The notes under the pieces: generated by a model | Databases searched by the model: none | Seen by the model: only the letters and a program-made list of their open reading frames with translations | What the model was told of the DNA's origin: nothing | Origin: Pandoraea apista | GTDB taxonomy: Bacteria > Pseudomonadota > Gammaproteobacteria > Burkholderiales > Burkholderiaceae | Direction of reading: 5' to 3' | DNA length: 64,000 bases | NCBI RefSeq assembly: GCF_001465595.2 | Contig: NZ_CP013481.2 | Coordinates: 1,860,001-1,924,000 of the forward strand | Translations under genes and position numbers: made by a program | In this document: one piece after another, positions 1 through 64,000 of the stretch | How the letters are laid out: every line of letters starts with the position of its first letter | How positions within the stretch are numbered: position 1 is the stretch's first letter

Positions 1-1919
1 TGTCGGGCGACGTTTTCGGTAACGGCATGTTGCTCTCGAGGCACATCCGGCTCGTGGCGGCGTTCGACCATCGGCACGTCTTTCTCGATCCGAACCCCGA
101 TGCGGCGACGTCGTTTGCCGAGCGCGAGCGCATGTTCCAACTGCCGCGCTCCAGTTGGGCCGATTACGACACCCGGCTCATTTCCGAGGGCGGCGGCGTG
201 TTTCCCCGTACGGCCAAGGCTATTGCGCTCTCGCCGCAGGTGCGCGAGCTGATCGGCACCGACGCCACCGAGTTGCCGCCGACTGACCTGTTGCGCGCGC
301 TGCTCAAGGCGCCAGTCGATCTGCTCTATAACGGCGGCATCGGCACTTATGTGAAGGCGAGCACCGAGACGCACGCGCAAGTGGGTGATCGCGCCAACGA
401 CAGTTTGCGCGTGAACGGCGCGGAGCTACGCTGCAAAGTCGTGGCTGAGGGCGGCAACCTCGGACTGACGCAACTCGGGCGCATCGAGTACGCGCAGCAC
501 GGCGGGCGCATCAACACGGATGCCATCGACAACTCGGCGGGCGTCGATTGTTCCGATCACGAGGTCAACATCAAGATTCTGCTTGGGCTGGTGGTCACCG
601 ATGGGGAGATGACGCTCAAGCAGCGCAACACGTTGCTCGCGGAAATGACGGAAGAGGTCGGCACGCTTGTGCTGAGCGATAACTATTTGCAGACGCAGGC
701 CTTGTCGCTGGGGCGACTGCGTGCGGCGGCGGCGCTGGATGACGACGCTCGCTTCATGCGCTATCTCGAGCGGGCGCAGCGGCTTTCTCGTGCCATCGAA
801 TTTCTGCCGGACGACGAAGCCCTCGATGCGCGCCGCGCGGCGGGGGCGGGGCTAACGTCGCCGGAGCGTGCGGTGCTCATGGCCTATAGCAAGATGTGGC
901 TCTACGACGTGCTGCTTGCCAGCGATCTGCCCGATGCGGATTTCGTGGCCGAGGACTTGCCGTCGTATTTCCCCACGCCGTTGGCGAGCCGGTGTGGCGC
1001 GGCGATGTTACGGCATCCGCTCAAACGCGAAATTCTCGCCACGATGCACGCCAATGCGCTCGTGAACCGGGCGGGGGTGACATTTGTGCACCGGCTGAGC
1101 GAAGAGACCGGAGCGGAGCCGGCCGACGTTGTGCGGGCCAGTCTGGCGGCGCGCGGCGCCTATGGCCTCGACGCGCTGTGGCGCGAGGTCGATGCGCTCG
1201 ATGCACGGGTTTCGCACGAGACGCAGGCGTCGCTCTTCACTGCCATTGCGCAGTGGCACGAGCAGGCCACATTGTGGTTCCTGCGCCGGCGTCTGACCGA
1301 TGTGCCGCAAACCGTCGAGCGGTTGCGCAGTGTGCTCGATCCGATTCTGCCCACGCTCGACTCACTGGTGAGCGGCGAGGCAGCCGAGGAGGCACGCGCC
1401 AAAGCGCAAACGATGATCGACGCCGGGGTGCCGCCGCCGCTTGCGCAAACGGCGGCGGGAATCGGCGCGCGCGTTGCGCTGCTCGACATTGCCGAGGTGG
1501 CCAGCACCAGCGGGCGCGAACCGGCGCTTGCGGCGCAGGTGTACTTCGCGCTTGATGCGCCGCTTGGCTACGGCTGGTTACAGAGTGGCGTGCTGGGGTT
1601 GCCCATGCAGACGCATTGGCAGCGGCTCGCTCGCGCCACGCTGCTTGAAGAGCTGTCGGTGCTGAGGCGGCGTCTGACCGCCAGCGTGCTCGATGGCGGT
1701 ACGCGACCCGATGTCGATACCGCTGCCACCGCCGCCACCGCCGCCACCGATGCGGCAGACCAGAGCCCGGCGGGCAGACTCGTCGCTGGCTGGCAGCGTG
1801 CACATGCCGAGGCGCTGACGCGCTACCACCGCGTGCTGGCCGATCAGGTGGCCGTGGGCAATGCAGACCTCGCAATGCTCTCGGTGAGTCTGAAAGCGTT
1901 GGCCGAAGTCGGGCGCTGA
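1..1919 (+). CDS. NAD-specific glutamate dehydrogenase, C-terminal part (5' end outside window)
   Basis: This is the last ~640 residues of the large (about 1,600-residue) NAD-dependent glutamate dehydrogenase, which converts glutamate to 2-oxoglutarate and ammonia in the cytoplasm. The open frame enters from the left edge (first full codon at 3) and starts inside the catalytic domain at SGDVFGNGMLLS, a stretch typical of this family. NGGIGTYVKAS and VVAEGGNLGLTQ follow, then the long helical C-terminal domain. An alanine/threonine run (about 1717-1755, AATAATAATDAAD) interrupts the C-terminal tail and looks like a simple codon repeat. The ATG at 27 is internal, not a start. It ends with TGA at 1917-1919. 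Identity is confident; nothing can be said about its promoter. Confidence 0.93.
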   Translation, partial: SGDVFGNGMLLSRHIRLVAAFDHRHVFLDPNPDAATSFAERERMFQLPRSSWADYDTRLISEGGGVFPRTAKAIALSPQVRELIGTDATELPPTDLLRALLKAPVDLLYNGGIGTYVKASTETHAQVGDRANDSLRVNGAELRCKVVAEGGNLGLTQLGRIEYAQHGGRINTDAIDNSAGVDCSDHEVNIKILLGLVVTDGEMTLKQRNTLLAEMTEEVGTLVLSDNYLQTQALSLGRLRAAAALDDDARFMRYLERAQRLSRAIEFLPDDEALDARRAAGAGLTSPERAVLMAYSKMWLYDVLLASDLPDADFVAEDLPSYFPTPLASRCGAAMLRHPLKREILATMHANALVNRAGVTFVHRLSEETGAEPADVVRASLAARGAYGLDALWREVDALDARVSHETQASLFTAIAQWHEQATLWFLRRRLTDVPQTVERLRSVLDPILPTLDSLVSGEAAEEARAKAQTMIDAGVPPPLAQTAAGIGARVALLDIAEVASTSGREPALAAQVYFALDAPLGYGWLQSGVLGLPMQTHWQRLARATLLEELSVLRRRLTASVLDGGTRPDVDTAATAATAATDAADQSPAGRLVAGWQRAHAEALTRYHRVLADQVAVGNADLAMLSVSLKALAEVGR

Positions 1920-2045
1920 CGGGGGGATTTGCACCACGCCGAGCGAGGTGACGCGGTTTACCTTTGTGGTGGCGGCGCGCGACCGGACACGCGCGAACGT
2001 GGCGAATCGCGCGCCGAAAACCGGCTCGCGAACATTTTTTAAGCG

Positions 2046-2076
2046 TTTACACAAAAGACGCGAAACGGCGTATCAT
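2046..2076 (+). promoter_or_regulatory. candidate promoter for the MFS gene at 2177
   Basis: TTTACA (2046-2051) and TATCAT (2071-2076) lie 19 bases apart, a slightly long spacer. They sit in the AT-rich part of the 257-base gap after the dehydrogenase gene, about 100 bases before the MFS start. Seen by eye only. Confidence 0.35.
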
Positions 2077-2176
2077 CCGGGAAAACCCTAGGATTGAGTG
2101 GATCTGCGCGAATGCTTGCCCGTCGCGCCGATTGGCGCGTCCTGGGGTTTCGTCGATTCCTGATTCCCCCTGCGCA

Positions 2177-3397
2177 ATGCCCAACGACACCTATCCCGTG
2201 AACGGACAGTTCGCCACGACGCTGCAAATCGTCTCTACCGTGTTCTTCACGTTCCTGTGCTATCTGACGATTGGTTTGCCGCTCGCGGTGCTGCCGTCGT
2301 TCGTGCATGTGGATCTGGCTTACAGCTCGGTCGTTGCCGGGTTGGCCATTAGTGTCCAGTACCTGGCGACATTGCTCTCGCGCCCTTACGCCGGGCGCAC
2401 GGCCGATGCCTGGGGACCGAAGCGCACCGTGCTGTGCGGACTGGTGGCGTGCGGTGCCTCCGGATTGCTCGTGGCCCTGGCCGGTGTGTTCTCCGGTGTG
2501 GCCTGGCTGTCGCTGCTCGCGCTGATTCTCGGGCGTCTCGTGCTGGGATTCGGTGAGAGTTGGGTGTCGACGGGCGCGATCATGTGGGGTATCGGTCAGG
2601 TCGGGCCGTCGCATACCGCCCGGGTCATCTCTTGGAATGGTGTTGCGACCTACGGCGCGCTGGCGCTGGGCGCGCCGTTGGGCGTGGCGCTCGACAATGC
2701 TTACGGCATTCAGGCACTGGGAGGCGCTATTGCGCTGTCGGGCATCGTGGGGTTGGGGCTCGCGAGGATGAAGCGGGCAACGCCTGTCATCCATGGCGAG
2801 CGTCTTGCGTTCCGAGCGGTGCTCGGCCGCGTGTTGCCGTTCGGCATGGGCCTTGCGCTGGGTTCGATCGGCTTTGGCGCCATCTCCACCTTCATCACCC
2901 TTTACTACGCAAGCCATCATTGGGACAACGCAGCGCTGGCGTTGACCGCGTTCGGCTTGTGCTTCATGGGTGTGCGGTTGCTGCTTGGCAGCAGCATCGG
3001 GCGCTTCGGCGGCTACCGAGTGGCAATGGTGTCGTTTGCGCTTGAGGCGTTCGGGCTGATCGTGCTCGGTATTGCGCCGACCGGATTCACGGCGCTGCTG
3101 GGGGCAGCGCTTTCGGGGGCGGGCTTCTCGCTGGTGTTCCCGTCGCTGGGTGTGGCGGCCGTCAACCTTGTGCCGGCACAAAACCGTGGCGCTGCACTGG
3201 GCGCGTACTCCGTGTTTCTCGACGTTGCGCTTGGCGTGACGGGACCGGTAGCGGGCCTGATCGTCGGCGCTTACGGATATGCCGAGGTCTATCTGTGCGC
3301 GGCGATCGCCGCAGTCGCAGCCGTCTTGCTGACGCTGTGGATGGCGAGGGCGGCGCAGGCGCGTGAAGCCGACAAGAACGTCGCGCAAACCGCGTAA
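2177..3397 (+). CDS. MFS transporter, YfcJ/YhhS-like arabinose-efflux type
   Basis: A 406-residue inner-membrane permease of the major facilitator superfamily with about twelve hydrophobic segments. The loop after the second helix carries the MFS signature as [16 protein letters not shown]. The frame is open further upstream, but the ATG at 2177 (MPNDTYPV) puts the first membrane segment near residue 15 as expected; the upstream extension is arginine-rich and unlikely to be translated. A second permease of the same subfamily lies at 13148; both share CLTIG, VPLF/LPSFVH-like and GRTAD stretches. Substrate unknown; efflux of sugars or drugs is only inferred from the family. It is convergent with the MocR gene (25 bases between stops). 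Confidence 0.85.
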
Positions 3398-3422
3398 TTG
3401 ACAGTACCGTGCGGCGGCGCGA

Positions 3423-4991
3423 TCAACTTGCTGCCGACTTCTGTGCCGCTACGATGGCGGCAAGCCGCTTGATCAGACCGGGGATACGCGAAGCATCCGT
3501 ATCGCCATAGCCGATCACGAGGCCGTTGTCCGTGGGTTGCGGCTCGAGTGCAAAGCTCGACAGGGCACGAGGGCCGATGCCTTCGCGCTGTGCAGCGGCC
3601 ACGATCGCCTGGTCGGGGAAAGCGGGATCGAGCCGCACCGTCAAATGCAGGCCGCAGCGCTCTCCAATGACCGCATACGCCGGGTTGAAATACGTGGCCA
3701 GCGCGTCGCGCAAGGCACTCTGACGTTCCCGGTACAGACGCCGCATGCGCCCGAGGTGCCGTGCGAACTGACCACTCCGAATGAAATCTGCCAGTGCGAG
3801 TTGTTCGAAGCGGTGACCGCCGCGAAGCAGTTCGTCGAGTGCGTCGCGGGCTTGCGCGGCGAGTGCGGCGGGCAGAATCAGGAAGCCGAGGCGCAGTGCA
3901 GGAAACATCGTCTTGCTGAACGTTCCCACGTAGACCACGGGGCTATCCGGCACCATGCCTTGCATGGCGGCGATGGGTTCGCCCTGATGGCGAAATTCGC
4001 TGTCGTAGTCGTCTTCGAGAATCCAGGCGCCGTGATGGCGAGCCTGAGCGATCAGATCGAGACGGCGCGACGCCGACAGCACGCTGCCCAGCGGATATTG
4101 GTGCGATGGCGTGACATACACCAGCCGAGGCGGCGACTTCTCCCACAGACCTTCCGGAATCACGATCCCTTCATCGTCGACACGCAGAGCTTGCAGGCGC
4201 ACGTCGCTCGAATGAAATGCGGCCTTGGCGCCGCGATAGCCGGGGTCTTCCATCCAGACCGTATCGCCCGGGTCGGTCAGCAACCGAACGCAGAGAATCA
4301 GAGCCTCGTGTGCGCCTTCCGTAATAACGACTTGCGAGGCGTCGCAGCGCACTCCGCGAGAGATGCGGAGGTGTCCGGCAATGGCTTCGCGCAGCGCGGG
4401 TTCACCGAGCGGGTCGCCGTAGTGATAGTGGCGGGGCTGGGCTTCGCGCATGACACGTTCGAGCGTGCGACGCCAGGTACTGGCGGGAAAGCGAGTGAGT
4501 GCAGGCACACCGGGCGTGAACGGCAGGGGCGTTTCGTCGGCGCGCGCGGCGTGCCGGGTGGACGGCAGGCGTTGAATGCGACGTGAGGCGGCGGGCGTGG
4601 CGGGCGGATCAATTTGCCCTGAAGCACGCGCGAGCGCTTCGGCCTTTTGCTTGGCGGCTTCGGCGGCGAAGTGAGGATCGAGCGAGAGTTGAGCTACGCG
4701 AGTACCGAGCCGGTGAGGGACGATAAAGCCCTCGGCGGCGAGTTGATCGTAGACGATAGAGACGGTGTTGCGGGAGACGGCGAGGTCTTCTGCGAGGGTG
4801 CGGGAGGCGGGGAGCCGGGCACCGGCGGGCAGGCGTCCTTCGAGGATCGCGTGCTTGAGCCGGGAGAGGAGTTGTTTCTGGAGAGAGGTGCCGCGGCCGG
4901 GCTCGACGGCGAGGGGGCTATCGAACAGTGCGGCGACGTCTTCCGGCGAGTGATCGTGGACAGCGGGGTGGGCTTTCGGGGCGGAAGTCAT
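3423..4991 (-). CDS. MocR-family regulator (GntR wHTH fused to aminotransferase fold)
   Basis: A 522-residue PdxR/GabR-type transcription factor. Residues about 33-105 form a GntR winged helix (SLQKQLLSRLKHAILEGR, then PASRTLAEDLAVSRNTV). Residues about 155-515 are a fold-type I aminotransferase domain with EDDYDSEF (327-333) and the PLP lysine in TFSKTMFP (Lys360). I chose the ATG at 4991 (MTSAPKAH). The longer alternative at 5060 would put the first arm of a hairpin repeat (5052-5070) inside the gene and adds a poorly structured N terminus. It is divergent from the GNAT gene at 5248, so that acetyltransferase is the natural target together with autoregulation (inference). The effector is probably PLP or an amine; it cannot be named from sequence. 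Confidence 0.88.
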   Translation of the reverse strand: MTSAPKAHPAVHDHSPEDVAALFDSPLAVEPGRGTSLQKQLLSRLKHAILEGRLPAGARLPASRTLAEDLAVSRNTVSIVYDQLAAEGFIVPHRLGTRVAQLSLDPHFAAEAAKQKAEALARASGQIDPPATPAASRRIQRLPSTRHAARADETPLPFTPGVPALTRFPASTWRRTLERVMREAQPRHYHYGDPLGEPALREAIAGHLRISRGVRCDASQVVITEGAHEALILCVRLLTDPGDTVWMEDPGYRGAKAAFHSSDVRLQALRVDDEGIVIPEGLWEKSPPRLVYVTPSHQYPLGSVLSASRRLDLIAQARHHGAWILEDDYDSEFRHQGEPIAAMQGMVPDSPVVYVGTFSKTMFPALRLGFLILPAALAAQARDALDELLRGGHRFEQLALADFIRSGQFARHLGRMRRLYRERQSALRDALATYFNPAYAVIGERCGLHLTVRLDPAFPDQAIVAAAQREGIGPRALSSFALEPQPTDNGLVIGYGDTDASRIPGLIKRLAAIVAAQKSAAS

Positions 4992-5051
4992 GGCGACGGG
5001 CAAAAAAGAGGGCGGGAGGCGTGCAGACGCAACCGATAGCGTGTGCGGCCG

Positions 5052-5114
5052 GACCGGCACCCCATTCCGCTGCGAGTTGGGTCACTGTCTGAGTGGCGGA
5101 ATGGGGTGCCGGTC
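5052..5114. repeat. hairpin repeat, class C copy 1
   Basis: Perfect 19-base inverted repeat: arm 5052-5070 begins GACCGGCACCCC, and arm 5096-5114 is its exact reverse complement. They flank a 25-base loop (5071-5095) containing GCGAGTTGGG and GTCTGAG. The same loop, in reverse orientation and with a different stem, occurs at 43007-43079. Just downstream (about 5119-5131) GCGAGTGGGGT nearly repeats the loop motif. It lies in the MocR/GNAT intergenic region. Confidence 0.85.
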
Positions 5115-5140
5115 TGGCTTGCGAGTGGGGTAACGCAAAC

Positions 5141-5188
5141 GATGGCACCATCAGATTCCTAAATAGTGGTGCTTTTAATCGTACCACT
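5141..5188. promoter_or_regulatory. candidate MocR operator between the divergent genes
   Basis: GATGGCACCATC (5141-5152) is a near-palindrome. It is followed by AGTGGT (5165-5170) and ACCACT (5183-5188), which are inverted copies 12 bases apart, with GTACCA inside the second. MocR/GabR-type regulators are known to use repeats of the type (A/G)TACCA. Assignment to the neighbouring MocR is inference. Confidence 0.35.
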
Positions 5189-5247
5189 GAAGCGCTACTT
5201 TGAGCGTCATGAACTGAAATGGACCCTGTTTCCGGAGAAAGAAGGAC

Positions 5248-5973
5248 ATGACCGAGGCACCCAACTTCAACGAGTACGATCAACCCATAGGCGCAGCACT
5301 GCCGGATTGGAAGCCGCGGGCACAGCCGCCGCGCACGCCGATCGACGGGCGGTACTGCCGAGTGGAGCCGATCGACGTGGAGCGTCATGCGAAGGATCTC
5401 TACGACGCCTATGCGAGTGCGCCGGACGGTCGTGACTGGACGTACATGAGTGCCGGCCCGTTCCCGGATTTCGATAGCTACTACGCGTACGCGACCAAGT
5501 TGGCGGCATCTACCGATCCGTTGCATCACGCGATTATTGATAGAGAGACGGGTAAGGCGGTGGGGACATTGGCGCTCATGCGCATCGATGCAGCCAACGG
5601 TGTTGTCGAGGTTGGCCATGTGGCGTATTCGCCATTGCTCAAGCGCACGCGTGCGGGGACGGAGGCGCAATACTTGTTGATGCGTCGTGCGTTCGACGAA
5701 TTGGGTTATCGCCGATACGAGTGGAAGTGCGATGCGTTGAATGCGCCGTCGCGCAGAGCGGCGGCGCGTTACGGTTTCACGTTCGAGGGCATATTCCGTC
5801 AGGCGATTGTGTACCGGGGCCGTAGCCGCGACACTGCGTGGTTCTCGATGATCGATGGCGAGTGGCCGGCGATCAGCCGCGGATTCGAGCAATGGTTGTC
5901 GCCTGAGAACTTCGACGCGCAGGGGCGGCATCGTGCCGGTCTGGCGGCATTGATTTCGGCGGCGAAGGCGTGA
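5248..5973 (+). CDS. GNAT-family N-acetyltransferase (RimJ/RimL-like)
   Basis: A 241-residue cytoplasmic acetyl-CoA-dependent acetyltransferase. The core spans about residues 35-215: RYCRVEPIDVERHAKDLY is the usual start of the RimJ/RimL-type fold, GTLALMRID and EVGHVAYSPLLKRTRAG cover strands 4-5 and the pantetheine-binding region, and NAPSRRAAARYGFTFEG is the typical asparagine/G-F-x-x-E-G end motif. The start at 5248 is backed by GGAGAAAGAAGG just upstream. It is divergent from a MocR regulator. The substrate is unknown; a protein N-terminus, amino acid or small amine are all possible. Confidence 0.85.
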   Translation: MTEAPNFNEYDQPIGAALPDWKPRAQPPRTPIDGRYCRVEPIDVERHAKDLYDAYASAPDGRDWTYMSAGPFPDFDSYYAYATKLAASTDPLHHAIIDRETGKAVGTLALMRIDAANGVVEVGHVAYSPLLKRTRAGTEAQYLLMRRAFDELGYRRYEWKCDALNAPSRRAAARYGFTFEGIFRQAIVYRGRSRDTAWFSMIDGEWPAISRGFEQWLSPENFDAQGRHRAGLAALISAAKA

Positions 5974-6026
5974 GTGACGGGTAGGGCCAGGGCCGTTCCG
6001 CTGGTGGCGGCATTGCGGCGGAAAGC

Positions 6027-6065
6027 AAAACGGCCCGCCGGGGGAATCCTCCGGCGGGCCGTTTT
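6027..6065. terminator. bidirectional Rho-independent terminator
   Basis: Perfect 15-base arms AAAACGGCCCGCCGG (6027-6041) and its complement (6051-6065), 9-base loop, A-tract on one side and T-tract on the other. It sits between the convergent GNAT and purine permease genes and can serve both. Confidence 0.92.
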
Positions 6066-6094
6066 GTCATGGGAAGTCGGTGCTGTCGAACCGA

Positions 6095-7387
6095 TCAGCC
6101 CGGGAAGAACGCGTACTTCAGTACGAAGAGGACAGCGATCACCCAGGCGGCCGGGTGAACTTCCTTCGCGCGGCCCGTGAACAGCTTGAGCACGGCGTAC
6201 GAGATGAAGCCGAAGGCCAGACCCGTGGCGATCGAGTACGTGAACGGCATTGCCAGTGCGGTCAGCGCGGCCGGCGTGGCTTCCGTAATGTCGTCCCACT
6301 CGACGTCGAGCAATTCGCGCAGCATCAGACCGGCCACATACAGCAGCGCCGGTGCGGCAGCGTAGGCGGGTACCGAACCGGCCAGCGGCGCGATGAACAG
6401 CGCGAGGATGAAGAGCACGGCGATCGTGAGGGCGGTGAGGCCCGTGCGGCCGCCGGCTTGAACACCGGAGGCGCTTTCCACGTAGGCCGTCGTGCTGCTC
6501 GTGCCCAGCAGCGAGCCGATGAAAATTGCGATCGAATCGGCGAACAGCGCGCGTCCCAGCCCCTTGTAGTGCGTACCTTCGAGCAGGCCGGCGCGTTTCG
6601 CCACGCCCATCAGCGTGCCCGTTGCGTCGAACACTTCCACCAGCACGAACGCCAGAATCACGTGAACGAAACCAGCGTGCAGGGCGCCCGGGATATCGAG
6701 TTGGAGGAACGTCGGCGCCAGACTCGGCGGCATGGCGAAGACACCCTGGAACTGGTTCAGACCCAGCACCATCGAGAGTACCGTGACCGCCAGAATGCCG
6801 ATCAGGATTGCGCCACGTACGCGCAGGGCGTCGAGCACCGCGATCAGGAAGAAGCCGAAGATCGCGAGCAAGGCTTGCGGCGAGTGGAGGTCGCCCAGAC
6901 CGATTTTCGTCGCCGGGTTCGCCACGACCACGCCGGCGTTACCGAGTGCGATGATCGCGAGGAACAGCCCGATACCGGCCGCAATCGCACATCGCAGCGA
7001 TTTGGGTACCCCGGCAATCAGCCATGAGCGTACGCCTGTGACCGTCAGGATGATGAACAGGCATCCGGAAATAAACACTGCCCCCAGTGCCTGTTGCCAT
7101 GTGTAGCCCATGGCGCCCACGACCGTAAAGGCGAAGAAGGCGTTCAGCCCCATGCCCGGCGCCATGCCGATCGGGTAGTTCGCGACGAATGCCATTACCA
7201 CCGAGCCGATGGCAGCGGCAAGACACGTCGCCACGAACACGGCGCTCTTGTCCATGCCGGTCGTGCCGAGGATATTGGGGTTGACGAAAATGATGTAGGA
7301 CATGGTGAGGAAGGTCGTGAGACCTGCCACCATCTCTGTCCTGACATTGGAGCCATGCTCCTCGAGTTTGAAGAATTTGGTCAGCAA
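6095..7387 (-). CDS. NCS2-type purine permease (AzgA/PurP-like)
   Basis: A 430-residue polytopic membrane protein of the AzgA branch of nucleobase transporters (adenine, hypoxanthine or guanine uptake with protons). Family stretches include EMVAGLTTFLTMSYIIFVNP near the N terminus, PIGMAPGMGLNAFFAF in the third segment, and the ESASGVQAGGRTGLTAL region with the conserved glutamate and glycines. The start is a TTG at 7387-7385 (read on the minus strand). It is supported by AAGGAG seven bases upstream and by the expected N-terminal MLTKFFKLEEHGS. Single-gene unit; its stop faces the 6027-6065 terminator. The exact purine cannot be decided by eye. Confidence 0.9.
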   Translation of the reverse strand: MLTKFFKLEEHGSNVRTEMVAGLTTFLTMSYIIFVNPNILGTTGMDKSAVFVATCLAAAIGSVVMAFVANYPIGMAPGMGLNAFFAFTVVGAMGYTWQQALGAVFISGCLFIILTVTGVRSWLIAGVPKSLRCAIAAGIGLFLAIIALGNAGVVVANPATKIGLGDLHSPQALLAIFGFFLIAVLDALRVRGAILIGILAVTVLSMVLGLNQFQGVFAMPPSLAPTFLQLDIPGALHAGFVHVILAFVLVEVFDATGTLMGVAKRAGLLEGTHYKGLGRALFADSIAIFIGSLLGTSSTTAYVESASGVQAGGRTGLTALTIAVLFILALFIAPLAGSVPAYAAAPALLYVAGLMLRELLDVEWDDITEATPAALTALAMPFTYSIATGLAFGFISYAVLKLFTGRAKEVHPAAWVIAVLFVLKYAFFPG

Positions 7388-7478
7388 CGTGCTCTCCTTG
7401 TGACTTTGTTATGCCGTTGTCCGTGTGCAGCGGGGGCGCGCGCATTGTACTGCGCGCGAACCCGTGCAGCCGAGTTTG

Positions 7479-8519
7479 TCAGAACTTGGTGCGCATGCCC
7501 ACCCCAAAAGTATTCCCGGCTTCGAGTCCGGAAACCTTGTCGTTCAGGTAGGCCACATAGAGATCCGTACGTTTGGAGAGGTTGTAATCGTAGCCGAGCG
7601 CCCAGGTGTTTCGGCTCGTGTCGTTCATGCCCGAATTCTTCGTATAGGCAAACGAAGCCATCACGTTGCCCCCGCCGAGCGGTACCGAAACGCCCAACTG
7701 CCCGCCGTTCGACGTCAGATTGCCGCCGGTAATCGTGTTCTTGATGTACTGATACTGGCCGTAGAGCTTGACCACCTGGAAATCGTACGTCAGACCGGCT
7801 TGCAGGGCCTGCTGATTACGGAATCCGGTGATGCCGGCCTGATCGTCCGGTGTCGAATCGAACTTCACCTGCTGATAGGCCAGCGTGGCGGCGAGCGGGC
7901 CGTGGAAGTACATCGCCGCGGCGCTCCACTTGTTCTGACCCATTTCTCCGGCCTTGTTGCCGAACGCGTACGAGAAGCTGGCGCCGAGCCCCTTGTAGTC
8001 CGGCGTGGCGTACATCACTGCGTTATTCCAACCCGAATCACCGACGATCCCCTGACCCGCGAGACCGAGGAACGTGTGATAGACCATCGGGCTGAACGTA
8101 TAGGAGTCGACGAACGGGTTGAACAGAATCGTCGAGACGAAATAGGACGTGGTGAGGCGTCCCATCGTGACCGTGCCGAGCGTGTTCGATTGCAGTCCGA
8201 CGTAGGCGTTGCGAGAGAAGAAGCTGTCGCCGGTAAAGCGTCCGTAACGTCCGCTTTGCGGCAGGAAGAAGTCCTCAAGCGTGAAGATCGCCTTGAGACC
8301 ATCGCCCAGATCCTCCGAACCCTTCATGCCCCAGTAAGAGGTGGACATCCCGCCACCCCCCTGTGTCCACGCGCGTTCGCCGCCCGGTGCTTTCGCGGCA
8401 CCGACCCAGGCGTCGACCTGGCCGTAGAGCGATACGTTCGACTGTGCGTGGGCGACGCCCGCCGCGCCGCAAACCGCGAGGGCGAGCGCGCCCCGCAGCC
8501 AACCTGCTGCCTTGCTCAT
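7479..8519 (-). CDS. general porin (Burkholderia-type, OmpC-like)
   Basis: A 346-residue outer-membrane trimeric beta-barrel porin for passive uptake of small hydrophilic solutes. A signal peptide covers residues 1-20 (ALALAVCGAAGVAHA, cut before QSNVSLYG). Barrel strands follow, with the periplasmic-turn and L3-like stretch SRNAYVGLQSNTLGTVTMGR. The protein ends in the phenylalanine needed for BAM recognition (GVGMRTKF). The ATG at 8519 has GGAGA upstream. The frame is open farther upstream, but that part does not look coding. It is preceded by a 900-base non-coding region full of hairpin repeats. Confidence 0.92.
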   Translation of the reverse strand: MSKAAGWLRGALALAVCGAAGVAHAQSNVSLYGQVDAWVGAAKAPGGERAWTQGGGGMSTSYWGMKGSEDLGDGLKAIFTLEDFFLPQSGRYGRFTGDSFFSRNAYVGLQSNTLGTVTMGRLTTSYFVSTILFNPFVDSYTFSPMVYHTFLGLAGQGIVGDSGWNNAVMYATPDYKGLGASFSYAFGNKAGEMGQNKWSAAAMYFHGPLAATLAYQQVKFDSTPDDQAGITGFRNQQALQAGLTYDFQVVKLYGQYQYIKNTITGGNLTSNGGQLGVSVPLGGGNVMASFAYTKNSGMNDTSRNTWALGYDYNLSKRTDLYVAYLNDKVSGLEAGNTFGVGMRTKF

Positions 8520-8779
8520 GAATGTGTCTCCGTCTCGTTTTAGTTTGTGCGTGCCTCTGAACTTCTCTTTTTCACCGAAGAGTGCAAGGGGCACGCCTGA
8601 GTCATTGACACACTGACTTCGCTTTGCGCGGGTATCGGTGTTGCTTTGAGGCGTGATTATTATTATCAAGTTGCCTCACATGACATATCACTCGGCTTTG
8701 ATACTCGGTATTCCGTTGTTGACGGCACAATTTTCGGGTTAACACGGGCGGTTTCCCCCTTGCACGCGATTTGCGGTCT
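8520..8779. other. porin upstream region, no gene
   Basis: About 260 bases of lower GC content before the porin, presumably its promoter and leader. No convincing coding frame or strong promoter was seen by eye. The hairpin repeats begin right after it. Confidence 0.4.
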
Positions 8780-8850
8780 GCCGTCGGCGGGGTCCCCGTT
8801 TTCGTCGCTCCACGAAATTCGCTTTGGAAAACGGGGACCCCACCGACGGC
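8780..8850 (+). repeat. hairpin repeat, class A copy 1
   Basis: Arms 8780-8803 and 8827-8850 (24 bases, one mismatch) flank a 23-base loop at 8804-8826 beginning GTCGCTCCACG. The inner stem CCCCGTTTTC/GAAAACGGGG is shared with copy 2, but the outer stem (GCCGTCGGCGGGG) is not. The single mismatch would be a G-U pair in RNA from the minus strand. Confidence 0.9.
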
Positions 8851-8918
8851 CATCTCCATGCCACCGATTCGACGCAACCCTCTCCACTACACTCGCTTGC
8901 ACAGCCCCATGCCTCACC

Positions 8919-8940
8919 GTCACGACGACACCGCCTCTTC
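8919..8940 (+). repeat. conserved box between hairpins A and B, copy 1
   Basis: A 22-base box starting GTCACGACGACACCG lies between hairpins A1 and B1. Its reverse complement, with one change, is at 9219-9240 between B2 and A2. The rest of the spacer is pyrimidine-rich and diverged. Confidence 0.8.
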
Positions 8941-8949
8941 CAGCGCAAA

Positions 8950-9008
8950 GGGTCTCGCAGCTCGTCCCCACGTGCTTCGCAACAGATGGGGCCCGAGCCG
9001 CGAGACCC
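8950..9008 (+). repeat. hairpin repeat, class B copy 1
   Basis: Arms GGGTCTCGCAGCTCG (8950-8964) and 8994-9008 pair with one mismatch (G-U on the minus strand). The centre 8965-8993, with CCCCACGTGCTTCGCAAC and TGGGGCC, is exactly the reverse complement of the centre of copy 2 at 9151-9209. Confidence 0.88.
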
Positions 9009-9150
9009 TCGACACGACACCCGTGCCCCCATCACCCGGACGGCAAGCGCCGAGCCTGCCGACACCGCCGTCACACACCCGGCGATACGCATCGTGCATT
9101 TCACGCCGGCACTGGCGAGCCGGGCAAGGGAATGTTCACGGGGATAACGA
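9009..9150. other. axis of the A-B-B'-A' mirror, no gene
   Basis: About 140 bases between the two B hairpins. Short GC-rich inverted stretches (GCCGGC, CCCGG) are present, but I see no conserved long hairpin, no coding frame that looks real and no insertion-sequence ends. Confidence 0.4.
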
Positions 9151-9209
9151 GGCGCTCGCCGACCGGGCCCCATCTGTTGCGAAGCACGTGGGGACGGTCG
9201 GCGAGCGCC
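9151..9209 (-). repeat. hairpin repeat, class B copy 2 (inverted)
   Basis: Perfect 14-base arms GGCGCTCGCCGACC (9151-9164) and its complement (9196-9209) enclose the same centre as B1, read in the opposite direction. The arms share no sequence with B1 apart from GC-richness, so the stem is conserved as a pairing rather than as a sequence. Confidence 0.88.
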
Positions 9210-9218
9210 TGGGCGCAA

Positions 9219-9240
9219 GAAGAGACGGTGTCGTCGTGAC
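9219..9240 (-). repeat. conserved box between hairpins B and A, copy 2
   Basis: Reverse complement of the 22-base box at 8919-8940 with one change. It keeps the same order and spacing relative to its A and B hairpins. Confidence 0.8.
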
Positions 9241-9307
9241 GAGGCGAAGGGGGAAGAAGCGGGGTGGGAGCGGGGATGGGTTGCAACGATGCGGGGGCGT
9301 GCTTCGA

Positions 9308-9378
9308 GCCGTGGGGCCGCTCCCCGTTTTCCAAAGCGAATTTCGTGGAGCGACGAAAACGGGGAGCGGCCCCACGGC
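9308..9378 (-). repeat. hairpin repeat, class A copy 2 (inverted)
   Basis: Perfect 24-base arms (9308-9331 and 9355-9378) around loop 9332-9354, which is the exact reverse complement of the A1 loop over all 23 bases. The outer arm begins GCCGTGGGGCCGC and differs from A1. Spacing A1-B1 (99 bases) and B2-A2 (98 bases) is almost the same, so the whole 8780-9378 stretch is a mirror. Confidence 0.9.
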
Positions 9379-9424
9379 CGACCGTTGACAGGCGAATTGG
9401 TCAGCTCTCAGCCGGCAAGGGACG

Positions 9425-10264
9425 TCAACGAATGGCGCGCCAACTGGCGTTATGCGCAGCGAGCCAGTTTTCGGCGAGCTTCGGATCCCCGTGACGGTTC
9501 GGATGAAACGACGGTGCGAGGTACTTGAGCATTGGCCCGGTGCTGCGCCACACGACGCCATCGCGACCGAAGAACATCGTAGTGAACCCCCACCACGTGC
9601 GAGGCTTGAAGAGTGTGCCATCGTGCCAGAGGTTGTTGATCGTCTGCGCATGACTCTCCAGCGCGAACATGAACAACACGTAGAGATAGGTGAGTATGCG
9701 CTGACGCTCGCTACCACCGAGGGCACGGTATAGATCGAACGCCACCGCCTTGTGCTCGGTTTCCTCGGCCGCGTGCCAGCGCCACATCAGGCGCATCTTC
9801 GGCTCAGCCTTGGCAAGCCATCGGTCGTACCGGAGCGCGCCGTCGCCAAATACCGCAGTGCAGTGCTCGTATGCGGCGGTCACGGCGAGCATGTACATCG
9901 GCGAGAGCTTGCGGCGGCGAGCCCATTGAATGCGCGTCGTCGCCCAGTTCTCCCAATGATTGACCAGTCCCTGCTTCGCCAACTGCGCGTTGTACTGGCC
10001 ATGCAGATGGCGGTGTGTTGCCTCTTGTCCAATGAACTGCGCAATGTCGGCGCGCAGCTTGTCGTAGCGAGCGTCGTCGGGCAGACGATCCATCGTGTCG
10101 CGCACCGAGTCGATAAACGATTGTTCGCCCACCGGAAAACTCATCGATAGCGCGTTGTAATACATCGTGCGGTATGCATCGCCGCTATGCCAATGACGGT
10201 CGAAGCCGCTGGCCAGATCGACGGTCAGCTTGCGTACGGTCAGGGCAGAAATGTCGTTGCTCAT
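9425..10264 (-). CDS. predicted metal-dependent hydrolase (PF10118-like)
   Basis: A 279-residue protein of the 'predicted metal-dependent hydrolase' family, whose activity is not established. Histidines and acids that could bind metal occur as [23 protein letters not shown] and [16 protein letters not shown]. This spacing recalls a ferritin-like four-helix fold (known for related sequences, inferred here). A hydrophobic stretch ([12 protein letters not shown]) follows. It is divergent from the TetR gene at 10421, which probably controls it; such pairs are common for this family. The start at 10264 is the only sensible ATG. Confidence 0.78.
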
Positions 10265-10420
10265 GGTGCCTTGCCTCTCTGGCGGTATCGGCGAGTTCGC
10301 AGCTTCGTGAGATGCAGAAGACCCGCGCTGTCGCCGTCACTTGAGTTTTGGTGTGAATGTGAGCATTATTCATTTTTCAGGCGTCTTGCCGCAACTCGCT
10401 TCCCGCTCAGGTTTTTCAAT

Positions 10421-11071
10421 ATGTCTGCACCCAAACCGTCCGCTACCCCGAATGCCGCGTCAGCCATGCGAAAGCGGCCGATGCAGGCACGCGCGCAACA
10501 TACCGTCGAGACGATTTTCGAGGCGACTGCTCAGGTTCTCGACGAAGAAGGAGAGGCGGCGCTCACGACGAATCGCATTGCCCGCAAGGCTGGTTTTTCC
10601 ATCGGCACGCTGTATCAGTACTTCCCCACCAAAGAAGCGATTTTGCTGGCGATGATTGCGCGCGAGCGTCGCCGCGTGATGGATGAACTCAACGAACGCA
10701 TCGCACGCGCAGCCGAAGAGGGTGCCGACCCCGAGCGAGTCATTCGTGAGCGGCTTCGGGTACTCATCGAAGCGTTCGGCGCGGGCGGGCGCGTGAAGCG
10801 CTCGCTCATCAAGATGGCGTGGCAACTCGATCACCACGAAAACGTCATGCAAGCCATGCGCGAGGCGGCCGAACATATTGCCGTTGCCATGTCGCGGCGC
10901 GACGCGCCCGAGATGCGTCCGCCCACCGCGGCCACCGTTTTCGTGCTCACGCGTGCCGTCATGGGTACGCTTCGCTCCGCCGCGCTCGAAGATTCGCCGT
11001 TGCTTGGCACTCCCGAATTCGAAGACGAGCTTTACCGGTTATGCTGGGGCCTGTTGCGCGCAGACGGCTAA
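10421..11071 (+). CDS. TetR/AcrR-family transcriptional regulator
   Basis: A 216-residue repressor-type protein. The N-terminal helix-turn-helix (about residues 28-75) reads TVETIFEATAQVLDEEG, then LTTNRIARKAGFSIGTLYQY with FPTKEAIL, the classic TetR DNA-binding signature. The C-terminal ligand and dimer domain is variable. I take the ATG at 10421 (MSAPKPSA), which follows the 156-base divergent region. The open frame upstream has no TetR features. Its likely targets are itself and the metal hydrolase at 9425. Ligand unknown. Confidence 0.88.
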   Translation: MSAPKPSATPNAASAMRKRPMQARAQHTVETIFEATAQVLDEEGEAALTTNRIARKAGFSIGTLYQYFPTKEAILLAMIARERRRVMDELNERIARAAEEGADPERVIRERLRVLIEAFGAGGRVKRSLIKMAWQLDHHENVMQAMREAAEHIAVAMSRRDAPEMRPPTAATVFVLTRAVMGTLRSAALEDSPLLGTPEFEDELYRLCWGLLRADG

Positions 11072-11137
11072 TGCCCAAGGCACCGGCCGGCGCTCCCCTC
11101 CGATAGATCCGGCAGTTCGTACACAGGAACGTGTTGC

Positions 11138-12745
11138 ATGGGCGAAATCGTCAAGGCGGTTAGCATTCTGGCCGGCGGCGTCGGTATCTTCCTCATCGGC
11201 ATGGCGATGATGACCGACGGTCTCAAGCTTGCCGCAGGGCCGGCGCTCGAGCGCATTCTTGCCAGCGCGACCCGTACCCGCTGGCAAGCCTTCGCCTCCG
11301 GCGTGCTCGTGACCGCCATCACCCAATCTTCCTCGGTCGTTACCATCGCCACCATCGGCTTCGTCAATGCCGGTTTGCTCAAACTTGGTGGCGCCCTCTG
11401 GCTGATGTTCGGCTCCAACCTCGGCTCGACCATGATGGGGTGGATCGTCGCCGTCATCGGTCTGAAATTCAATATCGATGTCTTTGCGCTGCCAATGATC
11501 GCCGTTGGTGTGGCGCTGCGATTGACTGGTGCCGGCACCCGGCGTGGTGCCATCGGTAACGCGCTGGCCGGCTTCGGTTTGCTCTTCTTCGGTATCTCGC
11601 TGCTTCAGTCGGCATTCATCGACATGGCCGGCCTGATCCGCATGCCCGACGGCGACGGACCGCTCGATGTGCTGCTGCAAGTGGTCGTCGGTTTCGTCCT
11701 CACCTGTATCGTGCAGTCGTCCGCCGCCGCGATGGCCATCACGCTCACCGCCGCGCAAAACGGTCTGCTGGGCGCACAGGGGGCCGCAGCCGTTGTCATT
11801 GGCGCGAACGTCGGAACTACCGTGACCGCCGTCATCGCCGCGATCGGGGCCACGCCCAACGCCCGGCGCGCGGCAATGGCACACGTAGCCTTCAACGTCG
11901 TGGCGGGCGTGGTGGCGTTGCTGCTGCTGCCGTGGATGATCCGCGCAATCAGCACCGGCATGGCATGGATGGGCTACGCCACCGACCCGGCCATCAAGCT
12001 CGCGATCTTTCATACGACGTTCAACGTGCTCGGCGTGTTGCTGATGATTCCGCTCACCACGCCGCTGCTGCATTGGCTGCAACGCCGTTTCCGTTCTCGC
12101 GAGGAAGACGAGGGGGCGCCGCAGTTTCTCGACGACAACGTTTTGCCGGTGCCGCAACTGGCCGTGGATGCCCTCAAGCGCGAGGTCGAACGGCTGGGCG
12201 CAATGAGCCGTCATATGGTGCGAGGCGCGTTGACCGGTATGAGTGCAGGGGTACTGGCACAGGAACACGCGTCTGTCACGCGGCTGGGGAGTGTGTGTCA
12301 GACCTTTGCCGAACGCATGAGCCGCGCCGCAATCGAAGCGGCTTCCGCAGAGGCGCTGGCCGATACGCTGCGCACACTGCGTTACTACGAGAGTGCCGCC
12401 GAACAGGCAATTGCCGCCGCCGCGCTACGCGACCAGACCGGTACCGCCACAGGAAATTCCGACGTCTATACCGCGTTTGTACGGGAGTCGACCGCGCTGC
12501 TCGATCATGTTGAAAGCGATACGCGGCCCGCCGACGGCGGCGAGTCGCTCGCCACGCACGCGTCGGCGATGGAGGCCGCTTACGGCGGTCTCAAGGCCAA
12601 GCTGCTGGCCGATGGCGCCGCCGGGTCAATCCGCATCGCCGTCATGGAAGAAGCGCTGCGCCGCTATAGCGCACTGCGGCGCGCCCTTCAACAGACCATC
12701 AAGGCCGGGACCCGTCGCGCCAAGGGCACCGATCCGATCGATTGA
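11138..12745 (+). CDS. Na/Pi cotransporter family protein with PhoU-like domain
   Basis: A 535-residue membrane protein. Two repeats of the Na/Pi cotransporter domain fill about residues 15-310, each with the QSS signature (VTAITQSSSVVTIATIGFVNAG-like stretch near residue 65 and VQSSAAAMAITLTAAQ near 200). Residues about 340-530 form a cytoplasmic helical PhoU-like domain. The family (NptA/YjbB) moves phosphate with sodium, sometimes outward. It lies 66 bases after the TetR gene on the same strand; co-transcription is possible but not shown. Confidence 0.88.
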   Translation: MGEIVKAVSILAGGVGIFLIGMAMMTDGLKLAAGPALERILASATRTRWQAFASGVLVTAITQSSSVVTIATIGFVNAGLLKLGGALWLMFGSNLGSTMMGWIVAVIGLKFNIDVFALPMIAVGVALRLTGAGTRRGAIGNALAGFGLLFFGISLLQSAFIDMAGLIRMPDGDGPLDVLLQVVVGFVLTCIVQSSAAAMAITLTAAQNGLLGAQGAAAVVIGANVGTTVTAVIAAIGATPNARRAAMAHVAFNVVAGVVALLLLPWMIRAISTGMAWMGYATDPAIKLAIFHTTFNVLGVLLMIPLTTPLLHWLQRRFRSREEDEGAPQFLDDNVLPVPQLAVDALKREVERLGAMSRHMVRGALTGMSAGVLAQEHASVTRLGSVCQTFAERMSRAAIEAASAEALADTLRTLRYYESAAEQAIAAAALRDQTGTATGNSDVYTAFVRESTALLDHVESDTRPADGGESLATHASAMEAAYGGLKAKLLADGAAGSIRIAVMEEALRRYSALRRALQQTIKAGTRRAKGTDPID

Positions 12746-12795
12746 CGAACGCTTGCTCCGTAATTTGCGGTGCCGCTATGCCGCGTGAACTCATC

Positions 12796-12824
12796 TTGCG
12801 TAACGCTTGGGGCGTCGCTAGAAT
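12796..12824 (+). promoter_or_regulatory. candidate sigma-70 promoter for the MFS gene at 13148
   Basis: TTGCGT (12796-12801), 17-base spacer, TAGAAT (12819-12824). It would give a leader of about 315 bases. Confidence 0.5.
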
Positions 12825-12844
12825 GCAAACTGATTTTTGGCACG

Positions 12845-12887
12845 CGGCGAAGTTTTTCGCCGATGCCACGTAAGCGTTCACGTGAAC
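12845..12887 (+). promoter_or_regulatory. leader hairpin and 12-base palindrome
   Basis: CGGCGAA (12845-12851) pairs with TTCGCCG (12856-12862) around a 4-base loop. The perfect palindrome GTTCACGTGAAC (12876-12887) follows. Both lie just downstream of the predicted start of transcription. The rest of the gap to 13147 shows nothing I can name. Confidence 0.45.
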
Positions 12888-13147
12888 CAACGCATTCTCC
12901 GCGACAGCGGCCGGTCTTGCCGGCTCGTCGGTCGAGGGGCGTGCGTTGTCAGTGAACCGCCGGGCTGCCCATTCAGCGCATTCCCCGGTTCTCTGCGCGC
13001 CACAAGCGCCTTCTCTCCCGATCTGCCTATACCGCCTGTTGGCACCGACACCCTGTCGCGGTTGTTCGTTCGCCGGTTCGCGCCTGATGCTCGACGCTCG
13101 ATGCGTTACGCCTCACGCGCGCCCGCACCCCCATGGAGTCTTCTCGC

Positions 13148-14374
13148 ATGTCCTCGTCTTCTGCTGCACCGGCTGATTCAGCCAAGCAAGCGGCCCCCCA
13201 AGCGGGCGCCGTGCCCGCCAACGCTACGGCGTTGCTGGTGCGCTTCTCTCTCAACGTTTTTCTCGCCTGCCTGACCATCGGCATGTCGCTCTCCGTCGTG
13301 CCGCTGTTCGTGCATGACACGCTCGGGTATCACAACGTCATCGTCGGTTTCGCCGTCGGTATCCAGTCGCTCGCCACGGTACTGACACGTAAGTTCGCCG
13401 GGCGCACCGCCGACCAGCGCGGCGCACGCGTTGCCCTACAGCGGGGCTTGCTTTTCGTTGGTCTGTCGGGCTTCGCCTTGCTCGTCACCGGTCTGGTGAC
13501 GTTCGCTCCCGCGCCGCGGCTCGGGGTACTTACGCTCGCCCGTCTGCTGCTCGGTGTCGGGGAAAGCCTTTGCATTACCGGCACGCTGACATGGGCCATC
13601 GCCAGTCTCGGCGCGGCGCAATCCGGCCGCGTCATGTCCTGGACAGGCGCCGCCGTGTTCAGCGGTTTCGCCGTTGGCGCACCGCTCGGACTGGCGCTCT
13701 ATGGCGGCACGGCGCTCGTGGGTGTCGCCTTGGCGATCTGTGCGCTGCCGCTCGCCGGCTGGGCGGTGATCGCGCGCATTCCCGGGGTCGCCCCCGCGCA
13801 CCACGCCGGCGGCGCGTTGCCGTATTCGCAGGTGCTGCGCATCGTGTTCCTGCCGGGCCTCGCGCTGGCGCTGCAAGGCGTGGGCTTCGCCGTGATCGGC
13901 GCGTTCGTGGTGCTGTACTTCGACGCCTCGCGCTGGTCAGGCGCCGCCATCGCACTGTCGGCATTCGGTCTGGCGTTCGTGTTGATGCGTCTGATCGGCG
14001 GGCGATGGCCCGAGCGTTTCGGCAATCTGCGTGTCGCGCAGATCTCGCTGGCAGTCGAAGCCGTTGGTCTGTTGTTCGTCTGGCAAGCGCCATTCGCGTG
14101 GTTGGCATTGCTCGGCACGGCGCTCGCCGGGGCTGGGGCCTCGCTGATCTTTCCGTCTTTGGGGATCGAAGTGGTCAAGCGCGCACCCGCCGCCAGCCGT
14201 GGCACAAGTCTGGGCACCTATGCCGCCTTTCAGGACGTTGCCATTCTGCTGACCGGCCCTCTGGCCGGGGCCGTAGCCAATCCGTTCGGCTATCGCGCCG
14301 TGTTCCTGTGCGGTGCCGTGGCCGCCGTGCTCGGCGTGATGGTCGTCGTCACATTGCGCGCACGTCGCCGCTGA
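13148..14374 (+). CDS. MFS transporter, YfcJ/YhhS-like (second copy)
   Basis: A 408-residue permease with about twelve membrane segments and the loop motif FAGRTADQRGAR. It is clearly related to the permease at 2177: both have CLTIG, a VVPLFVH-like stretch and [23 protein letters not shown] prefer ATG 13148 over the in-frame ATG at 13133 because GGAG lies eight bases before it. The 3' end overlaps the convergent PhzF gene by 26 bases. Substrate unknown. Confidence 0.85.
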   Translation: MSSSSAAPADSAKQAAPQAGAVPANATALLVRFSLNVFLACLTIGMSLSVVPLFVHDTLGYHNVIVGFAVGIQSLATVLTRKFAGRTADQRGARVALQRGLLFVGLSGFALLVTGLVTFAPAPRLGVLTLARLLLGVGESLCITGTLTWAIASLGAAQSGRVMSWTGAAVFSGFAVGAPLGLALYGGTALVGVALAICALPLAGWAVIARIPGVAPAHHAGGALPYSQVLRIVFLPGLALALQGVGFAVIGAFVVLYFDASRWSGAAIALSAFGLAFVLMRLIGGRWPERFGNLRVAQISLAVEAVGLLFVWQAPFAWLALLGTALAGAGASLIFPSLGIEVVKRAPAASRGTSLGTYAAFQDVAILLTGPLAGAVANPFGYRAVFLCGAVAAVLGVMVVVTLRARRR

Positions 14375-15248
14375 TCCAGCAACCGGCCGCCGCGTCGAGC
14401 GGATCGCGTAACGTCACGGTGATGGCGGAGGCGTGCCCCATCGCGACCCCCTGTCGTACAACCACGCCGCGCTCGCCGGGCGACAGCCAGCCATAGCGGC
14501 GCGCACCGTATAGCAAGGCGGCAGCGGCAATGCCGGTCGCCGCATCTTCCGGATAGCCGGATGAGCGAGGGAACTGGCGTGCCTGCAATACCGGCAGCGC
14601 ACGTCCGTCGCCAACGTCTTCGCGTGCACATGGGTACAGGCCCGTCGAACCGATGGCGTCGCATGTGGCGAGCATCATGGTGAAGTCCGGCGTCAACGCC
14701 TGCAATCGCTCGACGCTGCGCAGCGGCACCAGCGTCTTCACGCGGCTGGTCGCTGCGTTGCATATGCCTTCAAGGGCGATCTCGTCGGGCGAAATCCGCA
14801 GGGCCGCGCATATGGCGGCGATGGCACTTGCGTCGATGATCGGGGCGGTACGCCCGGACGGCTGGCTGACTTCGATGTGTTCGCCATCTGCCGCGAGCCG
14901 GCCTTCGACCTGTCCGCTGAGCGTCTCGATCGTGACCGGACTGCCATCCCATCGGCCGGCGCGGCGCAGCACCCACAACGCGCCAAGCGTGGCGTGCCCG
15001 CACATCTCCATCTCGTGATTCGGAACGAAGAAACGAAAGCGCCAGGCGTTGCCCGCATGGGCCGCGGCCATGACGAACGCGCTTTCGTGTCCGTAGTGGG
15101 TCGCGACAGCTCGCATGTCGTCTGCCGTCATGGCATCGGCATCGAGCACGATGGGGGCCGGATTGCCACCGTTATCGTCAGCCGGGAAGACACTCACCAA
15201 CGAGACCGTCGCCGGCGCGGGGAGGGGGAAGGGAACGGGTGACGTCAT
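14349..15248 (-). CDS. PhzF-family isomerase-like protein
   Basis: A 299-residue protein of the PhzF/DapF-like fold, two halves each resembling diaminopimelate epimerase. The catalytic glutamate of PhzF corresponds to Glu55 in YGHESAFV. EMEMCGHATLGALWVL and GYPEDAATGIAAAALLYG are the two family loops. No phenazine genes are nearby, so a phenazine role is unlikely; most chromosomal members have unknown substrates. The start at 15248 (MTSPVPFP) matches the family N terminus; the upstream open frame is low-complexity. Its last 26 bases overlap the 3' end of the MFS gene on the other strand. Confidence 0.85.
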   Translation of the reverse strand: MTSPVPFPLPAPATVSLVSVFPADDNGGNPAPIVLDADAMTADDMRAVATHYGHESAFVMAAAHAGNAWRFRFFVPNHEMEMCGHATLGALWVLRRAGRWDGSPVTIETLSGQVEGRLAADGEHIEVSQPSGRTAPIIDASAIAAICAALRISPDEIALEGICNAATSRVKTLVPLRSVERLQALTPDFTMMLATCDAIGSTGLYPCAREDVGDGRALPVLQARQFPRSSGYPEDAATGIAAAALLYGARRYGWLSPGERGVVVRQGVAMGHASAITVTLRDPLDAAAGCWISGDVRAM

Positions 15249-15638
15249 GGCGATGGGCAATCCGGAAAAGGAGTCGGGAGAGGAATCAGCAAAGGCGCTG
15301 GCGACGGATGCCGCCGATTTCGCAACGGGTTGCAATGCAACACGGGACGCGACCTGAAGCCTCAAGATTACGCGCTAAGTCGCGCGCCTGTCAGGTGCCC
15401 CGGTCATGAATTTTCGATCGCGTTTCGATCAACTTTCGGACGCGTCCCGCTTGCTATACGCATGTCAATCGCCGGTCGCTCCGTGCCACGCCGCATTGCG
15501 ACATTCACGTGGCGTGCAACGTCCTGTCGTGTCAATTCGCGAGTGGCGTCGCGTCGACGCGACATTTTCGCCGCCCCCATTTTCGGACGATGACTAACGA
15601 CCGAAGACGCCTTCGAAATGCAGCGGTGTCCTATGGTT

Positions 15639-15644
15639 TACAAT
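15639..15644 (+). promoter_or_regulatory. candidate -10 box for the ACS permease leader
   Basis: TACAAT (15639-15644). No good -35 is visible at normal spacing. The 390 bases before it, back to the PhzF start, show no gene. Confidence 0.25.
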
Positions 15645-15649
15645 CCCGT

Positions 15650-15780
15650 CGGCCTCCCAATATCGAAAGGGATGGCAGGGTGAGAAACGTCGCGCAACGG
15701 CATGCGGGCCGGGGAGCGACGTCCGGAGACAATGCCTCCGGACTCCGCGTAATCGGTTCTCGTAAGGCGAGAACCGTGAG
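15650..15780 (+). promoter_or_regulatory. hairpin-rich leader of the ACS-family permease
   Basis: Three consecutive stems are visible: ACGTCGC with GCGACGT around a ~23-base loop (about 15687-15723), GTCCGGAG (15721-15728) with CTCCGGAC (15736-15743), and CGGTTCTCG (15754-15762) with CGAGAACCG (15768-15776), the last two perfect. The first and second share bases at about 15721 and could be alternatives. This resembles a structured regulatory leader, but it matches no riboswitch I know. Confidence 0.45.
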
Positions 15781-15905
15781 GTCTGTCAGAGCCGTCGAGC
15801 AGGTAAGGCAGCGTGATCGGTGCGAGTGGTCCGGAGGCAGCGTTGCAGTCGTGATTCTGGCTGTGCAAGCAAACAAATTAGCAGCCAAGCTTCGAAGTGG
15901 AGACC

Positions 15906-17216
15906 ATGAGTACTATCGCTAGCGGTGTCAAACCCAACGCGCATACGCGCGAGATTGAGGCGCAAGCCTATGCAAAAGCGACCTGGCGTTTGTTGCCGTT
16001 TCTTTTCCTGTGTTACGTCGCGGCTTATCTCGACCGCGTGAATGTCGGCTTTGCCAAGCTGCAAATGCTGAACGACCTCCAGTTCAGCGAGACCGTCTAC
16101 GGTCTGGGCGCGGGCATCTTCTTCATCGGTTATTTCTTCTTCGAAGTGCCGAGCAACATCATCATGCACAAGGTCGGTGCGCGCCGCTGGATTGCGCGGA
16201 TCATGATCTCGTGGGCGGTCCTCTCGGCAGCCACGCTGCTCGTGAAGACGCCGACGCAGTTCTACCTCGTGCGTTTCTTCCTCGGTGTGGCCGAGGCGGG
16301 CTTCTTCCCCGGTATCGTGCTGTATCTGACTTACTGGTTTCCGGCACAGCGTCGCGGCCGGATGAACGCGCTCTTCATGATCGGCATTCCTGTTGCCGGC
16401 GTGTTCGGTGGACCGCTCTCGGGCTGGATTCTCGCCGCGTTCAATGGCGTGGGCGGCTGGGCCGCATGGCAATGGCTGTTCTTCATCGAAGCCATTCCGT
16501 CGGTGATTCTGGGTGTCGTTACGCTCATGTATCTGCCGAACGGCATTCGCGCAGCGTCCTGGCTGACGGAAGACGAGAAAGCAATTCTCGAGTACAACAT
16601 CGCGCAGGACAGCGCGGGCAAGGCAGAGCACTCGGTCGCCTCGGTGTTTGCGAACGGCCGCGTTTGGCTCATGGCTGCGATCTACTTCTGCTGCATGATG
16701 GGTCTCTACGGCATTGGCTTCTACCTGCCAACGCTCATCAAGGCCAGCGGTGTGAAGAGCGCGCTCGACGTGGGTTTGCTCACCGCCATTCCGTACGCCT
16801 GTGCCGTGGTCAGCATGATCGGCGTCGCGCGCAGCTCGGACCGCACACGCGAGCGTCGCTGGCACTTTGCCGTGGTGTCGCTCGCCGGCGCCGTGGGGCT
16901 GTACCTGAGCACGGTATGGGGCAATAACGTGCCCCTCGCCATGGTCGCACTCTCGGTAGGCACGGCGGGTATGCTCGCCACAATGCCGGTGTTCTGGACT
17001 TACCCGAGCGCGTTGCTCGTGGGCGGGTCGGCGGCGGCGGCCATCGGCATGATCAACTCGATCGGCAACCTTGCCGGTTTCGTGAGCCCGTTCATCATCG
17101 GTTGGCTCAAGGACGTGACGCAAAGCACCAACGCGGGCATGTATTGCGTGTCGGCGGCGCTTGCCATCGGTGCCTTGCTGGCGCTCACGCAATCGAAGGA
17201 ACAGGTCAATCGCTAA
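15906..17216 (+). CDS. MFS transporter, anion:cation symporter (ACS) family
   Basis: A 436-residue permease of the ACS family (phthalate, tartrate, galactarate and similar organic anions). Typical family stretches are LPFLFLCYVAAYLDRVNVGF in helix 1, GYFFFEVPSNIIMHKVGARR in loop 2-3 and RFFLGVAEAGFFPGIVLYL in helix 4. The ATG at 15906 (MSTIASG) fits family length. A GTG at 15897 in the same frame is an alternative because the GGAG before the ATG is only three bases away. The long structured leader suggests post-transcriptional control. Followed by a strong terminator. Confidence 0.86.
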   Translation: MSTIASGVKPNAHTREIEAQAYAKATWRLLPFLFLCYVAAYLDRVNVGFAKLQMLNDLQFSETVYGLGAGIFFIGYFFFEVPSNIIMHKVGARRWIARIMISWAVLSAATLLVKTPTQFYLVRFFLGVAEAGFFPGIVLYLTYWFPAQRRGRMNALFMIGIPVAGVFGGPLSGWILAAFNGVGGWAAWQWLFFIEAIPSVILGVVTLMYLPNGIRAASWLTEDEKAILEYNIAQDSAGKAEHSVASVFANGRVWLMAAIYFCCMMGLYGIGFYLPTLIKASGVKSALDVGLLTAIPYACAVVSMIGVARSSDRTRERRWHFAVVSLAGAVGLYLSTVWGNNVPLAMVALSVGTAGMLATMPVFWTYPSALLVGGSAAAAIGMINSIGNLAGFVSPFIIGWLKDVTQSTNAGMYCVSAALAIGALLALTQSKEQVNR

Positions 17217-17289
17217 CGCACTGACCGGACGGATCTGATGGGGCGAAGGGCGGCATCGTTCGCGCTTGCACCATCGATGTGATGCAAAC

Positions 17290-17317
17290 AAAAAAGCTGG
17301 CATATGCCAGCTTTTTT
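17290..17317. terminator. bidirectional terminator
   Basis: A 28-base perfect palindrome: AAAAAAGCTGGCAT and its complement. The A- and T-tracts serve the permease on the plus strand and icd on the minus strand. Confidence 0.92.
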
Positions 17318-17329
17318 GTTGGGCGTCAT

Positions 17330-17377
17330 CGGGCGGTCCTCGCAGACCGCCCGACGTTCGACTACCGCAGTCGAACG
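17330..17377. other. two hairpins downstream of icd
   Basis: CGGGCGGTC (17330-17338) pairs with 17345-17353, and CGTTCGACT (17355-17363) with 17369-17377. Both are perfect and lie in the icd 3' untranslated stretch before the terminator. They may protect the mRNA end (inference). Confidence 0.6.
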
Positions 17378-17409
17378 CTTTTCTTCCCTATGCCTTCATT
17401 GCGCCGTCA

Positions 17410-19650
<2,241 letters not shown>

Positions 19651-19794
19651 CGCTGGTCTCGGATTCAAGAAGCAGGGAAAGGTGGGGGAACGCCGCTGAC
19701 TGAGGTGACAGTCTGCTAGCCATGACAAATTTCCCTGATTGTGACACGGGGCGGGGCCAAAACTGAAATGCCTTTTCGTAATGTGAATGCTTGT

Positions 19795-19808
19795 GTCTTA
19801 TATAAGAC
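19795..19808. promoter_or_regulatory. 14-base perfect palindrome upstream of icd
   Basis: GTCTTATATAAGAC lies about 145 bases before the icd start. A strict AT-cored palindrome at this distance looks like a repressor or activator site. Which regulator uses it cannot be told from the window. Confidence 0.5.
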
Positions 19809-19835
19809 TGGCTCTGAAGGCCGCATAACTTCGTG

Positions 19836-19860
19836 AAAAACCCCGCAGAACGAGGCGGGG
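19836..19860 (-). terminator. Rho-independent terminator, minus-strand direction
   Basis: Stem CCCCGC/GCGGGG with an 8-base loop, followed on the minus strand by five Ts. No minus-strand gene ends just before it; it insulates icd from transcription coming from the right. Confidence 0.7.
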
Positions 19861-20339
19861 CTTCGATAAGGCGATCCGACGAAGGGCGGCGCACACAAGA
19901 AATATTTGATTGATTTTTATTGTTTATAGAAAAAATCTATAGAAAGCCGGGCCGGAGTTGGGGGTGGCGGGGGCCGTGAGCGAATGCGGCGGGGGTGCGA
20001 CACGCCTATTTGTTACTTGCCACGCCTATGTCGTTACGCTCAATGGCGCCCACGCGTCGGCCCCCTGGTGCACGTTTCCGGGCCAGTACTCCCCTCCAGC
20101 CGCCGGCTTTTACGCAGCGCGTTCGCTGCCGTTGCCGCAATCAGAGCAGATAGACGCGAGGCGGTGGTTTTTTGCTTCGATGTACGCGGAGCGGGAGAGT
20201 CCCAAGGACGATAACGCGGCTGCGTTCGGCAATCACCTGCGGGGCGGACGCTTCGGTGGGGAATGGCACACAATGCCTGGTCAGGTGCCGTTTGCGAACG
20301 TGAGCTTCGAGCGGCGCAACTTCCGCTCGATAGTATGTT
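19861..20339. other. non-coding or decayed region
   Basis: About 480 bases with an AT-rich start (19900-19945) and then GC-rich sequence. The frames present have atypical codon use and no recognisable domain. It may be the decayed upstream part of the remnant at 20340-20534. Confidence 0.35.
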
Positions 20340-20534
20340 TCTCGTCGAGCGACGCGACCGCCAACATTCAGCACCATGACGCAGAACGTGAGTGGCGGTG
20401 CATGCGCGGGCGGTAACTGTATGTTTTCGACTCGGGACGTGCTGACGGGCGCGGCGGCGAACAATGCGGGGATCGTCTACTCGTTGACGGGGCCGGATGC
20501 GCGGGTAACGGGAACTGCGGGGTTCAAGTGCTAA
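20340..20534 (+). pseudogene. remnant of a surface-protein gene (C-terminal end)
   Basis: From 20376 the frame reads MTQNVSGGACAGGNCMF and ends NNAGIVYSLTG..VTGTAGFKC with TAA at 20532-20534. This resembles the closing strands of transferrin-binding-type surface lipoprotein barrels (NAG-x-x-Y and G-x-A-x-F endings). The likely preceding segment (SSSDATANIQ) is in a different frame and a TAG sits just upstream, so I read a frameshifted, truncated gene. The family assignment is weak. Confidence 0.3.
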
Positions 20535-20621
20535 GGATTTGCGTAAGGGATGGGATGCACTGAGGCGCATCCCGTTGTCGCTGAATGACGGCAGGTGCCG
20601 CTGGAAGGGGACGCAGAATGC

Positions 20622-20649
20622 AAAAAGGGCCGACGCATCGTCGGCCCTT
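20622..20649 (-). terminator. terminator of the tRNA-Val transcript
   Basis: GGGCCGACG/CGTCGGCCC stem followed by TTTTT on the minus strand, six bases beyond the tRNA 3' end. Confidence 0.92.
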
Positions 20650-20655
20650 CGAATC

Positions 20656-20730
20656 TGGTGGGTGGTACAGGGATTGAACCTGTGACCCCTGCCGTGTGAA
20701 GGCAGTGCTCTACCGCTGAGCTAACCACCC
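20656..20730 (-). tRNA. tRNA-Val (anticodon CAC)
   Basis: A 75-nucleotide cloverleaf on the minus strand. The acceptor stem GGGTGGT pairs with ACCACCC, the D-arm is AGCTCAGCGGTAGAGC, the anticodon stem CTGCC/GGCAG holds loop TTCACAC, and the T-arm has GGTTCAATCC. CCA is encoded (20656-20658). It lies downstream of dnaQ on the same strand, where E. coli has a tRNA-Asp. Confidence 0.97.
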
Positions 20731-20739
20731 AAATCATTA

Positions 20740-20790
20740 ACTAAATCAATGATTTAGTGCTGATTGCTGAAGCTTCCGTTTCGCAATCAG
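20740..20790. repeat. two inverted repeats between dnaQ and tRNA-Val
   Basis: ACTAAATCA (20740-20748) faces TGATTTAGT (20750-20758) around one base, ten bases from the tRNA 5' end. CTGATTGC (20760-20767) pairs with GCAATCAG (20783-20790). They may be a processing signal, a weak terminator for dnaQ or a control site for the tRNA promoter. Confidence 0.6.
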
Positions 20791-21005
20791 GAGCAGAACT
20801 TTAACTGTTTTCGCCGAAGCCTGCAACCTTTCTTTTGATCATTTTTGCTGCCGCCGTGACGATATCTCTCGATCACTTCACGCCGTTTCTTGCGATGACT
20901 CGCAAGCAGCAAAGACAGCGATTATAGGGATGTTTTTTTCGTTTGGGAAGGCCTTCGTGCGAAATTTTCGCAAAGTGTCGGTTCGTTCTGCACGAGCTTG
21001 CGAAG

Positions 21006-21746
21006 TTACGCCGCAGGCGGGGCGTCGCCTTCGGGGGGCGTCGGTTCTTTGCGCCAGACGCAAGTGCCCTTCATACCCTTGTCGATGCCGTTCAGCACGT
21101 CGGCATGCGCCGCGATCTCTTCCGCCGCTGCCAAGATGATCGGCAGATCGAACTGGCGCAGTGAGATCTTTTCACGATGGCCACCCGCTTCGCCGCCGTC
21201 ATCATCGCTCGTATCGATCACGAGGCTCTCCTGACCGCGCGTCATGGCGAGGTAGACGTCGGCAAGCAATTCCGCGTCGAGCAATGCGCCGTGCAGGGTG
21301 CGATGCGCGTTGTTCACGCCGAGGCGTTCGCAGAGGGCATCCAGCGAATTGCGTCGGCCGGGGAACATTTCTCGCGCGCGCAACAACGTGTCGATCAGGC
21401 CGGAGCAATGCTCCATGAACGGCGGCCAGCCGAGGCGGGCGTATTCCATGTCGAGGAAGCCGAGGTCGAACGCCGCGTTGTGAATGATGATCTCGGCGCC
21501 GCGGCAGTATTCGCGCAACTCTTCCGCAATCTCGGCGAATTTCGGCTTGTCGGAGAGGAACTCGGTGGTCAGCCCGTGCACCGCCAGTGCGCCCGGATCG
21601 CTGTCACGTTCGGGATTGATATAGAAATGCAGGTTGTTGCCGGTCAGGCGGCGATTGACCAGTTCGACACAGCCGATTTCCAGCAAACGGTCACCCGTCT
21701 TGGCATTCAGGCCAGTGGTTTCGGTATCGAGGATCAGTTGTCGCAT
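21006..21746 (-). CDS. dnaQ: DNA polymerase III epsilon subunit (3'-5' proofreading exonuclease)
   Basis: A 246-residue DEDDh exonuclease that proofreads for the replicative polymerase. Motif I is QLILDTETTGL (Asp/Glu pair), motif II is IIHNAAFDLGFLDME, and motif III is TLHGALLDAELLADVY with the catalytic His and Asp. The C-terminal tail beyond residue 185 should bind the alpha subunit. The start at 21746 places motif I at residues 3-13, as in the family. Third gene of a minus-strand run after the methyltransferase and rnhA, the same order as E. coli yafS-rnhA-dnaQ although here rnhA and dnaQ point the same way. Confidence 0.95.
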   Translation of the reverse strand: MRQLILDTETTGLNAKTGDRLLEIGCVELVNRRLTGNNLHFYINPERDSDPGALAVHGLTTEFLSDKPKFAEIAEELREYCRGAEIIIHNAAFDLGFLDMEYARLGWPPFMEHCSGLIDTLLRAREMFPGRRNSLDALCERLGVNNAHRTLHGALLDAELLADVYLAMTRGQESLVIDTSDDDGGEAGGHREKISLRQFDLPIILAAAEEIAAHADVLNGIDKGMKGTCVWRKEPTPPEGDAPPAA

Positions 21747-21845
21747 GGGGTTCGGTGATTCTTGTGTGCTTTCGGAATTGGCGCGCTGCGGGCGATATCG
21801 CCTCACGCAACGCGCGGAGGATGCTCAGGGACCGTCACCATCGCG

Positions 21846-22292
21846 CTAACCGCGACGCAGACTCTCCACGCCGCGATTGGCCAACTGGTCGGCGGCTTCG
21901 TTGCCTTCGTGCCCGGCGTGACCTTTCACCCAGCGCCAGTCGATCTCGTGCTTCTGGGAGACAGCGTCGAGCGTTTGCCAGAGATCGGCGTTTTTCACAG
22001 GCTCCTTGGCGGCCGTCTTCCAGCCGCGCGCCTTCCACCCATGAATCCACTCGCTGATACCTTTCTGCACGTATTGCGAGTCGGTGTGAAGCACTACGTG
22101 GCAGGGCTTGTTCAGGGCCTCAAGCGCACGAATGACGGCGAGGAGCTCCATGCGGTTGTTGGTGGTATTGGGCTCGCCGCCGAACATTTCCTTGCGGTGT
22201 TTGCCCGCAACGAGCAGGGCGCCCCAACCGCCGGGGCCGGGGTTGCCTTTGCAGGCACCGTCGGTATAGATATCAACTTGCGGCAAGGTCAT
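21846..22292 (-). CDS. rnhA: ribonuclease HI
   Basis: A 148-residue enzyme cleaving the RNA strand of RNA-DNA hybrids. The catalytic acids are visible: Asp11 in [16 protein letters not shown], Glu49 in NNRMELLA, Asp71 in LHTDSQYV, and the late Asp in [13 protein letters not shown] with its preceding histidine loop. Length matches the family. It starts 11 bases after the methyltransferase stop and is probably translated from the same mRNA. Confidence 0.97.
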
Positions 22293-22303
22293 CTCTCAAA
22301 CAA

Positions 22304-23164
22304 TCAATCGGGCGCGTCGGTCGCTTCCGCCATCTGGCGATGCGTGGTGTTGGGCGTAGCGACCGGTGCCGCCGCCGGCTGGAGGCCGAGTATACGCTTG
22401 CGAACTTTGCCGACCAAGCGCATGCCCCGCACCCGCTTCACGGCCCGCACCGCATAGAGCGCGCCGAAGATCGGCCACCAGCGGTCGCCTGCCGGTTCCA
22501 TGAATTCGAAGCGCTGTAGCCAGTGGTCGCCGCGCAGCGGCGGGCGATAGCAACCGAAGCGTCCGCGGTCGATGTCGAACGAGAGCAGCTTGAGCCAGTC
22601 CTTCAGACGCGTGAACGCAATCAGATCGGCGCCTGGCGGCAGGAACGGCGCACCGGCAAGCCGGCCCAGTTCCTCACGGGCGCCCCACAAGCTCAGATTG
22701 TTGAAGCCGGTGATGATGACCTGCCCCTCGGGCACGAGAATGCGCTCGACTTCGCGCAGAATGTCGTGTGGATTCTCGGCAAACTCGAGCACATGCGGCA
22801 GCACTACGAGGTCGGTGCTTGCTGTGGCGATGGGCAACTCGTCGAACCGGCTCACGAGAATGTCGCGGGCGATCATGACGGCGGGGCTGGCGTCGCAAGA
22901 CGGCGTGCTGCCGGTTGTGTCGCTGGCGGCCTTGGTCATGAGCGGCGGTGCTTCGGCGCCACGTGCAGCGGGAAGGATGAGACCCCGGTAAGGCATGCGG
23001 TTTTCGCGCAGCGTATCCAGCTCGGGACGGCCAAGTTGCAGCGCGTGATAGCCGAACAGATCCCCGACCCATTGATCGAAGAGGGCCTGTTCCCATGCAA
23101 ACGCGTAGCGGCCTGGCGGTGAGACGAGCCAAAGGGGCCAGTCTATAATCGGACGTTCTGACAT
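22304..23164 (-). CDS. class I SAM-dependent methyltransferase (YafS-like)
   Basis: A 286-residue methyltransferase in the position held by yafS in E. coli. The start at 23164 gives MSERPIIDWPLWLVSPPGRY. The core is diverged in motif I, but STDLVVLPHVLEFAENPHDI (acidic loop and post-motif) and EVERILVPEGQVIITGFNNL (motif III region) are clear type-11 methyltransferase features. Substrate unknown. The neighbour gloB starts only 14 bases away on the opposite strand, so each promoter must lie in or near the other gene. Confidence 0.85.
   Translation of the reverse strand: MSERPIIDWPLWLVSPPGRYAFAWEQALFDQWVGDLFGYHALQLGRPELDTLRENRMPYRGLILPAARGAEAPPLMTKAASDTTGSTPSCDASPAVMIARDILVSRFDELPIATASTDLVVLPHVLEFAENPHDILREVERILVPEGQVIITGFNNLSLWGAREELGRLAGAPFLPPGADLIAFTRLKDWLKLLSFDIDRGRFGCYRPPLRGDHWLQRFEFMEPAGDRWWPIFGALYAVRAVKRVRGMRLVGKVRKRILGLQPAAAPVATPNTTHRQMAEATDAPD
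23121..23149 (+). promoter_or_regulatory. candidate gloB promoter inside the methyltransferase 5' end
   Basis: A consensus TATAAT at 23144-23149 with a poor -35 about 17 bases upstream. Transcription would begin near 23156, just ahead of the gloB ATG at 23179. Confidence 0.4.
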
Positions 23165-23178
23165 GGTGGCGAGTATAT

Positions 23179-24006
23179 ATGGATGCGCACGCAGATGCGG
23201 CGAGTAAGCTGTCGGCCGGTACACTGACCGTCTTTCCCGTCCCCGCGTTCCAGGACAATTATCTCTGGGTCATCGATAACGGCAAAGATGCCGTGGTCGT
23301 CGACCCGGGCGACGCCGCGCCGGTGCTCGCCTATCTCGAATCGCGCAGTCTTACGCTGCGCGCCATTCTCATCACGCACAAGCATGCCGACCACATTGGC
23401 GGTGTCGGCACGCTGCTCGAACATTTCGATGTCCCCGTGCACGGCCCGGCGCACGAAGCCATCGCTTGTGTCGATCATCCGCACGAGGGGGGCGAAACGG
23501 TTCATATCGCGTCTCCGTCCATGGTGCTGGAAGTGATCGACGTTCCCGGCCACACGCTGGGACATATCGCGTACTTCCTTGGCGCCGGTGCGGCAGGTGC
23601 GCCGCGACTGTTCTGCGGCGACACGCTGTTCTCGTGCGGCTGCGGACGGCTGTTCGAAGGCACGCCCGCGCAGATGCTCGCCTCGCTAGACGCGCTCGCC
23701 GCGCTCCCGCCGGCCACGCTCGTGCATTGCGCACACGAATACACCCTCTCGAATATTCGCTTTGCGCTGGCAGTCGATCCGGATAACGCGGCCCTTGCCG
23801 CCTGGCATCAGGAGGCCACGGCGCTGCGCGCCGCGGGGCGCCCGACGCTGCCCACCACGCTCGCCCAGGAGCGGGTGACAAACCCCTTCCTGCGCAGCGA
23901 CGCGCCGGCAGTCGTCGCGGCCGCCGAAGCCCATGCCGGGCGTGCGACGCTTTCCCGCGAAGCGGTGTTCGCTACCGTGCGTGGCTGGAAAGATACCTTC
24001 CGCTAA
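23179..24006 (+). CDS. gloB: hydroxyacylglutathione hydrolase (glyoxalase II)
   Basis: A 275-residue metallo-beta-lactamase-fold enzyme that hydrolyses S-D-lactoylglutathione to lactate and glutathione, the second step of methylglyoxal detoxification. Metal ligands are in ITHKHADHIGG, VPGHTLGHIAYF, LFCGDTLFSCGCGRLFEGT (bridging Asp) and HCAHEYTLSNIRFA. The C-terminal glutathione-binding domain follows, with the typical TNPFLR. The N terminus (MDAHADAASKLSAG) is about 14 residues longer than usual before TVFPVPAFQDNYLW. No better ATG exists. Confidence 0.95.
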   Translation: MDAHADAASKLSAGTLTVFPVPAFQDNYLWVIDNGKDAVVVDPGDAAPVLAYLESRSLTLRAILITHKHADHIGGVGTLLEHFDVPVHGPAHEAIACVDHPHEGGETVHIASPSMVLEVIDVPGHTLGHIAYFLGAGAAGAPRLFCGDTLFSCGCGRLFEGTPAQMLASLDALAALPPATLVHCAHEYTLSNIRFALAVDPDNAALAAWHQEATALRAAGRPTLPTTLAQERVTNPFLRSDAPAVVAAAEAHAGRATLSREAVFATVRGWKDTFR

Positions 24007-24012
24007 TCTTGA

Positions 24013-24042
24013 GTGCGTCATGCTGTCAATAGCGTGACGCAC
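24013..24042 (+). terminator. hairpin after gloB (weak terminator)
   Basis: GTGCGTCA (24013-24020) pairs with TGACGCAC (24035-24042), with GCT/AGC inside. No T-tract follows, so termination is uncertain. Confidence 0.4.
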
Positions 24043-24260
24043 CATGACCTCTGACACAAAGCGGACGTTGACAGCCTCGCAGGCGTCTGCTCAGCCTTGT
24101 CGAATCACCTCGGATGTGAATTTTCGGTGTCGCTTCAGTGGCATCGTATATGCCGCTTGTGTGTGTCTCACTGGCCACAATGCCGGAAACCGAATTTAGG
24201 GATAACCCCTATTTTTGGGGCATTTGGGCGTAAATTTTGCAAAAAAATTAGGCAGAATGG

Positions 24261-24289
24261 TTGACGCATCTGAAGGGTTTCCTTACCAT
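24261..24289 (+). promoter_or_regulatory. candidate mltD promoter
   Basis: TTGACG (24261-24266), 17 bases, TACCAT (24284-24289), 44 bases before the ATG. The AT-rich stretch upstream (24190-24250) holds CCCC/GGGG that could pair; nothing else was seen in this gap. Confidence 0.6.
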
Positions 24290-24333
24290 CCTTGCCAATT
24301 TCATGAAGATGTCACCCAATTCGAGCCCGATCA

Positions 24334-26040
24334 ATGCGACTTATCGTTAGCTTGCTACTGACGCTGCTTCTAGCGGCTTGCGCCAGCACAGCGCCGACCA
24401 CAGGTGCGTCGAATTCCACTCCCGAAGCGCAGAGCAAGGCGCCTCTCGCGTCGACCGCCAAAGGCAAGCAGCGAGTCTCCAGCGATCAGACCATCGATCT
24501 GGATAACGACTCGCTGGGCGATCTGGCCTATGGCAGCGACGACGCCGATCTCTGGTCACGCATTCGTCACGGTTTCGCCATCCCCGATCTGGATACCGAC
24601 CTCGCGCAGGATCGCACGCAGTGGTACGCGCAGCGTCCTGAATACGTCGAGCGCATGATCCAGCGGTCGAACAAATATCTGTTCCACATCGTCGAAGAAC
24701 TTGAGCGCCGTCATATGCCGACGGAGCTGGCGTTGCTGCCGTTCGTGGAAAGTGCGTACAACCCGCAAGCCCTTTCGACGGCCAAGGCCGCCGGTATGTG
24801 GCAGTTCATTCCGAGCACGGGCAAGACGTACAACCTCAAGCAGAACATGTTCCAGGATGAGCGTCGCGATGTGCTCGCCTCGACCACTGCCGCGCTCGAT
24901 TACCTCTCGAAGCTCTATGCGATGTTCGGCGACTGGCATCTGGCGCTCGCAGCCTACAACTGGGGCGAGGGCAACGTGCAGCGCGCGATCGATCGCAATC
25001 AGGCGCAAGGTCTGCCGACCGATTATCTGAGCCTGCGTATGCCGACCGAGACACGTTATTACGTGCCGAAGTTGCAGGCGATCAAGAACATCATCGCGCA
25101 CCCGGACCTGTACAGCGTGAAGCTGCCGGAGATTCCGAATCACCCGTATTTCGTTAGCGTGACCACCAAGCGCGACATCGATGTGGCCCTGGCTGCGAAG
25201 CTGGCCGATCTGCCGCTCGACGAGTTCCGCGCACTTAACCCGTCGTTCCGCAAGCCGGTGATTCTTGGCGCTGCACAGCCGCAAATTCTGCTGCCGTTCG
25301 ACAGCGCCGAAGTGTTCCAGCGCCGTCTGAAGGGTTACGACAAGCCGCTCTCGAGCTGGACGACGTACACCTCGTCCTCGCGTGAGCGTCCGGAAGATGT
25401 GGCGCTCAAGCTGGGTGTGGACGCCGCGGTCATCCGCTCGGTCAACAACATTGCGCCGCGCATGCGCCTGAAGGCCGGCTCGACGCTGCTGGTGCCGCGC
25501 TCGGACGACATCGATCAGGACATCAGCGCGTCGGTGGCGAGCAACGCAGTGCTGGCGCTCGAGCCGGATCTTCCCGATACCCGCAAGGTGATGGTTCGTG
25601 CGCGCAAGCACGACACGCTGGCGAGCGTTGCCTCGCGCAGCGGGGTGAGCGTGGCCCAGATCAAGAGCTGGAACCGTCTGCGTCGCGATACGCTCACGTC
25701 CGGCCAACTGCTGGTGCTGCATGTTCCGGTCAAGGACGCTTCGCGTGTAATGGCGGCGTCTGCCGCCCCGGCGGCAGCCGCGGCACCGGCGGCCAAGAAT
25801 GACGACGATGCGCCGCGCACGCGCATGGTGCGTGGTAAGAATGGCAAGATGATTCGCGTCGTCGACCGTCGCCCGACAGCGAGTCCTGCCAAGGCTGCCG
25901 TTGCCGGCAGCAAGACGACGGCACCGGCCAAGGTCGCTTCGAAGGCACCTGCGAAGGCTCCGGCAAAGACGGTGGCGAAGACCGCAGCGAAGCCCGCCGC
26001 CAAGGCGCCTGCGAAGGTTACCAAGACCGCTCAGCGTTAA
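24334..26040 (+). CDS. mltD: membrane-bound lytic transglycosylase D-like lipoprotein with LysM repeats
   Basis: A 568-residue murein-cleaving lipoprotein. The signal peptide ends in a lipobox LAAC (Cys16). The SLT domain spans about residues 115-260, with catalytic Glu139 in LPFVESAYNP followed by GMWQFIPSTGKTYNL and LALAAYNWGEGNVQRAI. Two LysM-like peptidoglycan-binding stretches follow (around residues 340-390 and 420-465). The last ~60 residues are an alanine/lysine/proline repeat (APAKVASKAPAKAPAKT) like histone H1 tails, not part of E. coli MltD. gloB-mltD adjacency is as in E. coli. A strong terminator follows. Confidence 0.92.
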   Translation: MRLIVSLLLTLLLAACASTAPTTGASNSTPEAQSKAPLASTAKGKQRVSSDQTIDLDNDSLGDLAYGSDDADLWSRIRHGFAIPDLDTDLAQDRTQWYAQRPEYVERMIQRSNKYLFHIVEELERRHMPTELALLPFVESAYNPQALSTAKAAGMWQFIPSTGKTYNLKQNMFQDERRDVLASTTAALDYLSKLYAMFGDWHLALAAYNWGEGNVQRAIDRNQAQGLPTDYLSLRMPTETRYYVPKLQAIKNIIAHPDLYSVKLPEIPNHPYFVSVTTKRDIDVALAAKLADLPLDEFRALNPSFRKPVILGAAQPQILLPFDSAEVFQRRLKGYDKPLSSWTTYTSSSRERPEDVALKLGVDAAVIRSVNNIAPRMRLKAGSTLLVPRSDDIDQDISASVASNAVLALEPDLPDTRKVMVRARKHDTLASVASRSGVSVAQIKSWNRLRRDTLTSGQLLVLHVPVKDASRVMAASAAPAAAAAPAAKNDDDAPRTRMVRGKNGKMIRVVDRRPTASPAKAAVAGSKTTAPAKVASKAPAKAPAKTVAKTAAKPAAKAPAKVTKTAQR

Positions 26041-26095
26041 GCGCCGGCCTTTCCGTTCGCCGGGCGATCGCCGCATCGCCTGCGTTTGACGAAGT

Positions 26096-26130
26096 AAAAC
26101 GCCCGTGAGGTTTTCCCTCACGGGCGTTTT
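26096..26130. terminator. Rho-independent terminator after mltD
   Basis: Perfect 15-base arms AAAACGCCCGTGAGG and complement, 5-base loop, ending in GTTTTG. Confidence 0.93.
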
Positions 26131-26660
26131 GTTTTGCGGGGCGCCGTTGCCTCCCGCGGCCCGGCATCGGCTTCACATCCGCTTTGGAGAATTCCCGCAA
26201 ATGGACGGGCTCTCATTTCCTATGATGAAGACGCGGACGGTTCCGTTCGTAGTCACTCAACAAGGAGTCCTAAATAAAATGGAAAATGATAACCACGAAG
26301 ACAGCGACTGAGCTTAGTGCACTGTCGTCGGTGGGGCCGCTCATGCCACGCGCCCGCGTCGCCGGGAACCGTTCGCCGTGATCAATGCGATTCACCTCTG
26401 ACTCCGCGTAATCCCCTAGCGTTTCGCGTGCCGGGCGTGGCTGCCCGGTAAGCCTTCCGTAAGCGTCAACGCGCACACTGAACGCGAGGCACTTCACCTG
26501 TGTCCGACAATTTCGTTGCACCGAAACGCATTGCCGGTCGATGGCGGCACACCGTCGGCCTTGCCGGCCCGATCCGGCGCCGCGTCAACCCTGTCCCCTC
26601 CGGCGCCGCCGGTGCGGCGTGACGGGCGCGCGAGCCAATTCATATATGCAAGGAGACAAT
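26131..26660. other. prpE upstream region, no convincing gene
   Basis: About 530 bases. A 10-codon frame at 26279-26311 (MENDNHEDSD) has AAGGAG 11 bases upstream but is too short to judge. CCGGGC/GCCCGG makes a short hairpin near 26432. TTTCGttgcacCGAAA near 26510 is a possible protein-binding site. No clear promoter was found. Confidence 0.35.
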
Positions 26661-28562
26661 ATGACTTCGTATGCGTCGTTTCACGCCCGCTCGATCACCC
26701 CCGATACCCGGGCGGCGTTCTGGGAGGAGCAGGCCCGGCTGATCGATTGGGAGACGCCTTTCACGCAGGTCCTCGACTACGACAACCCGCCGTTTGCCCG
26801 CTGGTTCGTCGGCGGTCGAACGAATCTGTGCCACAACGCCGTCGATCGCCACCTGCCGTCGCGCGGGACACAAAATGCGCTGATCTGGGTGTCGACGGAG
26901 ACCGAGCAGGAGCGTGTCTACACGTACGACGAACTGTCGGCGGAAGTCAATCGCATGGCGGCATCGTTGCAATCGCTGGGCGTGGCGCGTGGCGAGCGCG
27001 TGCTGATCTACATGCCGATGATCCCCGAGGCGCTGTTCGCCATGCTGGCATGCACGCGACTGGGCGCGATCCACTCGGTCGTGTTCGGTGGCTTTGCGTC
27101 CGTCAATCTGGCGGCCCGCATCGACGACGCGCAACCGAAAGTCATTGTCTCGGCCGATGCCGGGTCGCGCAACGGCAAGGTGGTCCCGTACAAACCATTG
27201 CTCGACGAAGGCGTCACGCTGGCGCAGCACAAGCCGTCGAGCGTATTGCTGATCGACCGGGGGCTGGCGCCCATGACACGCGTGGAAGGCCGCGACGTCG
27301 ACTACGCGCCGCTGCGCGAGCAACATCTCGACGCCCTCATTCCGTGCGAGTGGCTTGAGTCGAGCGAGCCGTCGTATGTGCTCTATACCTCGGGTACGAC
27401 GGGCAAGCCGAAGGGCGTGCAACGCGACACCGGCGGCTATGCGGTCGCGTTGGCGTCGTCGATGCAGCACATTTTCTGCGCGAAGCCGGGCGACACGATG
27501 TTCTGCGCATCGGACATCGGCTGGGTGGTCGGACATAGCTACATCGTGTACGCGCCATTGCTCGCGGGCATTGCAACGGTGATGTACGAGGGCACGCCGA
27601 TTCGTCCCGATGGCGGAATCTGGTGGCGCATTGTCGAGAAGTACAAGGTGACGCAGCTCTTCACGGCGCCGACGGCGATTCGTGTGCTCAAGAAGCAGGA
27701 CCCGGCCTATCTGACGCAGTATGACCTGTCGTCGCTGCGGCTGATCTTCCTCGCAGGTGAGCCGCTCGACGAGCCGACAGCGCGCTGGCTGACGGACGGT
27801 GTCGGCAAGCCGGTCGTCGACAACTACTGGCAAACGGAGACCGGCTGGCCGATTCTCGGCATGGCGCGTGGCGTCGAGGTTCTGCCGGGCAAGCTTGGCT
27901 CGCCGGGCAAGCCGGTGTACGGCTACGACGTGAAGCTCGTTGACGAGATTACGGGGGAGGACTGTGGCCCGAACCAGAAGGGCGTGCTGGCGATCGAGGG
28001 GCCGCTGCCGCCGGGGTGCATGAGCACGGTGTGGGGTGACGATGCCCGTTTCGTCAAGACCTACTGGCAGACAGTGCCGGGCCGCATGCTGTATTCCAGC
28101 TTCGACTGGGGCGTGCGCGACGACGACGGGTACTACTTCATTCTCGGGCGCACCGACGACGTCATCAACGTTGCCGGTCACCGGCTCGGCTCGCGAGAGA
28201 TCGAGGAGAGCATTGCCAGCCACCCGGCGGTCGCGGAGGTCGCGGTCATCGGTGCGCAGGACTCGCTCAAGGGCCAAGTCGCGATGGCGTTTGCGGTCCT
28301 GCGTCAACCGGAACTGGCAGCCACCCCCGAGGCGCGGCTGGCGCTGGAGGGCGATGTCATGAAGACGGTGGACAAGCAGTTGGGCGCGGTGGCGCGTCCG
28401 GCGCGGGTGTTCTTCGTCACCATGCTGCCCAAGACACGTTCCGGCAAGCTGTTGCGACGCGCGATTCAGGCGATCTGCGAGGGGCGGGAAACAGGAGACC
28501 TGATCACGCTCGAAGATCCGGCGGCGCTGGAACAGGTGCGCGATGCCGTGAAGGGCGTGTAG
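26661..28562 (+). CDS. prpE: propionyl-CoA synthetase (AMP-forming)
   Basis: A 633-residue acyl-CoA synthetase making propionyl-CoA from propionate, ATP and CoA. AMP-binding motif YTSGTTGKPKGVQRDTGG, adenine motif NYWQTETGWPI, hinge YYFILGRTDDVINVAGHRLG and the catalytic, acetylatable lysine in TRSGKLLRR are all present. The second signature DTGGYAV after KPKG favours propionate over acetate synthetase. ATG 26661 has AAGGAG six bases ahead; the open frame upstream is arginine-rich and not real. No prpBCD genes are nearby, so it stands alone here. Confidence 0.92.
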   Translation: MTSYASFHARSITPDTRAAFWEEQARLIDWETPFTQVLDYDNPPFARWFVGGRTNLCHNAVDRHLPSRGTQNALIWVSTETEQERVYTYDELSAEVNRMAASLQSLGVARGERVLIYMPMIPEALFAMLACTRLGAIHSVVFGGFASVNLAARIDDAQPKVIVSADAGSRNGKVVPYKPLLDEGVTLAQHKPSSVLLIDRGLAPMTRVEGRDVDYAPLREQHLDALIPCEWLESSEPSYVLYTSGTTGKPKGVQRDTGGYAVALASSMQHIFCAKPGDTMFCASDIGWVVGHSYIVYAPLLAGIATVMYEGTPIRPDGGIWWRIVEKYKVTQLFTAPTAIRVLKKQDPAYLTQYDLSSLRLIFLAGEPLDEPTARWLTDGVGKPVVDNYWQTETGWPILGMARGVEVLPGKLGSPGKPVYGYDVKLVDEITGEDCGPNQKGVLAIEGPLPPGCMSTVWGDDARFVKTYWQTVPGRMLYSSFDWGVRDDDGYYFILGRTDDVINVAGHRLGSREIEESIASHPAVAEVAVIGAQDSLKGQVAMAFAVLRQPELAATPEARLALEGDVMKTVDKQLGAVARPARVFFVTMLPKTRSGKLLRRAIQAICEGRETGDLITLEDPAALEQVRDAVKGV

Positions 28563-28615
28563 CCGGTCGGGGGCTTCCAGAGGGGAGCCTTCCGTAACGG
28601 CGATGGGAAGTGGAG

Positions 28616-28652
28616 ACTGCGGCGCATTCGATTTTTCGGACTGCGCCGCAGT
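28616..28652 (+). terminator. stem-loop downstream of prpE
   Basis: ACTGCGGCGC (28616-28625) pairs perfectly with 28643-28652 around a 17-base loop. Only TTTT, interrupted, follows. Possible terminator. Confidence 0.5.
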
Positions 28653-28700
28653 GCATTTTGGCGGCCGATAAGGTTAGATATCGGGAATCGACGTCGCATT

Positions 28701-28741
28701 ACGACATGTCGTCCGCCATCGCCGGTATGATTTCGCGAAAT
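28701..28741. promoter_or_regulatory. two 12-base perfect palindromes before the DHA2 exporter
   Basis: ACGACATGTCGT (28701-28712) and ATTTCGCGAAAT (28730-28741), the latter overlapping a TATGAT (28726-28731). They are likely operator sites for a regulator encoded elsewhere. Confidence 0.45.
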
Positions 28742-28813
28742 GCCTGCGGGATCGGCGGCTCTCTCATCCACGGCAGACGCGTGCGCCCATGACCGTTCAT
28801 TGTTTATCGACAC

Positions 28814-30268
28814 ATGACTTCACCCAATCCGGCCGCGTGGCGGCAGAAAGCGATGCTCCTCGTGGTGTCCATCGGCTTTTTCATGCAGACGCTGGACTCG
28901 ACGATCGTGAATACGGCGTTGCCGGCCATGGCGCGCGATCTCGGTCAATCGCCGTTACATATGCAGGCAGTGGTCATCGCGTATGCGTTGACCATGGCCG
29001 TCACGATTCCGTTGTCGGGATGGCTGGCGGATCGGTTGGGCACGCGCGTGGTTTTCTCCAGCGCGCTCACGATCTTCTCCATCGGCTCGGCAATGTGCGC
29101 CTATTCCAGCACCCTCGATGCGCTCGTGTGGTGGCGTGTGGTGCAGGGGTTTGGTGGCGCGATGTTGCTGCCGGTGGGACGGTTGGCGGTGTTGCGCACC
29201 TTCCCGCGTGAGCAGTATTTGCAGGCGCTCGCGTTCGTTGCGGTGCCGGGTATGATCGGTCCCCTGATCGGTCCGACGCTGGGTGGGTGGCTGGTCAAGG
29301 TGGCGTCGTGGCACTGGGTGTTTCTGATCAACGTGCCCGTTGGGGTAATCGGTTGCGTGGCAGCGCATTTCTTCCTGATCAACGCGCGCGCGCCGCACCA
29401 GACGTCGTTCGATATCAAGGGATATCTGCTGCTCTCTGTCGGCATGGTGGCGACCTCGCTCGCGCTCGACCGGCATGCCGATATGGCTGGCGCGCATGCC
29501 CTCATGCTGGTGTTGCTGGTGGTGGGGTTTGCCGGTTTTGTCGCCTATGGGCTATACGCGAACCGTGCGCCACAACCTTTATTCTCGCTCGCGATGTTCC
29601 GCGTGCATACCTTCAGCGTAGGGTTGCTGGGGAATCTCTTCGCGCGAATCGGTATTGCGGCGGTACCTTACCTCGTTCCGCTGTTGCTACAAGTGAGCCT
29701 TGGCTATACCGCGTTCGAAGCGGGTTTGCTGATGCTACCGATCACGATCACGGGAATCTTCGCCAAAAGCCTGGCGACACATCTGGTCACGCGTTATGGC
29801 TACCGGCCCGTGCTGGTGTGGAACACGATTCTTGCCGGGGGCGTGATGGCGAGTTTCGCTGTCGTAACCCCGCACTATCCAGTGCCGCTGCTGATCCTCC
29901 AGTTGGGCATTCTGGGCGGCATTAACTCGATACAGTTCACGGCAATGAATACGTTGACGTTAAAGGACCTGAATCCGGACGACGCGAGCGGCGGCAATAG
30001 CCTGTTCTCGCTCGTGCAGATGCTGGCCATGAGCTTCGGTCTGACCGTGGGCGGTGCGTTGCTGGTGACGTTCACGGGAGCGTTTGGCGAGAGTGCGGGC
30101 GTTGGAGCGCTTCCTGCGTTCCGGGCGACGTTTGCCTGCGTTGGCCTGATCACGTGTTGTTCTGCGTGGATCTTTGCCCAACTGACCGACCGTGAACAGA
30201 GGGCTACCGATGACGGCGACGCGCAGGCACAAGCCGTGGCAGCGACACCCCCGCCTCCGGCAAATTAG
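28814..30268 (+). CDS. MFS drug exporter, DHA2 (EmrB/QacA, MdtD-like) family
   Basis: A 484-residue, 14-segment proton antiporter. Motif D1 LDSTIVNTALPAMARDLG is near residue 30, motif A GWLADRLGTRVVF after helix 2 and motif B-like WRVVQGFGGAMLLPVGR in helix 4. Motif C is represented by AVPGMIGPLIGPTLGGW. The ATG at 28814 gives the standard short N terminus. It probably expels drugs or metabolites. No regulator is adjacent; two palindromes upstream suggest control in trans. No EmrA-type adaptor lies nearby. Confidence 0.88.
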   Translation: MTSPNPAAWRQKAMLLVVSIGFFMQTLDSTIVNTALPAMARDLGQSPLHMQAVVIAYALTMAVTIPLSGWLADRLGTRVVFSSALTIFSIGSAMCAYSSTLDALVWWRVVQGFGGAMLLPVGRLAVLRTFPREQYLQALAFVAVPGMIGPLIGPTLGGWLVKVASWHWVFLINVPVGVIGCVAAHFFLINARAPHQTSFDIKGYLLLSVGMVATSLALDRHADMAGAHALMLVLLVVGFAGFVAYGLYANRAPQPLFSLAMFRVHTFSVGLLGNLFARIGIAAVPYLVPLLLQVSLGYTAFEAGLLMLPITITGIFAKSLATHLVTRYGYRPVLVWNTILAGGVMASFAVVTPHYPVPLLILQLGILGGINSIQFTAMNTLTLKDLNPDDASGGNSLFSLVQMLAMSFGLTVGGALLVTFTGAFGESAGVGALPAFRATFACVGLITCCSAWIFAQLTDREQRATDDGDAQAQAVAATPPPPAN

Positions 30269-30391
30269 GGCGTTGGGCGCGCCGATTCGAGCCAGCGCGC
30301 CGTGAAGCGCTGCGATGCACCTTGAATGAGAGGTGAGAGGCGGTGGGGATGACAGCGATGACGGCTGTGGTGCTTATGCAAGTCATCCGCT

Positions 30392-31318
30392 TCATCCCCG
30401 CGAAGCAAATGGTCTGTCGAGAATTTCGGGTGCGCGAATGGCGTCGATTAGCAGGCCGAGGAAGGCTTCGACGGGAGCGGGCAGGGTGCGGCCGGCCATC
30501 GTCTGCACTTGCAGCGAGCGTTGGTGCAGCGCCGGGTTCCGGATGGGAATGGCAACGAGCCCTTCAGGGGCCAGTCGGCTGCGCACCGTGAGCAAACCGG
30601 TGAGCGTGACGGCATTGCCCGAGCGCACGAAGCTGTGTAGCGCGGCGTGATAGTTGCTCACGAACACCGGTTCGAAAAGCAGACCTTCGAGCGTGCAGCA
30701 AAGATCAAACATCTGCCGGATGGTCACGCCGGCGTTCGAAAGCGCCAGCGGGTAGGGCAGCAGGTCGGCGAGTGCAATGTCGCGTCGTTTGGCGAGCGGG
30801 TGCCGCCTGGCCATCAGGGCATAGATCGGTGCCGGCTGCGTGTGTACGACCTGCACTCCTTTTTCCGGCGCGACGCTGAAGCACACGGCGATATCCGCCT
30901 CGCCATCGCGCACGCGCACAGTGGCATCGAACGGAGATACGACGTCGAGCAGGAAGTGCGCGCCCGGATAGGTTTCGCGAAAGCGTGCAAACACCTGCGG
31001 CAGGAAGTCCCGCGCGACCCCCTCGGCGCTGGCGACGCGAATCGTTGCGCGCCCAACTTCCGTGAGTCCCCGGATTTCCGACGTGACACGCTCTGCGTCG
31101 AGCAGTACGCGACGCGCATGATCTGCGAGCAACTCGCCCGCTTCACTTAGCACCATGCCGCGCGGCCGGCGTTCGAAGAGCGGTGTGCCGAGGTCTTCTT
31201 CGAGCTTCGCGATCTGACGGCTCAGCGCCGAGACCGCTACATGCAGGCGCTCTGAGGCGCGACTCAGCGAGCCGGTGCGAGCAACTTCGAGAAAGTAACG
31301 CAGCGCGTGAGTTTGCAT
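30392..31318 (-). CDS. LysR-family transcriptional regulator
   Basis: A 308-residue regulator. The N-terminal helix-turn-helix (residues 3-62) reads HALRYFLEVARTGSLSRASE, then VAVSALSRQIAKLEEDLGTP and LFERRPRGMVLSEAG. Residues about 90-295 are the periplasmic-binding-like effector domain. ATG 31318 (MQTHALRYF) is the family start; the frame stays open 300 bases upstream without LysR features. It is divergent from the M20 peptidase and MHS permease genes, which it most likely controls. The 229-base gap contains an AT-rich stretch near 31380-31435 with TTGACA on the minus strand at about 31426-31431. Confidence 0.9.
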   Translation of the reverse strand: MQTHALRYFLEVARTGSLSRASERLHVAVSALSRQIAKLEEDLGTPLFERRPRGMVLSEAGELLADHARRVLLDAERVTSEIRGLTEVGRATIRVASAEGVARDFLPQVFARFRETYPGAHFLLDVVSPFDATVRVRDGEADIAVCFSVAPEKGVQVVHTQPAPIYALMARRHPLAKRRDIALADLLPYPLALSNAGVTIRQMFDLCCTLEGLLFEPVFVSNYHAALHSFVRSGNAVTLTGLLTVRSRLAPEGLVAIPIRNPALHQRSLQVQTMAGRTLPAPVEAFLGLLIDAIRAPEILDRPFASRG

Positions 31319-31547
31319 GGGAAGCGGTCGAGTGACAGGGGCGGAATGGGACGGTCGAGCAGGGCGTTTCCCCGGCTTTTTGCTTTGCCAAAACGGCAAA
31401 GAAACATTCGAAATATTATCATTGTTGTCAAAAATACCCGCTCCTAGAATGGCCTGAACGGTTGTGCCGCAGCGTGCCACCGGCACGCGTCGCAGTGATG
31501 CGCGAGACAAGGCTGCCGTGCCCTCACAAGCCATCTGGAGACAAGCA

Positions 31548-32945
31548 GTGACACGTAGCGCAGCGATTTCCCAAGCCACCGCCCAATACGATTCGGGCGC
31601 GTTTCTCGATACCCTCAACCGTCGCGTTGCCTACAAGACCGAGAGTCAGGAGGCAGACAGCGGCGACGTGCTGCACGCTTATCTCACCGAGGAGATGATC
31701 CCGGCGCTCGCGGCGCTCGGCTTTACGTCGCGCGTCGTGCCTAATCCGGTGCCGGGCGGCGGGCCGTTCCTGATTGCTCAACGTCACGAGAGCGACGACG
31801 TGCCTACAGTCCTCACTTACGGCCACGGCGACGTGGTGCGTGGCTACGACGCACAGTGGCGTGACGGGCTCAAGCCATGGGAGATCGTGGTGGAGGGCGA
31901 CCGCTGGTACGGACGCGGCACCGCCGACAACAAAGGTCAGCACACGATCAATCTGGCGGCGCTGGCGGAGGTCCTGGCCTTGCGCGGCGGCAAGCTCGGA
32001 TACAACGTGAAGATGATTGTGGAGATGGGCGAAGAAATGGGCTCGCCGGGCTTGCACGCGATTTGCGAGCAATTGCGCGACGAGTTGCGAGCCGACGTGC
32101 TGATAGCCTCCGACGGTCCACGCCTGGCGGCGGAGCGTCCCACGGTGTTCCTCGGCTCGCGGGGGCTGGTCAATTTCAAGCTCAGCCTGAATCTGCGCGA
32201 CGGCGGCCATCACTCGGGAAATTGGGGCGGCCTGTTGCGCAATCCGGGGGTTGTGCTGGCGAACGCGATTGCGTCGATGGTCGACGGCAACGGGAAGATT
32301 CTGGTGGAGGGCCTGCGTCCGCCCGAGTTGCCAGCGTCGGTGCGTCGTGCGCTTGCCGGGCTGGAGGTCGGGGGCGGGCCGGACGATCCCGAGGTCGATG
32401 CCGACTATGGTGAGCCGGGCCTGACACCGACAGAACGCGTGATCGGTTGGAACAACATCGAGGTGCTGGCGTTCAAGACGGGCAATCCCGAGAAGCCTGT
32501 CAATGCGATTCCCCCGTATGCCTACGCGCACATGCAGATCCGCTTCGTAGTCGGCACCGACTGGGAGCGGCTGGCCGAGATCGTGCGCGCGCATCTGGAC
32601 GCGCACGGTTTCCCGATGGTCGAAGTCGAGGTTGAGCGGGGTGTGATGGCGACGCGTCTCGATCCGGAAGACCCATGGGTGCTGTGGGCGTTGACGTCGA
32701 TACGCGAGACGACAGGTAAGCCGCCGGTGCTGCTGCCGAATCTTGGCGGTACGTTGCCGAACGATGTATTCGCGGACGTTCTTGGTCTGCCCACGCTATG
32801 GGTACCGCACTCGTACCCGGCCTGTTCGCAGCACGCGCCAGACGAGCATTTACTCGGATCGGTCGCACGTGAGGCGTTGCAGATCATGGCGGGGCTGTTT
32901 TGGGATCTGGGGGATGTCGAGCTCAAAGAGGGGAAGCCGCGATGA
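31548..32945 (+). CDS. M20-family metallopeptidase/amidohydrolase
   Basis: A 465-residue zinc-dependent peptidase or acyl-amino-acid hydrolase. The two-metal site is visible: His93/Asp95 in YGHGDVV, Asp127 in RGTADNKGQH, Glu162-Glu163 in EMGEEMGSPG and a late histidine in YPACSQHAPDEH. The dimerisation domain begins near residue 200. I propose the GTG at 31548, preceded by GGAG at a proper distance; the frame is open to 31464 but without SD support. It overlaps the next gene by ATGA, so peptidase and permease are coupled, suggesting hydrolysis of an imported peptide or N-acyl amino acid. Confidence 0.88.
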   Translation: MTRSAAISQATAQYDSGAFLDTLNRRVAYKTESQEADSGDVLHAYLTEEMIPALAALGFTSRVVPNPVPGGGPFLIAQRHESDDVPTVLTYGHGDVVRGYDAQWRDGLKPWEIVVEGDRWYGRGTADNKGQHTINLAALAEVLALRGGKLGYNVKMIVEMGEEMGSPGLHAICEQLRDELRADVLIASDGPRLAAERPTVFLGSRGLVNFKLSLNLRDGGHHSGNWGGLLRNPGVVLANAIASMVDGNGKILVEGLRPPELPASVRRALAGLEVGGGPDDPEVDADYGEPGLTPTERVIGWNNIEVLAFKTGNPEKPVNAIPPYAYAHMQIRFVVGTDWERLAEIVRAHLDAHGFPMVEVEVERGVMATRLDPEDPWVLWALTSIRETTGKPPVLLPNLGGTLPNDVFADVLGLPTLWVPHSYPACSQHAPDEHLLGSVAREALQIMAGLFWDLGDVELKEGKPR

Positions 32946-34297
32946 ACAGCACCGCTGCCGCCGCTGGGGCGGATCATACGAACGGCGCGTCGAGCGCCGG
33001 CAAGGAGGGCGCGCGTACGGATGTGCCCGTCTACAAGCTGATTGTCGCAACGTCGATCGGGAACGCGCTTGAATGGTATGACCTGATCGTCTACGGCTAT
33101 TTCGCGGTGACGATCTCGAAGCTGTTTTTCCCCGCACACGACGAGACCGTGTCGCTGTTGATGGCGTTGGGAACGTTTGCGCTGTCGTATCTGGCGCGTC
33201 CTCTGGGGGCTTTCGTGCTGGGGGCGTACGCGGATCGTCACGGACGTCGTGCGTCGCTGATGTTATCGATCGCCATGATGACGGTAGGCACCGGGCTTAT
33301 CGCGTTTATGCCGACGTATGCGGTGATCGGGGTGTGGGCGCCGATCGGCATCTTCCTGTCGCGACTGATGCAGGGATTCTCGGCGGGGGGCGAGTTTGGC
33401 AGTTCGACGGCGTTCCTTGTGGAGCACGTACCTCACCGGCCGGGCTTCATGTCGAGCTGGCAGTTCGCGAGTCAGGGGGCGAGCACGCTGTTGGCGTCGG
33501 CATTCGGAGCGGTACTCACGGGCGTACTGACGCAACCGCAACTCGAGTCGTGGGGATGGCGTATTCCGTTCCTGTTCGGAATGCTGGTGGGGCCTATCGG
33601 GCTTTACATCCGGAAGTATGTTGACGAGACGCCTGCATTCGAGCGCGACATCGCGCGAAAGAGCGCGGTGCGGGCGGAAGAGGGCAGTGCGGGAAAATCG
33701 CCGGTGTGGGAGGTGTTGACGACGCAGAAATCGCGTTTGCTGGTGTCCATCGGTGCGCTGGTGCTCACGACGACGGCGAACTACATGATTCTGTATATGC
33801 CGACGTATGCGACAAAACAACTCGGCTTGCCGCCGTCACAGGGCTTCATTGCAACGCTGGTGACGGGCTTCGTCATCATGACGCTGACGCCGTTCGTCGG
33901 GCATTGGTCGGATAAGGTAGGACGTATTCGCATCATGCTGGTGGCGGGGGTGTTGTTCCTGTGTACGGTGTATCCGGCGTTCGCGTTCATGAACGCGCAT
34001 GCATCGCTGGCGACGATGATGGTCGTGATGCTGTGGGTCGGCACGTTGAAGGCGGTGTACTTCGCACCGATCCCAGCACTGATGTCGTCATTGTTCCCGA
34101 CGCGTACGCGCGCAACGGGGATGGCAGTGGGTTACAACCTTGGCACGACGATCTTCGGCGGTTTTACCCCGTTGGCGGTGGCATGGCTGATTGCGGCGTC
34201 GGGCAACAAGCTGGCGCCGGGGCTGTATCTGATGGTGGGCGCGGTGATCAGTCTGACGACACTGCTGATTGCGCGGGCGCGGATGGGGGCACGCTGA
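32942..34297 (+). CDS. MFS transporter, metabolite:H+ symporter (MHS, ProP-like) family
   Basis: A 451-residue permease. VATSIGNALEWYDLIVYGYF in helix 1 and RPLGAFVLGAYADRHGRRAS in loop 2-3 are MHS hallmarks. RLMQGFSAGGEFGSSTAFLVE in helices 4-5 is also typical. Substrates in this family include proline/betaine, citrate, ketoglutarate and shikimate. Its start codon overlaps the peptidase stop (ATGA). With the divergent LysR this forms a small uptake-and-hydrolysis module. Confidence 0.9.
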   Translation: MNSTAAAAGADHTNGASSAGKEGARTDVPVYKLIVATSIGNALEWYDLIVYGYFAVTISKLFFPAHDETVSLLMALGTFALSYLARPLGAFVLGAYADRHGRRASLMLSIAMMTVGTGLIAFMPTYAVIGVWAPIGIFLSRLMQGFSAGGEFGSSTAFLVEHVPHRPGFMSSWQFASQGASTLLASAFGAVLTGVLTQPQLESWGWRIPFLFGMLVGPIGLYIRKYVDETPAFERDIARKSAVRAEEGSAGKSPVWEVLTTQKSRLLVSIGALVLTTTANYMILYMPTYATKQLGLPPSQGFIATLVTGFVIMTLTPFVGHWSDKVGRIRIMLVAGVLFLCTVYPAFAFMNAHASLATMMVVMLWVGTLKAVYFAPIPALMSSLFPTRTRATGMAVGYNLGTTIFGGFTPLAVAWLIAASGNKLAPGLYLMVGAVISLTTLLIARARMGAR

Positions 34298-34439
34298 GGG
34301 GGATCGGCTGGGCGAAGGCCCGAGGGGAGGCGCTCGTCGGTGTCGCGTGTGAAGGTGTCGCGCGTGGCTGGCGTGGCGCGTCCCTTTGATGGCAAGGGTG
34401 TGCGGGGGCCTTGGTGACGTTGCCGCGACGTAGTGTCGT

Positions 34440-34715
34440 TGGGCATGCAGGCGGGGCGCTGAGTTCTTGCAGGAAGTGATCTCGAACGAGCGCCAGTGAG
34501 TCGATATTCATGCGCGGATAGTCTTGTTGCAGCATGGCTGCGACTTGTCGGGCGACGTCCGCGAGAATCGCACCTCAGAGAGCTTCTTCCGAGATCTGCT
34601 TCGCTTCCTGATACCTCCCAATGGTCATTGAGCAGTACATCGTCTGATCTGCGGTCCAGACGCGGAGTATGTCTATCGCGTCGTCGTCGAGCACGACTGA
34701 ATCGGGATTGGACAT
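34440..34715 (-). pseudogene. DUF5076-like gene inactivated by an in-frame stop
   Basis: Read on the minus strand from ATG 34715 the frame gives MSNPDSVVLDDDAIDILRVW and continues to SEEAL. A TGA (34577-34575) follows, and then the same frame carries on as GAILADVARQVAAMLQQDY and DHFLQELSAP. The order LRVW ... WG-x-x-LADVARxV ... F-x-x-E is that of DUF5076 proteins. The TGA sits exactly where the family has tryptophan (TGG), so one substitution explains it. The natural stop also seems lost: the frame runs on as low-complexity sequence to about 34248. Family assignment is from memory. Confidence 0.5.
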
Positions 34716-35060
34716 TCATACATCGCATTCCTCTCTTAAGTCAGGCCAGCGCTCGAATCGAAACGCAGATGACAAGACGGCGGCGATTCTGTCGAATAGA
34801 CGGCGTAGCGCATTCCGGATTTGGACGCGACACTCGGGTTTCCGGGAACCTTGAACCTTGAACCCGACACTCGGGGGTACGACGACGCTCGAAGGCAGTC
34901 GGCAATAGCCCCCCGCTAAGTACTTTCCCTCCCCCTCCGAAGTCGGGATTTGCCGACCTTGCCGTCGGAAATTTTTTCCTCTAGTATTTTAGGCATAAAC
35001 TATTTACGATTTAACAAAGATCGGCAAGCGCGACGCGATCTGTGAATCCGGAGGTTGGAG
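34716..35060. other. upstream region of the aromatic-CoA operon
   Basis: About 345 bases without a gene. The 34960-35020 part is AT-rich (TATTTTAGGCATAAAC...) and probably carries the promoter, with TAAA/TTTA arms that could be part of an operator. No local regulator gene accompanies the operon. A GGAGG precedes the first gene. Confidence 0.4.
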
Positions 35061-37403
35061 ATGAATATCGTCTGTATCGGCGGCGGTCCCGCGGGCCTGT
35101 ATTTCGGGTTGTTGATGAAGCTGCGCGAACCTTCCCACCGTGTTGTGGTGGTCGAGCGCAACCGGCCCTACGACACGTTCGGCTGGGGTGTGGTGTTCTC
35201 CGACGCCACCATGGACAACCTCCAGCAAGCCGACCCCGTGAGCGCTGCGCAGATCAACGACGCCTTCAACCATTGGGACGACATCGATATCCACTTCGAA
35301 GGCCGCACGATCACCTCCGGCGGTCACGGATTCATCGGCATCGGCCGCAAGAAGCTGCTCAATATTCTGCAAGCGCGCTGCGAAGCGCTCGGTGTCGAAC
35401 TGGTTTTCGAGACGGACGTCTCCGACGATCAGGAAATCGCTCGCCGCTATCAGGCTGATCTGGTGATCGCGTCCGACGGCCTGAACAGCCGTATCCGTAC
35501 CCGTTACGCCGACACCTACCGCCCGGATATCGACACGCGCCGGAATCGCTTCGTCTGGCTCGGCACGCATCAACGTTTCGACGCCTTCACGTTCGCCTTC
35601 GAGAAGACGGAACACGGCTGGTTTCAGGCGCACGCCTATCAGTTCGACGCCGACACGTCGACGTTCATCGTGGAGACGCCCGAGGAAGTCTGGCGCGCCC
35701 ACGGCATTGACGAGATGAGCCAGGAAGAGGGCGTGAAATTCTGCGAAGACCTCTTTGCGAAGTACCTCGGCGGCCATGAACTTATGAGCAACGCCAAGCA
35801 TCTTCGCGGCTCGGCCATCTGGATTCGCTTCCCGCGCGTGATTTGCGAACACTGGGTCCACTGGAGCGATGTCGACGGCAAGCGTGTTCCTGTCGTACTC
35901 ATGGGCGACGCCGCACACACCGCACACTTCTCCATCGGGTCCGGCACCAAGCTCGCGCTGGAAGACGCCATCTCGCTCGCCGACGGCCTCGGCACTCAGG
36001 GCGTGGACGCCCTGCCGGGCGTGCTGGCCGATTACGAAGCCGCCCGCAGCGTCGAAGTGCTCAAGATCCAGAACGCCGCGCGCAATTCGACCGAGTGGTT
36101 CGAGACCGTCGAACGCTACGCGCGCTTCTCGCCGGAGCAATTCGCCTATTCGCTGCTCACGCGCTCGCAGCGTATTTCCCACGAGAACCTGCGAGTGCGC
36201 GACGCCGGCTACGTCGAAGGCTACGAAGACTGGCTCGCCGAGCACGCGGGAGTGAAACGCGCTCAGGGCCAGCAAGCGATTCCCCCGATGTTCACGCCGT
36301 TCCGCGCACGCGACCTCACACTCAAGAATCGCATCGTGATGTCGCCGATGGCCATGTATTCGGCGGTCGACGGCGTACCGGGCGACTTCCACCTCGTGCA
36401 CCTCGGTAGCCGCGCGTTGGGCGGTGCGGGCATGATCGTGGCCGAAATGACCTGCGTGTCGCCCGACGCCCGTATCACGCCGGGATGCCCCGGCCTGTGG
36501 AACGATACACAACGCGACGCGTGGAAGCGCATCGTCGACTTCGTGCACGCGGGCAGCGATGCGAAGATCGCCATGCAGATCGGCCACGCCGGTCGCAAGG
36601 GGTCGACGCGCCTCGCATGGGACGGTATCGATCAACCTCTCACCGAAGGCAATTGGCCGCTGATCTCGGCCTCGCCGCTGCCCTATATCGAAGACGTATC
36701 GCAAACGCCGCGCGAAATGACGCGCGCCGATATGGACCGCGTCAAGGACGACTTCGTACAAGCGGCCCGTCGTGCCGCCGAAGCCGGCTTCGACTGGCTC
36801 GAGCTGCACTGCGCGCACGGGTATCTGCTCTCGAGCTTCATCTCGCCGCTCACGAACCAGCGCACCGACGAATACGGCGGCTCGCTGGAGAATCGCCTGC
36901 GCTATCCACTGGAAGTCTTCCATGCCGTGCGTGACGTCTGGCCGTCGGCCAAGCCGATGTCGGTCCGTATTTCGGCGCACGACTGGGTCGAGGGCGGTAT
37001 TACGCCGGACGACGCGGTCGCCATCGCCCGCGCTTTCAAGAACGCAGGCGCCGATCTCATCGACTGCTCGTCGGGGCAGGTCAGCAAGGCCGAAAAGCCG
37101 GTGTATGGCCGCATGTTCCAGACACCGTTCGCCGATCGTGTGCGCAACGAGGCAGGTATTCCGACGATTGCCGTCGGTGCGATTTTCGAAGCGGATCATG
37201 TGAACAGCATCATCGCATCGGGCCGCGCCGATCTGTGCGCGCTGGCGCGTCCGCATCTGGCCGATCCGTTCTGGACACTGCACGAAGCCGCCAAGATTGG
37301 TTACAAGGATTTACCGTGGCCGGCGCAGTACTATGCGGGCAAACGGCAGTACGAGACCAATCTGGAGCGTGCTGCCGCCTACGCTCAACAGATCGGTAAA
37401 TAA
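35061..37403 (+). CDS. FAD monooxygenase-OYE fusion: anthraniloyl-CoA monooxygenase/reductase or salicylyl-CoA 5-hydroxylase type
   Basis: A 780-residue two-domain flavoprotein. Residues 1-~395 form a class A FAD monooxygenase: dinucleotide-binding [16 protein letters not shown], the DG-type stretch [18 protein letters not shown] and the FAD motif [19 protein letters not shown]. Residues ~405-780 are an Old Yellow Enzyme barrel: [31 protein letters not shown], and the active-site stretch [20 protein letters not shown]. This fusion is known from aerobic 2-aminobenzoyl-CoA metabolism (hydroxylation plus ring reduction) and is often labelled salicylyl-CoA 5-hydroxylase. The neighbouring ligase, dehydrogenases and Rid protein favour the 2-aminobenzoate reading (inference). 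Confidence 0.88.
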
Positions 37404-37412
37404 GGACAGTAG

Positions 37413-38234
37413 ATGACGTCAACCACAACTTCGACGGGTGCCGCTCCGGTGTCGTCGGCATCGCTCAAGGGCATGCACGCGTTGGTGACCGGCGGTGCGC
37501 GCGGGATTGGCGAGGCCGTTGCACGGGCCTTGCTGGCACAGGGCGCCCGGGTCACGCTGCTCGGGCGTAGCGAGACCTCGCTGGCCGATGGCGCGAAGGC
37601 ACTGGCCGGGCATGGCGAAGTCGCGTGGGTCAGCGCCGACATTTCGAACGCGGCAGCGGTCGAGGCGGCTTTTGCGCGCGCGGCCGAGCGTTTCGGCCCG
37701 GTGCAGGTGCTTGTGAATAACGCGGGACAGGCCGTCAGCGCTCCGTTTGGCAAGACGGACGGGGCGCTGTGGCAACAGATGATCGACGTCAACCTGACCG
37801 GTACGTTTCACTGCATTTCCGCTGCGCTGCCTGCCATGCTGGCGGCGGGGTGGGGACGCATCGTGAACGTGGCGAGCACCGCCGGGCTGATTGGCTACCC
37901 GTATGTTACGGCGTATTGCGCGGCCAAGCATGGCGTGATCGGGCTCACGCGTGCGCTGGCGCTCGAAGTGGCGAAGAAGGGCGTGACGGTCAACGCAGTC
38001 TGCCCGGGCTATACGGAAACGGACATCGTGCGCGACGCCGTGGCGAACATCGTCGCCAAAACGGGACGCAGCGAAGACGAAGCACGCGCTGAACTGGCAA
38101 AGCGCAATCCGCAAGGGCGTCTGGTGCAACCGCAAGAGGTTGCCGACGCCGTGCTGTGGCTCTGCCAGCCGGGCGCGGGCGCAGTCACAGGACAGTCGAT
38201 CGCGGTCGCTGGCGGTGAAGTCACCGTCGGCTGA
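37413..38234 (+). CDS. SDR-family dehydrogenase of the aromatic-CoA operon
   Basis: A 273-residue short-chain dehydrogenase. Cofactor motif [24 protein letters not shown] motif [10 protein letters not shown], serine in [10 protein letters not shown] and the catalytic pair in [11 protein letters not shown] are intact. It lies nine bases after the monooxygenase stop. By position it probably acts as a 3-hydroxyacyl-CoA-type dehydrogenase on the reduced-ring CoA ester (inference). The first ~17 residues (serine/threonine/alanine-rich) are outside the fold. Confidence 0.88.
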
Positions 38235-38269
38235 GCGCGAATGCAAAACCCATCCAAGGAGATCGGCCA

Positions 38270-39133
38270 ATGAGTGACGTGAAACTGACGATGGCGCATC
38301 ACAAGCGCCCGTTCGCGACCTATGAAGCCAAGCACTTTCTGTGGTCGGTGTCGAACGACGCGCAAGGGCGTCCGAGCATCGGCACGATCACGCTGAACCG
38401 TCCCGACAAGAAGAATCCGCTGACGTTCGACTCGTATGCCGAACTGCGCGATCTCTTCCGCGGTCTGGTCTACGCGACGGATATCAAGACGGTGGTGGTG
38501 ACTGGCGCCGGCGGCAACTTTTGCTCGGGCGGCGACGTCCACGAAATCATCGGCCCGCTCACGCAGATGAGTATGCCGGAGTTGCTCGATTTCACTCGCA
38601 TGACGGGCGATCTGGTCAAGGCGATGCGCGTTTGTCCGCAGCCGATCGTCAGCGCCATCGACGGCATTTGCGCCGGTGCAGGCGCGATGGTGGCGCTCGC
38701 GTCGGATATGCGTCTGGGCACGCCGCAGACCAAGACGGCGTTTTTGTTCGTGCGCGTGGGGCTGGCCGGCGCCGATATGGGCGCTTGCACGCTGCTGCCG
38801 CGCATGATCGGGCAGGGCCGCGCGTCGGAGCTGCTTTACACCGGCCGGGTGATGACGGCGGAGGAAGGTCTGCAATGGGGCTTCTTCAACGCGTTGCACG
38901 ACGGTGGCGCGGTGCTCGGCGCAGCACAGACGCTGGCCGATCAGATTGCCTGCGGCCCGACGTTCGCGCACGGCGTGACGAAGAAGTTGCTGCATCAGGA
39001 GTGGAACATGGGCGTGGACGAAGCCATCGAGGCGGAAGCCGAGGCGCAAGCGATCTGCATGCAGACGAAGGATTTCCGTCGCGCTTACGACGCCTTTGTT
39101 GCGAAGCAGAAACCGGTGTTCAAGGGCGACTGA
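38270..39133 (+). CDS. enoyl-CoA hydratase/isomerase (crotonase) family protein
   Basis: A 287-residue crotonase-fold protein. Oxyanion-hole stretches [17 protein letters not shown] and [18 protein letters not shown] are present. By manual alignment the two classical hydratase glutamates are absent: GGGCEL reads GAGAMV, and the PEI position is in [10 protein letters not shown]. An aspartate in [15 protein letters not shown] corresponds to that of dienoyl-CoA isomerases. It may therefore be an isomerase or a specialised hydratase acting on ring-derived CoA esters. It follows the SDR by 35 bases with AAGGAG upstream of the ATG. Confidence 0.85.
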
Positions 39134-39146
39134 CGCGAGCGAGACG

Positions 39147-40331
39147 ATGAGCGATATCACTCCCCACAATGCGCGCAACGCCGAGTTTCTGGCGTGGCCG
39201 TTTTTCGACGACGCGCATCGCCGCCTGGGCACGGAACTCGACGCCTGGTGTTCGCGCGAACTGAAGGTGGACCATCACGCAGACACCGATGCGACGTGTG
39301 TGGCGCTGGTGCGGCAATTGGGGCGCGCCGGCTGGTTGAAGTACTGCGTGCCCGCGAGTCATGGCGGTGCGCTGGAGACGCTGGATTCGCGCGCGTTGTG
39401 CGTGTTGCGAGAAACGCTCGCCCGCCACGACGGTCTGGCCGATTTCGCCTTTGCGATGCAAGGGCTGGGCAGCGGCGCGATTACGCTCGCGGGCAGCGAC
39501 GCGCTCAAGCAGCGCTATCTGCCGCGCGTGGCCTCGGGGGAGGCGATTGCGGCGTTCGCGCTGTCGGAGCCGAACGCGGGCTCGGACGTGGCTGCGATGG
39601 CCTGCGCTGCCACGCCGGATGGCGACGATTATGTGCTTAACGGCGAGAAGACCTGGATTTCGAATGGCGGCATTGCGGACTTCTACTGTGTTTTCGTCCG
39701 GACGGGCGAGGCGCCGGGGGCTCGGGGTATCAGCGCGTTCGTCGTCGATGCGAATACGCCGGGGCTGACGATTGCGGAGCGCATCGACGTGAGCGCACCG
39801 CATCCGCTCGCTCGTCTGAAGTTCGAGAACTGCCGGGTGTCTGCCTCGCAGCGTCTTGGCGAAGCGGGGCAGGGGTTCAAGGTCGCGATGATGACGCTGG
39901 ATATTTTCCGCGCGTCGGTGGCGGCGGCAGCGCTGGGGTTCGCCCGCCGTGCCCTGGACGAAGGGTTGGCGCGCGCCAAGTCTCGCGAGATGTTCGGCCA
40001 GACGCTCGCCGATTTCCAGATCACGCAGGCCGCGCTGGGCGATATGGCGACGTCGGTGGACGCGGCTGCCTTGCTGACGTATCGCGCCGCCTGGCAGCGC
40101 GATGTGCAGGGGCAGCGCACGACGCGCGAGGCAGCGATGGCGAAGATGTTTGCGACGGAGTCGGCGCAGCAGGTGATTGATCGCGCGTTGCAGATGTTCG
40201 GTGGCGCAGGCGTGGTATCGGGAGCGATCGTTGAGCGTCTGTATCGGGAGATTCGCTCGCTTCGGATCTATGAAGGGGCAACGGAAGTACAAAAGCTGAT
40301 CATCGCGCGAGAACTGCTCAAGGACGGCTGA
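39147..40331 (+). CDS. acyl-CoA dehydrogenase
   Basis: A 394-residue FAD enzyme of the acyl-CoA dehydrogenase family. The flavin-contact motif [17 protein letters not shown] and the [20 protein letters not shown] stretch are typical. The C-terminal [19 protein letters not shown] carries the glutamate that serves as catalytic base in medium-chain enzymes. The start at 39147 (MSDITPHN) is 13 bases after the crotonase stop. Likely oxidises a ring-derived acyl-CoA in this pathway; electrons would go to ETF, which is not encoded here. Confidence 0.9.
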
Positions 40332-40368
40332 GCGCTGTCATTGACTTACCGGGGGCAAGGAGAAGCAC

Positions 40369-42012
40369 ATGGAACGATCTGGACATCTCGACACTTTCGC
40401 GCGCGACAATCTGCCGCCCGCCGATCAGTGGCCCGAGTTTCTGCTGGACAATCCGGATGTGGCATATCCGGCGCGCATCAATTGCGCCGCCGAACTGCTG
40501 GATCGTGTGATCGCTGAGGGCCGCGGCGACGCACCCGCGATTTATTCGGTGGAGAACGGCGCACCGACGGTCACGACGTATCTGGGTTTGCGCGAGATGG
40601 TGGATCGCATCTCTCATGTGCTTCGTAATGACATGGCGTTGGTGCCGGGCAATCGCGTGTTGCTGCGTGGTCCGAACAATCTTTTCATGGCTGCGGCGTG
40701 GCTGGCGGTGATCAAGGCCGGACTCGTGGGGGTGCCGACGATGCCGCTGCTGCGGGCGAAGGAACTCAAGCAGATCATCGACAAGGCGGAGGTCGGCGCA
40801 GCATTGTGCGACGGCCGTCTGAAGGAGGAGCTTGAGTTCAACCGTCAATCGACGCATGAGTACTTCTGTCCGGCATTGACGCAGGTGGTGTATTTCCACG
40901 ACGTGGGTGAGGACTCACTGGAGGCCCGCATGGCGCGTCAGCCGGCGCACTTCAATGCCTGCGACACGGCGGTGGACGATGTGTGTCTGATCGCCTTCAC
41001 GAGCGGTACGACGGGACAACCGAAGGGCACGATGCATTTTCATCGCGACGTGCTGGCGATGTGTGATCTGTTCCCCCGCCATGTACTGAAGCCGGGCCCG
41101 GACGATATCTTCTGCGGCACTCCCCCGTTAGCGTTCACTTTCGGTACGGGGGGCTTGTTGACGTTCCCGTTGCGTGTTGGTGCGGCGACGGTTTTGTTGG
41201 AGAAGCTCACGCCGGACAGTCTGTTGCAGGCGATCGAGCAGTATCGCGCGACGATCTGTTTCACGGCGCCAACGTTTTATCGCCAGATGGCGGCGCTGGT
41301 GGACAAGTACGATTTGTCGAGCCTGAAGAAGACGGTCTCGGCAGGCGAGGCGTTGCCCGATGCGACACGTCAGCTATGGAAGCAGGCGTCGGGCATCGAG
41401 ATGATTGATGGCATTGGTGGCACGGAGATGATCCACATTTTCATCTCGGCAGCGAATGGCGACGTGGTGCCGGGCGCGATCGGCAAGCCGGTGCCGGGCT
41501 ATATCGCGATGATCGTGGACGAGAACATGCAGCCGCTGCCTCCCGGCAAGGTGGGCAAGCTGGCGGTGAAGGGACCGACCGGTTGCCGGTATCTCGCTGA
41601 TTCGCGTCAGACGAACTATGTGAAGAACGGCTGGAATCTGCCGGGCGACACGTTTATGTGTGACGAAGCAGGCAATTACTATTATCAAGCCCGCTCGGAC
41701 GACATGATTGTCTCGGCCGGTTACAACATCGCCGGACCGGAGGTCGAGTCGGCGCTGTTGAAGCATCCGGCGGTGGCTGAGTGCGGTGTGGTGGGTGCGA
41801 ACGACGAGGCACGCGGTCAGATCGTGAAGGCGTATGTGGTGCTCAAGCCCGGCGAGTCGCGCGACGAAGCGATGGTGAAGGCGCTTCAGGAGTATGTGAA
41901 GGCTAACATCGCACCATATAAGTACCCGCGCGCGATCGAGTTTGTCGACGCGTTGCCGCGCACGGAAACGGGTAAGCTGCAACGCTTCAAGCTCCGCCAG
42001 TTGGGGCAGTGA
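40369..42012 (+). CDS. benzoate-CoA-ligase family protein, probably 2-aminobenzoate-CoA ligase
   Basis: A 547-residue AMP-forming aryl-CoA ligase. P-loop CLIAFTSGTTGQPKGTMHFH, adenine motif GIGGTEMIHIFISA, hinge YYYQARSDDMIVSAGYNIAG and the C-terminal lysine in PRTETGKLQRFKL are intact. The N-terminal region (DNLPPADQWPEFLLDNPDVAYPARIN) and overall length fit the 2-aminobenzoate-CoA ligase group. It would activate anthranilate for the monooxygenase/reductase at 35061. Benzoate or salicylate remain possible substrates. Confidence 0.88.
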   Translation: MERSGHLDTFARDNLPPADQWPEFLLDNPDVAYPARINCAAELLDRVIAEGRGDAPAIYSVENGAPTVTTYLGLREMVDRISHVLRNDMALVPGNRVLLRGPNNLFMAAAWLAVIKAGLVGVPTMPLLRAKELKQIIDKAEVGAALCDGRLKEELEFNRQSTHEYFCPALTQVVYFHDVGEDSLEARMARQPAHFNACDTAVDDVCLIAFTSGTTGQPKGTMHFHRDVLAMCDLFPRHVLKPGPDDIFCGTPPLAFTFGTGGLLTFPLRVGAATVLLEKLTPDSLLQAIEQYRATICFTAPTFYRQMAALVDKYDLSSLKKTVSAGEALPDATRQLWKQASGIEMIDGIGGTEMIHIFISAANGDVVPGAIGKPVPGYIAMIVDENMQPLPPGKVGKLAVKGPTGCRYLADSRQTNYVKNGWNLPGDTFMCDEAGNYYYQARSDDMIVSAGYNIAGPEVESALLKHPAVAECGVVGANDEARGQIVKAYVVLKPGESRDEAMVKALQEYVKANIAPYKYPRAIEFVDALPRTETGKLQRFKLRQLGQ

Positions 42013-42080
42013 GGTAGGGGTGAGCGCTCCAGTCGGCACTCACTCACTTTGTCGATCCTGCTCGCAGGGAGAATGGAATT

Positions 42081-42551
42081 ATGTCGGAGGCTGACGTGAG
42101 CGCACACGCATTCGTCAAACCGCTGCTGGTGCGCTTCAAACATTGCGATCCGGCAGGCATCGTGTTTTATCCGCGCTATTTCGAGATGATCAACGATCTG
42201 GTCGAAGACTGGTGCGCGGAAGGACTGAACCTGTCGTTCGGCGAGATGCATCTGCGCGACGGCATGGGGGTGCCGACCGCCAATATCGAATGCCGCTTCA
42301 GTGCCCCCAGTTTTTTGGGCGAGACGCTATTGCGCTCGCTGGAAGTCACGCGCCTCGGTCGCTCGTCGATGACGCTGCGCATACGGTTCGCCGGTGCAAA
42401 CGACGAGACGCGTCTACAAGCCACGCTGGTACTGGTCTGGGTCGCGAAGGGCGAGGGCGGAAGACCCTCCCCGATCACGGTACCCCCGGCCCAACGCGAG
42501 GCTATTGTGCGCTTTGCCGCACCCGATTCTGTAATTGAAGGAGTGTCCTGA
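42081..42551 (+). CDS. 4-hydroxybenzoyl-CoA-type hotdog thioesterase
   Basis: A 156-residue single-hotdog acyl-CoA thioesterase. VRFKHCDPAGIVFYPRYFEM holds the catalytic aspartate of the Pseudomonas 4-HBT type. It probably releases a CoA ester in, or acts as a safety valve for, the aromatic-CoA pathway. The stop codon overlaps the next ATG (TGATG), so translation with the Rid gene is coupled. A GGGAGA lies before the start. Confidence 0.88.
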   Translation: MSEADVSAHAFVKPLLVRFKHCDPAGIVFYPRYFEMINDLVEDWCAEGLNLSFGEMHLRDGMGVPTANIECRFSAPSFLGETLLRSLEVTRLGRSSMTLRIRFAGANDETRLQATLVLVWVAKGEGGRPSPITVPPAQREAIVRFAAPDSVIEGVS

Positions 42552-42961
42552 TGCTGCAAGTTCTGCAACCGCCCGATTGGGCGAAACCGCGCGGCTACGC
42601 CAACGGCATGGCTTTCGAGATGACGGCAGGCAGCCGCATCGTGTTTGTCGGCGGTCAGATCGGCTGGAACGGACAGCAACGTTTCGAAACGGATGATTTC
42701 GCTCTGCAAGTCCGTCAGACGCTCGCGAATATCGTGGCAATTCTCGCCGAAGGCAACGCCAAGCCAGAACACATCGTACGCATGACCTGGTACGTGAAGA
42801 ATAAGCGCGAGTACGTGGAAAGCTATCGCGCCATCGGCGAACACTATCGAGACATCATCGGACGCCATTTCCCCGCCATGACCGCCGTGGAAGTCGCCGA
42901 TCTTGTTGAGGACGAAGCGAAGGTCGAAATCGAAGTCACCGCTGTTGTGCCCGCCGCTTAG
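42551..42961 (+). CDS. RidA-family protein lacking the catalytic arginine
   Basis: A 136-residue YjgF/YER057c/UK114-fold protein. The trimer-core motifs VFVGGQIGWN, QVRQTLANIVAILAEG and VEVADLVEDEAKVEIEVTAV are clear. At the position of E. coli RidA Arg105 (PAR-S-C-V) this protein reads PAMTAV, so Met110 replaces the arginine needed for 2-aminoacrylate deamination. It thus belongs with the Rid subgroups without that arginine. A pathway intermediate after ring reduction of 2-aminobenzoyl-CoA should be an enamine, so a role in its hydrolysis is attractive but unproven. Last gene of the operon. Confidence 0.88.
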   Translation: MLQVLQPPDWAKPRGYANGMAFEMTAGSRIVFVGGQIGWNGQQRFETDDFALQVRQTLANIVAILAEGNAKPEHIVRMTWYVKNKREYVESYRAIGEHYRDIIGRHFPAMTAVEVADLVEDEAKVEIEVTAVVPAA

Positions 42962-43006
42962 TTTTTTCAGGGCGTGTTGGTTGGGGCCCCTCCTACACCG
43001 CCCTCC

Positions 43007-43079
43007 AGACGGACCGGGGCCCCTTTCCGCCTCTCAGACATAAACCCAACTCGCTGCAGAAAGGGGCCCCGGTCCGTCT
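43007..43079 (-). repeat. hairpin repeat, class C copy 2 (inverted)
   Basis: Perfect 21-base arms: 43007-43027 begins AGACGGACCGGGGCCCC, and 43059-43079 is its complement. They flank a 31-base loop. On the minus strand the loop reads GCGAGTTGGGT, four bases, GTCTGAG: the same core as the loop at 5071-5095, while the stems differ. It is followed on the plus strand by a pyrimidine-rich stretch (43080-43155), like the spacer in the 8780-9378 element. Confidence 0.85.
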
Positions 43080-43162
43080 CTTTCCCCTTCCTTCGCCCCC
43101 TTCTTGCCCACTTCTCGCCTTTACACCGCTCGCTTCGGTTCTTTTCCTCCCTCCCCAAACGC

Positions 43163-43188
43163 AAAACGCCGGGTTTCCCCGGCGTTTT
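43163..43188. terminator. bidirectional terminator between the Rid and allA genes
   Basis: AAAACGCC-GGG, TTT loop, CCC-GGCGTTTT with one bulged C. A- and T-tracts on both sides suit the convergent operons. Confidence 0.88.
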
Positions 43189-43217
43189 CGCTGTCCTGCT
43201 TCTTTTTCACGCTCTTC

Positions 43218-43751
43218 TTATGCCGCTTTCTGCGCCGCCCGCGCCGCCTCCAACGCCGCCTGCGTCAACACATACACCCCCGGCAAATCCTGCTCGTCAC
43301 AGTTGTGACCCTCGCCCCCCCGATCCACCACCACGAAGTCACTCACCTCATGCAACGCCAGTAATGGGTGATGCCATACGCCTCGCGCGTAGTTCACGCC
43401 CTGCCAACCCTCCGAGACGAACGCCCTCATCTGACTCACATCCAACTCGCCCGCCGGCGCCACCACCACCAGATACGGCGTCGTCTTCAACGGAATGAAC
43501 GCCTGACTGCCCAACGGGTGACGCTCCAACATCTTCACCTCATACGGCAACTGCCTCGGCTGCCCACGGAACACGTTCACTAACGTTCGTCCACCCTCCG
43601 GACCCAGATCCACCGTCGCCAGATCGTGAAAGCGCTCGGTCGTCCCGCCATTGATCGCGAAATGCTTCGCCCCCGACAACTCGATCACGTCGCCAAACGG
43701 CGCAAACGCCTCCCGCGTCAATCGCTCTATCTTCAACGCCAGACCCGCCAT
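43218..43751 (-). CDS. allA: ureidoglycolate lyase
   Basis: A 177-residue cupin-fold enzyme splitting ureidoglycolate into glyoxylate and urea. Family stretches are [17 protein letters not shown] at the N terminus, [20 protein letters not shown], and [10 protein letters not shown] with [13 protein letters not shown] around the active site. ATG 43751 (MAGLALK) is chosen over the upstream in-frame start with a charged, unrelated extension. Last gene of the minus-strand dctA-alc-allA run, 108 bases after alc. Confidence 0.93.
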
Positions 43752-43859
43752 GTCACGCTCCTTTTTTTCCCTGCTCGTTGCAGCCTCTCGCATCCTTCCC
43801 ATCCGTCGCACCCTTTGCTTTCGTCCGGAGGCGAGAGGTCTTCTTTTTGCTGACGTCGC

Positions 43860-44882
43860 TTACGCCGTCTTCTCGCTCAGGCGGCCCCACAGACGCAGGC
43901 GCGATACGCCGCCGTCCGGAATGATGTTGAAGCGGATGTGCGTGATCGCCCCCAGCTTCTGCACCGGCTCTTCAAAGAAGAACTGTTTGTCCATCGCCAG
44001 TTTCTGCTCGGGCAACAACACCGGCCAGAACATGGACTGCGTAATCAATGACTGCTCGGTGCCCCCCGTCACGTATGCCGCCTGGATGGAGCAACGATCG
44101 GGGAAGTTGCCCTTGAAGTGCGCCGTGTCGACTTCGATTTTGGCAATCTCGCCCGGCTGTGCCAACGCAATGATCGCCCAGTCGTTGCCGGGCTCTCGAC
44201 GCCGCCGCGTCTCCCACCCATCGCCCATGTTCACGCCACGGCCCGGCATCAACAGGTTCGACGCCAACCCGAAATGCTGGTTGTTCGCCGCTACGATGTA
44301 ACCGCCATTCTCCATCGCGATCAGGTCGATCAGCTCGTCGCGCGAACGCGCCGCCCAATCGCTCTGCGGCAAGCCATACAGACGCAAGCGGGCCAGACCG
44401 CCGTCGGGGTACAGGTTCACGCGCACGTGCGTGACCGGACGCTGGATAGCGATGGCATGGTAGTGATGCGAGTTGCCTTGCAGCGTGGTCGAGGCGAGCA
44501 GTTCGAACCACTCGGCGCTCTGGCCCGGTGCACCGTCCGGGCTGTAGCACCCCTCGAGCGACGCCGCCGGCGGGAAGTTGCCGGTGAAGTGGCTGGTGTC
44601 CAGATCGACACCGAACAACACGCCCGCCCGCGCGAGCTTGACCACGCACCAGTCGTAGCCGTTCACGCGCTTGCGACGCGTTTCCCAGCCATCCATCCAC
44701 TTGCCGTTCTCGTCGTATTTGCCGGGAATGAAGACGGCCGGCTCGGGATTGAGCATGCGCTCTTTGGCCGCGAAGAATTCGTCGCTGGCCTCGAGTGCCT
44801 GCGCACCCAGGCGCGGATCGGCCAGATTGACGTAACGGCGCACGAATTCCGGTGCGTTCGGATCTTGCGGGGCGAGGGCCAT
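43860..44882 (-). CDS. alc: allantoicase
   Basis: A 340-residue enzyme converting allantoate to ureidoglycolate and urea. Two repeated jelly-roll domains are evident from the doubled motif: [20 protein letters not shown] near residue 65 and [20 protein letters not shown] near 235, followed by [10 protein letters not shown] and [13 protein letters not shown] 44882 (MALAPQDP); a GTG four codons earlier is possible. With allA downstream it completes allantoate to glyoxylate plus two urea. No allantoinase, urease or uricase gene lies in the window. Confidence 0.94.
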
Positions 44883-44968
44883 GTTGCTTTTCACTCCAGA
44901 TAAAGGCGCCGACGTCGCGCGTCGGCAGAATATTCGCTCGGTATCTCTGACGGCTTAAACCATGATGT

Positions 44969-46291
44969 TCATGGCGTCACCGCCGCGTTAGTCGGGGCAG
45001 CACTCTCTTCTGCCGATGTCGCAATCGGTTCGTAGGGCAGGGCGCCATCCAGCACTTTGTGTGCTCGTACGAAGTCGACGTCTTTTTCCCAGGCCGCGAC
45101 GACGAGCGTTGCCACGCAGTTGCCCAGCAGGTTGGTAATGGCTCGCGCAATGCCCACGAACCAGTCGACAGGCAAAATCAGAACGAGGCCAATGACGGGG
45201 ATCGCCGGGATGGCCGCCAACGTGGCCGCCAGAATCACGATGGCCGACCCCGGAATGCCATGCGCTCCCTTGGACGTGAGCAAGGACACGAGCACCACAA
45301 GGATCAGGTCGTGCATCGACAAGGGGGTGTTGGTCGCCTGCGCAATGAAGATGACGGCAAGGGTCAGGTAGATGGAGAAACCGTCGAGGTTGAAGGAGTA
45401 GCCGGTCGGTACGACAAGCCCTACGGTCGATTTCTTGATGCCCATCCACTCGAGCTTGCGCATGATCGCGGGCAACACGGCATCGGACGACGCCGTGCCC
45501 AACACGATGGACAACTCTTCACGGAAGTATTTGATGAACTTGAAGATGTTGAAGCCCGCCAGCCGCAATACGCCGCCCAACACGACGGTCACGAAGACGA
45601 AGCAGCTCAGGTAGAACACGAGCACCAACAAACCCAACTGCTTGAGCGACGACGCGCCATATTTGCCGGTGGTGAACGCCACGGCGCCCAATACGCCCAA
45701 CGGCGCCAGCCGGATGATGAACGCCATTACACGGAAGAAAACGTGGCTCAGGTCTTCAATGAATCGCGCCACCGGACGGCCCCGCTCGCCAAGGGCCGCC
45801 AATGCACAGCCGAACATGACGGAGAAGACGAGGATTTGCAGTATGTCGCCCTTGGCGAAGGCGTCGGTAATGGTGTCGGGAATGATCTTCAACAGGAACC
45901 CCGCGGTGTCTTTCAACCCCTTGGCATTCTCGGTGTACGCCGCCATCGCACTCGGATCGAGACTGCGAATGTCGATGTTCATCCCCTCGCCAGGACGCGT
46001 CACCCATGCCAGCACGGCACCAATGACCAACGCGAAGGTGGTGATGATCTCGAAGTACAAAACCGCCTTGATACCCACACGGCCGACTTTGCGCAAATCG
46101 CCCGCGCTCGCCATACCACTCACGACGACACAGAAGACGATCGGTCCAATGACCATCTTGATCAATTTCAGAAAGCCATCGCCCAACGGACGCAAGGACT
46201 CTCCCAACTGCGGAAACCAAATGCCAAGCGCTACACCCACTATCAACGCAATGACAACTCGGCCAAACAACGAACGGAACAGCTTGGGCAT
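44969..46291 (-). CDS. dicarboxylate/amino acid:cation symporter (DctA-like)
   Basis: A 440-residue transporter of the DAACS family. The serine-rich re-entrant loop ELSIVLGTASSDAVLPAIM, the NLDGFSIYLTL motif after PTGYSFN, and the second hairpin SLLTSKGAHGIPGSAIVILA are textbook. ATG 46291 has AGGAGA upstream. It heads the unit with alc and allA (86-base gap). DctA proteins import C4-dicarboxylates; its place with allantoate genes suggests it could instead bring in allantoate or an allied ureide (inference). A well-formed promoter and operator lie at 46414-46499. Confidence 0.9.
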   Translation of the reverse strand: MPKLFRSLFGRVVIALIVGVALGIWFPQLGESLRPLGDGFLKLIKMVIGPIVFCVVVSGMASAGDLRKVGRVGIKAVLYFEIITTFALVIGAVLAWVTRPGEGMNIDIRSLDPSAMAAYTENAKGLKDTAGFLLKIIPDTITDAFAKGDILQILVFSVMFGCALAALGERGRPVARFIEDLSHVFFRVMAFIIRLAPLGVLGAVAFTTGKYGASSLKQLGLLVLVFYLSCFVFVTVVLGGVLRLAGFNIFKFIKYFREELSIVLGTASSDAVLPAIMRKLEWMGIKKSTVGLVVPTGYSFNLDGFSIYLTLAVIFIAQATNTPLSMHDLILVVLVSLLTSKGAHGIPGSAIVILAATLAAIPAIPVIGLVLILPVDWFVGIARAITNLLGNCVATLVVAAWEKDVDFVRAHKVLDGALPYEPIATSAEESAAPTNAAVTP

Positions 46292-46413
46292 GGTTTGTCT
46301 CCTCTGCCTGCGCAAATCACTCTCTCGGATTTCGCGATCTCTACGTCGGACGGACTGCTCTCGGGGGCTGATTTCTTTACTGCAACAACGATTTGGCGCG
46401 TTTGACGCCCGCT

Positions 46414-46466
46414 CATAACATCAGTGTATCCAAACAAGTCATACCGGTCTGACCAGTGATGTTATG
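46414..46466. promoter_or_regulatory. candidate operator between dctA and the SDR gene
   Basis: CATAACATCA (46414-46423) and its complement TGATGTTATG (46457-46466) form perfect 10-base arms 33 bases apart. GGTCTGACC (46445-46453) between them fits the GT-N3-AC pattern of FadR-type GntR regulators. The site covers the expected transcription start of the minus-strand promoter. Confidence 0.55.
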
Positions 46467-46491
46467 GCGAATATTAGAAAGCCAATATAGT
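46462..46491 (+). promoter_or_regulatory. candidate promoter for the SDR-trehalase genes
   Basis: TTATGG (46462-46467), 18 bases, TATAGT (46486-46491) on the plus strand. It overlaps the dctA promoter face-to-face. The following 230 bases to 46730 show no gene. Confidence 0.4.
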
Positions 46492-46499
46492 CCGGTCAA
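46471..46499 (-). promoter_or_regulatory. sigma-70 promoter for dctA-alc-allA
   Basis: On the minus strand TTGACC (46499-46494), exactly 17 bases, then TAATAT (46476-46471). Start of transcription should fall near 46464, inside the palindromic operator. Confidence 0.7.
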
Positions 46500-46730
46500 G
46501 ACGCGGCTTCTGAGGGGATTCCCTATGGCGGGGCGAGGCTCGACAGTCAGCATGGGCGCGCGTGTGGCTCCGCTCGGGTTCGCCGGTTTTGTTGGCTGAA
46601 TCCGCCGAAATTCTTGTGAACTTAGCTTTCCGGCGCACAGTCGCACTTGCATCAGGTGTGCTGCCCGGGCCCGTTGTGCTGCGCCGGGCGGTGTGTGCTG
46701 ATCCCGCGACAACGATAGAAGGGAGGCGCC

Positions 46731-47498
46731 ATGCGGATGAAAGACACGGTGGTCCTTGTCACCGGCAGTGCCCAGGGGATCGGACGCGCCATCGCGATTC
46801 GTCTCGCGCAGGAAGGCGCGCGTATCGTGGTGGAAGACCGGCTGAATGGCGCGATGGCCGAGCAGACGCTCGACGCGGTTCGCGCCGCCGGTAGCGATGG
46901 TTGTGTGATCGCCGGCGATGTCGGCAATGCCGCCGACGATCGCGCGGTCGTCGCTCAGGCGATCAAGGCAATGGGGCGTCTCGATGTGCTGGTCAACAAC
47001 GCGGGCGTGGAGCGTCGCGCTCCGTTTCTCGACGTGACGGAGGCTGATTACGATCTCGTGATGAACGTGAATCTGAAAGGCGCTTTCTTCCTCACGCAAG
47101 CGTTCGTGCAACATCTCCGGGATACGAAGCGCGGCGGACGCATCGTCAACGTCAGTTCGGTTCACGAGGAATTGCCGTTTCCTCACTTCACGAGCTATTG
47201 CGCCAGCAAAGGCGGTATGAAGATGATGATGCGCAACCTGGCGATCGAACTCGCACCGCTTGGCATTACGGTCAATAACGTGGCGCCCGGCGCCGTTGGC
47301 ACACCGATCAATCAGCAACTCCTCGCCAACAAGGCGCAGCTTGCCGCACTGCTCGCGAACATTCCGCTTGGCCGTCTCGCCGACCCGAGCGAAGTCGCCA
47401 ACGCAGTGCTGTTTCTCGCCTCGCCCGAAGCGAGTTATGTCACCGGCACCACGCTGTTCGTCGACGGCGGCTTGCTCTGGAATTACTCGGAGCAATGA
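46731..47498 (+). CDS. SDR-family dehydrogenase (glucose 1-dehydrogenase-like)
   Basis: A 255-residue classical short-chain dehydrogenase. TGSAQGIGRAIAIRLAQEGA binds the nucleotide, VLVNNAGVERR follows, and the serine/tyrosine/lysine triad is in NVSSVHEELPFPHFTSYCASKGG. The C-terminal YVTGTTLFVDGGLLWNY is typical of glucose/sugar dehydrogenase-type SDRs. GGGAGG precedes ATG 46731. It overlaps the trehalase gene by ATGA, so a role in oxidising the glucose released from trehalose is plausible but unproven. Confidence 0.85.
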   Translation: MRMKDTVVLVTGSAQGIGRAIAIRLAQEGARIVVEDRLNGAMAEQTLDAVRAAGSDGCVIAGDVGNAADDRAVVAQAIKAMGRLDVLVNNAGVERRAPFLDVTEADYDLVMNVNLKGAFFLTQAFVQHLRDTKRGGRIVNVSSVHEELPFPHFTSYCASKGGMKMMMRNLAIELAPLGITVNNVAPGAVGTPINQQLLANKAQLAALLANIPLGRLADPSEVANAVLFLASPEASYVTGTTLFVDGGLLWNYSEQ

Positions 47499-49138
47499 CG
47501 ATGACGGATACCGCGCAACGCTCGCTCGCCCTCGGCGGCATGACCCCGGGCGTCTCGCACTCTGCACCGTCGGATGTGCTCACGCCGGCGGACCGCTATC
47601 AGGAGTTGTTCGTCGCCGTGCAGACGCAACGCATTTTCCCCGACAGCAAGACGTTCGTGGACTGCGTGCCTGCGCTCGCCCCGGAAGAGGTTCTGCGCCG
47701 GTATCGCGAGGACGCCGCTAACCCCGGTTTCGATCTCTCGCGCTTTGTGGCGGACTATTTCACGCACGAACGTACGCCCGCCAGTCACTATGTGTCGGAC
47801 CCGGGGCAGCGCCTTGTCGACCATATCGACGGGCTTTGGGACGTGCTCACGCGATTTCCCGAAGCGCATCCGGCCTATAGCTCGCTGTTGCCGATTCCCC
47901 GGCCGTATGTGGTGCCGGGCGGACGCTTCCACGAGCTTTACTACTGGGACTCCTATTTCACGATGCTGGGTCTTGCTCGCAGCGGCCGGCACGATCTGCT
48001 CGCGAGCATGGCCGATAATTTCTCGTTTCTCATCGAGACTTACGGCCATATTCCGAACGGCAACCGCACGTACTATCTGAGCCGCTCGCAGCCACCCATG
48101 TACGGCCTGATGGTGGCGCTGTTCGAGTCGCACGGCGTGGCGCGCGCACTGCAATATCTGCCTCACCTGCGTCGCGAATACGATTACTGGATGGAGGGCG
48201 AGGCGTCGCTCGCACCGGGCGATGCCTGCCGTCATCTCGTGCGCATGCCCGACGGCGCGCTTCTCAATCGCTATTGGGACGAGCGCGACACACCTCGCGA
48301 AGAGGGCTATCTGGAGGACGTGAGCACGGCGCGTAACGCGCCGGGGCGTCCGGCCGGTGAGGTCTACCGCGATCTTCGCGCCGGCGCCGCTTCGGGCTGG
48401 GACTTCAGTTCGCGCTGGCTGGACGACGTCAACGATCTGTCGTCGATCCGCACGACGGCTATCGTGCCGGTCGATCTGAACAGCTTTCTCTACGCCTCGG
48501 AAGTGCAGATTTCCCGGCTGAGCGACGGTGCCGGCGACACTGGCGCGGCTCGGGCGTTCGCCGCGCGTGCGCAGGCGCGGCGCGAGGCGATGACACGCTA
48601 TCTCTGGTGCGAGAGTGAGGGCGCCTTTCTCGATTACGACTGGCAGCGTGGCGAGCAACGCCCGCAGCTATCGGCCGCGCTGGCTGCGCCTCTTTTTGTC
48701 GGTTTGGCGTCGCCGGAACAGGCCAGCCGTTCTGCGCGAACGATCGGCGAACGGCTTCTCGCCGCTGGCGGTCTGCGCACGACACAGGCGTCGAGCCTTC
48801 AGCAATGGGACCCGCCCAACGGTTGGGCGCCGCTGCAATGGATCGCGATCCACGGGCTTCGCAGCTACGGCGAAAGCCGGCTCGCCAACGAGATTGCCCA
48901 TCGGTGGCTCGCCACGGTCGGTGCACTCTACGCCCGCGAAAGCAAACTCGTCGAAAAGTACTCGCTCCACACCAGCGACGCCATGTGCGCCTGCGGCGGC
49001 GGGGGCGGGGAGTACCCGCTTCAGGACGGCTTCGGCTGGACTAACGGCGTGGTGCGACGCCTTCTCGGCGATCATCCGGAACACCCCGCCCATCAGGCGA
49101 CGGCGCAAGGCCGCCCACCTCGGCGCACGCGCGGGTAG
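47495..49138 (+). CDS. treF: trehalase (GH37), cytoplasmic type
   Basis: A 547-residue glycosidase splitting trehalose into two glucoses. Signature 1 is PGGRFHELYYWDSYFT and signature 2 is QQWDPPNGWAPLQW. ESKLVEKYSL and GGGGGEYPLQDGFGWTNGV mark the C-terminal end of the barrel. No signal peptide is present, so a cytoplasmic (TreF-like) enzyme is expected. The start overlaps the SDR stop (ATGA at 47495-47498); MTDTAQ at 47501 is an alternative. A short basic tail (TAQGRPPRRTRG) is extra. Followed by a FadR-family regulator. Confidence 0.93.
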   Translation: MTMTDTAQRSLALGGMTPGVSHSAPSDVLTPADRYQELFVAVQTQRIFPDSKTFVDCVPALAPEEVLRRYREDAANPGFDLSRFVADYFTHERTPASHYVSDPGQRLVDHIDGLWDVLTRFPEAHPAYSSLLPIPRPYVVPGGRFHELYYWDSYFTMLGLARSGRHDLLASMADNFSFLIETYGHIPNGNRTYYLSRSQPPMYGLMVALFESHGVARALQYLPHLRREYDYWMEGEASLAPGDACRHLVRMPDGALLNRYWDERDTPREEGYLEDVSTARNAPGRPAGEVYRDLRAGAASGWDFSSRWLDDVNDLSSIRTTAIVPVDLNSFLYASEVQISRLSDGAGDTGAARAFAARAQARREAMTRYLWCESEGAFLDYDWQRGEQRPQLSAALAAPLFVGLASPEQASRSARTIGERLLAAGGLRTTQASSLQQWDPPNGWAPLQWIAIHGLRSYGESRLANEIAHRWLATVGALYARESKLVEKYSLHTSDAMCACGGGGGEYPLQDGFGWTNGVVRRLLGDHPEHPAHQATAQGRPPRRTRG

Positions 49139-49204
49139 GACCTGACGGGATATTTGGCGTCGTACAATGCGCCATACGTATCCCCGCATTCCCAGTGAGG
49201 CCTC

Positions 49205-49966
49205 ATGAAGCATTCGGCGCATGCCGTAACCGACGCCGCCGTCGCCATCATTCGCGAGCGCATTGAACGCCAGGTCTATCCCGCCGGCGCCATGCTGCCG
49301 TCGCAGCGCCAACTCGCCGAAGAGCTGGCGATCAGTCGAGCCTCGCTGCGAGAAGCCCTCTCTACGCTCGAAGCGCTCGGCATGGTTGCGATCCGCCCGG
49401 GTAAGGGCGTGTATGTGAACGACGCCTCGGCGCGTCTGGGCGTGGCGTGGCGCTTTGCGGACCAGATATCGCTCGCGGACACCTATCAGCTACGCTACGC
49501 CCTGGAAGGCTTCTCCGCCCGGCTTGCCGCCCACGCCGCGAGCGCCAGCGAAATCGAGTGGCTCACGGATAACGTCGAGATGATGAAGGGCGCACTGATC
49601 GACGGCGATGTCGATACCGCCGCCCAACTCGACTTCGCGTTCCACTTGCGGATCGTGGGACTCGCCGGGAATGCCGCTATCGCCGATATCCTGCGCGGCA
49701 GCACCGAAATCGTCATGGAAAGCCAGCGCCTGCCGTTCTACCAGCGCGAACGGGTGCTTTCCACCTATCATGAACATCTGGAGATTCTCGAGGCCCTGCG
49801 ACGCCGCGACGGCGCCGCCGCAGGCGCCGCAATGGAGCGCCATATCGTGCTGGCGGCCCAGCGGGCGGGCATTCACTTCCCTATCCCCTCTGCGTATTCG
49901 TCAGCCGGCGGCCTTACCCTCCGGGAGAACGCAGAGCGTACTGATGTGCCACACGTTCAGCTTTGA
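49205..49966 (+). CDS. FadR-subfamily GntR regulator (FCD domain)
   Basis: A 253-residue regulator. The winged helix is residues ~8-75 (AIIRERIERQVYPAGAMLPS, then QRQLAEELAISRASLREALS and LEALGMVAIRPGKGVYV). The all-helical FCD effector domain follows, with metal-binding residues in QLDFAFHLRIV, YHEHLEILEAL and MERHIVLAA. Placed just downstream of SDR-trehalase on the same strand. Likely targets are the GT-N3-AC type site at 46445-46453 between dctA and the SDR gene, and its own promoter. Effector unknown, probably a carboxylate or sugar acid. Confidence 0.9.
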   Translation: MKHSAHAVTDAAVAIIRERIERQVYPAGAMLPSQRQLAEELAISRASLREALSTLEALGMVAIRPGKGVYVNDASARLGVAWRFADQISLADTYQLRYALEGFSARLAAHAASASEIEWLTDNVEMMKGALIDGDVDTAAQLDFAFHLRIVGLAGNAAIADILRGSTEIVMESQRLPFYQRERVLSTYHEHLEILEALRRRDGAAAGAAMERHIVLAAQRAGIHFPIPSAYSSAGGLTLRENAERTDVPHVQL

Positions 49967-49990
49967 GATGATTGGGATTTGCGCTATACT
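49963..49990 (+). promoter_or_regulatory. candidate carA promoter
   Basis: TTGAGA (49963-49968), 16 bases, TATACT (49985-49990). It overlaps the stop codon of the regulator gene. The leader to carA would be about 160 bases; no attenuator is obvious. Confidence 0.6.
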
Positions 49991-50160
49991 TTGAAGGTTT
50001 TAGTCATTTAACCCTCACCCTAGCGCCTACCCGCCTGACATCTCGTCCGCAGTCCGAGCATCCGCTGTGCGCATATTCCGCGCAATTCCGGTGCCCGCGC
50101 TGATGTCATCGCGGCGGACGATGGGGCTGGCAGCCGGGGTGAACCCTTCAGGAGTTTCCC

Positions 50161-51306
50161 GTGCTGCCGTCATTCCCACCCGCCATTCTCGCGCTCGCTG
50201 ACGGCACGGTCTTTCGTGGGTACGCCATTGGCGCTGCCGGTCACACGATTGGTGAAGTCGTGTTCAACACCGCAATCACCGGCTATCAGGAAATCCTCAC
50301 CGACCCCAGCTATGCGCGTCAGATCGTCACGTTGACGTATCCGCACATCGGCAACACGGGCGTCAACGGTGAAGACGTCGAAGCCACGAAAGTCCATGCC
50401 GCAGGCCTGATCATCAAGGATCTGCCGATCCTCGACTCGAATTTCCGAGCCAACAAGACGCTGTCGCAATACCTGAAGGACGAAGGCGTCGTAGCCATCG
50501 CCGGCATCGATACGCGCCGCCTCACCCGTATCCTGCGCGAGAAGGGCGCCCAGAACGGCTGCATCCTCGCCGGCGAAGAAGCCGACGAAGGCAAAGCCGT
50601 CGCCCTGGCCCAATCCTTCCCGGGACTGGCGGGTATGGACCTCGCCAAGGTTGTCTCGACCACGGAGACGTACTCGTGGACGGAAACGGAATGGCGGCTG
50701 GGTGAAGGCTACGGTGAGCAGAAAGACCCGAAATTCCACGTGGTCGCTCTCGACTACGGCGTCAAGCGCAATATTCTGCGCATGCTCGCCGAACGTGGTT
50801 GCAAGGTCACTGTCCTGCCTGCCCAAAGCTCGGCCGACGACGTGTTTGCGCTGAATCCGGATGGCGTGTTCCTCTCGAACGGTCCCGGCGATCCCGAGCC
50901 GTGCGACTACGCCATTGCCGCTACGAAGACCTTCCTCGAGCGCCGCATCCCGACGTTCGGCATCTGCCTTGGCCACCAGATCATGGGCCTGGCCGTGGGC
51001 GCCAAAACGCTCAAGATGAAGACTGGCCACCACGGTGCCAACCACCCGGTCAAAGATCTCGCAACCGGCCGTGTGGTCATCACGTCGCAAAACCATGGCT
51101 TCGCCGTGGACGCGAACAGCTTGCCGGCCAACGCGCGCGTCTCGCATGTGTCGTTGTTCGACGGTACGCTGCAAGGCTTCGAGCTCACGGATCGCCCGGC
51201 ATTCTGCTTCCAGGGACACCCGGAAGCGTCGCCCGGCCCGCACGACATCGGCTATCTGTTCGACCGCTTCGTGCAGTCGATGGCCGACGCCAAGCAGCCG
51301 GCGTAA
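50161..51306 (+). CDS. carA: carbamoyl-phosphate synthase, small (glutaminase) subunit
   Basis: A 381-residue subunit that frees ammonia from glutamine for the CarB subunit, feeding pyrimidine and arginine synthesis. The N-terminal domain has [20 protein letters not shown]. The class I amidotransferase domain has the nucleophile Cys269 in [13 protein letters not shown] and the catalytic His/Glu in [14 protein letters not shown]. The start is GTG at 50161 with AGGAG seven bases before it. First gene of the car cluster. Confidence 0.97.
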
Positions 51307-51345
51307 GCACAGGTTCGACGAGACACGCATAAGGACTCACGCATC

Positions 51346-52014
51346 ATGCTCGGAAACTCGATCGGCATCGTCAACCTCTGGACCTATCTGGCCGGGGTGG
51401 TGGTGGTCATTCTGCTGCCGGGGCCGAACTCGCTCTACGTGCTGTCGGTGGCCGCACAGCGCGGTGTTCGCCATGGTTATGCAGGGGCGTGCGGCGTGTT
51501 CCTCGGCGACACCATCCTCATGACGTTGGCGGCCGCAGGCGTGGCGTCGCTGCTGCACGCACAGCCGGCGCTGTTCTTCGTGGTGAAGTACCTCGGTGCG
51601 GCCTACCTTTGCTGGATGGGGCTGAACATGCTGCGCGGTGCGCTGGCCGATGCGCGAGCCGCACGGGCGGGCGAGGGTGCAGCAGTCGCCGCGCCCAAAC
51701 AGGTCGACGCCGATCACCCGTTCAAGCGCGCGCTGTTCATCAGCTTGCTGAACCCGAAGGCGATCCTGTTCTGCGTGTCGTTTTTCATCCAGTTCGTCGA
51801 TCCGGGCTACGCCTACCCCGCCGTGTCGTTTGCGGTGCTGGGCGTGATCGTGCAGACCTGTAGTTTCCTGTATCTGAGCACGCTGATCCTGGCCGGTTAC
51901 CGCCTGGCCGAGCACTTCCGGCAACGTCGCCGGTTGAGCGCCGGGGCAACCGGCGGCGTGGGCGCGCTGTTCGTCGGCTTCGGTGTGAAGCTCGCGACCG
52001 CGACGCTGAGTTAA
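51346..52014 (+). CDS. LysE/RhtB-family amino acid exporter (LeuE-like)
   Basis: A 222-residue, six-segment inner-membrane exporter. The N-terminal LLPGPNSLYVLSVAAQRGVRHG is the LysE/RhtB signature. LGAAYLCWMGLNMLRGALAD and FKRALFISLLNPKAILFCVSF follow as in LeuE. It is inserted between carA and carB (39- and 18-base gaps) and is surely co-transcribed. Export of an amino acid linked to arginine or glutamine metabolism is tempting, but the substrate is not shown. Confidence 0.92.
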   Translation: MLGNSIGIVNLWTYLAGVVVVILLPGPNSLYVLSVAAQRGVRHGYAGACGVFLGDTILMTLAAAGVASLLHAQPALFFVVKYLGAAYLCWMGLNMLRGALADARAARAGEGAAVAAPKQVDADHPFKRALFISLLNPKAILFCVSFFIQFVDPGYAYPAVSFAVLGVIVQTCSFLYLSTLILAGYRLAEHFRQRRRLSAGATGGVGALFVGFGVKLATATLS

Positions 52015-52032
52015 ATTTTTGTTGAGAACGTT

Positions 52033-55275
<3,243 letters not shown>

Positions 55276-55402
55276 ACGTCTGCCGTCTGAGGCAGGCGAT
55301 ACGGGCCTGAGCAGGGCGTCGTCGCAAAAAATGGCGCCGCCGTTGGGGAACCGATCTCCGGCGGGGGCGCCAAATGCTTCATATGTGGCGGGATGTCGCT
55401 CG

Positions 55403-55420
55403 GCCAACCCTCTGGTTGGC
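55403..55420. repeat. short hairpin overlapping the greA -35 region
   Basis: GCCAACC (55403-55409) pairs with GGTTGGC (55414-55420) around CTCT, a perfect 7-base stem that runs into the -35 hexamer. A larger GC-rich hairpin (TGGCGCC/GGCGCCA) lies at about 55332-55373, downstream of carB, without a T-tract. Confidence 0.55.
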
Positions 55421-55443
55421 AGCGTCGGCAACTCTGCTACACT
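55416..55443 (+). promoter_or_regulatory. candidate greA promoter
   Basis: TTGGCA (55416-55421), 16 bases, TACACT (55438-55443), giving a leader of about 93 bases. Confidence 0.6.
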
Positions 55444-55480
55444 AATGCCACATAGGTGTCACAGCCGCGGTCAAGCGGCG

Positions 55481-55523
55481 TTCGCAAAAAGTGCGAATGC
55501 GGCTTTGCTGCGGCAATTTTTTT
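55481..55523 (+). promoter_or_regulatory. greA leader hairpins with T-tract (possible attenuator)
   Basis: TTCGCA (55481-55486) pairs with TGCGAA (55492-55497). TTGC/GCAA (55505-55516) then precedes seven Ts (55517-55523), 20 bases before the greA ATG. The E. coli greA leader is known to terminate early and yield a short RNA; a similar device here is inferred. The second stem is short. Confidence 0.4.
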
Positions 55524-55542
55524 GTCTTTCGGAACAACGCGC

Positions 55543-56019
55543 ATGAGTACCATTCCTCTGACCAAACGAGGCGCCGAGCTGCTCAAGGAAGAGCTGCACC
55601 GCCTGAAGTCCGTCGAACGTCCGAACGTGATCACTGCGATTGCTGAAGCCCGTGCGCAGGGCGATCTGTCGGAAAACGCGGAATACGACGCCGCGAAGGA
55701 AAAGCAGGGCTTTATCGAGGGGCGTATCGCCGATCTCGAGTCGAAGCTCTCGGCGGCCCAGATCATCGACCCGTCGGCACTCGATGCCGAAGGCCGAGTA
55801 GTGTTCGCCGCGACCGTTGAACTCGAAGACCTCGAGAACGGCGGCAAAGTGCAGTATCAGATCGTTGGCGACGATGAGGCCGATCTGGAACACGGCAAGA
55901 TTTCGGTGAGTTCGCCGATCGCACGTGCGCTCATTGGCAAGTACGCAGGCGATGTGGCCGAAGTGCAGGCCCCGAGCGGCGTGCGTGAGTACGAGATCAT
56001 CGATGTCCGCTACGTCTGA
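55543..56019 (+). CDS. greA: transcription elongation factor GreA
   Basis: A 158-residue factor that rescues backtracked RNA polymerase. The N-terminal coiled coil carries [17 protein letters not shown] and the tip acids in [20 protein letters not shown]. The C-terminal FKBP-like domain ends [22 protein letters not shown] 55543 ([10 protein letters not shown]) is the conserved start; the open frame upstream is leader. The 3' end overlaps the next gene by 17 bases. Confidence 0.97.
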
Positions 56020-56518
56020 CGTGACGTCTGCAGGCGGCGCGCCGCGGCTGGAACGGCTGTTCCGACTGATCGCGACCGTCTGGTGCGGTAGTCAGTGGGC
56101 TATCGGCTATATCGTGGCGCCCACGCTCTTCGCCGTGCTGGAGTCTCGCACGGTGGCCGGCACGGTCGCCGGCCGGCTGTTTCACACGCAGGCCTGGCTG
56201 AGCCTTGTTTGCGGCGTGCTGCTGGTCTGGCTGGCAACGGCGCTCATCGCCCGCACGAGCGACGCTCGCGCTGCACGATGCTATCGTGGTCTGCGCTGGC
56301 TGGCAGTGGCAATGATGGTCTGCGTGCTGATCAGTTGGTTCGGCTTGCAACCGTTCATGGCCGATTTGCGTGCACAGGCGGAAGCGTCTGGCGTCGAGAT
56401 CGGTCAATCGCCGTTCGCCGCGCGCTTCGGCGTGCTCCATGGCCTGTCGAGCGGCATTTATTTGCTGCAAAGCTTGCTCGGTATTGCGCTGATCTGGCGT
56501 CAGCCGGTGCGCGGCTAA
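56003..56518 (+). CDS. DUF4149 membrane protein
   Basis: A 171-residue integral membrane protein with about four hydrophobic segments ([57 protein letters not shown] and [19 protein letters not shown]). This fits the DUF4149 family commonly found after greA in beta-proteobacteria. Function unknown. ATG 56003 lies inside the greA end, so translation is coupled. Followed by a terminator shared with yhbY. Confidence 0.8.
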
Positions 56519-56578
56519 TTGCCGCAGGGCGCGCGAAGGCGCTAGCCTCGCGGCTTGCCACCCGATCGCCTCAACCAT

Positions 56579-56610
56579 AAAAAAACGCGCCCGATTAGGG
56601 CGCGTCTTTT
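56579..56610. terminator. bidirectional terminator between DUF4149 and yhbY genes
   Basis: ACGCGCCC (56585-56592), GATTA loop, GGGCGCGT (56598-56605). Seven As lie to the left and CTTTT to the right, serving both converging genes. Confidence 0.93.
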
Positions 56611-56649
56611 CGAGGGTTGGCGGAACAGCTTGATCGGCCAGCCGTTCGC

Positions 56650-57150
56650 TTAGTCGTTGCGCTGGCGCTTGACGCTGGTCTGGCGCTTCTTGGCGCGCTT
56701 GACGATACCACCGGCGGTCATGCGCTCGTTGCCTGCGACGGTGACTTTCTTGACCGTGGGGCGACGTCCGGAATTGGTGCTGTTCTTGATGACCGTGACG
56801 GTGCGCGGAGCACGGCCCTTGACCGTTGCGCCAGTACCACTGGTTCTGGCGCGAGCCGGCACTTCCTTTTCGTCCGGAGTGGGGCGGTACAGAACAAGCA
56901 GTTTGCCGATGTGTTGCACCGGCGCTGCACCGAGTTGGTCGCAGATCGATTCGTAAATGGCCACGCGCGCATCGCGTTCGTCGCCGAACACGCGTACCTT
57001 GATCAGTTCGTGGGCCTTCAGGGCGCCGTCGATTTCCTTGAGCACCGCCGGCGTCAAGCCGTCGGCGCCGATCAGAACGACAGGATTCAGCGCATGGGCG
57101 GCGGAGCGCAAGTCGGCGCGTTGCGCCGGGGTCAGGGTCAAAGCGGGCAT
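56650..57150 (-). CDS. yhbY: CRM-domain ribosome-assembly RNA-binding protein YhbY
   Basis: A 166-residue protein binding pre-50S particles. The CRM domain fills residues 1-~95: LTPAQRADLRSAAHALNPVV, the hallmark loop VLIGADGLTPAVLKEID and VRVFGDERDARVAI, ending HIGKLLVLYRP. E. coli YhbY stops there. This protein adds a ~70-residue arginine/lysine/threonine-rich tail (VTVIKNSTNSGRRPTVKKV... to RQTSVKRQRND), probably an extra RNA-binding extension. It is divergent from rlmE, its usual neighbour. Confidence 0.92.
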   Translation of the reverse strand: MPALTLTPAQRADLRSAAHALNPVVLIGADGLTPAVLKEIDGALKAHELIKVRVFGDERDARVAIYESICDQLGAAPVQHIGKLLVLYRPTPDEKEVPARARTSGTGATVKGRAPRTVTVIKNSTNSGRRPTVKKVTVAGNERMTAGGIVKRAKKRQTSVKRQRND

Positions 57151-57288
57151 AGAGGACAGACGAGACAAACGAGTTAGGATGCGCCCGCAAGCGGTAGCCA
57201 CAACGCCTGCATGACTGCTGGCTGGCAAACGGATTTTGGGCGCGCAAGGGCGTATTATCCTGCAAATTCGCAGCGTTTTTGAAGAATT

Positions 57289-57939
57289 ATGGCAAAAAAC
57301 CGTTTCAGCCATGCGTGGCTGCACGATCACATCAACGATCCCTACGTCAAAATGGCGCAGCGCGAGGGCTATCGCGCCCGCGCAGCGTACAAACTCAAGG
57401 AGATCGACGAGCAGGACCGGCTGATCAAGCCCGGTCAGGTCATCGTCGACCTGGGATCGACGCCGGGGAGCTGGAGCCAGTACGCGCGCAACAAGCTCGC
57501 GGGCGGCAAGCGTACCGAGGGCGGCATCGACGGCACGATCATCGCGCTGGATATCCTCCCGATGGAACCGATTGCCGATGTTCACTTTTTACAGGGTGAC
57601 TTCCGCGAAGACAGCGTGCTGGAGCAACTGGAAGAAATCGTGGCTGGACGCAAAGTCGACCTTGTAGTTTCCGACATGGCCCCCAACTTGTCCGGTGTGG
57701 CATCGGCCGATGCGGCGCGGATCGAGCATTTATGCGATCTTGCGCTGGATTTTGCTCAGCGGCACCTGAAACCCGAGGGGGCGTTACTGGTCAAATGTTT
57801 TCACGGCAGCGGCTATAGCCAGATTGTCGAAAAATTCAAACAACAGTTCAAAACGGTGGCGCCGCGTAAGCCCAAGGCGTCACGGGACAAATCCTCCGAA
57901 ACGTTCATTCTCGGTCGGGGTCTGAAAAATCCGGGTTGA
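57289..57939 (+). CDS. rlmE: 23S rRNA (uridine-2'-O)-methyltransferase RlmE (FtsJ/RrmJ)
   Basis: A 216-residue SAM-dependent enzyme methylating U2552 of 23S rRNA. SAM motif I reads [18 protein letters not shown] (usually GAAPGGWSQ). The catalytic K-D-K-E set is visible as [31 protein letters not shown] and [10 protein letters not shown]. It lies about 120 bases before ftsH on the same strand, the classic ftsJ-ftsH order. Confidence 0.95.
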
Positions 57940-58058
57940 TGCCCGTCAAACCGGCGCACTGGCGCTATGGTGGCGGTAAAGAATCACTATGGCGGTGCGC
58001 CTGCGAGTGGATTAGAATGAATTCCTGGCGCGAAGCGATTTCATGAAGGAGCAACGCT

Positions 58059-59933
58059 TTGAACAATAATATGTTTTCCAAAGCGGCGGTGTGGTTAGTC
58101 ATCGCGCTGGTCTTGTTTACTGTTTTTAAACAGTTCGACAAGCCGCATGTCCAGGAGGGCGTAACTTACTCCCAGTTCATGGACGATGCCAAGAACGGCA
58201 AGATCAAGAACGTGGTGGTGCAAGGGCGCAGCCTTCAGGTCACGCCTAGCGACGGCCAGAAATACACCATCGTGTCGCCTGGCGACATCTGGATGGTGGG
58301 CGATCTCATGAAGTACGGCGTTCAGGTCTCGGGTAAGGCCGACGACGAACCGAACGTGCTCATGTCTGCACTCTACTACCTTGGACCCACGTTGCTGATC
58401 ATCGGGTTCTGGTTCTACATGATGCGACAGATGCAGGGCGGGGGTAAGGGCGGTGCCTTCTCCTTCGGTAAATCCCGTGCACGTCTCATCGACGAAAATG
58501 CCAATCCGGTCACCTTTGCCGACGTTGCTGGCTGCGACGAAGCCAAATACGAAGTCGGCGAACTGGTCGACTTCCTGAAAGATCCTCAGAAATTCCAGAA
58601 GCTGGGCGGGCGTATTCCGCGCGGCGTGCTGCTGGTCGGCCCGCCGGGAACCGGTAAGACGCTGCTGGCCCGTGCTATTGCTGGCGAAGCCAAGGTGCCG
58701 TTCTTCAGCATCTCGGGTTCCGACTTCGTGGAAATGTTCGTTGGCGTGGGTGCTGCCCGTGTGCGCGACATGTTCGAAAACGCGAAGAAGCAATCGCCTT
58801 GTATCGTGTTCATCGATGAAATCGATGCGGTCGGCCGTCATCGTGGCGCTGGCATGGGCGGCGGTAACGATGAGCGCGAGCAGACGCTGAACCAGATGCT
58901 CGTCGAGATGGACGGTTTCGAGGCCAATTCGGGCGTGATCGTGATTGCCGCGACCAACCGTTCGGACGTGCTCGACAAGGCGCTGCTGCGCCCGGGACGT
59001 TTCGACCGTCAGGTCTACGTCGGTCTGCCGGACATCCGTGGCCGCGAGCAAATCCTGAAGGTGCATCTGCGCAAGGTGCCGATCGCCAACGATGTCGACG
59101 CATCGGTCATCGCACGCGGTACGCCGGGCATGTCGGGTGCCGATCTCGCGAACCTGGTGAATGAAGCTGCGCTGTTCGCCGCGCGCCGTAACAAGCGTAT
59201 CGTCGAAATGCTCGACTTCGAAGATGCCAAGGACAAGATCTTCATGGGTCCGGAGCGCAAGTCGGCTGTCATGCGCGACGAGGAACGCCGTGCGACGGCG
59301 TACCACGAGTCGGGCCACGCAGTCGTGGCGATGCTGCTGCCGGAAGCCGATCCTGTGCATAAGGTGACGATTATCCCGCGCGGCTGGGCGCTGGGCCTGA
59401 CCATGCAGTTGCCGGAACACGACAAGTACTCGGAGTATCGCGACACGATGCTCACGCAGATTGCCATCCTGTTTGGCGGTCGTGCAGCAGAGGAAGTGTT
59501 CATCAACAAGATGTCGACCGGCGCTTCGAACGATTTCGAGCGCGCCACCAAGCTCGCTCGCGATATGGTGACCCGCTACGGTATGTCGGACGCCCTGGGC
59601 CCGATGGTCTACGTCGACACGGAGCAGGATTCGGTGTTCGGCCGCATGTCTTCCAAGTCGGTGTCGGAGGCCACGCAGCAAAAGGTCGACGGTGAAGTCC
59701 GCCGCATTCTGGACGAACAGTACGCATTGGCCAGGAAGCTGCTGGAAGACAACCGCGACAAGGTCGAAGCCATGACTCAGGCGCTGATGGAATGGGAAAC
59801 GATCGACGGCGAGCAGATTGGCGACATCATGGATGGCCGTCCGCCGCGTCCGCCGAAGAGCGGTTCGCCGAGTGGTGGTGCGTCGGGTGGTAATCCGCCG
59901 CTCAAGCCCAGCAACACGCCGGCGACCGTCTAA
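58059..59933 (+). CDS. ftsH: ATP-dependent zinc metalloprotease FtsH
   Basis: A 624-residue inner-membrane AAA+ protease that degrades membrane and regulatory proteins. Membrane segments lie at about residues 7-23 and 108-124. Walker A is GPPGTGKT (194-201) and Walker [11 protein letters not shown], followed by the arginine-finger region. Zinc motif HESGH is at 416-420. The start is a TTG at 58059, with AAGGAG seven bases upstream, giving [12 protein letters not shown]. The ATG at 58071 is too far from that ribosome-binding site. The C-terminal tail is proline/glycine-rich. Strong terminator follows. Confidence 0.97.
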
Positions 59934-60248
59934 ACGGTCGTCTCGGCGGGCGAAAGCCCTGCGATCCCAGAAAGGCCGGCCCCTCGCCGGCCTTTTTGCG
60001 TTTTGGGGCAATAGTGCTGGCGAAGATGGGCTCCCATGCCGCAAACCGTTGGAGCGCCAGCAAAAAAAAGTGATCGGGGACGCAAGCCAGGAAATAGTGA
60101 ATTTCGGTGTTACGGAGTGTTTCCGGCGTCGGTGCGGCGGGGGATTCCGGTAACATTACGGCCATATGCAGCGCTCGGTGCCTCCGGGCGCGCCGAACCG
60201 TTCCCGCGAACGGGCCGCTATCTGTTTTACTGAGCTACGAGCTTCCGA
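59934..60248. other. ftsH-folP gap with terminator
   Basis: The first 65 bases carry the ftsH terminator. The rest includes an A-rich stretch (60062-60069) and a GTAACATTACGG near 60150 that may belong to a folP promoter. No gene seen. Confidence 0.4.
59972..59997 (+). terminator. ftsH terminator
   Basis: AAGGCCGGC (59972-59980), CCCTC loop, GCCGGCCTT (59986-59994), then T run to 59997. Confidence 0.93.
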
Positions 60249-61178
60249 ATGTCCTCCGAGCAGTCGCAATCCCTTCCTTCCACGCCTTCCGACATCGACG
60301 ACATCGTGGTGTCCGGTGAAGTATCCGACAACCCAGTCAAGCCCGACTCGCTCGCATTCGGGCCGCGCTTCCGGCTCGACGCGCGCCGGGTGCATGTCAT
60401 GGGCATCCTGAATGTCACGCCGGACTCGTTTTCCGACGGTGGCAAATTCGTCGCCCGAGACGCCGCGCTGCGCCATGCGGAGAGGTTGATTGCCGACGGT
60501 GTCGATATCCTCGATATTGGCGGTGAGTCAACTCGTCCGGGGGCCGAAGCCCTGCCGGAAGACGCCGAACTCGAGCGCGTCGTGCCGATTGTCGAAGCCT
60601 TGCGCGATTGCGGCGTGCCGCTCTCGGTCGATACTTATAAGCCGGGTGTCATGCGAGCCGTCCTGGCTGCTGGCGCTGACATGATCAACGACATCTGGGG
60701 GTTTCAGCAGCCAGGGGCTATCGACGCCGTGCGCGATAGCGAAGCTGCGCTGTGCATCATGCATATGCTGCACGATCCCAAGACAATGCAGGACGCTCCG
60801 ATTTACACCGATGTCGTCACCGAGGTGGCTGCCTTTCTCGATGGCCGGGTCGACACGTTGCTCAGTGCAGGCATTGCACCCTCACGTCTGTATCTCGATC
60901 CGGGATTCGGCTTCGGCAAGAATCTGGCGCATAATCTCGCCCTGCTCAAACACCTGCCGGTATTGTCTCGCGACGGCCTGCCGTTGCTCGTGGGCATGTC
61001 GCGAAAGCGAATGCTGGGGGAAATCACGGGGCGTCAGTCGCCGCAGGAGCGTCAGGTGGCAAGCGTGGCGGCTGCGATGTGCGCTGCGCAGCAGGGTGCG
61101 GCTATTGTCCGGGTGCACGATGTCGCCGAGACGGTCGATGCCCTGAAAGTCTGGCACGCCGTGCGCGACGCCGAGTGA
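60249..61178 (+). CDS. folP: dihydropteroate synthase
   Basis: A 309-residue TIM-barrel enzyme joining p-aminobenzoate to the pterin diphosphate in folate synthesis; target of sulfonamides. Signature 1 is MGILNVTPDSFSDGG (about 51-65), signature 2 VDILDIGGESTRPGAE, and the late motifs LYLDPGFGFGKNLAHN, VGMSRKRMLGEITGR and RVHDVAETVDA. The N terminus carries ~40 extra acidic residues before the barrel. The loop usually reading HMQG is HMLHDPKTMQ here. Together with glmM it is in the ftsH-folP-glmM order known from many proteobacteria. Confidence 0.96.
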   Translation: MSSEQSQSLPSTPSDIDDIVVSGEVSDNPVKPDSLAFGPRFRLDARRVHVMGILNVTPDSFSDGGKFVARDAALRHAERLIADGVDILDIGGESTRPGAEALPEDAELERVVPIVEALRDCGVPLSVDTYKPGVMRAVLAAGADMINDIWGFQQPGAIDAVRDSEAALCIMHMLHDPKTMQDAPIYTDVVTEVAAFLDGRVDTLLSAGIAPSRLYLDPGFGFGKNLAHNLALLKHLPVLSRDGLPLLVGMSRKRMLGEITGRQSPQERQVASVAAAMCAAQQGAAIVRVHDVAETVDALKVWHAVRDAE

Positions 61179-61369
61179 CGCCGCGCACGGCGGCATTATG
61201 CTAAGCGCGCGGCCCTGAATCCGGGGCGGGGACCGAGCGGGGACGCACGCCAAGCAGAATGGCGGTGCGATCTGCCGTTATCCTTTGACAAGTCTCGAGA
61301 AAGTACATGAAAGATGCTCGCGTGCGGACCGTCAACCGGCGCGAAGTATCGAATGGGAACGATGCAACG

Positions 61370-62713
61370 ATGAAACGACGTTATTTTGGAACTGATGGGA
61401 TTCGCGGCACGGTGGGTGAGAGCCCGATCACGCCTGAGTTCGTGCTGCGGCTCGGCTATGCGGCGGGCCGTGCGCTTGCCGGGAACCAGGCGACGGGGCG
61501 CCCGACCGTTCTGATCGGTAAGGACACGCGGGTTTCGGGCTACATGCTCGAAGCCGCGCTGGAAGCCGGTTTCGCGGCAGCGGGTGTCGACACCATGCTG
61601 GCGGGTCCCATGCCAACGCCGGCGGTGGCGTATCTCACGCGTGCGTTGCGTTTGGCGGCAGGCGTGGTGATCAGTGCCTCACACAATCCGTACCACGACA
61701 ACGGCATCAAGTTCTTCTCGGCAGATGGCAACAAGCTGCCGGACCAGACCGAACTGGAGATCGAAGCCGAACTCGACAATCCCATGACGTGCGTACGCTC
61801 CGAGCAGCTTGGCAAAGCGCGTCGTCTGGACGATGCGGCCGGCCGGTACATCGAGTTCTGCAAAAGCACGTTCCCCAACGATTTCGACCTGCGCGGCATG
61901 AAGATCGTGGTCGACTGCGCCAATGGCGCGGCGTATCACATTGCTCCGCATGTGTTCCATGAGCTGGGTGCCGAAGTCATTGCGATCGGCAACCAGCCGA
62001 ACGGCTTCAATATCAACGAAGACTGTGGCGCGACAGCGCCCGACGCACTCATGCGGGCCGTGCGGGCGAATCACGCGGACCTCGGCGTGGCGCTCGATGG
62101 CGACGCCGATCGCTTGCAGATTGTCGACGGGGCCGGACGTCTCTATAACGGCGACGAATTACTGTATCTGTTAGTCAAGGACCGGCTGAACAACGGCGGC
62201 GTGCAGGGGGCTGTGGGCACGTTGATGACCAACATGGCAGTGGAAGTTGCGCTCAAGAAGCTAGGCGTGCCGTTCGTGCGGGCCAAAGTCGGCGATCGTT
62301 ACGTGCTTGAGCAACTGTACAAACACGGTTGGCAGATCGGCGCGGAAGGGTCCGGCCATATTCTCTGTCTGGACAAGCACACCACCGGCGACGGCATTGT
62401 CTCGGCGCTTCAGGTGCTCGCCGCCATTCGCCGCGCGAACAACAAGCCGCTGGCGAAATTGCTCGACGACGTGCGCCTGTTCCCGCAGCACATGATCAAC
62501 GTGCGTACGCCGGTGGGGTACGACTGGCAGAACGACAGCCGTCTGGCTGCCGAGCGTGAGGCCATCGAGGCCAAGCTGGGCGACACCGGGCGCGTACTGA
62601 TCCGTGCCTCCGGAACCGAACCGGTGCTGCGTGTAATGGTCGAGGCTCGCGAAGAGTCACAGGCCACTTCATTCGCTCAACGACTGGCAAGCGTCGTCAA
62701 AACGGCGGCATGA
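61370..62713 (+). CDS. glmM: phosphoglucosamine mutase
   Basis: A 447-residue alpha-D-phosphohexomutase making glucosamine-1-phosphate for peptidoglycan and LPS. Start [16 protein letters not shown] matches the family. The phosphorylated serine is Ser104 in [13 protein letters not shown], the metal loop is LDGDADR, sugar-binding GSGHI is present as [10 protein letters not shown], and the phosphate-binding loop is [17 protein letters not shown] 61370 is preferred; an in-frame ATG at 61307 would add 21 unrelated residues. Confidence 0.97.
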
Positions 62714-63111
62714 TCGGTCTTTGCCATCTGCGGCCGTCACTTTGCGTGGCGGCCTGCAACCCCCTTCGGCTGCCCGTCACGTTGTAAATCCCATCTCCCC
62801 CGGCGAACGCTTTCAGCGGATCGCCGCGTCGTTGTCTTCCCTGATTCCCATCATAGGAATGTTCTTTGCCGGACGTTCACATTTGTGACACCGGCGCTGA
62901 GCATTGTCAGATCATTTCCGACATCGCTAGGTCATTGTCACGAAGCGGACATGCGCGCTGGAAGGGGGGCGCCGAGACACAAAAATCTCGTGGGAAGGCT
63001 CCGAAACCCGCGCCAATCAACGATCTCTTCAAAATCCCAGGTGTGACGGAAGGCGAATGCAATATGACGATTCCGAGGCGACTTTGTGACGCCAATATTG
63101 TGAGCTTTCTG
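62714..63111. other. glmM-pstS gap with scattered TGTCA/TGACA motifs
   Basis: About 400 bases, no gene. CGGCGA/TCGCCG forms a short hairpin near 62800-62826. TTGTGACACC (about 62884), ATTGTCAG (about 62904), CATTGTCACG (about 62933), TTTGTGACG (about 63083) and ATTGTGAG (about 63097) resemble half-sites of Pho boxes upstream of the main one. Confidence 0.4.
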
Positions 63112-63147
63112 AAATGACATATTACTGTCACATTCCGAATCTATTCT
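63112..63147 (+). promoter_or_regulatory. pstS: Pho box and -10 of pstS
   Basis: ATGACATATTA followed directly by CTGTCACATTC (63125-63135) gives two 11-base half-sites like the PhoB consensus CTGTCATAAAT. TATTCT (63142-63147) would be the -10. This fits the known PhoB control of pst genes. Confidence 0.6.
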
Positions 63148-63190
63148 TCGAGCCATCCACACGCTGTACCACACCAACTCGGAGAGATCC

Positions 63191-64000
63191 ATGAAGCTGA
63201 TGAAGACTGCGATTGCCGGCCTCGCTGGCGTTCTGTTCGCCGCTGGCGCGATTGCGGGCGAGATTACGGGCGCAGGCAGCACGTTTGCCGCTCCGATCTA
63301 CACCAAGTGGGCCGACGCTTACCAAAAGTCGACCTCCAACAAAGTCAACTACCAGGGCATCGGTTCGTCGGGCGGCATCAAGCAAATCCAGGCCAAGACT
63401 GTCGATTTCGCCGGTTCGGACGCCCCGCTGACGGATGAAGAGCTGGCCAAGCAAGGCTTGTTCCAATTCCCGACGGTTGTCGGCGGCATTGTGCCGGTGA
63501 TCAACGTGCCGGGCGTGAAGCCGGGCGAGTTGGTCCTGTCGGGCGAAGTGCTGGGCGACATCTACCTGGGCAAGATCAAGAAGTGGAACGATCCGGCCAT
63601 CGCCAAGCTGAACCCGAAGGTCAAGCTGCCGGATACCGACATTGCCGTGGTTCGCCGCGCTGACGGTTCGGGCACGAGCTTCGTGTTCACGAACTACCTG
63701 TCGAAGGTCAACGCCGAATGGAAGAGCAAGGTTGGCGAAGGCACCACGGTCAACTGGCCGACGGGTACGGGCGGTAAGGGCAACGACGGCGTTGCTGCCT
63801 TCGTGCAACGTCTGCCGGGCGCTATCGGTTATGTCGAGTCGGCCTACGCCAAGCAGAACAAGCTGACGTACACGGCCCTGACGAACGCGGAAGGCAAGGC
63901 TGTCGAGCCGACCGCCGAGACGTTCGCTGCCGCTGCTGCCAAGGCTGAGTGGTCGAAGACGTTCTACCAGATCCTGACGAACGAGAAGGGCGACAAGTCG
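63191..64000 (+). CDS. pstS: phosphate ABC transporter periplasmic binding protein (3' end outside window)
   Basis: The first 270 residues of the high-affinity phosphate-binding protein, which passes phosphate to PstCAB. The signal peptide spans residues 1-22 (cut after AGAIA). Phosphate-contact stretches are [41 protein letters not shown] and [18 protein letters not shown]; the late [12 protein letters not shown] is also typical. GGAGAG precedes the ATG. The frame is open at the window edge, so the remaining ~75 residues and pstCAB lie beyond it. Confidence 0.96.

Follow-up and report, generated by a model that had tools for sequence, protein, structure and literature searches.

What is kept in a non-coding stretch between two ordinary genes of Pandoraea that holds four long hairpins in mirror order, a piece of DNA or a folded strand? 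In the present study, this question was addressed in a window of 64,000 nucleotides from Pandoraea apista (contig NZ_CP013481.2, positions 1,860,001 to 1,924,000 of the forward strand), in which the mirror takes up 611 bp of intergenic sequence. The first-pass annotation had described a single four-hairpin element of the order A-B-B'-A', and it had offered a mobile repeat, a structured RNA pair and a nucleoid or protein-binding site as its possible natures. All four hairpins were found, with ends within one base of those proposed, but the mirror makes most sense as one B-A module of about 245 nt that is present twice, once on each strand, with both copies facing outward (Table 1).

Table 1. 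Features of the mirror, its flanks and its class D relatives (positions in the window)
Feature	Position	Strand	Basis or remark
Porin gene (Pfam Porin_4)	about 7479-8520	minus	one flank of the mirror
Predicted metal-dependent hydrolase gene (Metal_hydrol)	9425-10264	minus	other flank of the mirror
Module 1 (B1-linker-A1), 246 nt	8774..9019	minus, read leftward	same motif points in 12 genomes
Hairpin A1, second hairpin of module 1; 24-bp stem, 23-nt loop	8780..8850	minus	pairing and covariation
Box GGCGGTGTCGTCGTGACG in linker 1	8918..8935	minus	alignment
Hairpin B1, first hairpin of module 1	8949..9009	minus	pairing and covariation
Centre spacer, 120 nt	9020..9139	no strand	118-340 nt across 12 genomes
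Module 2 (B2-linker-A2), 245 nt	9140..9384	plus, read rightward	motif points, fold
Hairpin B2, first hairpin of module 2	9150..9210	plus	pairing and covariation
Box GACGGTGTCGTCGTGACGAG in linker 2	9224..9243	plus	alignment
Hairpin A2, second hairpin of module 2; 23-nt loop	9308..9378	plus	pairing and covariation
Class D hairpin	5048..5118	plus	dispersed relative in architecture; second hairpin of B-D modules in other Pandoraea
Class D hairpin, second copy in the window	43007..43079	minus	same class
B-D module loci	L302, L195, L209, L210, L184, L180, L306, L176

Architecture, pairing and strand polarity of the modules

Each module runs from hairpin B through a G-rich linker of 94-97 nt to hairpin A. 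The A2 stem is perfect (24 of 24 Watson-Crick pairs), and that of A1 has 23 Watson-Crick pairs and one G·T among its 24 bp. The A loops of the window are identical as reverse complements, as had been noticed, and the identity extends across the inner stem as well; both arms likewise contain the box that lies between A and B, and the GGT of the linker 1 box, GGCGGTGTCGTCGTGACG, was invariant in 25 of 25 aligned rows. To call the outer stems unrelated between the copies was an overstatement. They have instead diverged, the left arms agreeing by eye at 9 of the outer 14 nt in A1 and A2 and at 11 of 16 nt in B. The folding z was -6.1 and -6.9 for the two arms, and 0 of 200 dinucleotide shuffles were as low in either case. 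Closing pairs of the type GGU-ACC are among the pairings predicted for the module. When 864 kb were scanned (the window together with 40 stretches of 20 kb, including 9 chosen for holding a class D copy), 18 hairpins of at least 50 nt passed the score, namely the four of the mirror, 11 of class D and three unrelated ones. On the module strand, the linkers contain 49.5% G and 14.2% C, with G above C in 24 of 24, and the GC skew changes sign at the centre of the mirror. A G-quadruplex in the linker was considered and rejected, as the motif occurs in 3 of 24 linkers, below the 6.3 expected from shuffles.

The expectation that the stems vary and still pair was borne out by covariation in classes A and B, and uncompensated drift of the stems was not what was seen. 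In class A, 98.7% of 624 cells are paired and changes on both sides occur in 10 of 24 pairs (27 rows, 26 distinct), and sliding the partner left 38-51% paired. In class B, for which 23 rows were used (one arm each of G004 and G019 was omitted from the 25 B hairpins), 99.1% of 437 cells are paired, with changes on both sides in 6 of 19 pairs, and the slid controls gave 34-46%. Shuffling, a test that is inflated here by the relatedness of the sequences, gave values as high as those of class A in 0 of 500 cases; in class B, the count of pair types was reached by 4 of 500 shuffles and the other measures by 0 of 500.

A stronger sign of selection on folding than this covariation appears to be the polarity of the imperfect pairs. 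Over the four hairpin sets, read on the module strand, the ratio of G·U to A·C was 160:4 cells, the copies not being independent. It was 61:2 in class A (31 copies in module orientation), made up of 19:1 in arm 1, 19:0 in arm 2 and 23:1 at other loci, and it was 27:0 in class B (25 copies), 50:2 in class D (45 distinct copies) and 22:0 in the first hairpins of the B-D modules described below (8 copies). The cells are non-independent; counted as distinct combinations of column and type, which was done for A at the main locus (24 modules) and for D, the ratios were 9:1 and 15:2, respectively. Mismatches besides A·C, mostly A·G and G·G, made up 5, 16 and 16 cells in A, B and D, and in one count G·G and A·G together gave 5, 16 and 13 cells against 38, 23 and 50 of G·U.

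Tolerance of G·U does not prove RNA, since G·T is cheaper than A·C in DNA too: the mismatch costs are 3.4 and 5.3 kcal/mol with DNA parameters and 2.5 and 6.5 with RNA parameters. In DNA, G·G (2.8) and G·A (3.6) cost about the same as G·T, and the comparison of RNA with DNA mismatch energies is not decisive because transitions outnumber transversions anyway. Strand-symmetric mutation or correction at the DNA level gives no reason for the G·U excess. As both arms alike prefer G·U to A·C on the module strand, what selection acts on seems to be a folded single strand of fixed polarity, either RNA or ssDNA. Since this same polarity lies on opposite DNA strands in the two arms, each arm is most naturally taken to give a folded strand of its own. 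Judged from the sequences, the polarity speaks against a double-stranded DNA site and against one RNA spanning all four hairpins. Of the natures offered at first, the mobile repeat and the structured RNA both survive, the latter as something other than one RNA across the four hairpins, while a nucleoid site on double-stranded DNA is disfavoured by the opposite-strand polarity.

The mirror site in other Pandoraea genomes

A whole-element search of 101 genomes gave matches in 15, those in G017 and G076 covering only 35-37 nt, and the full mirror was found between the same two genes in 12 genomes. The hydrolase gene was matched in 26 of the 32 genomes of the genus and is whole in 25 (it is split in G015). 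Among these 25 genomes, 12 have the mirror and 13 are without it, so the element is dispensable, and empty sites in related genomes, which the first-pass annotation had proposed to look for, do exist. At 12 of the 13 mirror-less sites, the end of the hydrolase gene lies 55-287 nt from a conserved porin-leader motif. Two of the 13 genomes carry scars. In G006, the nearest relative of G002, a deletion has fused the outer arms of A2 and A1 (L044), and in G005 only an end-like scar remains. The G006 assembly is also without the start of the porin gene at this locus. On an unrooted tree of the 2.3 kb up to the end of the hydrolase gene, in which 16 of 22 inner branches are firm, the presence of the mirror needs 3 changes against a shuffled mean of 8.6; so few changes make an old element that was lost in some lineages likely, though this is not shown.

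Between the same motif points, every one of the 24 modules in the 12 genomes measures 245-248 nt, and the linker length is steady although the linkers average only 71% alike. In two species the centre of the mirror has grown through direct copies of 71-73 nt, which are diverged, and in a third through a 40-nt repeat (L032 4922-5133, L031 5111-5256 and L034 5058-5240); TRF, run on L032, reported no tandem repeats in the mirror centre. Over 66 genome pairs, the mean identity was 0.57 at the fourfold sites of the hydrolase gene, 0.91 in the A loop, 0.88 and 0.86 in the A arms, 0.85 in B, 0.71 in the linker and 0.63 in the 60 nt before B. Between the group of G007, G010, G011 and G027 and the rest (32 pairs), the fourfold sites were 0.49 and the A loops 0.83 identical. 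This conservation in place suggests that the folded strand is still used at the mirror locus.

The same four genomes have a different A loop centre at the mirror, in both arms of each genome, but their A copies at other loci have a loop centre that resembles that of other species; the two arms therefore seem to have been homogenised locally. The loops of A1 and A2 agree fully in 11 of the 12 genomes, with a one-base difference in G026, and G010 has a half-converted A2 arm. At the mirror, fixed anatomy and covarying stems are thus found together with a G·U-not-A·C polarity in both arms and with conservation above that of fourfold sites.

Related modules and associated genes at other loci

Further copies in related genomes were present, as had been expected. 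The covariance-model search that had been proposed gave, for hairpin A, matches in 13 of 32 genomes and added no locus to the whole-element search (149 candidates scored per genome). A hairpins are scarce, with 1-4 per carrying genome at 1-3 loci when reverse-strand cross-matches are excluded. A search of Burkholderiaceae genomes had been proposed; in the scan for the exact class A core, relatives were found in Pandoraea and not across that family. All 16 of 16 stretches from named species genomes with this core were from Pandoraea, P. terrigena and P. communis being among the species named, and the window's own record may not be included in this count. The same core gave 0 matches in viral contigs, and the element gave none in plasmids and phages. 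As far as searched, the relatives of the mirror appear to be confined to Pandoraea. A covariance model of B gave matches in 22 of 32 genomes at E 0.001, the E-values being rough and reverse-strand cross-matches included; weak B hits of 64-69 nt were not counted, two of which lie at the aminotransferase site (G022 and G002) without the B loop.

A C-A module lies between the aminotransferase and aldehyde dehydrogenase genes in G007, G010, G011 and G027, with a decayed A in G013, and a second C-A locus lies 3' of an aspartate decarboxylase gene in G027. At this G027 site, the C-A insertion of about 300 nt is absent from G011, G010 and G007, in which the two flanks are 95/95%, 94/91% and 90/88% alike; by eye, no target duplication was evident at this insertion, whose flanks have diverged. 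A B-A module was found beyond the cold-shock gene of G007 (L022), and weak B matches lie near this site in G010 and G027. At L022 4507-5305, the cold-shock gene stands between a remnant of the left A end and the complete B-A module. The gene might be read as a cassette between two ends, of which the left A hairpin has only its outer end there. At the thioesterase site, G013 (L146) has a B-like hairpin with the loop GCAGTGGCAAAGCACG where G007 has a B-A module, so this locus may be old. The mirror arrangement was not found elsewhere: there is no inverted partner at the 8 B-D loci, within the stretches examined, and no whole one at the ectopic A loci, among which L022 has the end remnant.

The loop of class D is GCGAGTTGGGT...TGTCTGAG, and its stems differ between copies but pair. 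The exact core of class D was found in 14 of 41 genomes searched, all 14 being among the 25 Pandoraea and none among the 16 others, and the window's genome has at least 11 exact-core copies. Class D alone gave at least 18 matches in one genome (at most 23 candidates scored). Contigs C1 and C5 of G001, C9 of G019 and C5 of G002 begin or end no more than about 60 nt from a class D loop; assemblies therefore seem to break there, and the copy numbers should be read as minimum values. Within the window's genome, pairs of D copies mostly have 65-113 nt in common around the hairpin, with 122 and 141 nt in two pairs, one further pair that is a 1-kb gene duplication having been left out of these lengths. 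According to GC3-based gene calls, the 11 D sites of this genome stand in 7 convergent, 2 codirectional and 2 divergent gene settings.

In eight B-D modules, a B-type first hairpin with other stems is followed by a linker of 90-104 nt (96-97 in 6 of 8), which contains a GGTGTC box, and by a class D hairpin. A B-type partner lies upstream in 8 of the 44 distinct D copies with enough upstream sequence, the other 36 being without it. A B-D block of 272 nt is common to two loci of G014, where it is 90% alike and has unrelated flanks. With no more than 23 candidates scored in each genome, one B-D module used as a query had matches at E 1e-5 in 21 of 32 genomes. Among the matches listed, 15 in 10 genomes span at least 245 of 273 nt, and of these 10 genomes 8 are without the mirror and 2 (G004 and G019) have it; most of the remaining matches listed cover the D hairpin alone. 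Besides the mirror, the family thus has relatives with another second hairpin and one insertion that is absent from close relatives.

Signals of transcription and of a known RNA were also sought. Before the 24 modules, no sigma-70-like promoter scored clearly above shuffles (9-100% of shuffles were as good), the lowest share, 9%, being that of module 1 of the window. The porin leader, by comparison, scores 9 of 12. There were no promoter-like sites inside the element, and the two found in 8400-9500 lie in the porin leader. The earlier view that this is not an ordinary terminator was upheld, with 0 terminator-like sites (hairpin and T-run, loops of 3-8 nt only) in 8400-9500. No Rfam family was matched at the gathering threshold; at a lax threshold only microRNA models came up (E 0.05-0.36), far below their cut-offs, and these were discarded. 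Two further candidates were inspected by eye and rejected: a pseudoknot between loop and box is conceivable in L022 and G007 and not in the other clade, and the GGA of CsrA-type loops lies in the loop only in class A and one form of C.

No transposase linked to the element was found. A RAYT-like Y1 transposase gene (PF01797; L247 1459-2160 and orthologues) is present in 32 of 32 Pandoraea genomes. It lies upstream of what we take to be glutamate synthase. RAYT was rejected as the driver, as the 7 loci of this gene that were scanned are without A, B or D hairpins and as neither A nor D was matched in 10 of the 32 genomes. Beyond this gene, PF01797 was matched only in G018 and G015, each time with an internal stop.

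Explanations weighed and known systems compared

We tentatively favour, with a confidence somewhat below even, the reading that the mirror consists of two outward modules of about 245 nt of a dispersed Pandoraea family, REPIN-like and non-autonomous, kept because the folded strand, probably RNA, does something. The module would act as one folded strand in which the stems need only pair, and the loops and the box would be the parts read by a partner. The strand would be RNA from read-through or pervasive transcription and not from a promoter of its own, and the family would spread as a non-autonomous element, somewhat like REPINs. At the mirror locus, an old insertion may have been doubled in inverted orientation and retained since the binding of a protein or RNA to the loops matters, possible targets being the 3' end of the metal-hydrolase gene or the porin leader, and local gene conversion would keep the loops of the two arms alike. 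The strong preference for G·U, together with a structure that persists where the copy has stopped moving, makes RNA the first choice; ssDNA comes close behind because promoters are lacking and G·T is possible in DNA. Mobile repeat and structured RNA are not separable on the present evidence, and both survive. Mobility of the family is indicated indirectly, with no linked transposase, no target duplication seen and few A hairpins. A more specific idea, which we hold to be possible but rather unlikely, is that the modules are two-hairpin, single-strand devices with a first hairpin that reads one partner through its near-constant loop, an interchangeable second hairpin (A or D) and the G-rich linker as a fixed spacer, one device on each strand.

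The polarity may also come from one-strand recognition of hairpins in a miniature element mobilised as ssDNA (MITE-like, by an IS200/IS605-type or REP-type HUH enzyme), the mirror then being a REPIN-like doublet with no RNA function; we consider this doubtful. The ends of known HUH elements are hairpins far smaller than the A and B hairpins, and a passive copy would not be expected to stay conserved in place where the species' fourfold sites agree at 0.49-0.62. The ubiquity of the Y1 gene also counts against it, since no such hairpin lies at the 7 loci scanned and genomes with the gene may hold neither A nor D. In its favour, the 272-nt B-D block has hairpins roughly 27 and 13 nt from its borders and stands at unrelated loci, D alone is common as short blocks, the insertion shows no visible target duplication, promoters are lacking, most D sites of the window's genome lie between convergent genes, and strand-specific hairpin recognition is described in passages of PMC8266576. 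Two divergent sibling small RNAs with their own promoters in the centre would agree with the outward polarity of both arms, with the constant module length in 24 of 24 and with the stable folds. This is improbable, as none of the 24 modules has an upstream promoter-like score that clearly beats shuffles, the centre varies in length, and neither a terminator-like site nor an Rfam match at gathering was found.

Still less probable is a bidirectional transcription barrier or a stabiliser of mRNA 3' ends at gene ends. At the five A loci with genes called (the window, L022, L023, L029 and L030), a gene runs towards the second hairpin, with roughly 40-77 nt between its stop codon and the end of that hairpin, and the genes are convergent at L022, L023, L029 and L030, but the favoured strand is antisense to that gene, conservation of the loop sequence would be unneeded and there is no T-run. 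We give very little credence to an old inverted repeat of no function, with arms that stay alike through gene conversion and quasi-palindrome correction. Local conversion is visible in the identical A1 and A2 loops and in the half arm of G010; however, strand-symmetric correction would yield G·T and A·C equally, the orthologous loops are conserved across species and the linker length is constant. The least probable of all is a DNA-level cruciform or a double-strand site for a nucleoid protein: the palindromes are long, near-perfect and intergenic, but strand polarity of wobble pairs is meaningless in double-stranded DNA and the copy number of A and B is low.

The mirror offers a natural case where selection on folding is separable from selection on sequence, and its modules make strand polarity legible from wobble pairs. 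If the RNA reading is true, the modules would make up a new family of non-coding RNAs whose loops are interchangeable; if the device idea is true, they would be a class of structured RNA, or of folded ssDNA, that has exchangeable recognition loops and differs from the REPs and riboregulators described so far; and if the ssDNA reading is true, they would offer an unusually large hairpin substrate whose partner enzyme should be sought. Contig ends inside palindromes and the between-arm deletion in one genome mean that draft assemblies may under-count the modules. In the literature on Pandoraea and Burkholderiales repeats, at the level of titles and passages, no such element was recognised, which is weak evidence of novelty.

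Among known systems, the insertion elements of the ERIC, NEMIS, YPAL and RPE type are palindromes of about 100-250 nt; they occur dispersed, and their transcripts can fold as RNA. Compared by description and not by sequence, the present family differs from them in its two-hairpin polarity and its interchangeable second hairpin. Miniature elements of the IS200/IS605 type have two subterminal hairpins, are recognised on one strand and make no target duplication. The polarity and the position of the B-D block hairpins near its borders would fit such elements, as might the lack of an evident target duplication at the G027 insertion with its diverged flanks; the much larger hairpins do not, and no cognate transposase was found. 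GTAG- and CGTC-tagged REPs, in the parts of PMC3733652 that bear on this, resemble the family in being palindromic and intergenic, many of them between convergent genes, and in having head-to-head dimers, heterodimers with different stems or loops, and G·T in stems. Their stems are given there as 5-13 bp and their loops as 2-20, whereas the A stem has 24 bp and its loop 23 nt. Inspection of 24 modules by eye showed neither a GTAG nor a CGTC tag at a fixed position next to A or B, and the high copy number of REPs is lacking, with A in 13 of 32 genomes at 1-4 hairpins each. A REP-finding tool is described in part of PMC12306157 with a default loop limit of 11 nt, and by default it would therefore miss these hairpins.

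REPINs of Pseudomonas and others, as presented in passages of PMC3116915, are like the mirror in being an inverted doublet of palindromic units with compensatory changes and a spacer whose length matters, and in being mobile, non-coding and able to form hairpins in ssDNA or mRNA. The mirror differs from them in its unit of about 245 nt with two long hairpins, its 23-nt A loop, its few copies, the lack of a visible RAYT linkage and a loop sequence conserved above the stem sequence; the inverted doublet is also not its unit of spread, being seen only at the porin locus. The first-pass opinion that the mirror is not a REP agrees with its failure in the REP features examined, and in view of tag, size, copy number and transposase we do not class it as a REP or a REPIN. 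By analogy, REPINs nevertheless appear to be its nearest relative in logic.
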